A DNA stretch of 35,570 nucleotides from an uncultured Bacilli bacterium. Lineage in GTDB: Bacteria > Bacillota_I > Bacilli_A > RF39 > UBA660. The translations under genes were made by a program, and so were the position numbers. The stretch is taken from assembly GCA_947625505.1 (NCBI GenBank), contig CANQON010000003.1:1-35570 (forward strand). The letters are read 5' to 3'. The notes beneath the pieces are model-generated. The model was not told the origin of the DNA. It ran no database searches and saw only the letters and a list, made by a program, of their open reading frames with translations. Positions 1 through 35,570 of this stretch are shown here, piece by piece. Within the stretch, counting starts at the first letter, position 1, and each line of letters starts with the position of its first letter.

Positions 1-348
1 AATACTAATAATTTATCGATAGGTCAAAGACTTATTATTAAAGGTAATAAAGATAACACTTATATAGTAAAAAATGGTGATACATTATATTCCATAGCTC
101 ATAAGTATGGAATTAGTGTTAATGAATTAAAAGAAGTAAATAACTTAACAACTAATAACTTATCAATAGGTCAAAAATTAATTATACCTAAAGATAATAT
201 TATAGAATATACTGTTCAAAAAGGTGATAACTTATATATTATCGCTAATAAATATAAGGTTAGTATTAAAGATATCATGAATATAAATAATTTAAAAAGT
301 ACTAACTTAGCTATTAATCAAATATTATTAATACCAGGTAGTAATTAA
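1..348 (+). CDS. LysM-repeat cell-wall protein, C-terminal part
   Basis: The reading frame is open from base 1 and stops at TAA 346-348, so only the last 115 residues are here. It shows the end of one LysM unit and two complete ones, each with a Y-V-K-x-G-D-x-L-Y-x-I-A-x-K-Y start and an N-N-L...L-x-I-x-Q-x-L-x-I-P end (units begin near residues 21 and 69). LysM modules bind N-acetylglucosamine in peptidoglycan, so the protein acts at the cell wall. The catalytic or structural N-terminus lies outside the window. Amidase_3 domains are often joined to LysM repeats in this group of bacteria, and an amidase_3 remnant occurs elsewhere in the window, but nothing here shows that this gene was an amidase. 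Confidence 0.93.
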   Translation, partial: NTNNLSIGQRLIIKGNKDNTYIVKNGDTLYSIAHKYGISVNELKEVNNLTTNNLSIGQKLIIPKDNIIEYTVQKGDNLYIIANKYKVSIKDIMNINNLKSTNLAINQILLIPGSN

Positions 349-363
349 GTGTTAAAAAGCAAC

Positions 364-391
364 TTGTTTTTTCTTCCTTTTATGATATAAT
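364..391 (+). promoter_or_regulatory. Promoter of the pilus operon
   Basis: Extended -10 TGATATAAT at 383-391, with a weak TTGTTT -35 at 364-369 (16-bp spacer from the hexamer to TATAAT at 386-391). It is the only good promoter before the five-gene pilus operon and leaves a leader of about 120 nt. Confidence 0.7.
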
Positions 392-403
392 GTATATGAT
401 AGA

Positions 404-473
404 AGGCAAAGTAATTATATATATTTATTTATAATGAGAATAGAATTGTGCCTAATATTAAGCCAATTTTTTT
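404..473 (+). promoter_or_regulatory. Possible attenuator in the pilus leader
   Basis: A stem ATTG-(bulged T)-GC at 445-451 pairs with GCCAAT at 462-467 and runs straight into seven T residues (467-473), so it looks like a weak intrinsic terminator about 40 nt before the first gene. AGGCA at 404-408 is exactly complementary to TGCCT at 449-453, which would break the terminator stem. The pairing is seen in the sequence; regulation by it is inference. I recognise no known riboswitch class. Confidence 0.35.
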
Positions 474-515
474 GTTTGTTATAAAAAAGATTTATATCGT
501 AGTGGAGATGATAGT

Positions 516-3500
516 GTGAAGAAAAAAATACCATACTTAATATTATCGGTTATAGTATTTATCATTGGATGTATTAGTATTTATCCTAGTCAAACTAGTC
601 GTATTGTAAAATATATAAATGATAATATCAAATCTAATGGTTTTTTTAACTCTATTCTTACAAGAGAAACTAATATTGATAGTGATGATCTAACTAATTT
701 TTTAGATAGTGTTACTATTACAGATTCTGATGGGAACCCCATAGATGATAATATCTTACATGTTGGTAGTAAATATAATATAACTATATCATTTAAGGAA
801 CAAGGCGCAACAGGGGCTCAATTTAAACCATCAGGAGAAGAAAATAGTATGACTTATACGTTTCCTCCTAACTTTAATATACCTCCAATATCTAATCAAA
901 AACTAGAAGTTGAAGTAGCAGGACAACCAGTAGAAATTGGTAGTTATTCAATAGATGAAAATGGTAAATTAGTTATTAATTTTACTGAACAAGGCATGCA
1001 AGCTATAGCAGCATCAACTGATTTAGACCTTGTATTTAGTTTACAAGCTATATTAAAAGCTATTACAGGTGATCCAGATGAATCTACTAATTTTGGATCT
1101 TATGATGATAGTTTTACTTTCCAAGTAGATAATAATCCAGACTTATCACTTGAAAAAATAGGCTCATATAATGGAAGCGAACAACTTTTAAGCTACCAAG
1201 TAACAGCTAAAGTATCTAGTGGTACACTTAATGACGTTGAAATAGAAGACAATATTTTACCTTATAATAATGATGCTATTAAAATAAAAATAGTAACAGA
1301 ATCTATCAAGGTTAAATTAAAACGTGGAGGAACAGAGATAGATTTAACGACTGATGATTATGAGGTAGAATGTCTTGATGACATGCATTTTAAGATTAAG
1401 ATTAAAGGAACAAGTCAATATCAACAGTTATTAGCGGGTGATGAGTTAATCGTTAATTATGATTACAAAACGGAGTTTGTTGAAACTCAAACGGGTACAT
1501 ATTATGCGACAGTAATCAATGCAGCTGAATTTGGTGGAAATGTTATAGGACCAGATGGAAGTAAAACACCTTCATCAACTGGAGGTTCTACAACTCTTCA
1601 TGTTTCGCCTGTTGCTCCTAATAATGTTTCAATTATTAAAAAGCAAGAGTGGAATCCTGACACAAAAACACTTACATATAGAATATATGCTGAAGTAAAG
1701 GCAGGAACTTATTTTAATTTTTGGCTTAATGACTATTTAAATGTATATTATGAACTAGCAAGTCACTCATTAACTAGTCAATTAATTAAGGGTGATGTTA
1801 AAGTATATGCCACTGATATAGAAGATTATGAAATGTTTTCCATAACAAATTCTGATTCTATAATCGCAAAATACGAAAATAAATTAGAACAACTTAAAGT
1901 TATTAAAAATGAAGAGTTAAAAAATGGCGCTTCATATGATCCAGGAGATATGGATTCGGTAATTTTTAATGAAGGACCAACAGCTACATCTTATTTTTTT
2001 GGCTATGATAAAGATAAGGGGACTTCAAGTTATTCTTATGGTAAAAATCGATTCCTTAAATTTGAATATCAAATTGATTTATCTAATGGTGTTACCTTTT
2101 ATGACAGTGACCAAAAATTAACTTTTGAGGAGTTATTGAAAGCTGGAATTACCAATAGTGCAGATCTTAGATATAATAACTATGAAAGCTTTAACGAAGT
2201 TTATTTTGCCAAAGGTAATGATTTGGAAAAAAAGGCCGTAGTAAATAATCGAAAAAATACAATTGATTACACTGTATCTATTGATGTTGATGATACTGAA
2301 AACTATTATTTTATTAAAAGGATTTGTGAAGAATTTTATACTCCTTGGGGTGAGTCTGTTACTTTTGTCGATGATTATGATGATGGCTTTGAATATGTTG
2401 AAGGAACATTAAAGCTTATCTATAAGTTTAAAGATGGTACTTATTTAACATTTAATTATGTTGGCAATGATGAGACAGGTGAACGTTGGCGTCCAGAACA
2501 ATATAATGATCCGGATCTTAAAAAAGGCCGTATTCAAGCTAATTATCGTTCTTTTCTCCTTTCTCATGAAGAAAGTACTCATGATATAGTAGCTTCTGAC
2601 TATCCAGAAAATTATTTATATGGTCGTATGGAGATTGATAGTATTGATTTTGTCTATACTCTTCAAGCAAAAGATAGTTGGTTAAAAGAACATGCTAACG
2701 ATGATAATGATACTATTGTTAAAAATAAAGCTATGATAACAACTTCAGAAGACCCAACAGGTAAAAATTTTCATGCTGAAAACGAAGTACCATTCTTCCC
2801 AGCACGTGTTTTAAAAGATGCTGAACAAGAAGGCAATAGTAATTTAATTCATTTTACTTTAAAGGTTAATCCTAATGCGATTGACTTAGATAAAACTAGC
2901 CCTAATTTAACTATTACAGATACTAGTTCTGGTATTTCTATTCAGTATGATACGATTTCTATTACAGATGAAAATGGTGAAGTAGTTGAGTACCAACTTA
3001 TTAATGATGAAGATGATCATGTATTTAAACTTATTGTACCTGATAATAAAGCACTTACTATTAAGTATGACGCTATTACTTATTTAAAAGGTGAAGCAGT
3101 AAGTGTAAAAAATTCTATTATAATAGCTAATGCTACTCGATCTGAAGATACTTATAGTAAGGTATTAGAAGTTAGTTCAACATCTGGTGGTGGAGGCGGT
3201 AGTGCCTTTGAACTTACAATTAAAAAAGTAGATAGTAAAGATAAAAATAAAGTATTAAAGAATGCTAAATTTAAATTTTATCTTGTTGTACCTGAAGGTT
3301 CAGCTCTTGAAGCTACTGATAAAATAGGAGACTATAACGTTTATAGTGAAGATAACTGGAATATTGAAACAAATAGTGATGGTAAATTTAAAATAGAAAA
3401 AGCTATGAATTGGCGTTTAGAAGGAGGTAACTATTATATCCTTGTTGAACAACAAGCTCCTAAAGGTTATGTCTTAGATAAAACTCCTATATTATTCTAT

Positions 3501-3713
3501 TTTGGTCCTAATGAAACGGTTGATCATGATAATTATCCTGATGCTCGTGTAGTAGCGCCTAATGGTACGATAACGATAACCAATGTTGCTATACCTGAAG
3601 AATTACCAGAAACTGGTGGTAATGGTGTATTACCATACTATGCTATTGGATTAATAATCTTAGTAACAAGTTTATCTTTATACAATCGTAAAAGAAGATT
3701 GATTGGGAGGTAA
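516..3713 (+). CDS. LPETG-anchored pilus tip/adhesin protein with SpaA-type domain
   Basis: A 1065-residue surface protein. The start is GTG 516, behind GGAG at 503-506. An N-terminal hydrophobic segment (residues 5-23) is the signal peptide. The C-terminus has LPETG at 1030-1034, a membrane segment and a basic tail (NRKRR), the cell-wall sorting signal. Around residues 905-1025 is a SpaA/Cna-B type domain (start F-E-L-T-I-K-K-V-D, end E-Q-Q-A-P-K-G-Y-V-L), preceded by a Gly-rich linker. The long middle has several all-beta repeats with conserved asparagines and lysines, as in adhesins with D2-type isopeptide modules. As the largest and first gene of a pilus operon it is likely the tip adhesin. 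Its ligand cannot be told from sequence. Spacing to the next gene is 2 nt. Confidence 0.85.
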   Translation: MKKKIPYLILSVIVFIIGCISIYPSQTSRIVKYINDNIKSNGFFNSILTRETNIDSDDLTNFLDSVTITDSDGNPIDDNILHVGSKYNITISFKEQGATGAQFKPSGEENSMTYTFPPNFNIPPISNQKLEVEVAGQPVEIGSYSIDENGKLVINFTEQGMQAIAASTDLDLVFSLQAILKAITGDPDESTNFGSYDDSFTFQVDNNPDLSLEKIGSYNGSEQLLSYQVTAKVSSGTLNDVEIEDNILPYNNDAIKIKIVTESIKVKLKRGGTEIDLTTDDYEVECLDDMHFKIKIKGTSQYQQLLAGDELIVNYDYKTEFVETQTGTYYATVINAAEFGGNVIGPDGSKTPSSTGGSTTLHVSPVAPNNVSIIKKQEWNPDTKTLTYRIYAEVKAGTYFNFWLNDYLNVYYELASHSLTSQLIKGDVKVYATDIEDYEMFSITNSDSIIAKYENKLEQLKVIKNEELKNGASYDPGDMDSVIFNEGPTATSYFFGYDKDKGTSSYSYGKNRFLKFEYQIDLSNGVTFYDSDQKLTFEELLKAGITNSADLRYNNYESFNEVYFAKGNDLEKKAVVNNRKNTIDYTVSIDVDDTENYYFIKRICEEFYTPWGESVTFVDDYDDGFEYVEGTLKLIYKFKDGTYLTFNYVGNDETGERWRPEQYNDPDLKKGRIQANYRSFLLSHEESTHDIVASDYPENYLYGRMEIDSIDFVYTLQAKDSWLKEHANDDNDTIVKNKAMITTSEDPTGKNFHAENEVPFFPARVLKDAEQEGNSNLIHFTLKVNPNAIDLDKTSPNLTITDTSSGISIQYDTISITDENGEVVEYQLINDEDDHVFKLIVPDNKALTIKYDAITYLKGEAVSVKNSIIIANATRSEDTYSKVLEVSSTSGGGGGSAFELTIKKVDSKDKNKVLKNAKFKFYLVVPEGSALEATDKIGDYNVYSEDNWNIETNSDGKFKIEKAMNWRLEGGNYYILVEQQAPKGYVLDKTPILFYFGPNETVDHDNYPDARVVAPNGTITITNVAIPEELPETGGNGVLPYYAIGLIILVTSLSLYNRKRRLIGR

Positions 3714-3715
3714 GA

Positions 3716-5257
3716 ATGAAAAAAATATTTAACAAAGTAAAAATATTTATCTTAGCTATCATTTCATTTTGTACTTTAATATCAATGGTTAATGCCACAA
3801 ATGAATATAAAATTGAAATAGCAGGATCTAGTAGTACTCATAAGTATGGTGCTTGGCAAATATTTAAAGGTAGTGTTGGACCTGATGGATCTCTTAGTAA
3901 TATTGAATGGGGTTCAGGAATAGATAATACATCAGATTTAATAAATGATTTAAAACAAGATAGTATTTTAAACACATATTTTACTGATGTAACTGATGCT
4001 TATGATGTTGCTAGAGCATTAAGTGAAATAGGATCAGGTGATGATTCAAAGGAAGCTAAACAATTTGCTGAAATAGTAAGTAAATATTTAAAATCTAATA
4101 CTAGTAATGAATCAACTTTTAGCAATAATAAACATACTATTAGTAATTTAGATGCAGGTTATTACTTTATTAAAGACGTTAGTCAAGTAGGAATTGGGGA
4201 AGCTTCAACTAGATATATTTTAAAAGTTACAAATGATACATCTATTAATGTTAAAGCTGATGCTCCTACTGTTAGTAAACAAGTAAGTAATAAAGGCGCT
4301 AATAATTATCATGATGCGATAAGTGCTGAAATAGGTTCTATAGTAACATTTAAAATTACAGGAACATTACCTAGTACATATGCTGATTATAAAACATATT
4401 ATTATCATTTTATTGATACATTACCTAAAGGATTAAAATATCAAGAAAATACTCTTAAAGTAACAATTGGTGAACAAGATGCTACTAGTTATTTTACCAT
4501 TAATAATGGAAATACCCTTGATATAACTATTAATGACTTAGTATCACTAAATGCATCTTTAAGCATTAATGATAAAACTGAGATAGTTGTAACTTATGAT
4601 GCTAGAGTAGAAAAAGATGCTGTTATAGGTAGTCAAGGTAATACTAATATTGTTCAATTAGAATACTCTAGTAATCCTAATAATGCTGGATCTAGTGAAC
4701 ATCAAAAAACTGTTCAAGATGCAGCTACTGTATATGCATATCAATTAGAAATTATTAAAGTAAATAGTAAAAATAATAATCCATTATCGGGGGTTAAATT
4801 TAAACTATATAAATATATAGGTGAAGAAAAGAAATATGCACAAATAAATAATGGTATTATTAGTTGGGGAGATATCGATACAGCAACAGAGCTAATAACC
4901 GAAGATGGCAAGATAACTATTAATGGTTTAATGGCTGATACTTATTATTTAACAGAAACATATTCTTTACCTGGTTATGATTCAATTACTGATGTCAAAG
5001 TTGTTATTGAGGAAAAATTAAGTGAAGATAATGCCCTTGTTCAAGAATTAAAACAACTTACCATATCTGTTGATAATGGGGAAAAAACAAATGGTGATAC
5101 GACATCAGGCAAAGTATCTTTAACTATTCAGAATGTACCTGGTATATTACTTCCATCAACAGGAGGTATTGGCGTTATTATAATTTATGCCATAGGTATT
5201 TGTTTATTAATTTTATCTATTGCTTTATTATTACGAAAAAAATATGAAAAAAAATAA
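3716..5257 (+). CDS. LPSTG-anchored major (backbone) pilin
   Basis: A 513-residue pilin with a signal peptide (residues 1-27, ending ...MVNA) and LPSTG at 479-483 followed by a membrane helix and RKKYEKK. The domain order fits a Gram-positive shaft pilin: an N-terminal domain (30-178); the segment KADAPTVSKQV at 180-190, the place where the pilin-motif lysine usually lies in this family; a D2-type isopeptide domain (about 190-335, with a PKGL...TL pattern); and a SpaA domain (about 342-475, start L-E-I-I-K-V-N-S). The next gene is a class C sortase, which polymerises such pilins by joining the sorting-signal threonine of one subunit to a lysine of the next. The ribosome site GGGAGG (3705-3710) overlaps the end of the upstream gene, so the two are cotranslated. 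Confidence 0.88.
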   Translation: MKKIFNKVKIFILAIISFCTLISMVNATNEYKIEIAGSSSTHKYGAWQIFKGSVGPDGSLSNIEWGSGIDNTSDLINDLKQDSILNTYFTDVTDAYDVARALSEIGSGDDSKEAKQFAEIVSKYLKSNTSNESTFSNNKHTISNLDAGYYFIKDVSQVGIGEASTRYILKVTNDTSINVKADAPTVSKQVSNKGANNYHDAISAEIGSIVTFKITGTLPSTYADYKTYYYHFIDTLPKGLKYQENTLKVTIGEQDATSYFTINNGNTLDITINDLVSLNASLSINDKTEIVVTYDARVEKDAVIGSQGNTNIVQLEYSSNPNNAGSSEHQKTVQDAATVYAYQLEIIKVNSKNNNPLSGVKFKLYKYIGEEKKYAQINNGIISWGDIDTATELITEDGKITINGLMADTYYLTETYSLPGYDSITDVKVVIEEKLSEDNALVQELKQLTISVDNGEKTNGDTTSGKVSLTIQNVPGILLPSTGGIGVIIIYAIGICLLILSIALLLRKKYEKK

Positions 5258-6098
5258 ATTATCTGATAAATTATTAAATATTGTCATTGCTTTATTATTT
5301 ATAGTGGGTATAGGATTAATTCTATATCCATCACTTAGTAATTATATATCATCTTTAAATCAATCAAAAGCTATGGCTAATTATATTAATTCAATAAATG
5401 ATAATGGCTATAATGAAGAAATAATTACAAAAGCTAAAAAATATAATGAAGAAATATATAATGATAATATTAAATTTGCTAGTAGAGATGTTAATGAAGA
5501 GTATTATAATTTATTAAAATTTGATAATACGGATATAATGAGTATTATTAGTATACCTAAAATAGATTTAATATTACCTATTTATCATGGAACTAGTGAA
5601 GGAGTTTTACAAAATGGCATAGGTCATTTAGGAGGATCATCTTTACCAATAGGGGGTATTAATACCCATACGGTATTAATGGGTCACAGAGGCTTACCTA
5701 GTTCTAAATTGTTTACTTATTTAGATAAGGTAGAGATAGGCGATATAGTATATTTACAAACAGGTAATATTCATTTAGCCTATGAAGTAGATGATATAAA
5801 AATAGTTGAACCAAATGAATTATTTGATTTGAAAATATATGATAATAAAGACTATTTAACATTAATTACTTGTACGCCCTATGGTATTAATACGCATCGT
5901 TTAGTAATAGGCGCTACAAGAAAAGAATTAAGTTCGGAACAGTCAAAAGAATTTGAAAATATTAACTTAAAGAATAATTCTAAAAATATCAAAAAAAATT
6001 TAATAATATTAGTTAGTAGTGTAGTAATACTTTTATTAATATTACTACTAGTAATCATTTTTTATCATAAAAAGATTAAACATCCTAAGAAAAGTTAG
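5244..6098 (+). CDS. Class C (pilin-polymerising) sortase
   Basis: 284 residues from ATG 5244, which overlaps the pilin end by 14 nt. An upstream in-frame ATG at 5220 lies inside the pilin and is less likely. Membrane helices lie at about 9-33 and at the C-terminus (about 255-278), the two-helix topology of class C sortases. Catalytic residues are visible: H148 in LMGHRGL, C210 in TLITCTPYG and R219 in THRLVIG. It should cleave LPxTG between Thr and Gly and link pilin subunits outside the membrane. I do not see the D-P-[F/W/Y] lid motif that usually precedes the catalytic domain, so lid control may be absent or different. It sits between the backbone pilin and a minor pilin, as expected. Confidence 0.92.
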   Translation: MKKNKLSDKLLNIVIALLFIVGIGLILYPSLSNYISSLNQSKAMANYINSINDNGYNEEIITKAKKYNEEIYNDNIKFASRDVNEEYYNLLKFDNTDIMSIISIPKIDLILPIYHGTSEGVLQNGIGHLGGSSLPIGGINTHTVLMGHRGLPSSKLFTYLDKVEIGDIVYLQTGNIHLAYEVDDIKIVEPNELFDLKIYDNKDYLTLITCTPYGINTHRLVIGATRKELSSEQSKEFENINLKNNSKNIKKNLIILVSSVVILLLILLLVIIFYHKKIKHPKKS

Positions 6099-6115
6099 TA
6101 AAAGAAGGAGATGAC

Positions 6116-7081
6116 ATGATGAAGAAAATATTAAATATATTTATTCTCTTTGTAGCTATATTTTTCACTACATATAATGTTTTTGCACTTGAATATGTAA
6201 CAAATAAGACACCTAAGATAGATTTAAACAATAAAACATCACTTAAAATAGAATTTAAAACAACAGAAAATCTTCCTTTAAGTGAAACAAGTTTTAGTAT
6301 TTATAAGGTAGCTGATATTGATGATAATAGTCATATGATACCTATTGCTATATATAAAACTTTAGTTACTGATTTTAATTCTTATAGTGAAATAGAATGG
6401 CAAAGTTTATCTGAATCTTTTATTAATTATATAGATAATAATAAAATAGAACCTACAAAATCAGGAATAACTGATAGACAAGGTATAGTAGATTTTGGTG
6501 AATGTGAGAAAGGTTTATACTTAGTACGTGGTGTAGCTCATGTTGAAGAAACAAAGTTATACACACCAATTAACTATTTTCTTACCTTACCTAGTTTAGT
6601 TAATAATGTGTGGGTTTATGATGTTAATAGTAATCCTAAATATAATTTAGATGATTATGATAATTTAATTAATATAGAGATAATAAAAGTATGGAATGAT
6701 AAAGATTATGAAAATAAGCGCCCTGAAGAAATAACTATCTCTTTATTAAGAGCTAATAAAGATAGTGATGATTATAAACAATATAAAGAAGTAAATTTAA
6801 ATGCTTCAAATAATTGGACTTTTACTTGGAATAACTTAGATAATGCTTATGATTATTCAGTAGAAGAAATAAATGTAAATGATAATTATAAGGTAGATAT
6901 CAAAAGAGAAGGTAATACTTTTATTATTACTAATACATATATAGATAATTCACCTCATCTACCTCAAACAGGACAATTATGGTGGCCTGTACCTATACTT
7001 TTAGGTAGTGGACTTATCTTAATTGCTTTAAGTATCCTAGTAAAGCATTCTAAGAAAGATAAGCAAAATAATGAAAAGTAA
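6116..7081 (+). CDS. LPQTG-anchored minor/basal pilin with Cna-B domain
   Basis: 321 residues with a signal peptide (about 1-26, ending ...VFA) and LPQTG at 282-286, then a membrane helix and a charged tail. A Cna-B type domain covers about residues 187-277 (start I-E-I-I-K-V-W-N-D, end F-I-I-T-N-T-Y). The first half (30-180) resembles the N-terminal domain of basal pilins. The ribosome site AAGGAG (6105-6110) is 5 nt from ATG 6116 and 8 nt from ATG 6119; the second start is equally possible and removes one Met. Being between the polymerising sortase and a second sortase suggests a basal subunit that anchors the fibre to the wall. That role is inferred from order only. Confidence 0.82.
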   Translation: MMKKILNIFILFVAIFFTTYNVFALEYVTNKTPKIDLNNKTSLKIEFKTTENLPLSETSFSIYKVADIDDNSHMIPIAIYKTLVTDFNSYSEIEWQSLSESFINYIDNNKIEPTKSGITDRQGIVDFGECEKGLYLVRGVAHVEETKLYTPINYFLTLPSLVNNVWVYDVNSNPKYNLDDYDNLINIEIIKVWNDKDYENKRPEEITISLLRANKDSDDYKQYKEVNLNASNNWTFTWNNLDNAYDYSVEEINVNDNYKVDIKREGNTFIITNTYIDNSPHLPQTGQLWWPVPILLGSGLILIALSILVKHSKKDKQNNEK

Positions 7082-7670
7082 AAAATTATCCATAATTTTG
7101 AAAGTTATTGGTGTTATTTTGGTGATTGGCGCTACAGGATTAACAATTTATAATGTTACGACTGATTATCTAAGTGGAAAAAAAGCCGAAAAAATATTAG
7201 AAAAAATAAACATAGAATTAGATAATAAAAGTAATGAGCCAATAACTGATGATTATGATGTAAATGATGATATGCCAACTATAGATATTAATGGTAAAGA
7301 ATATATTGGTATTATAAATATTCCTAGTATTAATATTAATTTACCTGTTATGAAAGAATATAGTGCTGCTAATATAAAGATTGCTCCTGCACTATATAAG
7401 GGAACAATATATAAAAATAATGCTATTATAGCAGCTCATAATTATTCATCACAATTTAAACGTATCCAAAATTTAAAAATAGATGATATAGTAACATTTA
7501 AAGATGTTAATGGCCACATCTTTACTTACAAAGTAATTAAGAAAGAACGTTTATTTAAAAACGATATTGATCTAATGACAAGTGGAGAATGGGATTTAAC
7601 CTTATTTACTTGTACAACAACAAGTGGTAATTATAGAGCAACAATACGTTTAAAACTAATAAATGAATAA
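7071..7670 (+). CDS. Second sortase of the pilus operon (wall-anchoring type)
   Basis: 199 residues with one N-terminal membrane helix (about 7-28) and a sortase domain (about 75-198). Catalytic residues are H123 in IAAHNYSS, C181 in LTLFTCTTT and R189 in GNYRATIRL. There is no C-terminal membrane helix, which separates it from the class C enzyme upstream and places it with single-pass class A/B/D-like enzymes. It may anchor the finished pilus or the LPQTG basal subunit to peptidoglycan. The start codon overlaps the upstream gene by 11 nt and lacks a strong ribosome site, so translation is probably coupled. It is the last gene before a strong terminator. Confidence 0.87.
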   Translation: MKSKKLSIILKVIGVILVIGATGLTIYNVTTDYLSGKKAEKILEKINIELDNKSNEPITDDYDVNDDMPTIDINGKEYIGIINIPSININLPVMKEYSAANIKIAPALYKGTIYKNNAIIAAHNYSSQFKRIQNLKIDDIVTFKDVNGHIFTYKVIKKERLFKNDIDLMTSGEWDLTLFTCTTTSGNYRATIRLKLINE

Positions 7671-7674
7671 AAAG

Positions 7675-7700
7675 AAAGCTTACAATGCGTAAGCTTTTTT
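7675..7700 (+). terminator. Intrinsic terminator of the pilus operon
   Basis: Perfect 9-bp stem AAAGCTTAC (7675-7683) with GTAAGCTTT (7689-7697), 5-nt loop, followed by a T run. A second, 7-bp hairpin lies just after it (7712-7718 with 7724-7730). Confidence 0.9.
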
Positions 7701-7767
7701 AATATATATATAAGGGCAAATTATGCCCTTGCTTGTATTAATAATATATGTTATAAAGAAAATGTAA

Positions 7768-7851
7768 CTATTTATTGAAAAATGGAATGGTGAATTACCA
7801 AAAGTTACTAGTGGAAATAACATGATTGATATTAGTGGTTTATTAAAATAA
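7768..7851 (+). pseudogene. Decayed C-terminal tail of an unknown protein (copy 1)
   Basis: A 27-codon open stretch ending at TAA 7849-7851 that reads L-F-I-E-K-W-N-G-E-L-P-K and then ...ISGLLK. It has no start codon or ribosome site and is cut off by stops upstream. Copy 2 at 8915-9058 encodes the same tail with a stop in place of the Trp. I do not recognise the parent protein. It is followed at once by a terminator, as the true end of a gene would be. Confidence 0.6.
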
Positions 7852-7949
7852 ATATAGTTTATATTACTAAGAGTTCCTCAACGAGCACTAGCTTGAAGAG
7901 GGCTCTTTTTTTTACAGGCTAAAGCAAAAGTGTGATTGAGTAATAAATT
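7771..7949. repeat. Direct repeat 1 flanking the Fic gene
   Basis: About 180 bp that recurs in the same direction at 8978-9185 with only scattered changes. It contains the decayed tail, the terminator at 7870-7913 and the run AAAGTGTGATTGAGTAATAA. Between 7671 and 8032 there is no intact gene: this stretch holds two hairpins, this repeat and the Fic promoter. Confidence 0.85.
7870..7913 (+). terminator. Terminator inside direct repeat 1
   Basis: AGAGTTCCTC pairs with GAGGGCTCT (one bulged T) and is followed by eight or nine T residues ending at 7913. Confidence 0.8.
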
Positions 7950-8001
7950 ACTAGCAATTATCTTTTGAATAAATAATAGTAACAATATATTATAGTGAAT
8001 A

Positions 8002-8024
8002 TGATATAATTAAGTAATAGGAGG
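8002..8024 (+). promoter_or_regulatory. Promoter and ribosome site of the Fic gene
   Basis: Extended -10 TGATATAAT at 8002-8010 and AGGAGG at 8019-8024, 8 nt before ATG 8033. The start of the mRNA would be only a few bases before the ribosome site, so the leader is very short. No clear -35 is seen. Confidence 0.65.
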
Positions 8025-8032
8025 TCTAAATT

Positions 8033-8881
8033 ATGACTGAAAAAGAACTAGATTCAAGTGTTAATGAATATGAAGAAGAATATAAAGCTAGTAATTATAT
8101 AAAACAATTACAATGGGATATGGCTATTGGTCTTCAAGAAGTAGATAATTTAAAGCCTTCTAAATATTTAGAAAAACTATTGGAAGAAAATGTTGAAGGT
8201 AATTTAACTATAAAAGAAGTAGAAAAAGAATTAAAAGAATATTACATAGAAAAAGAAAATAATAATGAAATAAATCATAATGAATTAGAATGTGATTTTG
8301 TATCTGCTAGAATAGTTGAATTATTAAATGAAGATAAATTTGAATTATCAGTTGATTACTTAAAATATGTTCATAAGTTTTTATTTCAAGATGTTTATGA
8401 ATTTGCAGGTGAATTTAGAAAAATAGACTTTTCTAAACATGAGAAAATATTAAATAATGATTCAGTAGCATATGGAGATTGTAATACTTTAACAGAATCA
8501 TTAGAATATGATATATCGTTAGAAAAAGAAAAGAACTATAAAGAAATGAATATAGTAGAAGTTATCAATAGTATTACTAAATTTACTTCTAATATATGGC
8601 AAGTACATCCTTTTAGAGAGGGTAATACTAGAACAACAGCAGTATTTATAGAAAAATATTTAATTAGTTTAGGTTATAATGTTGATAATAACTTATTTAA
8701 GGATAAATCAGTATATTTTAGAAATGCCTTAGTAAGAAGTAATTATTTTAATAATGATTTAAATATAAAAGAAGATAATAGTTATTTAATTAAATTTTAT
8801 GAAAATCTATTATTAGGTAAAAATAATAACTTACACTCAAAAGATTTAATTGTACAAGAATTATTTAATCAAGAAAATTAG
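8033..8881 (+). CDS. Fic-domain protein with fused antitoxin-like N-terminus
   Basis: 282 residues. The Fic motif HPFREGNTR is at 192-200, with the catalytic His192; the usual Gly/Lys at the eighth position is Thr, a variant found in many bacterial Fic proteins. The preceding conserved Fic region (YLKYVHKFLFQDVYEFAGEF, about residues 108-130) is intact. Fic enzymes usually move AMP from ATP onto a Ser, Thr or Tyr of a target protein. Residues about 25-72 (W-D-M-A-I-G-L-Q...LKPSKYL...NVEGNLT) resemble the VbhA-type antitoxin fold, so the protein may carry its own inhibitor; the classical [S/T]xxxE[G/N] is not exact here. It stands alone between two direct repeats. Target unknown. Confidence 0.85.
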   Translation: MTEKELDSSVNEYEEEYKASNYIKQLQWDMAIGLQEVDNLKPSKYLEKLLEENVEGNLTIKEVEKELKEYYIEKENNNEINHNELECDFVSARIVELLNEDKFELSVDYLKYVHKFLFQDVYEFAGEFRKIDFSKHEKILNNDSVAYGDCNTLTESLEYDISLEKEKNYKEMNIVEVINSITKFTSNIWQVHPFREGNTRTTAVFIEKYLISLGYNVDNNLFKDKSVYFRNALVRSNYFNNDLNIKEDNSYLIKFYENLLLGKNNNLHSKDLIVQELFNQEN

Positions 8882-8914
8882 CTATTTTAGAATGTTGTCA
8901 TAGAGCCTTGATAA

Positions 8915-9058
8915 AGAGAATTTGATGTTAATAAGATCAAAGAAAATAATTTAACAAATAATATTATAAAGCAACAATTTATTGAAAAATAGAATGTTGA
9001 TTTACCAAAAGTTACTAGTGGAAATAATATGATTGACATTAGTGGTTTATTAAAATAA
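8915..9058 (+). pseudogene. Decayed C-terminal tail of an unknown protein (copy 2)
   Basis: An open stretch encoding KREFDVNKIKENN...QFIEK, then TAG at 8990-8992 where copy 1 has TGG (Trp), then the same tail to TAA 9056-9058. The preserved frame on both sides of the stop shows a former coding end that has been lost. No start or ribosome site is present. It extends about 20 codons further upstream than copy 1. Confidence 0.65.
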
Positions 9059-9185
9059 ATATAGTTTATATTACTAAAAGTTCCTCAACGAGCACTAGCT
9101 TGAAGAGGACTTTTTTTTACATACTAAAACAAAAGTGTGATTATCTTGGTAAAAAAGCCTGCAAAAGTGTGATTAAGTAATAAAT
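8978..9185. repeat. Direct repeat 2 flanking the Fic gene
   Basis: Second copy of the repeat at 7771-7949, starting at TTTATTG. It is longer because CAAAAGTGTGATT occurs twice near its end (about 9129 and 9161). The region 8882-9373 has no intact gene; it holds this repeat, a terminator and the promoter of the helicase gene. Confidence 0.85.
9077..9118 (+). terminator. Terminator inside direct repeat 2
   Basis: AAAGTTCCTC with GAGGACTTT (one bulge) followed by eight T residues. It matches the terminator in repeat 1 except for compensating end changes (AGAG/CTCT there, AAAG/CTTT here), so pairing has been kept. Confidence 0.8.
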
Positions 9186-9266
9186 TTATGTACATTTGTG
9201 TAGAAATATAATCTTAAATTTATTAATGATGAATGTAATTGTATTCTTTTTATCACTTTGAAATAA

Positions 9267-9275
9267 TGGTATAAT
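9267..9275 (+). promoter_or_regulatory. Promoter of the helicase-nuclease gene
   Basis: Extended -10 TGGTATAAT. No convincing -35 hexamer at the right distance. The leader to ATG 9374 is about 90 nt and shows no clear structure. Confidence 0.55.
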
Positions 9276-9373
9276 AAGTAAGAAAAGATTAAAAAAATAA
9301 AAACCAAATAATGACTAGGAATGATAGAATAATATTATTTAGAATATCTCTATTATAGAATGAGGTTAGGTAT

Positions 9374-12019
9374 ATGAATAATTATATGATTATATTGGAT
9401 AATAAACCAATTACTAAGAAAGTGTATAAATATGGTTTTAATAATCATAGTAAAACTTATTGGATTAAATTCAAAAATAATAATACAATCTATAATTATT
9501 CACCTAGCCGTTTTTGTGTTCTTAACAATGCACGCATTGTAAATTTGAATGAATATGATTTTTACTTAAATAACAAACTTTTAGATAATGTAATATCTAT
9601 ATTAGAATATGAATATTTTAATAAATATTTTTATTGTGTACTTTTTTCTAATCATGAACAAAAAGAATATTCGGATAGTGAATTGCTTAAGCGTCATAAA
9701 GCATATAAAAACGTTTTAGAATATATGAAAACTATCTCAGATATTATATCTTTAGAAACAGTTAATGGACAAAAAATATTAACAGAGCAACTTAGCAAAA
9801 TAAAGATTGATGATTTAAATTCTCCTTTAGCTAATTATTTACAGCTTTCAAATAGCATGAATGTTGAAAATAAAGTAGATTGTTTAATATTTCCATTTGG
9901 ATGTAATGAAAGCCAATATATGGCAGTTAATAATGCAATAAATAATAAAATAAGTATTGTAGAAGGTCCTCCAGGTACAGGAAAAACCCAAACTATTTTA
10001 AATATAATAGCCAATTTGATTATTAGAGATAAAAATTGTCAGGTAGCATCTAATAATAATGCTGCAATTCAAAATATTGAAGAAAAACTTCAAAAATATG
10101 ATTTAGATTTTATAATAGCTTTACTAGGTAAAAGAGAAAATAAAGATTTCTTTATAGAACATCAAAGTAATAATATTCCATCATTCAAAGAATTTGAAAA
10201 TTTAGACTTAGAAGACTTAGGACAAAAAGTTAAAAGTTGCTATAAAACAGTCTTAGATTATTATCATCATAAACGATTACTAGCTAATTTAAAATTACAA
10301 AAATCTGAATATGAACTAGAATATAAGTATTTTAAAAATAGCTTAGATACTTCACTACTAAGTTTAAAAAAAATTAATTATAGTAAAATTTTTAATGTAT
10401 GGAAAGAAATTGACATATTAGAAACATTAACATTATTAATTAAATTAAAATATATATTTCTTTATAGAATAGGTACTTTTAAATTTTATAAAAATGATCT
10501 AGGATTAATTAAGGATACTATAAAAGATTTATGCTATCAAAAAGCATTAAAAGAACTAAATGATAAAATAGATAGTTATACTATATATGTAAATGAGAGA
10601 AAACATTGTGAAGAAATTTTTATTGATTATTCAATGAGGTATTTAAAGAAATACTTATCTAGCAAATATGTAACTGAAAGAAAGCTATATACTCAATCAG
10701 AAATTAGAAATGATAGTAGTGCCTTTATTAAAGATTATCCTGTCATATTAAGTACAACATACTCATCACGTAATACATTTAAAAATAATTTTAAATTTGA
10801 CTATATTATTATGGATGAAGCAAGCCAAATAGATGTTGTAACAGGCACTTTAGCATTATCTTCAGCTAAAAATGCCGTTATTATTGGTGATGAAATGCAA
10901 CTAGAAAATGTTGTTACACCTGAAAATAAGCTAAAAGATGAAAATATCTTTAAAGAATTCTCTATAAATAATAACTATTGTTACTCCTTAAATAGTTTTC
11001 TTAAAAGTGTAAAAAATATTATTTTTTATGCACCTAATACTTTATTACGTGAACACTATCGTTGTCATCCTAAAATAATTAATTTTTGTAATAAAAAATT
11101 TTATAATAATCAACTTATTATTATGACAGAAGACCATAATGAAGAAGATGTAATTAGAGTTATAAGAACTAATAAAGGAGACCATGAAAGAGATAATGCT
11201 AATCAAAGACAACTAGACATAATTATGGATATATTAAAAGATAATCAAAATGATATAGGTATTATAGCACCTTTTAATAATCAAGTAAGTCTTATTAAAA
11301 ATAGTCTTCCTAATATTGATGTAAGTACAATCCATAAATTTCAAGGCCGAGAAAAAGATACAATTATTATATCAACTGTTCAAGATGATATTAAGGACTT
11401 TGTTGCTAATAATAATATTTTAAATGTAGCTATTTCAAGAGCTAAAAAACATCTCATTTTAATTGTTACAGGTAATGAAATTAATAATAAAAATATAAGT
11501 GACTTTATAGACTATGTATCTTATAATAATATGGAAGTTACAACAAGTAATATTAACTCTGTTTTTGATTTACTATATAAACAATATGCTCTTGAAAGAC
11601 TAGAATATTATAAAAAGTATAATAAAGTATCAAAGTTTGATTCTGAAAACTTTATTTATCATCTTTTAGAGAAAATATTAAAAGATTATAGTAATCTAAC
11701 TTTTGACTTTTTATACCCAATGCGTGATTTAATAAAAGATACATCATTATTAACTATAGAAGAAGCTAGATATGCTAAACATCATGCAACACATATAGAC
11801 TTCTTAATATTTAATGAAATTAGTAAAAAACCAATTTTAGCTATTGAAGTAGATGGATATAAAGTTCATAAAGAAGGAACAACACAGCATGAAAGAGACT
11901 TATTAAAAAATAGCATTTTAAATAAATATGATATTCCTTTAATAAGATTAAAAACTAATGGTAGTGAAGAAGAAAATAAGATTAGGAACATGTTAGATAC
12001 TTACTATCTTAATAAATAA
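9374..12019 (+). CDS. UPF1-like SF1 helicase fused to a PD-(D/E)xK-type nuclease domain
   Basis: 881 residues. Helicase motifs: Walker A GPPGTGKT at 198-205; Walker B/motif II DEASQ at 481-485; GDEMQL (motif III) near 508-513; LREHYRCHP (motif IV); STIHKFQGREKD (motif V); NVAISRAKKH (motif VI, Arg689). This is the AAA_11/AAA_12 (UPF1-like) group. The last 100 residues hold HIDFLIF (Asp809) and AIEVDGYKVHK (Glu825, Asp827), the D...ExD pattern of the DUF2726/DUF559/Vsr-like nuclease fold. A long low-complexity helical insert lies at about 265-430. One-gene helicase-nuclease fusions of this type are often linked to phage defence (for example Hhe). A defence role here is inferred from architecture and neighbours. 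Confidence 0.85.
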   Translation: MNNYMIILDNKPITKKVYKYGFNNHSKTYWIKFKNNNTIYNYSPSRFCVLNNARIVNLNEYDFYLNNKLLDNVISILEYEYFNKYFYCVLFSNHEQKEYSDSELLKRHKAYKNVLEYMKTISDIISLETVNGQKILTEQLSKIKIDDLNSPLANYLQLSNSMNVENKVDCLIFPFGCNESQYMAVNNAINNKISIVEGPPGTGKTQTILNIIANLIIRDKNCQVASNNNAAIQNIEEKLQKYDLDFIIALLGKRENKDFFIEHQSNNIPSFKEFENLDLEDLGQKVKSCYKTVLDYYHHKRLLANLKLQKSEYELEYKYFKNSLDTSLLSLKKINYSKIFNVWKEIDILETLTLLIKLKYIFLYRIGTFKFYKNDLGLIKDTIKDLCYQKALKELNDKIDSYTIYVNERKHCEEIFIDYSMRYLKKYLSSKYVTERKLYTQSEIRNDSSAFIKDYPVILSTTYSSRNTFKNNFKFDYIIMDEASQIDVVTGTLALSSAKNAVIIGDEMQLENVVTPENKLKDENIFKEFSINNNYCYSLNSFLKSVKNIIFYAPNTLLREHYRCHPKIINFCNKKFYNNQLIIMTEDHNEEDVIRVIRTNKGDHERDNANQRQLDIIMDILKDNQNDIGIIAPFNNQVSLIKNSLPNIDVSTIHKFQGREKDTIIISTVQDDIKDFVANNNILNVAISRAKKHLILIVTGNEINNKNISDFIDYVSYNNMEVTTSNINSVFDLLYKQYALERLEYYKKYNKVSKFDSENFIYHLLEKILKDYSNLTFDFLYPMRDLIKDTSLLTIEEARYAKHHATHIDFLIFNEISKKPILAIEVDGYKVHKEGTTQHERDLLKNSILNKYDIPLIRLKTNGSEEENKIRNMLDTYYLNK

Positions 12020-12040
12020 TAATTGAGTCATTTATCACTA

Positions 12041-12079
12041 AAAATCCTCCTTAGCATACACTATGTTGAGGAGGATTTT
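12041..12079 (+). terminator. Hairpin that ends the helicase gene and covers the next ribosome site
   Basis: Perfect 10-bp inverted repeat AAAATCCTCC (12041-12050) and GGAGGATTTT (12070-12079), 19-nt loop with an inner CATA/TATG pair. It lies 21 nt after the helicase stop. The right arm contains GGAGG, 5 nt before ATG 12080 of the split amidase gene, so the same bases act as stem and ribosome site. The T run is only four long, so termination may be partial. Confidence 0.6.
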
Positions 12080-12120
12080 ATGTATAATAATGTTAGAGGT
12101 ATAGTCATAGATCCTGGTCA
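12080..12120 (+). pseudogene. Amidase_3 gene, 5' part (split by the element)
   Basis: ATG 12080 behind GGAGG starts M-Y-N-N-V-R-G-I-V-I-D-P-G, then the reading frame is broken at the CA of codon 14 (12119-12120). I-V-I-D-P-G-H is the zinc-binding start of N-acetylmuramoyl-L-alanine amidases, normally followed by G-G. Past the break it reads PSKDKPN and stops. Joined to base 25071 the codon becomes CAT (His) and the text continues G-G-V-D-S-G-A in frame, so this is the left half of one interrupted gene. Confidence 0.88.
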
Positions 12121-12139
12121 CCCAAGTAAAGATAAACCC
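12101..12139. other. attL of the integrative element
   Basis: Left junction: amidase sequence up to GATCCTGGT, the CA core at 12119-12120, then element sequence CCCAAGTAAA and the arm GATAAACCC at 12131-12139. The arm is the mirror of GGGTTTGTC at 25050-25058, each 10 nt from its CA. Confidence 0.82.
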
Positions 12140-12187
12140 AATTAAAATAGAACTAGTTGTAGCAAATGATAATCTATAAGTAATAGT

Positions 12188-12214
12188 AAGATACTTCGGT
12201 GAAAAGTATCTTTT
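12188..12214 (+). terminator. Terminator-like hairpin after attL
   Basis: 9-bp stem AAGATACTT (12188-12196) and AAGTATCTT (12204-12212) with a 7-nt loop and a short T-rich end. It would insulate the element from read-through out of the helicase and amidase side. Confidence 0.65.
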
Positions 12215-12248
12215 ATTATGTTTAAATAATGATATATTATGTTAAATA

Positions 12249-12257
12249 TGATATAAT
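12249..12257 (+). promoter_or_regulatory. Promoter of the Fic operon in the element
   Basis: Extended -10 TGATATAAT at 12249-12257, about 40 nt before the antitoxin start. It is the first promoter inside the element. The 12020-12286 gap otherwise holds the hairpin, amidase fragment, attL and terminator listed separately. Confidence 0.6.
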
Positions 12258-12295
12258 AAATGTATTAAAAAAACTTGAGAAAGTGAGTGATTTTA

Positions 12296-12487
12296 ATGAT
12301 TAATAAGAAACAAACTGAAAAAGAAATTCAAGAGAAAATAAAAAAAGTTAATGGTGCTATGGCACAAGAAGGAATGCCTTTAACTGATGAATTAAAACAA
12401 AAACTTTATAATTGCATAATTGGTAAGTCTTCGACAGAAATAGAGCGTAAAAAAATTTTAGAAAAGTATAGAGGCATTTATGGATAA
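12296..12487 (+). CDS. VbhA-like antitoxin of the Fic toxin
   Basis: 63 residues from ATG 12296; GTG 12287 is a possible earlier start (66 residues). It has the antitoxin VbhA pattern: a helix with V-N-G-A-M-A-Q-E-G, then MPLTDEL, then a helix with IIGKSSTEIERKKILEKY. In this family the [S/T]xxxE[G/N] motif pushes its Glu into the Fic active site and blocks correct ATP binding. Here Glu25-Gly26 are kept, but the Ser/Thr four residues before is Ala. The gene comes just before and overlaps the Fic gene by 8 nt, the class I arrangement (separate antitoxin). Confidence 0.8.
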   Translation: MINKKQTEKEIQEKIKKVNGAMAQEGMPLTDELKQKLYNCIIGKSSTEIERKKILEKYRGIYG

Positions 12488-13157
12488 TAAATACAAGTAT
12501 TCTTATGAAAGAACTGCTGATTATTGTTATAATGATACTGATGTTTTAATTAATAAACTAAATATTACTAATGATGAAGATCTATTTAATGCAGAAAGAG
12601 AGCTTGTATCCTTAAGAACTTATGAATTAAATGAAACTCCGTTAAAAGGTAATTTTGATTTTCAATACTTAAAAGATATTCATAAATATTTATTTCAAGA
12701 TGTTTATAGATGGGCAGGCGATATAAGAAATTGCAATATTGCTAAACAAGATCTGTTTTGTTTAATAGAACATATAGAAGCATTTGGTAATGAAATTTTT
12801 AATAAATTAAAAAAAGAAAAATACTTCGTAGATTATGATAATGAAACTACATTAGAAAAGTTAGTAGAATTATTTGCTGATATTAATGCATTGCATCCTT
12901 TTCGTGAAGGCAATGGTAGAAGTCAACGAGTATTTATAGAATCACTTGCTAAAATAAATGGAGTATATCTAGATCTTACAACTGTTTCGAAAGAAGATAT
13001 GATTATTGCGAGTCATGATAGTATTAACGGAAATTATAAAAAATTGAAAGAAATGTTTAAAAATAACAGTCATATTATAAGTGAAGAAAAAAGAGAACAG
13101 TATATAAATATTTATTGCTGTGATGAATTGAGAAAATTATTATTAAAAGATTTATGA
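12480..13157 (+). CDS. Fic toxin (AMP-transferase), class I
   Basis: 225 residues. Complete Fic motif HPFREGNGRSQR at 139-150: catalytic His139, phosphate-binding GNGR (144-147) and Arg150. The upstream Fic helix and flap (YLKDIHKYLFQDVYRWAGDIR, about 64-84) is also standard. It should transfer AMP from ATP to a hydroxyl side chain of a host protein; VbhT-like toxins of this build modify DNA gyrase and topoisomerase IV, but the target here is not known. Its start overlaps the antitoxin and its TGA overlaps the next start (ATGA), so three genes are translationally coupled. Confidence 0.92.
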   Translation: MDNKYKYSYERTADYCYNDTDVLINKLNITNDEDLFNAERELVSLRTYELNETPLKGNFDFQYLKDIHKYLFQDVYRWAGDIRNCNIAKQDLFCLIEHIEAFGNEIFNKLKKEKYFVDYDNETTLEKLVELFADINALHPFREGNGRSQRVFIESLAKINGVYLDLTTVSKEDMIIASHDSINGNYKKLKEMFKNNSHIISEEKREQYINIYCCDELRKLLLKDL

Positions 13158-14017
13158 TAAATAAGATAGAACAAAAAATAAATGGTGATTTGAAATTTTT
13201 TAAAGATAGTTCTTTTTTCGACAATAATATAAAACAAAAAATACAAGTTTATGCTAATGTAAGATTTGAAGCTCTAATTAGGTGGTGTAGCCTAATGGAT
13301 TTAAAAAAGCCTAGACAAATTAATTATATTGGAAAGAGAGAGTATGTTGAATTTTTCTTATTTTGCATTTTTAGGCAAAAGGAAACAATTAATAATTTAT
13401 GGAATACATGTGGTAATTTATTGAATAAAGGTTTTAAAAAAAGTATGATAAGTGGAAGAGAACACTTCATGGGATATTTATGGGAACTGTATTTAATTTA
13501 TTTTTTTTCCATAAAGAAGTTATCAATAAGTAAAAGTAAGAAAAATAATGGACCAGATATAAAGATTGAATATCAAAATCAGATTTTTTGGGTAGAATGC
13601 GTTTGCCCCAAATGTGGAAATAGTGAGTTCAAGGTACCAGAAATAGAGCTTAATAAGAGTTTACCATTACCAACATATCAAATTGAAAAAAGACTAGAAT
13701 ATAATTTAATAAATAAAGCAGAAAAATATCAAAGCTATATTAAGAAAAAGTGGGTATTGCCTAATGACAAAAAATACATTGCAATTAATACTAGTGATTT
13801 ATCACAATATGGAAGCTTGCTGGATTCACATGAGCTTGAATTGCTATCTCTTACTAGGAAAATAGACTTTTTTGAAAACTATAAAGAAATAGATGGTTTA
13901 ATATATTCTCATGCATCAATATTCGATTATTCTGACAAAATTACACTATTTATTATAAAAAACGATTATTCTGTGAAAGAGGAAAGTTGCCAAATATATA
14001 AGGGAAGTATTAATTAA
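13154..14017 (+). CDS. Nuclease-like protein in the Fic operon (PD-(D/E)xK-like)
   Basis: 287 residues, starting in an ATGA overlap with the Fic gene, so it belongs to the same operon. I do not recognise the family by name. The middle shows a restriction-endonuclease-like pattern: Glu111 in YLWELYL, GPD with Asp135, a strand, then WVECV with Glu148. The usual Lys of ExK is replaced (E-C-V). Directly after lies CVCPKCG (Cys149, 151, 154), perhaps a metal site. The N-terminal 100 residues are helical with several Trp/Arg. It might be a DNase acting with Fic as a defence pair, or a dead nuclease-fold regulator. Low similarity makes this tentative. Confidence 0.55.
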   Translation: MINKIEQKINGDLKFFKDSSFFDNNIKQKIQVYANVRFEALIRWCSLMDLKKPRQINYIGKREYVEFFLFCIFRQKETINNLWNTCGNLLNKGFKKSMISGREHFMGYLWELYLIYFFSIKKLSISKSKKNNGPDIKIEYQNQIFWVECVCPKCGNSEFKVPEIELNKSLPLPTYQIEKRLEYNLINKAEKYQSYIKKKWVLPNDKKYIAINTSDLSQYGSLLDSHELELLSLTRKIDFFENYKEIDGLIYSHASIFDYSDKITLFIIKNDYSVKEESCQIYKGSIN

Positions 14018-14171
14018 ATCCCTATTGTCTTTAAATTATAAGAAATTGTTATATGTATTATGGAGATATGTATAGAAATTAATATGTATTTAACAAACAA
14101 AGTGAAACTAATTAAACTTTGTAGAAGATTATCACTGCATAAACCAATTAATATAAAAAGGAGATACTTTT

Positions 14172-14384
14172 ATGATAGAAAAATATTTAAAATCACTGAA
14201 TATATCAAAAGAAGAATTATTAAAGTTATCGAAAAAAATTAAATTAAATCAAAAAGAATTTGAATCTTTAGAAAAAGGGAAAGAATTTGTTGATAAGCAA
14301 ATGGAGTTGCCCAATGATGCTATGAGGCAAGAAATAGCGATTGTTTTATTAGCTTATACAATAGAGAAATATAATAATAGTTAA
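14172..14384 (+). CDS. Small helical protein of unknown function
   Basis: 70 residues, start ATG 14172 behind a strong ribosome site (AAAAAGGAG, 14155-14163). It is predicted all-helical, rich in Lys/Glu: an N-terminal N-I-S-K-E-E-L-L-K-L-S-K-K part followed by LPNDAMRQEIAIVLLAYTIE. The first 30 residues could be a short helix-turn-helix, but no family is recognised. It is 22 nt before the DUF4238-like gene and probably cotranscribed with it. The 154 bases before it hold no believable gene. Confidence 0.6.
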   Translation: MIEKYLKSLNISKEELLKLSKKIKLNQKEFESLEKGKEFVDKQMELPNDAMRQEIAIVLLAYTIEKYNNS

Positions 14385-14405
14385 ACAAAAGGATAATTAT
14401 ATTTT

Positions 14406-15416
14406 ATGGATGAATTAAAGAAATTCTTAGATAAAAATAAAACTCATTATGATATAGGTATAATCAATAATGGACACTATTATAAACTTTTGACACCATT
14501 TGAAAACGAGTTGGTTATACGATTTAAGTGGAAAAAAAATTCTATTAATAAATTAATAGAAAAATTAAAAGGTAAAGATATTTGTTTAACAATTACTGAT
14601 TATGGAAAATATAATAGCTTATATAGAATAGAAGGAACAAATTATAAAGTCTTGATAATACATGCCGTTGATTCACATGTTCAACTACCAGACTGCTTAT
14701 TACGACAATTCAGGACGGATAATCATTTATATTACATTGATATATCAAAAAATAAGATTATACAAGGTTCAGCACGAAATTATAATACAGAATTTGGATA
14801 CTATTCGTTGTTTTTTGAAAACTATTTAAGTGATAATTATGAAAAAATAATTTCTGAAATTATTAATAAAGTATATCCATTTGTAAAACAAGAAGTAAGA
14901 GAAATAACATTTGTTGATTTAAATAAAAAAATAAATAAATTATTTTTAATGGCAATATTTAGAAATCCTAAAAATATTAAACAAATAAATGAAGAAAGTA
15001 TATTTTCACAATTGTTCGATGGTGGCTATGATACGGAATATTTATTAATGACGGAAGAGGAAGAAGATGAAAATCTTATAAGTGATTATGTACCTGTATT
15101 ACTTGTTAATAAAACACATAAGGGACTTTTTGTTACAAAATCTTTAATTTCTAGAATATGCATCAAGCCAAACAATAATTTTATGATTATTCCATTGCAT
15201 CCAAAATTTGCTTTTGTACTAGTTTTAAAAAAGTATTATCATGATATGGTTAAAGAAGTCGGAGAAAATTCTTATATTGAAATTGAAGAGGAAACAGGAA
15301 TAGAAAAATTAAATTTTCAAATTTATTTAAATGCCAAGAAAAATAATGATGATTTGATTGGATTAAAAACTGATTTAGACATTTTTCTGTTGTCTTTAAA
15401 TAGTAAAAGTGATTAA
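14406..15416 (+). CDS. DUF4238-like protein
   Basis: 336 residues. From residue about 89 the text follows the DUF4238 pattern: H-V-Q-L-P-D-C-L-L-R-Q-F (compare HYVPqfyLknF), L-Y-Y-I-D, an acidic F-G-Y-Y-S...F-E-N-Y-L-S segment, and a C-terminal half with GLFVTKS and IIPLHPKFAFVLVL (compare the FiTSDnPv and PlsPk blocks). The first 88 residues are extra. The biochemical role of DUF4238 is unknown; such genes are frequent in mobile elements. The label is from memory of the pattern and not from a search. Transcription stops at a hairpin 10 nt after the gene. Confidence 0.55.
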   Translation: MDELKKFLDKNKTHYDIGIINNGHYYKLLTPFENELVIRFKWKKNSINKLIEKLKGKDICLTITDYGKYNSLYRIEGTNYKVLIIHAVDSHVQLPDCLLRQFRTDNHLYYIDISKNKIIQGSARNYNTEFGYYSLFFENYLSDNYEKIISEIINKVYPFVKQEVREITFVDLNKKINKLFLMAIFRNPKNIKQINEESIFSQLFDGGYDTEYLLMTEEEEDENLISDYVPVLLVNKTHKGLFVTKSLISRICIKPNNNFMIIPLHPKFAFVLVLKKYYHDMVKEVGENSYIEIEEETGIEKLNFQIYLNAKKNNDDLIGLKTDLDIFLLSLNSKSD

Positions 15417-15425
15417 AGTAAACTT

Positions 15426-15446
15426 GCAACATTTTGTTGCTTTTTT
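15426..15446 (+). terminator. Terminator after the DUF4238-like gene
   Basis: GCAACA (15426-15431), TTT loop, TGTTGC (15435-15440), then six T residues. A role as part of the MobV transfer origin is possible because it is 27 nt before the relaxase ribosome-site region, but the T run fits a terminator better. Confidence 0.7.
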
Positions 15447-15472
15447 GGTATGAACGAAAGGAGGATTGATAT

Positions 15473-16732
15473 ATGAATTTAAATTATGCAATATTTAGAA
15501 GTGAACCCATTATGACCATCCATGATTTAGCACAAATTGGATCACATAACAAAAGAGAAAAAAAGGCTTATAATTCTAATCCAGATATAGATATAGAAAA
15601 AAGCAAAGATAATATAGAACTAGTCCCCTTAACAGACAAATATGTTAAGGGGTTTTATTATATTGTAAAAGATTATAAAAAGGAACATGAAGATAGAATG
15701 AAAACAGAACGAGCAGATAGAAGAAAGACTTTTAAACAAATGTTGGATAAATCTAATAATGTAGTTGCTGATGAATTATTATTTACAGCGACTAACCAAT
15801 TTTTTGAAAATATGACAAGAGATGATATAAAAAAATGGGCTGATACCTGTATGGAGTTTGTTTATGAAGATTTAGGATATACTAAAGAACAAGTTTTACA
15901 TGCTACAGTTCATTTAGACGAAAAAACACCACATATTCATTGTGTTGTTGTTCCTCTTGTTAAAAAGTTTGATAAAAGAACTAATATAGAGAGATATACT
16001 ATTTCTAAAAAGCAATATATAAGAGATAAAGCACATTTATCAGAATTGCAAGATAAATACCATAAAAGATTAATTGGTAAAGGTTATGATCTAGAGCGAG
16101 GAATTAAAGGTAGTGATAGAAAACACATCAAAATTAAAGATTACAAGAAAATAAATAGAAAACTAGAAGAAAATCTAAGTATTAGAAACGATAAACTTGA
16201 TAAAGCGATAAATGAGTTTGATGAAAAGATGAACAAAACTAAAAATATTCCTTTTAATAAAAATCAAGTAATTGTTAATGCAGATACTTTTAATAGTATG
16301 CAACAAATAGTTAATGAATCAAAAAAAGTTGTAGAATTACAACCTAAAATTAAAGAAGTTTTTAATGAAATAGATAGTTATGCTATTGGATACAAAACGC
16401 TTGAAAAAGAAAATCAAAGATATAAAAAGGAAGTTGATAACTTAAAAGAAGAAAATAGAAATTTAATGTATCAAATAACAAGAATATTAAATTCAATTAA
16501 ACAATTTTTTAGAAAACTTTTGAAAATAGGTACGGAATCTGTTAAAGATTACGCTGAAAATGAGATTAAGGAATATTATGATAACTATGATTTTGAAATG
16601 GAAGATGTCAGAGATATTGCTACAGGTACAACAAGAGAAGCTAGTTTATTTGAATATGCTAATGTACCTGATTATTATAAAACTATAGAGTGTCATAAGG
16701 AAGATAAAAATAAATTTGATATAAGTGTTTAG
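15473..16732 (+). CDS. mobV: MobV-family relaxase (Mob/Pre)
   Basis: 419 residues. The N-terminal half matches plasmid recombination enzyme/MobV relaxases: S-H-N-K-R-E-K-K-A-Y...N-P-D-I-D-I-E (about 24-43), and the metal-binding motif HLDEKTPHIH at 147-156 (His147, His154, His156), followed by VVVPL. MobV proteins nick one strand at oriT and lead the DNA into a recipient through a conjugation pore made by another element. Residues about 220-345 are Lys/Glu-rich coiled coil. Start ATG 15473 follows AAAGGAGG. Its presence, without secretion genes, makes the host element mobilizable rather than self-transferring. Confidence 0.92.
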   Translation: MNLNYAIFRSEPIMTIHDLAQIGSHNKREKKAYNSNPDIDIEKSKDNIELVPLTDKYVKGFYYIVKDYKKEHEDRMKTERADRRKTFKQMLDKSNNVVADELLFTATNQFFENMTRDDIKKWADTCMEFVYEDLGYTKEQVLHATVHLDEKTPHIHCVVVPLVKKFDKRTNIERYTISKKQYIRDKAHLSELQDKYHKRLIGKGYDLERGIKGSDRKHIKIKDYKKINRKLEENLSIRNDKLDKAINEFDEKMNKTKNIPFNKNQVIVNADTFNSMQQIVNESKKVVELQPKIKEVFNEIDSYAIGYKTLEKENQRYKKEVDNLKEENRNLMYQITRILNSIKQFFRKLLKIGTESVKDYAENEIKEYYDNYDFEMEDVRDIATGTTREASLFEYANVPDYYKTIECHKEDKNKFDISV

Positions 16733-16806
16733 AAAAATATGTAATTACGGATTTGGAAAAACAAGAAAAAAGAAATATGAATAAAATCTTCATATTCCTT
16801 TAAATT

Positions 16807-16836
16807 TTATCGTATAACTCATAATTATGCGACATT
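16807..16836. repeat. Inverted repeat IR-L of the recombinase switch
   Basis: 30 bp with core TCGTATAACTCATAATTAT. It is the reverse complement of 17870-17899 with 28 of 30 positions matching (differences at 16829 and 16833). It stands 105 nt before the tyrosine recombinase gene. Confidence 0.92.
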
Positions 16837-16849
16837 TATCAACACTTAA

Positions 16850-16858
16850 AATATATCA
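16850..16858 (-). promoter_or_regulatory. Leftward promoter candidate inside the invertible segment
   Basis: On the minus strand TGATATATT is an extended -10 (5/6 to TATAAT), with a weak TTCCAA -35 at 17-bp spacing. It now points out through IR-L toward the end of the relaxase gene. After inversion it would point out through IR-R into the 17923 gene. Confidence 0.4.
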
Positions 16859-16862
16859 TAAT

Positions 16863-16891
16863 TTGGCAAATATTGGAATATTTTTCATAAA
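16863..16891 (+). promoter_or_regulatory. Promoter of the tyrosine recombinase
   Basis: TTGGCA at 16863-16868 (5/6), 17-bp spacer, CATAAA at 16886-16891 (4/6). It lies inside the invertible segment, so the recombinase keeps its promoter in both orientations. Confidence 0.45.
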
Positions 16892-16941
16892 TTATTCCCA
16901 ATAAATTTATTTTATGAAAATATAAGAAATGGAGGTGTTTT

Positions 16942-17871
16942 ATGAAAGTGAGAAAGTCGATAACTTATAATGATATTTTAAAACTTTGGTTAAATAGTAA
17001 AACGGATATAAAAATACAATCCAAATTAAATTATGAAAGTCTGATTCTAAGGTATATAAAAGATTCTATTGGGATCTTATCCATTAATAAGATTAAAAAA
17101 GATGATATACAAAAATTTATGGATTCTTTTCAAAATAAAATAACAATATCAACGCAGAGAAAACTTATTTATATTATTAAAGCTAGTTTATCTTATGCCT
17201 ATCATAATCATTATTGTAATTATTTAGATTTGTCCGATATTAAACTTAAAGTAACAAAGAGACCAATTTTAGTATTATCTAGAGAAGAACAAAATACTTT
17301 AGAAATAACATTAAAAGAAAAAGTAAATATCCGTAAAATCTGTATCTTATTATGCTTATATACAGGCCTTAGAGTTGGTGAAGTTTGTGGTTTGAAATGG
17401 GAAGATATCAATTTTAGTAGTAAATTCCTTGTCATTAGAAGGACTATTATTAGAGTTAAGAATTCAGATTGCAGTAGTTCTAGAAAGACAATTTTAATGG
17501 AAAGTACTCCTAAGAGCGAAACTTCTAAACGAATGGTTCCTATACCTAACTTTATTATCGAATTACTAGGAAGATATAAACAAAAAGATAACTATTTTCT
17601 TCTATCTAGTAGTGAGAAATTGTATGATCCTAGATATTTAGAATCGTTTTATTCAAGGATATTAAAAAAATGTCATATTAAAAATAATAAGTTTCACACC
17701 TTGAGACATACTTTTGCGACTCGCTCAATTGAATCTAAAATGGATGTGAAGACATTAAGCGAACTTTTAGGACATTCTTCTATTGAAATAACATTAAAAC
17801 TATATGTACATCCTACTTATGAGATGAAAAGAACTTCTATTGAAAATTTAGTTGAATTTATGGCTATTTAA
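16942..17871 (+). CDS. Tyrosine recombinase (DNA invertase candidate)
   Basis: 309 residues. Start ATG 16942 follows GGAGG (16931-16935). A SAM-like core-binding domain covers about 6-95, the catalytic domain 105-300. Active-site residues visible: Arg144 in TGLRVGE, His252 and Arg255 in HTLRHTF, His278 in LLGHSS and the nucleophile Tyr288 in LKLYVH. All are present, so it should be active. The stop codon TAA (17869-17871) already lies in the right inverted repeat, so gene and repeat are fused into one unit. The large serine recombinase at the element end supplies integration; this gene would be redundant for that and more likely inverts its own segment. Confidence 0.9.
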   Translation: MKVRKSITYNDILKLWLNSKTDIKIQSKLNYESLILRYIKDSIGILSINKIKKDDIQKFMDSFQNKITISTQRKLIYIIKASLSYAYHNHYCNYLDLSDIKLKVTKRPILVLSREEQNTLEITLKEKVNIRKICILLCLYTGLRVGEVCGLKWEDINFSSKFLVIRRTIIRVKNSDCSSSRKTILMESTPKSETSKRMVPIPNFIIELLGRYKQKDNYFLLSSSEKLYDPRYLESFYSRILKKCHIKNNKFHTLRHTFATRSIESKMDVKTLSELLGHSSIEITLKLYVHPTYEMKRTSIENLVEFMAI

Positions 17872-17899
17872 TATCGAATAATTATGAGTTATACGATAA
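17870..17899. repeat. Inverted repeat IR-R of the recombinase switch
   Basis: Reverse complement of IR-L (28/30). It overlaps the recombinase stop codon at its left end and ends 23 nt before the next gene's start. Confidence 0.92.
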
Positions 17900-17922
17900 T
17901 TTTATAGGAAGGAGTAAGGATT

Positions 17923-18192
17923 ATGGCTAAAGAAAAGTACGAAAAAATGAAAATTTTTCTGGATAACAAAGATGTGATAAATAAACCAATAACTATTAAT
18001 GAAATAGAAAAATATTTAAAAATGAACTTACCTAAAAGTTACTACACTAAAAGTTATTGGAATAATAGTAATTATGGTATAGGGAAAATTTTATACGAAA
18101 AAGGATTAAGGGTAAAGTCAATTACAACAGTTATAGAGTTTGAAAAAATAAAAACTATAAATAATAAACAAAAAGTAATCGTAGAGAGATGA
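17923..18192 (+). CDS. DUF7662-like small protein next to the switch
   Basis: 89 residues, start ATG 17923 behind GAAGGAG. The text follows the DUF7662 pattern: Y-E-K-M-K-I-F-L, then I-T-I-N-E-I-E-K-Y-L...L-P-K-S-Y-Y-T-K-S-Y-W-N-N, then G-I-G-K-I-L-Y-E-K-G-L-R-V-K-S-I (compare L-P-x-S-A...W-W-x-N...aW..aGw.V..v). Function of the family is unknown; a nucleic-acid-binding role has been supposed. There is no promoter between IR-R and its ribosome site, so transcription must come out of the invertible segment. That makes it the natural target of the switch. It might also regulate the recombinase. Confidence 0.65.
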   Translation: MAKEKYEKMKIFLDNKDVINKPITINEIEKYLKMNLPKSYYTKSYWNNSNYGIGKILYEKGLRVKSITTVIEFEKIKTINNKQKVIVER

Positions 18193-18282
18193 GATTTATG
18201 AAAAACCTTTGATTTATATAGCTACAGAATATTTATAGATAATTTTAGAAAATAAAGTAAAAAAGTAAGGAGTTAACGAAAG

Positions 18283-19251
18283 ATGAAAAAGAAAATATTA
18301 AATATATTATTAATTGGTGTTTTGATTTTAGGTTTAACTGGTTGTGGCAAAAGTAAAAATTCTGATGTTGAAAATGAAACAAATAATATCGAAAATATGA
18401 TAAAAACTGCTGAAATTCTTAATTGGAATGAAGTATACCATATTGTGCAAGAAAATGGTGCAAAGGCCGAAGATTATGAAAATAAATTATATGTTTATAC
18501 TGGTGAAGTTTATTCAATTGAAGGAAATTATTGCCAATTAGAATTTACAAATCCAATATATGCATATCTTGATAAAGAAACATTAAAATCTTTAAATAAA
18601 GGTGATGTAATTACAGTAATTGGAACAATGGTAAATGTTAGAACTTTTCCTGAATTAAAGAATGCTATAAAATTGGATAATGAAACGATTAAAGAAAAAT
18701 TCATAATGGCTAAGACAAGCGAAGAGAGTTCGGGATTTGGACCAAATAGTACTTATAGTAATTACGAAATAGATGAAAATACTGGACTTGTTATTTCATA
18801 TAAACAATCTGGAGATAGTAATGGTACTCATAAGTTAACTTACGATGAAAACGGTAATTTAATTGAAGATTTATTTGAATATGCAATTGATTCTTATGGA
18901 AGTGATAAAAATATATATACTTATGATTTTAATAATAATGTTCTAACAGAAGATGTATATTCAATAGATGAAGGCAAGGAAACTAGAGAACAACATTGGG
19001 ACTATACTTACGAATTTGATAATAATAATAGAGTTACAAAAAAAACTGGTATAAATACTTTAGGCGATAATTATAAAATGGTTTATGAATATAACTATGA
19101 TGAGAATGGAAATGTAAGTGAAGAAACTCAAACCAGTTCTAGAAGTACTTACAAAATTAAATATACTTATGATGAATTTGGTAATGTTATTAAAAGAACT
19201 ACAGATGGAAGTACAACATCATATACTTATAGTATAATTGCAAAAAAATAG
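18283..19251 (+). CDS. Lipoprotein with OB-fold and YD-repeat-like C-terminus
   Basis: 322 residues with a lipoprotein signal (lipobox LTGC, Cys21), so it is anchored to the outer face of the membrane. Residues about 65-118 look like a tRNA_anti-like OB-fold (K-L-Y-V-Y-T-G-E-V...L-N-K-G-D-V-I-T-V-I-G-T). The C-terminal 150 residues contain Y-D-E-N-G-N-L and Y-D-E-F-G-N-V units typical of YD/RHS-type beta repeats. No enzymatic motif is seen. It is first in a block of four small surface genes running in the same direction and has AAGGAG before its start. Role unknown. Confidence 0.75.
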   Translation: MKKKILNILLIGVLILGLTGCGKSKNSDVENETNNIENMIKTAEILNWNEVYHIVQENGAKAEDYENKLYVYTGEVYSIEGNYCQLEFTNPIYAYLDKETLKSLNKGDVITVIGTMVNVRTFPELKNAIKLDNETIKEKFIMAKTSEESSGFGPNSTYSNYEIDENTGLVISYKQSGDSNGTHKLTYDENGNLIEDLFEYAIDSYGSDKNIYTYDFNNNVLTEDVYSIDEGKETREQHWDYTYEFDNNNRVTKKTGINTLGDNYKMVYEYNYDENGNVSEETQTSSRSTYKIKYTYDEFGNVIKRTTDGSTTSYTYSIIAKK

Positions 19252-19266
19252 AATGGAGAATTATAA

Positions 19267-19632
19267 ATGAATATTTTAGCATTTTTAAAAGATAAATTTT
19301 TAATTATCGTTGGTGTTGCTTGTATAGCATTAGGCATATATGCATGCGTAGTTGGAAATATATTAATGGATTCAGGACATAAAGCTACACATGAAAACTC
19401 TTCAGTTTATTATGATTTGACTTATAAAGCTATTCAAGATGGAACAATTAAAACGGCAAATAATGTATATGAATTAAACGTTCTTGTTGGGGATGTAAGT
19501 TGCTGTATTATGACTTTTATTGGAATAACTTTCATTGTAGTTGGAGTATTAGTATGCTTTTATTACATTTCTAATAATGGCATTAAACTGAATCATATCA
19601 ATCCAACCATATCCACTAAAATTAATAAATAG
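19267..19632 (+). CDS. Small two-helix membrane protein
   Basis: 121 residues, start ATG 19267, 15 nt after the preceding lipoprotein gene with GGAG before it. Two membrane helices (about 11-30 and 79-101) with a polar loop of about 45 residues between them. No signal peptide, lipobox or known domain. It probably belongs to the same operon as the lipoproteins around it. The 100 bases after it hold no gene. Confidence 0.6.
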   Translation: MNILAFLKDKFLIIVGVACIALGIYACVVGNILMDSGHKATHENSSVYYDLTYKAIQDGTIKTANNVYELNVLVGDVSCCIMTFIGITFIVVGVLVCFYYISNNGIKLNHINPTISTKINK

Positions 19633-19732
19633 GTGTGACGTGTATTGAAAAAAGCAAATGATTAATGTAGAAAAAATGGAAAACTTAGAACAAACATGAA
19701 AAGAAACATATAGAATTTAAGGAGTGTAAATT

Positions 19733-20152
19733 ATGAAAAAGAAAATATTAATAATTATATTATGTGGAATTTGTCTATTTGGAATAGTAGGATGCAAATC
19801 AAAAGTCAAATTAGAAGGAAGATATGAATGGCGACCATATAAAAATTTGAATGATGCTTATGCGTATTATGAATTTAGCAATGATGGTAAGTGTATATTT
19901 ACAATGCAACTTGGAAATCAATATCAAGTATTACCAATAAATTATAATTATACCATCAGTAAAATAGACAAAAATAATTATGAAATAACGCTAGTAACTA
20001 CTGAAAAAGATGAGACAGTAACTTTAAAATATAATGCTAATGACGATATTCTCGTAGACGAATATTTTAAAAATATTGAAACCTCTTTAGAAGAAACATC
20101 TAGACCAAGTGACAACGATGAATATGGTCAATTTGTAAAAATAAAGAAATAA
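19733..20152 (+). CDS. Small lipoprotein, beta-rich
   Basis: 139 residues, lipobox IVGC (Cys21), start behind AAGGAG. The mature part begins L-E-G-R-Y-E-W...Y-Y-E-F-S-N-D-G-K-C-I-F-T, alternating strand patterns like lipocalin-type or DUF5640-like small lipoproteins of Bacillota. This fold assignment is a guess from pattern. It shares the opening MKKKIL with the lipoproteins on both sides and lies 15 nt before the next one, so it is part of the same surface block. Confidence 0.65.
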   Translation: MKKKILIIILCGICLFGIVGCKSKVKLEGRYEWRPYKNLNDAYAYYEFSNDGKCIFTMQLGNQYQVLPINYNYTISKIDKNNYEITLVTTEKDETVTLKYNANDDILVDEYFKNIETSLEETSRPSDNDEYGQFVKIKK

Positions 20153-20167
20153 GATGAAGGTTTAGTT

Positions 20168-21169
20168 ATGAAAAAGAAAATACTAAAATTTCTGGTATTA
20201 TTTATTTCTATTTTAGTTGTAGGATGCTCAGGTGCAAAAGAACAAGAGAAAATAGAAGAAACACCAAAAGAGTCTTATGAATGGCAAGATATTAAAGACA
20301 ATGAAAATTATGATTGGACAGATTCATCTTCATCAAAAGTAACGGATATTTTTCTTTCAGCAGCACGATATGTTTCGAGAAATGTTTTTGAAGAAACTGA
20401 TGATACTAGTGAAGTATGGTGGGGTTCAAAAGTAAGCTCTATTTATAATGAAATGAAAAAAATAGAAAATGATAATCAGTTTGCAAAACAAGTGCTTAAT
20501 AAAATTGATGATTTGAAAATTGATGAGATGTCGACTCTAGAGGAAGATTTTTTAGATAGTTATATTAAATTAATTTTTTTCAATATAAATTATGAGTATG
20601 AAAATGAGTTAACTTTTGATAAAAATGCTTTTATAAGTATTAAAGATATTGGTAAGGCATCTGAAGTATATATAGAAAATTATGATGATGATTATAATGT
20701 ATTGAATGAAAAACACTATCGTCAGTTAATGATATATTATCCTAAATTGGATATGTGGGTATATTCTATGTCATCGAATATAGCAGATGATAAATATAGT
20801 GTTTATATAGAAAAAAAAGAAAATTTAGGCGTTTCAGAGTGCACTACTTGTAAAAAAATAAGCCCTGATATTATTAATGATATGACACAAAAAAAATTAA
20901 AATTCTTCAATTTTTTAATTGCTTATCGAGATGGAGTATATTATAAAGCGCTACAAAAATATATAGAGGAAGCCAAAAAGTACGAAGCTAGTCATAACCC
21001 ACCTATGATAGGTATGACTAAGGAACAGGTTCTTAGATCTTCTTGGGGAAGCCCTAATCACATTAACAAAGATACCTATTCATGGGGAACAAGAGAACAA
21101 TGGGTATACAATAAAAAAGGTTATGTTTATTTTGAAAATGGTATTGTAACAAGTATTAGCGAAAGATAA
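20168..21169 (+). CDS. Lipoprotein with SmpA/BamE-like C-terminal fold
   Basis: 333 residues, lipobox VVGC (Cys20). The body (30-270) is helical with an acidic start and a C-T-T-C pair. The last 52 residues (from Gly282) read G-M-T-K-E-Q-V-L...W-G-S-P...E-Q-W-V-Y...Y-V-Y-F-E-N-G-I-V-T-S-I, the small SmpA/BamE-type alpha-beta fold often found at the end of Gram-positive lipoproteins. It is the last gene before the palindrome cluster. Exported position and partner are not known; all three lipoproteins could be entry-exclusion or adhesion cargo, but nothing proves it. Confidence 0.7.
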   Translation: MKKKILKFLVLFISILVVGCSGAKEQEKIEETPKESYEWQDIKDNENYDWTDSSSSKVTDIFLSAARYVSRNVFEETDDTSEVWWGSKVSSIYNEMKKIENDNQFAKQVLNKIDDLKIDEMSTLEEDFLDSYIKLIFFNINYEYENELTFDKNAFISIKDIGKASEVYIENYDDDYNVLNEKHYRQLMIYYPKLDMWVYSMSSNIADDKYSVYIEKKENLGVSECTTCKKISPDIINDMTQKKLKFFNFLIAYRDGVYYKALQKYIEEAKKYEASHNPPMIGMTKEQVLRSSWGSPNHINKDTYSWGTREQWVYNKKGYVYFENGIVTSISER

Positions 21170-21190
21170 TTATATAACTAATGAATCTAA

Positions 21191-21263
21191 CTATTTTAGA
21201 CAAAATAGTAACCCACTACGCTATTGGCAAGCCAATAACAGTGGTCAAAGGGAAAATCCCTTT
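21191..21263. repeat. Cluster of palindromes, candidate oriT or structured RNA
   Basis: Three hairpins in 73 bases: CTATTTT/AAAATAG (21191-21197 with 21202-21208); CCACT/AGTGG (21213-21217, 21240-21244) enclosing TATTGGC/GCCAATA (21222-21228, 21231-21237); and AAAGGGA/TCCCTTT (21247-21253, 21257-21263). The region is richer in GC than its surroundings and has no open frame. Nested perfect inverted repeats are usual at transfer origins of mobilizable elements, and the element carries a relaxase. It is however 4.5 kb from the relaxase gene. The 21170-21493 gap holds this cluster and the two terminators below. Confidence 0.45.
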
Positions 21264-21278
21264 TGAAACCCTATTAAA

Positions 21279-21322
21279 GCAATAATATTACAAACTATCG
21301 TAAGTAAAGTTATTGCCTTTTT
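21279..21322 (+). terminator. Terminator-like hairpin after the lipoprotein block
   Basis: GCAATAA (21279-21285) pairs with TTATTGC (21310-21316) over a 24-nt loop, followed by CTTTTTATTT. Confidence 0.45.
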
Positions 21323-21346
21323 ATTTCAACAAGTTTAAATAAAAAG

Positions 21347-21399
21347 AAAAGATACGCACTATATTGGCTATTAAATTAAATCAATAATGCGTATCTTTT
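21347..21399. terminator. Bidirectional terminator between convergent transcription units
   Basis: Perfect 12-bp stem AAAAGATACGCA (21347-21358) and TGCGTATCTTTT (21388-21399); an inner TATTG/CAATA pair extends it. A and T runs on both sides suit termination from either strand, between the rightward lipoproteins and the leftward XRE gene. Confidence 0.75.
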
Positions 21400-21493
21400 A
21401 TATGAAAATAATCTTAATGCCTAATCTTGCGAAAAGACAAAAAGATTATTTTTTTTGACAAAATTATGGATGAATAAAATGCCTTTCGCCATT

Positions 21494-22042
21494 TTATCCT
21501 TTTGGAAATAATCCTTTATCAAATGATGGATATTTTGATTTATCGAATTTTTCTAAATTTGGTCTGATCATAGGAATCAATTCTTTTAATCTATCTAGTA
21601 TTTCATCATTTGAAATGTCTTTCTTTTCTGTCTTAGCTAATTCTAATTTATCAATTAAATCAGCAATACCACCTTTAATAGCAAAGTCTACTTTTCTTCT
21701 GTTTTCTATTTCTTCTAGAACATCAAAATAAAAGTTTTCATAACTTTCTATTTGCTTTTGATAATCAGTAGTAGATCTTCTATTTGAAAAATCTTGTCCC
21801 CAATTGATATCTATATCGTCATAGCCTGCAAGTTTCATTAGATCTACCATACTTAAGTTTAATGTTTCGGCAATTCCTTTTAAATATAGAACATTGGGTT
21901 TTAATCTTTTTCCAGCTTCTATTCTTGATACTTCTGCACAGTCCATATTTGCTTGCCTTGCTAATTCTCTTTGTGAGATACCAACTTTTTCTCTTGCTTC
22001 ACTTATTACTTTACCTAATTCAGTAGTATTTTTCTTTAACAT
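21494..22042 (-). CDS. XRE-family repressor of the element
   Basis: 182 residues from the ATG at 22042-22040, with AAAGAGG just before it; a longer frame up to 22105 has no ribosome site. Residues about 4-62 form a helix-turn-helix of the HTH_3 type (LGKVISEAREKVGISQRELA, then EVSRIEAGKR). The C-terminal part is helical, with no protease (ImmA or LexA-like) motif. It is divergent from the winged-helix and recombinase genes, with three dyads between, so it likely represses that side and itself, as repressors of such elements do. Confidence 0.85.
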   Translation of the reverse strand: MLKKNTTELGKVISEAREKVGISQRELARQANMDCAEVSRIEAGKRLKPNVLYLKGIAETLNLSMVDLMKLAGYDDIDINWGQDFSNRRSTTDYQKQIESYENFYFDVLEEIENRRKVDFAIKGGIADLIDKLELAKTEKKDISNDEILDRLKELIPMIRPNLEKFDKSKYPSFDKGLFPKG

Positions 22043-22058
22043 GTTATGCACCTCTTTC

Positions 22059-22178
22059 TCATTTGATGAAACAAGTATAACATAATTTGATGTAAAAATC
22101 AACAAAATTGTAATTATAGTGTTGACAAACTCAAAATATAATGCTAGACTAATAGCAGTTTTGATGTAAAACTCATCA
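22059..22178. promoter_or_regulatory. Divergent promoter and operator region of the XRE repressor
   Basis: Rightward promoter TTGACA (22122-22127), 17-bp spacer, TAGACT (22145-22150). Leftward -10 TATAAT on the minus strand at 22118-22113. Three related dyads with TGATG/CATCA half-sites: 22059-22069 (TCATTTGATGA), 22088-22101 (TGATGTAAAAATCA) and 22162-22178 (TGATGTAAAACTCATCA). Their spread on both sides of the promoters fits repressor operators. Confidence 0.65.
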
Positions 22179-22205
22179 GAAAAATAGAAAGGAGGAATGC
22201 TATGA

Positions 22206-22463
22206 ATGATGATGAAGCACCTAGAAATATCGCAAAAGATTTGGAAAGATAAAAGGATTCCAAAAGAAACAAAATTGATATACTCATATATTTATACCAA
22301 AGGATTTGATAAAATTCTCACAGATATAAATGTTGGAGAGATACAAAAAGTAGTGAACATTAAAAATGTTGGATTGAGAAGAAGTCTTAAATTATTAGAA
22401 GAACTAAAATATCTAATATATAAGGAATACGATAATGGGATGTACATCATAACACTTAACTAA
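22206..22463 (+). CDS. Small winged-helix/HTH protein
   Basis: 85 residues if started at ATG 22206; ATGs follow at 22209 and 22212. Another ATG at 22202, better spaced from GGAGG (22191-22195), opens a different frame of only 16 codons (stop 22250-22252), so initiation may be shared. The protein has a helix-turn-helix (I-P-K-E-T-K-L-I-Y-S-Y-I-Y...L-R-R-S-L-K-L-L-E-E-L-K-Y-L-I-Y-K-E), a winged-helix form like replication initiator or MarR-type domains. It is the first gene right of the XRE operators and probably repressed by it. Confidence 0.7.
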   Translation: MMMKHLEISQKIWKDKRIPKETKLIYSYIYTKGFDKILTDINVGEIQKVVNIKNVGLRRSLKLLEELKYLIYKEYDNGMYIITLN

Positions 22464-22548
22464 TTTGCTAAAAGCGTTAGTAAAGAGGGCTCGGTAAGAT
22501 ATTAGGCTTATATTAGAACCTATCTTATAGAAATATAAGATGAATACA

Positions 22549-22614
22549 AGTTTGAACTATAACATATTTCAAAGAACTAAAATTAATAAAAATATATATG
22601 TTATAGCTCAAACT
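22549..22614. repeat. Long inverted repeat before a winged-helix gene
   Basis: 19-nt arms at 22549-22567 and 22596-22614 (AGTTTGAACTATAACATAT and its mirror) with one difference and a 28-nt AT-rich loop. A smaller stem (TAAGATA/TATCTTA region, about 22495-22530) precedes it. It lies 38 nt before the next gene. Could be a regulator-binding site, an origin-like structure or a leader RNA. Confidence 0.6.
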
Positions 22615-22652
22615 ATGACGATTGGAAACTATATTTATATGGATGGGATTAT

Positions 22653-23141
22653 ATGGCTTTCATAAGGTATTTTATTGCTGTACCAAGAATAATATTAAGT
22701 GACCAAACTTGTTCCCAAACAGATAAGTTAGTTTATGGAGTGATTAACTCATTATCAAATAATAAGGAGTATTGCTACGCTAGTAATAGTTACTTTGCTA
22801 ATATATTAGATGTGAAAGAAAAAACAATATCTAATTCTATTAATAATTTAAAAAGGAAAAAATATATAGTAGTTATTAATGTTTTTGGAAGACGAAGAAT
22901 CTATTTAAATCAATCGATTGTCAGTCAAGAAAATTCTAAGGTGTTAGAAAAAAATGAGAATACAAGTATAGAAAAAAATTACCAATATAAAAGAAAAGAA
23001 TATACAAGAAAATGTTATAAGAAAAATAAAAGATTAGTTCCATATTGGTTAGAACATCCAGAAGTGTGTAAGGAAGATCCTGCAACTCCTGAAGAACAGG
23101 CTTATATGGAAAAATTATTAAGTGGATTTAAGGAGGATTGA
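22653..23141 (+). CDS. Winged-helix protein (replication-initiator-A-like)
   Basis: 162 residues, start ATG 22653 with GGATGGG before it. Residues about 10-85 are a winged helix: V-P-R-I-I-L-S...K-L-V-Y-G-V-I-N-S-L...Y-C-Y-A-S-N-S-Y-F-A...T-I-S-N-S-I-N-N-L-K-R-K-K-Y-I. The rest is basic, ending in an acidic tail with P-Y-W-L-E-H-P-E and EEQAYMEKLL. Such proteins are found in serine-recombinase elements near the integrase; a role in replication of the excised circle or in regulation is possible. The second module of this window has a similar protein on the minus strand (28713-28982). Confidence 0.7.
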   Translation: MAFIRYFIAVPRIILSDQTCSQTDKLVYGVINSLSNNKEYCYASNSYFANILDVKEKTISNSINNLKRKKYIVVINVFGRRRIYLNQSIVSQENSKVLEKNENTSIEKNYQYKRKEYTRKCYKKNKRLVPYWLEHPEVCKEDPATPEEQAYMEKLLSGFKED

Positions 23142-23197
23142 TATATGAATAAAATAGGAGGACATTCTTTATAGAAAAGAAAATGGGGGTAGATAAA

Positions 23198-23341
23198 ATG
23201 GAGGTAAATTATAATGTAGTATATGTAGTAAAAAATGATCAAACAATTGAAGAAAATGAATTAAAAGACATTATAGCAAAAAAGTTATTACGAGTTATTT
23301 TAGCAGAAGAAGAATTAAGCGTAGCTTTAAATAATTCGTGA
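23198..23341 (+). CDS. Small conserved-position protein before the serine recombinase
   Basis: 47 residues from ATG 23198 (GGGGG ribosome site at 23185-23189); ATG 23183 would give 52. It reads M-E-V-N-Y-N-V-V-Y-V-V-K-N and then a helix ELKDIIAKKLLRVILAEEEL. No known domain. The second recombinase module has a protein of like size and pattern (KEIFKEIIIKYLIKQI) in the same place at 28054-28167, which supports that both are real genes. The 60 bases on each side carry only ribosome and hairpin signals. Confidence 0.55.
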   Translation: MEVNYNVVYVVKNDQTIEENELKDIIAKKLLRVILAEEELSVALNNS

Positions 23342-23375
23342 TATGTTATATAATGCACATATAGATTTAAGTTTG

Positions 23376-23405
23376 CTACAACTAATCAGAATTGAGGTGT
23401 TGTAG
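23376..23405 (+). promoter_or_regulatory. Hairpin over the recombinase ribosome site
   Basis: CTACAAC (23376-23382) pairs with GTTGTAG (23399-23405), enclosing the ribosome site GAGGTG (23394-23399) just before ATG 23409. It may limit recombinase translation. A TATAAT at 23349-23354 could be the -10 of a local promoter. Confidence 0.45.
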
Positions 23406-23408
23406 TAA

Positions 23409-25016
23409 ATGGAAAAGGTAGGTGTATATTGTAGGTTATCCGATGAGGATAGATATAAGAAGAATAAGAATGATGATAGTGAGTCAATCGCTAATCAAAA
23501 AAGTATGCTTTTAAAATATGCTTTGGATCAAGGTTGGGAAGTTGTAGATATTTATTCCGATGATGATTATTCAGGAGCAGGAGTTGAAAGACCTGATTTT
23601 AATAGATTGATTAATGATTGTGAAAATGGAAGAATAAATATTGTACTATGCAAAACACAGAGTAGATTTTCAAGAGATATGGAAGTAATAGAAAAGTATT
23701 TGCATAATAAGTTTGTTGAATGGGGCGTTAGATTTGTAAGCATTGTTGATAATGCTGATACGAATAATGAAGCCAATAAAAAATCAAGACAAATTAACGG
23801 ACTAGTTAATGAATGGTATTTAGAGGATTTATCTAACAATGTTAAAAAGTCATTAAAGAATAAAAGAGATGATGGCTTGTTTATGGGAAGTTTCGCACCC
23901 TATGGGTATATAAAAGATCCTAATGATAAACACAAACTTATTATTGATGAAAATGTTGCTCCTATTGTTAGAGAAATATTTGAAAAATATAAAAATGGAC
24001 TTGGTTATTATAGAATTAGTGGAAGTCTAAATGAAAGAAAGATATTATGTCCATCTCTTTATAAAAAGTCTATTGGAAGTAATTTTGTATGTTGCAATTT
24101 TGATTATGATACAACAGGGATGTGGACATCAGATACAATAGCAAGAATGTTAAGAAATGAAACTTATGTTGGTAAATTAGTACAAGGGAAAAGGACAAAC
24201 ATTAGTTATAAAAATCACAAATCAAAAAAAGTACCTAAATCAGAATGGAGTGTTACAGAAAATGCTCATGAACCAATTGTTGATAATGAAACATGGTATT
24301 TAGTGCAAAGAAGATTAAAAAGCCATCATAGACCAACAAAAGATAATGGGCATGTGCATGTACTAAGTAGTAAGGTTTATTGTTCTGAATGTGGAAGAAT
24401 CTATATGAGAAATCAAAGTAATATCAAATGTGCTGGTGGAGTAATTGAAAAAAGAGCATATCTACAATGCAAGGGAAACAAGAAGTATCATACTTGTGAT
24501 AATAATAGAGCTATAAGATATGATGTTTTAGAAAGTTATGTTCTGAATGCTATAAATGATTTATTAAAAAAATGTAATAAAAAATTACTAAAAGAAGAAT
24601 TTAACGAAACACTAGAAAAACAGAATAGACAGGATACTTTTATAACTAATTTGAATAAAGAAAAATCTAATCTTGAAAAGAAATTAAATGAAAGTAAATT
24701 ATATTTTAAAAATCTTTATACAGATAAACTTAAAGGAGTTATATCAGATTGTGACTTTGAAATGTTAAGAGATGAATATACAAAAGATGTTGAATCTTAT
24801 CAGACAAGATTAGAAGATATACAAAACCAACTAGAAGAAACACAAGAGAGAAAAGAAAGTTCAAAAAATATCGAAAGCATACTAAAAAAATATAAACATA
24901 TCAAAAAACTAACGAGGACAATTGTTGACGAGTTTATAGAAAAAATATATGTTGGTGCATTAGATAAAAATACTAATACGAGAGAAATTAAGATTGAGTG
25001 GAATCTTGATTTATAA
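23409..25016 (+). CDS. Large serine recombinase (integrase of the 13-kb element)
   Basis: 535 residues. Resolvase domain 1-150 with catalytic Ser11 in YCRLSDEDR and the arginine motif QSRFSRDM; recombinase domain about 165-300 (F-M-G-S-F-A-P-Y-G-Y...); zinc ribbon with CSEC at about 321-324 and a later pair C...C in LQCKGNKKYHTC; coiled-coil and C-terminal part 395-535. This is the full length and order of large serine integrases. It lies 34 nt before attP-derived sequence and 52 nt before the crossover CA at 25069, the usual place for the integrase that made the insertion. These enzymes integrate without partner; excision generally needs a directionality factor, which could be one of the small genes upstream. 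Confidence 0.95.
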   Translation: MEKVGVYCRLSDEDRYKKNKNDDSESIANQKSMLLKYALDQGWEVVDIYSDDDYSGAGVERPDFNRLINDCENGRINIVLCKTQSRFSRDMEVIEKYLHNKFVEWGVRFVSIVDNADTNNEANKKSRQINGLVNEWYLEDLSNNVKKSLKNKRDDGLFMGSFAPYGYIKDPNDKHKLIIDENVAPIVREIFEKYKNGLGYYRISGSLNERKILCPSLYKKSIGSNFVCCNFDYDTTGMWTSDTIARMLRNETYVGKLVQGKRTNISYKNHKSKKVPKSEWSVTENAHEPIVDNETWYLVQRRLKSHHRPTKDNGHVHVLSSKVYCSECGRIYMRNQSNIKCAGGVIEKRAYLQCKGNKKYHTCDNNRAIRYDVLESYVLNAINDLLKKCNKKLLKEEFNETLEKQNRQDTFITNLNKEKSNLEKKLNESKLYFKNLYTDKLKGVISDCDFEMLRDEYTKDVESYQTRLEDIQNQLEETQERKESSKNIESILKKYKHIKKLTRTIVDEFIEKIYVGALDKNTNTREIKIEWNLDL

Positions 25017-25049
25017 AATATAACCTATAAATAAAAAAATATAGTTTCT

Positions 25050-25090
25050 GGGTTTGTCAGATACCAGCCATGGCGGAGTGGATAGTGGAG
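25050..25090. other. attR of the integrative element
   Basis: Right junction: arm GGGTTTGTC (25050-25058), AGATACCAGC, core CA (25069-25070), then amidase sequence TGGCGGAGTGGATAGTGG. The arm mirrors GATAAACCC in attL, and both are 10 nt from the core. Confidence 0.82.
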
Positions 25091-25332
25091 CCGTAGGTAA
25101 TGGAATAATAGAAAAAGACTATACCTTAAAAATATCTAAATATATGTATGATCGATTTAAAGATTTAGGAATACCTGTAATTATGACAAGGACAGAAGAT
25201 GTAACTTTAACACCAACTGAAAGAGTTAATAAAGTAAAATCAGCATTTGGTAACTATCAAGATGTATTAGTTATATCTAATCACATAAATGCAGGAGGCT
25301 CCGATACTAGTAATTATCAAGATTTAAATTAA
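25071..25332 (+). pseudogene. Amidase_3 gene, 3' part, itself truncated
   Basis: Continues the amidase of 12080-12120 in frame: G-G-V-D-S-G-A-V-G-N-G...E-K-D-Y-T-L-K-I, M-T-R-T, and S-N-H-I-N-A-G-G, all standard amidase_3 text including the zinc His in the SNHIN region. It then changes to SDTSNYQDLN and stops at 25330-25332. The rejoined gene encodes 100 residues, against about 170-180 for a full catalytic domain, so the last third with the catalytic Glu is missing. Thus the gene was broken before or apart from the insertion, and the element sits in a relic or a short variant. Confidence 0.85.
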
Positions 25333-25338
25333 AAAAAA

Positions 25339-25347
25339 TGATATAAT
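25339..25347 (+). promoter_or_regulatory. Promoter of the 317-aa gene
   Basis: Extended -10 TGATATAAT at 25339-25347, 25 nt before ATG 25372, with GGAG at 25358-25361 as the ribosome site. Confidence 0.6.
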
Positions 25348-25371
25348 GTTTATATATGGAGCTGAAGTATT

Positions 25372-26325
25372 ATGTTAAAAATGAAGAAAGAAGATTCTTT
25401 AAAAAATTATTTGGGTGAAAATAGAATTAAAGATTTAGAGAAGTTGCATGAAGTCGTTGAAAAGAGTAATAATGACATTGACGACAAAGCATATATGGAT
25501 ATGATAAATATATTAATTAAGTATTCCTGTGATGAATTAAACTATTTCTACGCATATTTTATCATTAAAGATATATTAAATAGGTATTATGATTTAAGTT
25601 ACAATATAATTTCCAAAATTAATATTCAAAAAAATGAAGAACTATATAAGATGTTTGAATTTATTAATAAATATACAAAATATAATATAGAGTTTAAACT
25701 ATCAATAATAGATGAATTTTCAAAAATAGGAATAATAGAAGAGCGATCTTTATTTGAACCAATAACACATAATTTATATAAAAAACTTTTACAGATTTTT
25801 AGTGTTAAATATAAAAAATGCTATAGTAAAAAATCAGAAGAACTATATGCTAGTTCTAGATTAAGTAATATTCAAAAAAAAGCTGATAAAATCACAAAAT
25901 TAATAGTACAACATAATAAGAATTCTTTTTTGATTAATCAAGATTATTTTGTAAAACCAACTATTTCTACGATGGAAATAGTTTGTTATTTACCAGATAT
26001 TATAGTGGATAATGAGGAAGATTTTAAAAAACTTATAGATTATTTATATAAATTATTTTGGGAAACTAAAGCCAGAAACTATGCCCAAAAAAAGGATTTA
26101 GATTTTATAAATAATATTAGAAGATATTATTATCACGACTTAGAACATGGGAAAAATTCTGATATAAAAAGAAAATTTAATGATGTAAAAGAATTTTATA
26201 AATCTGCTTTGGGTAAAAACTTTCCAGAAACAGCAAAAGATTGGCAAATTGTCCAAGAGTATATTTATGACTTATTGATTGAATTTTTAGAAAGCATACA
26301 AATAAATGAATTAATTATAGCCTAG
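25372..26325 (+). CDS. Unknown helical protein, possibly HEPN-like
   Basis: 317 residues, unrecognised. It is almost entirely helical, Lys/Glu/Asn-rich, without membrane segments. Near the C-terminus is RRYYYHDLEHG: Arg250 and His255 fit the Rx4H motif of HEPN RNases, and the Asp-Leu-Glu-His-Gly that follows is unusually polar. HEPN proteins are common toxins in phage defence, but a single short motif can arise by chance. The gene has its own promoter and its last 11 bases overlap, tail to tail, the second serine recombinase gene. It therefore lies in the strip between the two mobile modules. Confidence 0.55.
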   Translation: MLKMKKEDSLKNYLGENRIKDLEKLHEVVEKSNNDIDDKAYMDMINILIKYSCDELNYFYAYFIIKDILNRYYDLSYNIISKINIQKNEELYKMFEFINKYTKYNIEFKLSIIDEFSKIGIIEERSLFEPITHNLYKKLLQIFSVKYKKCYSKKSEELYASSRLSNIQKKADKITKLIVQHNKNSFLINQDYFVKPTISTMEIVCYLPDIIVDNEEDFKKLIDYLYKLFWETKARNYAQKKDLDFINNIRRYYYHDLEHGKNSDIKRKFNDVKEFYKSALGKNFPETAKDWQIVQEYIYDLLIEFLESIQINELIIA

Positions 26326-27970
26326 TTTTCCCTTTTCTACCATATGGATTGTGAACTCTATTATCCTCGTATTTAAATGTATGAATGTCTAAAATATCAT
26401 ACTTAAATGTTATTGATATGTTTCTATCTTTATCAGCTTCAATTCTTTCTATTAAAGCAAAGAGTAAATCTCTATTAGGGTTGCTTAAATTCAGCAACTT
26501 TTTTATTTTGTTTATATAATTTGGTATTTTATTAACATTATGTTTTCTTTTTATAATTTCCATATTTATATCTTCTAATTGTCTATTTAAATTATTAAGT
26601 TTTTCTTCAATAGGCAAAGATAATAATTTATATTGATCAAGAGAAATATTTCCATCTAATCTATCTTGATATAGTGTCTGCATAGATTCACTAATTTTTA
26701 TCTGTTCTTTTTCAATATTTTCTTTTTTTCGAAGAAAGTCATTAGAATTGTTTTTTGTCCTTTTTATTATTTCATCATTTAGATCATTGTAATTTAAATC
26801 GTTAAACAAACCATCTAAGCAATTTTTAATTTCTTTAAGAACTAATTCTTCAAAATAATTATAAGCAAAGAAATGTGGCTCACATAAACGTCTAACAGGA
26901 TCTCTTGCATATCTATTACAATTAATACACCAGTAATCTTGTTTTTTTCTATAAAGGATACCTAAACGATTTCCACATTCTTTACAAAATAATAATCCTT
27001 CTAAAAGTCTTTCTGGTCTTTTTCTTTTTTGATAAGTTCTATTTTTATTTTTCTTCTTTCGATTAATTAACATAAATGTTTCTTTATCTACTAATGGTTC
27101 ATGAGTATTTTCAACAATAATCCATAGATTCTCATCAAGAGTTATTTTTTTCTTTGATTTATAACTTACATTGGTTTGAGTATGTTGAACCATATCTCCT
27201 GTATACATTCGATTTTTCAAAATATTATATACAGAATGAGCTGACCATTCATCTTTTTTTCTTACTCTTGGTGATAGAGGCATATTCTTATATTCAGCAG
27301 GTGTTGGTGCACCTAACTTGGTTAATCTAGTTGCTATTTCACTAATCCCTATTTCATTACTTTTCCATTCAAATATTTTTTTAACATATTCACATACTTC
27401 AGGATTAGGAATTAAATGACCTTTATCGTCTGGATCTCTCATATAACCATAACAAGGTTTACTACCTATAAATTTACCTGCTATTCTTTTAGAATCTAAT
27501 ACATTTCGAACTTTTAAAGAGTTTTGTTTACTATAATAATCATTACAAGCAATAATAAAAGTAGATGAATCGTTACTAGCTTGATTTTTCATACTATCAT
27601 AGTTTTCAACAATAGATATAAATCTTACTTTATTTTCTGGAAAATAAGTTTCAATATAATAACCAGTCATAACATGATCTCTACCTAATCGTGATAAATC
27701 TTTTACAATGACAAGATTTATTTTTTTTGCTTTAATATCTTCAATCATTTTTGCAAATCCAGGTCTATCAAAATTAGTTCCAGAGTAACCATCATCAACA
27801 TATTCATTTACTAAATTAAAGCCATTATGCTTACAATAATTTCTCAATATTTCTTTTTGATTGGAGACACTTTCACTATCAGATTCATATTTCTTATCTT
27901 TATCTTCTTGAGAAAGCCGAATATAAATACCAGCATTATAATCTAAATTAGATAAGTAACTATTATTCAT
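26315..27970 (-). CDS. Large serine recombinase of the second module
   Basis: 551 residues from the ATG at 27970, which has AGGAGGG just before it; an ATG 18 bases earlier overlaps the ribosome site and is unlikely. Catalytic Ser20 in YIRLSQEDK; arginine motif DLSRLGRDH; recombinase domain about 170-310; zinc ribbon C-K-E-C...C-I-N-C near 340-370; coiled-coil C-terminus. Full length. It is a different subgroup from the 23409 enzyme (YIRLSQEDKDK and GYSGTNFDRPGF as in Tn4451 TnpX-like enzymes). Its attachment sites could not be located. Its stop codon overlaps the neighbouring plus-strand gene. Confidence 0.94.
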   Translation of the reverse strand: MNNSYLSNLDYNAGIYIRLSQEDKDKKYESDSESVSNQKEILRNYCKHNGFNLVNEYVDDGYSGTNFDRPGFAKMIEDIKAKKINLVIVKDLSRLGRDHVMTGYYIETYFPENKVRFISIVENYDSMKNQASNDSSTFIIACNDYYSKQNSLKVRNVLDSKRIAGKFIGSKPCYGYMRDPDDKGHLIPNPEVCEYVKKIFEWKSNEIGISEIATRLTKLGAPTPAEYKNMPLSPRVRKKDEWSAHSVYNILKNRMYTGDMVQHTQTNVSYKSKKKITLDENLWIIVENTHEPLVDKETFMLINRKKKNKNRTYQKRKRPERLLEGLLFCKECGNRLGILYRKKQDYWCINCNRYARDPVRRLCEPHFFAYNYFEELVLKEIKNCLDGLFNDLNYNDLNDEIIKRTKNNSNDFLRKKENIEKEQIKISESMQTLYQDRLDGNISLDQYKLLSLPIEEKLNNLNRQLEDINMEIIKRKHNVNKIPNYINKIKKLLNLSNPNRDLLFALIERIEADKDRNISITFKYDILDIHTFKYEDNRVHNPYGRKGKTRL

Positions 27971-28030
27971 TGTTTCCCTCCTTTTCATGCTACTTATCTT
28001 CCATAAGACAAGAGCATTGTATTAGATTCA

Positions 28031-28077
28031 AAAAAAATAAGCAAATGTGTAAATTAATTATTTTCAGTTATTTGCTT
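28031..28077 (-). terminator. Terminator between the small ORF and the recombinase
   Basis: On the minus strand AAGCAAAT (28077-28070) pairs with ATTTGCTT (28046-28039) followed by ATTTTTTTT. Its first arm lies in the coding part of the 28054-28167 gene, so that gene ends inside the terminator, and recombinase transcription needs read-through or its own promoter. Confidence 0.75.
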
Positions 28078-28167
28078 AATTAAATATTTAATAATTATTT
28101 CTTTAAAAATTTCTTTTTTATCCTTATCCATACTTAAATTTATGTTTTTAGAATAAGTGTTATTCAT
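28054..28167 (-). CDS. Small protein before the second serine recombinase
   Basis: 37 residues, MNNTYSKNINLSM then KEIFKEIIIKYLIKQITENN. The start overlaps the end of the OB-fold gene by 8 nt, so translation is probably coupled; the ribosome site is weak. Size, helix pattern and place match the 47-residue gene before the first recombinase (23198-23341). Function unknown; a directionality factor is conceivable but unsupported. Confidence 0.5.
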   Translation of the reverse strand: MNNTYSKNINLSMDKDKKEIFKEIIIKYLIKQITENN

Positions 28168-28603
28168 TAGCATCACCTGTAATACTTTTAATTAGTTGAT
28201 CCATTTCGTCTTGTTCTTCTTTAGTTGCTAAAATAGATTCACATCTTTTTCCATCCCATAAAGGAGTACCATCAGTATCAATTCCAAATTTTTCTTCTAA
28301 ATCTATGTTGAGACTAATACCATTGTATTCAAGTACATGGATATAGTTTTGTCTAAATCCTCTTTTATCGACATATCCTTTAGGAATTCCACGAATGGTA
28401 ACTTTGTCATTTAAATGAATATTAATTTTATTCTCATAACAACGATTAATTCTTGCACTAAAAAAGGATGAATTAGATTTCACTATTCCATCCTTATCTG
28501 TATAAAATTCTAATTTTCCTATATCAAACCAAATGTATTGTTTATCAACGTTTCTTCTAATGCTAGAAATTCTTCCACTATATACAATAATATCTTCTTC
28601 CAT
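28160..28603 (-). CDS. OB-fold (single-strand DNA-binding-like) protein
   Basis: 147 residues, start at 28603-28601 behind AAGGAG. Residues about 3-105 alternate strands in an OB-fold pattern: I-I-V-Y-S-G-R-I-S-S-I...F-S-A-R-I...L-N-D-K-V-T-I-R-G-I-P-K-G-Y...Q-N-Y-I-H-V-L-E-Y, like SSB-type proteins. The acidic tail (DGTPLWDGKRC...EEQDEMDQLIKSI) recalls the tail of the 22653 protein, which also carries a W-containing segment and EEQ. It lies in a minus-strand operon between the HTH gene and the recombinase. It may bind single-stranded DNA of the excised element. Confidence 0.6.
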   Translation of the reverse strand: MEEDIIVYSGRISSIRRNVDKQYIWFDIGKLEFYTDKDGIVKSNSSFFSARINRCYENKINIHLNDKVTIRGIPKGYVDKRGFRQNYIHVLEYNGISLNIDLEEKFGIDTDGTPLWDGKRCESILATKEEQDEMDQLIKSITGDANE

Positions 28604-28712
28604 AATTTCTCCTTAAAGATACAAGGCCTTAAAACCTTATTATTTATTTTCTTATCTCTTATAATTATTTATTGTGATAGAAAAAATTTTCTATCAACAA
28701 CAAAGTAAAGTT

Positions 28713-28982
28713 CTAATTAGTAAGACGTTCTTGATTTATTTTGATTCTTCTTTTAAAAGATTGACCATCTTCTATTGTGATGTAATAATGATCTTCCAAT
28801 ATTTTTAGTAATTTAGTAATAGTTCTAGTAGAGCAATTCAATCTTTCAGCATAGTATTGGTTTCTACCATAAGCATAACCATATTGCTTTGAATTAGACA
28901 TGAGTAGACCAAATAATAAAATAGCTTTAGTTGGTAATGATGAATCTAAAACACTTAATGGAATCATTATAAAACTATCCAT
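28713..28982 (-). CDS. Winged-helix/HTH protein (replication-initiator-A-like)
   Basis: 89 residues, start at 28982-28980 with AAAGGAGG before it. Reads I-P-L-S-V-L-D...L-P-T-K-A-I-L-L-F-G-L-L...Y-G-Y-A-Y-G-R-N-Q-Y-Y-A-E-R-L-N-C-S-T-R-T-I-T-K-L-L-K-I-L-E-D-H-Y-Y-I, the same winged-helix form as the 22653 protein. First gene of the second recombinase module, preceded by a leader with a terminator-like fold. Confidence 0.72.
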   Translation of the reverse strand: MDSFIMIPLSVLDSSLPTKAILLFGLLMSNSKQYGYAYGRNQYYAERLNCSTRTITKLLKILEDHYYITIEDGQSFKRRIKINQERLTN

Positions 28983-28996
28983 AATATCCTCCTTTC

Positions 28997-29045
28997 AAAT
29001 TGTTGCATGAAAAAAAGAGAAACTCAGTTCCTCTTTGCACAATTT
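28997..29045 (-). promoter_or_regulatory. Structured leader with terminator before the HTH gene
   Basis: On the minus strand an inner hairpin AAAGAG...CTCTTT (29036-29031 with 29019-29014) runs into seven T residues, an intrinsic terminator about 15 nt before the HTH ribosome site. Outer arms AAATTGTGCA (29045-29036) and TGCAACAATTT (29007-28997) can pair around it. Either an insulator from upstream transcription or an attenuator. Confidence 0.5.
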
Positions 29046-29088
29046 TTCAATTTTACTATATTTTATCATGTTGGATATCTTTTTCAAG

Positions 29089-29132
29089 GGTAAAAAAGGT
29101 GGTAAATTATGCGGTAAAAAAGGTGGTAAATT
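29089..29132. repeat. Two perfect 20-bp direct repeats
   Basis: GGTAAAAAAGGTGGTAAATT at 29089-29108 and again at 29113-29132 (period 24). They lie in a 26-codon open frame (29068-29148) without ribosome site reading GKKGGKLCGKKGGKF, which I do not take as a gene. Could be iteron-like sites or a mark of the module end. Confidence 0.6.
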
Positions 29133-29148
29133 TTATGATAGATGGTAG

Positions 29149-29391
29149 AACCTACGCTTTATATTAAAAACTTTAAAAAGGAATTGGGAAATTCCCCATC
29201 AATTATTTTTTTATGTAGAACAAAAAAATACGAATTTTGTATATGTAATACAAATTCAGTGCTTGCTCGATAATTGTTATAGTAAAAAGTAGATATTATT
29301 TACATAAAACATTCAATTTGAATTGTAAGTAAAATAAAAATTTAAAATATATAAATTAGTCTATTCTTGTCTTATTATGTCATGCAACATA
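29149..29391. other. Gene-free spacer before the defence cluster
   Basis: No gene is seen. It holds a hairpin followed by seven T residues (about 29182-29212) and an imperfect dyad GAATTTTGTAT/ATACAAATTC (29232-29242 with 29248-29257). The rest is AT-rich. The right boundary of the second recombinase module may fall here, but no target-gene fragment marks it. Confidence 0.5.
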
Positions 29392-29400
29392 TGCTATAAT
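29392..29400 (+). promoter_or_regulatory. Promoter of the Z1 defence operon
   Basis: Extended -10 TGCTATAAT, 36 nt before ATG 29437. No good -35. One promoter seems to serve all four overlapping genes. Confidence 0.6.
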
Positions 29401-29436
29401 AAATATGTCGAATGTAAGTTGTATAGAGGTGTTAAT

Positions 29437-30906
29437 ATGAGAGAAAGAAAAAGTATACCATTTGCGCCAAATCTTATTGAATCTATGAGATCATTAGGTT
29501 ATTCGTTTGAAACGGCAATTGCAGATTTAATAGATAATAGCATAAGTGCCGAAGCATCAAGAATTGATATTTTACTAAGCCCTATAGATAACCCATATTT
29601 AATTATTTTAGATAATGGTCATGGGATGAACAGAGATGAACTAGAAGAAGCTCTAAGGTATGGTGCTAAGAATCCGTTAGAAAAAAGAACCAATAACGAT
29701 CTTGGTAGATTTGGATTAGGAATGAAATCTGCATCTTTATCACAATGTAGAAAGTTAGTAGTTGCTAGCAAAAAAAACGGATTGATATCATGTTTTTCAT
29801 GGGATTTAAATTATATAATCCAAAAAAAAGAATGGATGTTATTGGAATATGGTAATGAAGAAATAAATTCATTACCTCAAATAGAATTATTAAAATCGTT
29901 ATCAAATGGAACATATGTAATGCTAGAAGATTTTGATAGAATTTCTTCATCGACGTATGACCTAAATACAACTATAAATAGTTATATGAACTCTACTATA
30001 GATCATTTATCATTAGTTTTTCATAGATTTTTAAATGATGGTGTAGATATATATGTAAACAATAATAAGATAATCCCTAGAGATCCTTTTTTATCTAGCA
30101 ATCGTGGAACTCAACCTTTACCTGAGCAATTTATAACAATTAATAATAGTAAAATTAGAATTAAACCATACATTCTACCTTACATCAACAAACTAACTTC
30201 TGAAGATTTGCAAAAAGTTGGTGGAAAAGAAGATTTGAGAACTAATCAAGGATTTTACATTTATAGAAATAAAAGATTAATATATTGGGGGAGTTGGTTT
30301 AGGCTAACTCGTAAAGAAGAACTAAGCAAATTAGCGAGAGTCATGGTAGACATTCCAAATGATTTAGACGAAGTTTGGGGTGTAGATATAAAAAAAAGTA
30401 CTGTTCATTTACCTGATGCAATAAAAAAGAATCTATATTCTTGTATAGAAGAGTCTATATTTAAGAGTAAAGCAGTTCATGAATATAGAGGAAGAAAAGA
30501 AACAGTTAACAAAGATATTAATTATATTTGGGAAAGAGTCGAATTAAGAGATAATTGCTATGAATATAAAATTAATCGTGATCTTCCACAAATTCAATTG
30601 TTTGAAGAATCTTTAGATGCCAATCAATTAAAATATTTTGATAAATTGATTACAAACTTGGAAAAGATGTTTCCATCTACGTCATTGTATATAGATGCAT
30701 CAAAAGGAAAAATAAATGAGGAACCCAAAAATGCAAATGAAGATGAAATACAAGAAATGTATAACGAAATATGTGATTCTTTAGATTATAGCGAAAAAAT
30801 GGGTTTAAATAAAAGTAGCGTTTTGGAAAGCTTACTAAAAAGCGAACCATACTGTAATTATAAAGAATTGATTGATAAGTTTAAAATCGGAGGTAATAAT
30901 GAATAG
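29437..30906 (+). CDS. GHKL ATPase (MORC/MutL-like) of the Z1 defence cluster
   Basis: 489 residues from ATG 29437, with AGAGGTG before it; the frame is open further up to 29377 but without ribosome site. GHKL motifs: Asn34 in IADLIDNSIS (N box), DNGHG at 59-63 (G1) and GLGMK at 93-97 (G2). These bind ATP with a lid, so the protein is expected to clamp on dimerisation. Similar ATPases accompany Z1 helicases in a group of restriction-like operons from which eukaryotic MORC ATPases were proposed to derive. The gene overlaps the Z1 gene by 8 nt. Confidence 0.9.
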   Translation: MRERKSIPFAPNLIESMRSLGYSFETAIADLIDNSISAEASRIDILLSPIDNPYLIILDNGHGMNRDELEEALRYGAKNPLEKRTNNDLGRFGLGMKSASLSQCRKLVVASKKNGLISCFSWDLNYIIQKKEWMLLEYGNEEINSLPQIELLKSLSNGTYVMLEDFDRISSSTYDLNTTINSYMNSTIDHLSLVFHRFLNDGVDIYVNNNKIIPRDPFLSSNRGTQPLPEQFITINNSKIRIKPYILPYINKLTSEDLQKVGGKEDLRTNQGFYIYRNKRLIYWGSWFRLTRKEELSKLARVMVDIPNDLDEVWGVDIKKSTVHLPDAIKKNLYSCIEESIFKSKAVHEYRGRKETVNKDINYIWERVELRDNCYEYKINRDLPQIQLFEESLDANQLKYFDKLITNLEKMFPSTSLYIDASKGKINEEPKNANEDEIQEMYNEICDSLDYSEKMGLNKSSVLESLLKSEPYCNYKELIDKFKIGGNNE

Positions 30907-33628
30907 TAATGAAGAAAAATTAAAAAATCTAGTTACAACTTATGTTTATGATAACAGAGGGATGAATGAGCATGAAATTGATAATATTATTGACTATTTT
31001 GTTCATGCACCTAATTTTGTAAAAACTCCTTTAACAGAAGAAGAAATTGATAATGTTAGAAAACAAATTCATGCTGATTATTTAATTAAGTTAGATTTGG
31101 GAACGTCAATTACAGCAAAAGACTTCGTTCCATGGTTTATGAATCGAAAAAAAACTTTAAACATGGGGTATTGGAATAGATATAAAGAATATTTATTAAG
31201 AGATAAAAGCTTTTCACCAAATGTTGTTGGAACAATGAATAACGTCACAGATGAAATAACTGATTTATTAGGGGACCCCACTTTAGATAAAAAGTTTCAA
31301 AGAAGAGGACTTATTATTGGAGATGTTCAATCGGGTAAAACCGCTAATTATACGGGCTTGATTTGTAAGGCGGCTGATGCTGGATATAAGGTAGTTATTT
31401 TATTAACAGGTACTATTGAAAAACTTAGACAACAGACACAATCAAGATTAGATGAGGGTTTTATTGGAATGGATTCCAATGGAATGATAAAGAACAAGGA
31501 AAATAATTATATAGGAGTTGGAAAATATGATAACACATTGCATCCAGTAGTCTTTACATCAAAAAGTAGTGATTTTAATGCTACAACTGCTAAAACACTT
31601 GGATTGACATTAAATACTTTAAATGAACCAGTATTGTTTGTACTAAAAAAGAATGTATCTGTTTTAAAAAAGTTAAATCAATGGTTAAAGTTATTTAATT
31701 TGAAAGAAGGACATAATTTTATTGAAACATCATTATTGATGGTTGACGATGAAGCAGATAATGCATCTATCAATGTTAATGATCCGGAAAGTAATCCGAC
31801 AGCTATTAATACTCAAATTAGAACTTTATTGCATCTATTTGAAAAGGCTAGTTATGTTGGATTTACAGCGACTCCATTTGCTAATATCTTTATAGATCCT
31901 AATACGGATGATGAAATGCTTGGACAAGATTTATTTCCAAAAGATTATATTTATTCGTTAGATGCTCCTTCCAATTATATAGGTGCTAGGAATGTATTTG
32001 GCGAAAATGGTTTTTATCAAGATATGGTTGAAGATTTGTATGATGGAGAAGAATATTTCCCTTTAAGTCATAAAAAGGATTATTTCGTATCCGAGCTGTC
32101 TCCAACATTAAAAATAGCTATTAATGAATTTTTACTTGCTAATGCCATAAGAGATTTACGTGGAGATAATAAAAAACATAGATCAATGATGGTTAATACT
32201 AGTAGATTTGTAAACATACAAGACAGATTTGGTGTACTAATAGTTAATTATTTAAACGAAATTAAAAATTCTGTACACCTATATAGTAAATTGCCAGTTG
32301 AAAAAGCTTTAAGCGATGATAATATTGAATTTTTATATAACGTTTATAATAAACATTATTCTTATTTAAATTACAAATGGGATGAAATACAAAATATTTT
32401 AGATTCAGCTATAATGCCAATAGATGTTGTTGCTGTAAATGGTAATAATTTCACAAAATTAGATTATGAAGAACACGAAGATACAGGATATAGAGTAATA
32501 GCAGTTGGAGGAATGAGTCTATCTAGAGGACTTACATTAGAAGGATTAATTATAAGTTATTTTTATAGAAATTCTAAAATGTATGATACTCTAATGCAAA
32601 TGGGTAGATGGTTTGGATATAGACCAAATTATGCTGATTTATGCAAGATTTGGATGGACGAAAACAATAAATCTTGGTATCAACATATTAGTGATGCAAC
32701 CGACGAGTTACGTAGAGATGTAAAAAGAATGAGAGAAAACGATAAAACGCCAATGCAATTTGGGTTAAGAGTTCGTAATGACATTAATTCACTTTTGGTA
32801 ACAGCTAGAAATAAAATGAGAACTGCAAATGATGCAGAGAGAATTGTTTCATTAAGTGAAACATTCTTAGAAACTACAAAACTATATAATGATGAATTTA
32901 AAAATGAAAAAAATCGTGAAGTTGTAAATAATTTAATATTAGATATTAATGATGCAGAAGATTGTATATTTGAAGAAAGTGGAAAAAAACGCGGATATAA
33001 AAATGTCCCTAAAGAGTTAATACTAGATTTTTTAGCAAATTTCAATGCATCATATGCAAATTTTCCATTCGATACAGAAACAATAAAAAATTTTATCAAT
33101 AATTATGGTGGATATGAACTTAATAAATGGGATGTAGTATTTATTAATGGTGAATCTAATGTGACTTTTGATATAGGTAATAGTCAAAAAATTCATTGTG
33201 TAAAAAGGAGTTTTATATTCAAACATAGTGATGAATTGATTCAAATATCAGGAAAACGAAATAGATTAGGTACAGCTGAAGATTCTAAATTTGGACTAGC
33301 AGAAAAAGATATTAATAAAATAAAAGAAAAATTTTATTCTATTTCTGAAAATAAAGATAAAAGTATGCCACAAAAAGCATTTTTTGAATATGTAAGAAAT
33401 CCATTATTAATGATTTATCCGATAGAATTGAAAGATGTGTTAGAAGAAGATGATCAAGTTAAAGCAAAAGAAAGACTTAGAGTTTCTAACATATTAATAG
33501 GAATAAGTGTAGGATTTCCGGTTTTGGCAAATAGCGAAACAAAGTACGCAAAATATAAAATAAATTTAATAGAATTAAAGAAAATGGAAGAATATGATAC
33601 AGATGGAGGAGAAGAAAATGACAATTGA
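30899..33628 (+). CDS. Z1-domain superfamily II helicase
   Basis: 909 residues from ATG 30899 (GGAGG at 30889-30893). Walker A GDVQSGKT at 141-148; motif II DDEAD at 283-287; motif III GFTATPFAN near 322; Z1 domain with GGMSLSRGLTLEGL (Ser542-Arg543-Gly544) and DTLMQMGRWFGYR at 563-575, where Arg570 is the likely arginine finger. The usual length and motif order of Z1 proteins. It probably moves along or remodels DNA using ATP, together with the MORC-type ATPase and the nuclease. It overlaps the ATPase gene before it and the nuclease gene after it (11 nt), so the four genes are tightly coupled. Confidence 0.93.
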   Translation: MNSNEEKLKNLVTTYVYDNRGMNEHEIDNIIDYFVHAPNFVKTPLTEEEIDNVRKQIHADYLIKLDLGTSITAKDFVPWFMNRKKTLNMGYWNRYKEYLLRDKSFSPNVVGTMNNVTDEITDLLGDPTLDKKFQRRGLIIGDVQSGKTANYTGLICKAADAGYKVVILLTGTIEKLRQQTQSRLDEGFIGMDSNGMIKNKENNYIGVGKYDNTLHPVVFTSKSSDFNATTAKTLGLTLNTLNEPVLFVLKKNVSVLKKLNQWLKLFNLKEGHNFIETSLLMVDDEADNASINVNDPESNPTAINTQIRTLLHLFEKASYVGFTATPFANIFIDPNTDDEMLGQDLFPKDYIYSLDAPSNYIGARNVFGENGFYQDMVEDLYDGEEYFPLSHKKDYFVSELSPTLKIAINEFLLANAIRDLRGDNKKHRSMMVNTSRFVNIQDRFGVLIVNYLNEIKNSVHLYSKLPVEKALSDDNIEFLYNVYNKHYSYLNYKWDEIQNILDSAIMPIDVVAVNGNNFTKLDYEEHEDTGYRVIAVGGMSLSRGLTLEGLIISYFYRNSKMYDTLMQMGRWFGYRPNYADLCKIWMDENNKSWYQHISDATDELRRDVKRMRENDKTPMQFGLRVRNDINSLLVTARNKMRTANDAERIVSLSETFLETTKLYNDEFKNEKNREVVNNLILDINDAEDCIFEESGKKRGYKNVPKELILDFLANFNASYANFPFDTETIKNFINNYGGYELNKWDVVFINGESNVTFDIGNSQKIHCVKRSFIFKHSDELIQISGKRNRLGTAEDSKFGLAEKDINKIKEKFYSISENKDKSMPQKAFFEYVRNPLLMIYPIELKDVLEEDDQVKAKERLRVSNILIGISVGFPVLANSETKYAKYKINLIELKKMEEYDTDGGEENDN

Positions 33629-34541
33629 TGAAATAAAAGAAAAATTTTATGAGTGTAAAAATTCGTTGTCATATAAAAGAATTAATCCTGACCATCCGAT
33701 GAATATATATATTGGATATAATGAAAAGGGTAACCAATCGTTAGCAATAATTTCAACCAAGTGTAATGTTGATTATGAATCAACAAAATTAATTAATGTA
33801 GAGTTGAAAGTAAGAAATGATGGAGATTACGTTTTAAGTTTTAATTTACTTGATGACTCATTTAGTGATATATTCTATCAATTTGTAAGCGATATAATTG
33901 ATAAATCTTATAATTTAAAAGACTATTCACCAATTGCTTTTGTTATTGAAAGATGGAAAAAATGGATTAATATGTTTAAAAATCCTAGGAATGTTTTTTT
34001 ATCGGAAAACGAAGTCCGAGGATTACTAGGAGAACTCATTTATTTGGAAAAATACATGTTTAACAAATATGGAATTGATAAAAGTTTAGAATCATGGATA
34101 GGGAGTTCCTTATCTCATAAAGATTTTGAAATAAATGATACTTGGTATGAGCTAAAAACAATTAGAGAAAACGCATTGACTGTAACTATTAGTTCAATGG
34201 AACAATTAGATTCAAATGAAAAAGGTGAATTAGTACTAGTAAAATTAGAACCAAGTAACGAATCAATTAATGAACCTATAAAATTAAATGATTATATTCA
34301 AAGAATAGAAAGCTATTTTTTAAACGATCATCAATTAAATGTATTTAAGGAAAAACTTGATGAAAGAAAATATTTTTATACATTAGAATATGACAAATAT
34401 GTATATTCAATAAAATCAATTGACCATTATGAAGTAAATGAAGAATTTCCAAGATTTAAAGTTAGCGATTTACCCAATTCAATAGCAAGAGTAAGTTATG
34501 ATTTATATATAAAAGAAATTGAAAATTTTAAAATTAATTAA
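33618..34541 (+). CDS. DUF4420 PD-(D/E)xK nuclease
   Basis: 307 residues from ATG 33618 (GGAGGAG at 33605-33611); the frame extends upstream to 33594 without ribosome site. Catalytic pattern of the PD-(D/E)xK fold: Glu139 in GLLGELIYLE, Asp169 in SHKDFEI, Glu178 and Lys180 in YELKT. This matches the DUF4420 family, the constant nuclease partner of Z1 helicases. All four key residues are present, so it should be an active DNase, the effector of the system. AIPR gene follows after 10 nt. Confidence 0.9.
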   Translation: MTIDEIKEKFYECKNSLSYKRINPDHPMNIYIGYNEKGNQSLAIISTKCNVDYESTKLINVELKVRNDGDYVLSFNLLDDSFSDIFYQFVSDIIDKSYNLKDYSPIAFVIERWKKWINMFKNPRNVFLSENEVRGLLGELIYLEKYMFNKYGIDKSLESWIGSSLSHKDFEINDTWYELKTIRENALTVTISSMEQLDSNEKGELVLVKLEPSNESINEPIKLNDYIQRIESYFLNDHQLNVFKEKLDERKYFYTLEYDKYVYSIKSIDHYEVNEEFPRFKVSDLPNSIARVSYDLYIKEIENFKIN

Positions 34542-34551
34542 GAGGTTTCGT

Positions 34552-35570
34552 ATGAATTTGGATGAGTATAGAATAGAGTTAATAGAAGATGTTAAAGTAT
34601 CAGCCGCTAGTGAAGATACTAACGAAAGAAGCAAGTTCGTAGATACAGTTGTTGATATTTTAGAATCTGCAGAAGAGTTTGATGATTTTACTGAAGGATA
34701 TTTTGAGGGTATCGGCGAACGCGGAAGAAAAATGGTTATGGATGGATATTATTTTGATCCATATGATAAGTCATGCTTGTTATTAGTAAGCGATTTTTCC
34801 GGTGATGTAGAAGCAGCGAATATTACTAATACAGAAATAAATAAACTTTATGATAATATGAGATATCTTATTGAGGCTAGTATTGATGGATTTATTTTAA
34901 ATGGCGGTTTTGAAGAAAGTTCTATAGGATATGGATTAGCTAAAGATATATCAGATAATTTGAATGATATTGTTAAATTTAAATTTTATATAATTACTGA
35001 TAGAAAACTTAGTGATAGAGTAAAAAATATAAAAAAAGATCCAATAAGTGGAAAAATTGTAGAATTAAATGTATGGGATATAAAAAGATTATATGATATT
35101 TATAGTTCTACGTTAGGTAAGGAAAGTATAGAAATAGATTTATCAAATATTGGTGGAATTCCATGCGTTAAAGCTGTAGATAATGATGAATATGATGCGT
35201 ATTTAGCTATAATACCCGGTGATGTATTAGCTAATATGTATATTGAATATGGTTCAAGATTATTAGAAGGTAATGTGCGTTCATTCTTAAGTATTAAGGG
35301 TAAAGTAAATAAGGGTATAAGAAATACAATATTAAATGAACCTAATATGTTTTTTGCGTATAATAATGGTATAGCTGCTACATCGACAGAAATAGAAACA
35401 CAAAACAATTCCAAAGGTTTAGTAATAACAAAAATTAAAGATTTACAAATTATAAATGGTGGTCAAACCACTGCTTCAATAGCAAATGCTGTTTTGCAAG
35501 ATAAGAAAGACGTAGCAAAAATTTCAGTTCCTATGAAACTTTCAATTGTTGATCATGATAAGGCCCAAGA
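34552..35570 (+). CDS. AIPR-family protein, N-terminal part
   Basis: Open from ATG 34552 (AGAGG at 34541-34545) to the window edge, 339 complete codons. Shows the AIPR (abortive infection phage resistance) signature FFAYNNGIAATSTEIE, followed by LQIINGGQTTASI near the window end. AIPR proteins occur in phage-resistance operons and often with Z1/DUF4420 genes; the molecular role is not settled. The missing part is probably the C-terminal half. A DNA methyltransferase, usual in such clusters, is not in the window and could follow. Confidence 0.9.
   Translation, partial: MNLDEYRIELIEDVKVSAASEDTNERSKFVDTVVDILESAEEFDDFTEGYFEGIGERGRKMVMDGYYFDPYDKSCLLLVSDFSGDVEAANITNTEINKLYDNMRYLIEASIDGFILNGGFEESSIGYGLAKDISDNLNDIVKFKFYIITDRKLSDRVKNIKKDPISGKIVELNVWDIKRLYDIYSSTLGKESIEIDLSNIGGIPCVKAVDNDEYDAYLAIIPGDVLANMYIEYGSRLLEGNVRSFLSIKGKVNKGIRNTILNEPNMFFAYNNGIAATSTEIETQNNSKGLVITKIKDLQIINGGQTTASIANAVLQDKKDVAKISVPMKLSIVDHDKAQ

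Follow-up and report, generated by a model that had tools for sequence, protein, structure and literature searches.

The window analysed here, a stretch of 35,570 nucleotides from an uncultured gut Bacilli bacterium, contains a tyrosine recombinase gene enclosed by two short inverted repeats, and the question it raises is whether this enzyme inverts the very segment that encodes it and thereby switches the genes next door. We consider this to be the case with a probability of roughly 0.84: comparison with related loci points to a self-contained invertible promoter cassette, in which the recombinase would flip its own unit of ~1.09 kb. The parts of this mechanism that comparison backs are the boxing of the gene, the occurrence of both orientations against fixed flanks, the conserved sites and the conserved outward promoter motif.

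The two inverted repeats (16807-16836, plus strand; 17870-17899, minus strand) are 30 nt long, complementary at 28 of 30 positions (93%) and spaced 1033 nt apart; their 22-nt core has two copies in the window and none in 100 shuffles. Repeat comparison and the 309-aa open reading frame bear out the sequence-only reading in its claims that the repeats box a complete tyrosine recombinase and that the right one overlaps the recombinase stop codon, with which it shares 2 nt (TAA, 17869-17871). By its anatomy, each repeat reads as a putative recombination site, with palindromic arms on either side of a 7-nt centre: TATCGTATAA-CTCATAA-TTATGCGACA on the left and TATCGTATAA-CTCATAA-TTATTCGATA on the right. 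Among relatives the arms drift toward TCGTAGAAT..ATTCTACGA, and within repeat pairs up to 36% of the inner-arm positions differ. The crossover centre takes 17 forms among the units and is the same on the left and right in 25 of the 25 pairs compared, a count inflated by the picking of repeat pairs through an inverted-identity search; re-dealing the repeat partners (20,000 shuffles) gave a mean of 2.1 matching centres and a maximum of 9. Centres that are identical within pairs and varied between units are as strand-exchange homology would demand.

The enzyme itself (16942-17871, plus strand) is a simple tyrosine recombinase. Pfam places a catalytic domain (PF00589, E=5.6e-26) and a core-binding domain (PF14659, E=9.3e-7) within its 309 residues and reveals no arm-binding domain. 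Its translation contains R144, K191/K197, H252, R255, H278 and Y288, a complete R-K-H-R-H-Y set, and the nearest solved structure is a transposon protein, the “Int protein” of 6emy (E 7e-17). A XerC/XerD chromosome-dimer resolvase was also considered and rejected, as the NCBIfam XerC/XerD/XerA models score the protein under their cut-offs (79.8 versus 335 bits and 71.9 versus 330 bits). Aligned upstream sequences reveal a leader at 16918-16938 (plus strand) with an A+T-rich box (consensus ATTAAAATATA; ATGAAAATATA in the window) and a ribosome-binding site, TGGAGGTG. This box, which lies inside the unit, is probably the recombinase’s own promoter, and the recombinase is the presumed catalyst of the inversion.

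On the minus strand, an extended -10 element, TGATATATT (16850-16858), is present as the sequence-only reading had described it. It faces a hairpin now and would face the gene at 17923 after inversion; no clear -35 accompanies it. The importance attached to this element is supported by its family-wide conservation at a fixed distance from the repeat: 17 of 26 units have a TGnTATAAT-like outward extended -10 at a distance of 44-62 nt from the repeat’s outer end (mean 0.22 and maximum 3 in shuffled sequence), and the six larger units (L067-L069 and L097-L099) as well as L096 carry one too, at 52-168 nt. The hairpin, terminator-like and with a T-tract (AAAGGAATATGAA-loop-TTCATATTTCTTTTTTCTT; 16773-16801, minus strand), lies outside the left repeat in the fixed A flank, between the MobV gene and the boxed unit, and reaches -12.6 kcal/mol (z -2.5) in the outward direction. 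Hairpins with a score of at least 9 occur in the A flank of 18 of the 26 units and in the B flank of none (0/26). The fixed flanks differ, with a hairpin on one side (A) and a ribosome-binding site and payload on the other (B). In the window’s present orientation, the A-flank hairpin would stop the outward promoter.

The B flank begins with a fixed leader (17900-17922, plus strand) that contains the ribosome-binding site AGGAAGGAG, spans the 23 nt between the right repeat and the ATG at 17923, and adjoins the promoter side in a second copy of the unit, C36, described below. The first payload gene (17923-18192, plus strand) encodes 89 aa without a confident family, having neither a Pfam nor an NCBIfam match. 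Its earlier label, “DUF7662-like”, is unconfirmed, as no Pfam match reaches E<=0.01 and the best, SMI1_KNR4, is weak (0.089). In line with the earlier claim that the gene has no promoter of its own, no sigma-70-like site was listed at 17872-17923. The gene is rare, occurring in 2 of 291 family genomes. The probable rest of the payload, recognised by its shared strand and its lipoboxes, occupies 18283-21169 (plus strand) and comprises lipobox proteins of 322 aa (with an RHS_repeat, Pfam E 2.4e-8), 139 aa and 333 aa together with a 121-aa protein with two transmembrane segments. A search of 17900-21520 revealed no terminator-like site, so transcription may continue from 17923 into the lipoprotein block, and the two are plausibly co-transcribed. 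The interval from the recombinase stop to 17923 likewise has no such site; by way of the recombinase mRNA the payload may therefore be weakly or partly on now, and the present orientation may be leaky rather than fully off.

The fixed left neighbour of the unit is a MobV relaxase gene (15473-16732, plus strand; NCBIfam MobV, Pfam Mob_Pre), and further to the right lies a large serine recombinase (23409-25016, plus strand; PF00239, PF07508, PF13408), likely the integrase of a mobilizable element. Relaxase and serine recombinase frame the cargo in the window, and locus L059 has the same backbone with another payload. A large serine recombinase-like reading frame also lies downstream of another unit, on the payload side of L057 (2646-4235), which suggests that further mobilizable elements carry the switch.

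Support for the inversion comes from homologous loci and from two copies in one genome, both of which reveal both orientations. The second copy in the window’s genome lies on contig C36, and its recombinase is 70% identical to that of the window. When the two are aligned, the unit matches in plus orientation (77%) while both flanks match in minus orientation (94.6% and 77.6%), with the breakpoints inside the repeats; the 94.6% match is that of the B-flank leader, inverted, over 56 nt including the repeat. C36 is likewise flipped relative to L011 and L055. We also composed the two junction sequences that inversion of the window unit should create and searched the genome for them; each is present without a break in C36, one at 81% over 128 nt and the other at 84% over 85 nt. 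Elsewhere, the sister units L058 and L060, 91.8% identical over 1089 nt, stand in opposite orientation, with both flanks matching inverted and the payload gene shared, and TasA-like operons occur with both unit orientations (L075 and L076 versus L077 and L079). The self-inversion proposed from the sequence alone is thus supported by units flipped against fixed flanks, in L058/L060 and in C36 versus the window, L011 and L055. The flagellar switch of Clostridioides difficile was first recognised by a like comparison between strains (PMC5386303).

In the proposed mechanism, the recombinase would be expressed from its own promoter within the unit and would recombine the two inverted sites, with their palindromic arms and 7-nt crossover centre, so that the unit flips together with the recombinase gene. 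Next to the left site, on its inner side, the extended -10 promoter would direct transcription out of the unit; as the window stands, this transcription would end at the hairpin terminator located at the MobV gene’s 3′ end. Inversion would turn the promoter toward 17923, which it would then express by way of the fixed ribosome-binding site, probably along with the lipoprotein block, and the recombinase transcript would in turn meet the hairpin. Because the recombinase promoter moves with its gene, both flip directions stay possible. The flipped state would be the high-expression state of the payload. The window unit has the arrangement by which invertons are recognised, namely inverted repeats around a promoter beside a gene.

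Homologues of the recombinase occur in metagenome-derived genomes of gut Bacilli, including some from the rabbit gut. Of 386 genomes sampled from the window’s family, 50 gave matches at E<=1e-50, and in order- and class-wide samples (E<=1e-55) every match fell within that same family. About 30 relatives in this uncultured gut Bacilli family have the same boxed layout; for L070, L073, L095, L100 and L101, units at 51-57% identity, no close repeat pair was found. A census of orientation, assigned from the fixed flanks, covered the 26 single-payload loci with a close repeat pair: 18 units point the recombinase stop toward the payload and 8 are flipped, with the promoter side toward the payload, the assignment being clear for close relatives and based, for the remoter L063, L072, L077 and L081, on where the hairpin and genes lie. 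On the recombinase tree, the 8 flipped units represent 8 separate, unclustered changes, and orientation is therefore without phylogenetic memory. In addition, a hand count of 35 units gave 6 with a contig end no more than 150 bp from a repeat (C36, L061, L067, L071, L078 and L096), where 1.1 would be expected. Mixed orientations in a population would produce such an excess, as would repeats in general, and we take it as a hint.

These data also bear on other ways of reading the locus. The logic may be reversed, with the window orientation ON through read-through of the payload together with the recombinase and the flipped orientation OFF or differently regulated, a reading consistent with the lack of terminator-like sites from the recombinase stop up to 17923. 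We regard this as unlikely, since a near-consensus outward extended -10 is kept at a fixed repeat distance in most units, the terminator blocks the outward promoter in the window orientation only, and at the two-operon capsule loci L069 and L096 a hairpin after the recombinase would prevent read-through. It is decidedly unlikely that the unit is a fossil, inverted in the past and now locked in the window copy: the window locus is seen in one orientation only, as a locked copy would be, but its reading frame and catalytic residues are intact, its centres are identical in both repeats and its outward promoter motif is preserved. The window unit would presumably still switch in present-day cells.

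Two further explanations dispense with switching or assign the enzyme to the mobilizable element. Identical flanks are found with both orientations; the flanks with the hairpin and the ribosome-binding site, located beyond the repeats, do not change sides; the two crossover centres of a unit agree, but vary from one unit to the next; and no target-site duplication is visible in the flanks read. All of this makes a minimal mobile element, consisting of terminal inverted repeats and a recombinase gene inserted either way at various places, very improbable, even though the unit is found in many settings and is carried along by mobilizable elements. Least probable of the explanations weighed here is that the recombinase serves as integrase or resolvase of the mobilizable element with the repeats as its attachment sites, a role that the adjoining MobV relaxase and the transposon “Int protein” as nearest solved relative might suggest. 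In fact, the element has a separate large serine recombinase, and the boxed enzyme is short and without the arm-binding domain present in most mobile-element integrases (PMC8138268). Moreover, its sites are inverted and 1 kb apart, an arrangement for inversion and not excision, and most of its relatives reside at capsule, fibre or other loci.

Beyond the window, we favor, on balance, a lineage-specific plug-in cassette for phase variation, bringing its own tyrosine recombinase, co-evolving sites, an outward promoter and an insulating hairpin, that has become linked to numerous unrelated surface loci (mobilizable elements included) and that at some capsule loci lies between two divergent operons and selects one of two capsules. 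Units in L064 and L071 face a sugar transferase and glycosyltransferases (capsule operons), while those in L075-L079 face secreted proteins with an S26 signal peptidase (fibre operons), whose TasA likeness is our own judgement and comes without a Pfam match. An Ig-like repeat protein follows the unit in L063, and an HTH_17 gene and then lipoproteins follow that in L011; the unit in L018 is accompanied by a weak WXG100 match, with a Prok-JAB protein further along, and other payloads include zinc-ribbon membrane proteins. Directly downstream of the switch unit in L072 (8076-12203), we observed tandem genes for near-identical proteins of 308-332 aa that look secreted.

Units lie between two divergent capsule operons in L069 (G240:C18), in L099 (G405:C2) and probably in L096 (G394:C10), and in L069 paralogous sugar transferases begin both operons. 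In L069 and L096, a hairpin lies 3′ of the recombinase, so the outward promoter alone would act, choosing one operon. This arrangement suggests that such units are either/or capsule selectors. The repeats can also enclose additional genes: L067 (6799-10147) and L068 (6799-8875, both in recombinase-forward coordinates) have near-identical recombinases with the distal repeat 2-3 kb away, and contain an RloB-like gene with an AAA ATPase and a KilA-N protein, respectively.

The principle of such a switch is already known from Hin, and the window unit would be a portable tyrosine-recombinase variant of it. In the H segment of Salmonella, an outward promoter inside the inverted segment flips with the Hin enzyme gene, as the outward promoter and recombinase gene of the window unit would do. 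Hin, however, is a serine recombinase with a Fis enhancer, whereas the window-type enzyme is a tyrosine recombinase with ~30-bp sites, many loci and many payloads. The window unit would work like Hin but is not a Hin-type member. Switches of the fimS/FimB-FimE type use tyrosine recombinases to invert a promoter between short inverted repeats; their recombinase genes lie outside the inverted DNA, and that of the window lies inside. The UpaE element is a switch of this type (PMC6083910). Recombinases have been described as occasionally located within the invertible segment, with Hin given as the example (PMC5903667), and we found no description of an inverton that contains the gene for its own tyrosine recombinase in the open literature, which covers part of the field.

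The RecV switches of C. difficile (cwpV, flagellar) share with the window a tyrosine recombinase, short inverted repeats (21 bp in the flagellar switch), a link to surface structures and a gut Bacillota host (PMC5386303). RecV, however, is encoded at a separate locus and acts in trans on several 154-bp-type switches, whereas window-type units each carry their own enzyme, and the flagellar switch acts after transcription start, unlike the promoter switch proposed here. The Mpi system of Bacteroides, for which 13 switches are cited (PMC5386303), resembles the window-type units in placing inverted promoters ahead of capsule operons in gut bacteria and differs in that one master serine enzyme acts in trans and each promoter turns on or off independently. 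Gut invertons catalogued in surveys of the PhaseFinder type are invertible promoters in intergenic DNA with surface genes and recombinases nearby, as in the window. One such survey reports a median of 0 invertons in the sampled Bacillus-like Firmicutes and recombinases near invertons that are generally not regulated by them (PMC11892184).

If this reading is correct, a large family of small-genome uncultured gut Bacilli relies on a portable switch equipped with a recombinase of its own, and horizontal transfer of cargo can carry phase variation along without need of a host enzyme. Sites and enzymes differ between copies and would provide a natural set of orthogonal inversion pairs, and the units between two capsule operons, as direct either/or capsule selectors, would offer an idea for surface variation.

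Outside the family, the viral contigs searched held neither relatives nor sites, and plasmid and phage collections held relatives at 28-40% only. On an Enterococcus gilvus plasmid (L103, 2309-3421), a related integrase adjoins WxL-domain surface genes, and a flanking inverted repeat was not found there. Among seven of these relatives that were checked, three are unboxed and four are boxed by perfect inverted repeats of 24-36 nt; of the four, one is located on a Vescimonas fastidiosa plasmid and the others on three human-gut phage-labelled contigs. The layout may accordingly extend beyond the family. We note that the boxed recombinases in L105 (repeats at 2059-2087 and 3467-3495), L106, L107 and L108 are 30-35% identical.
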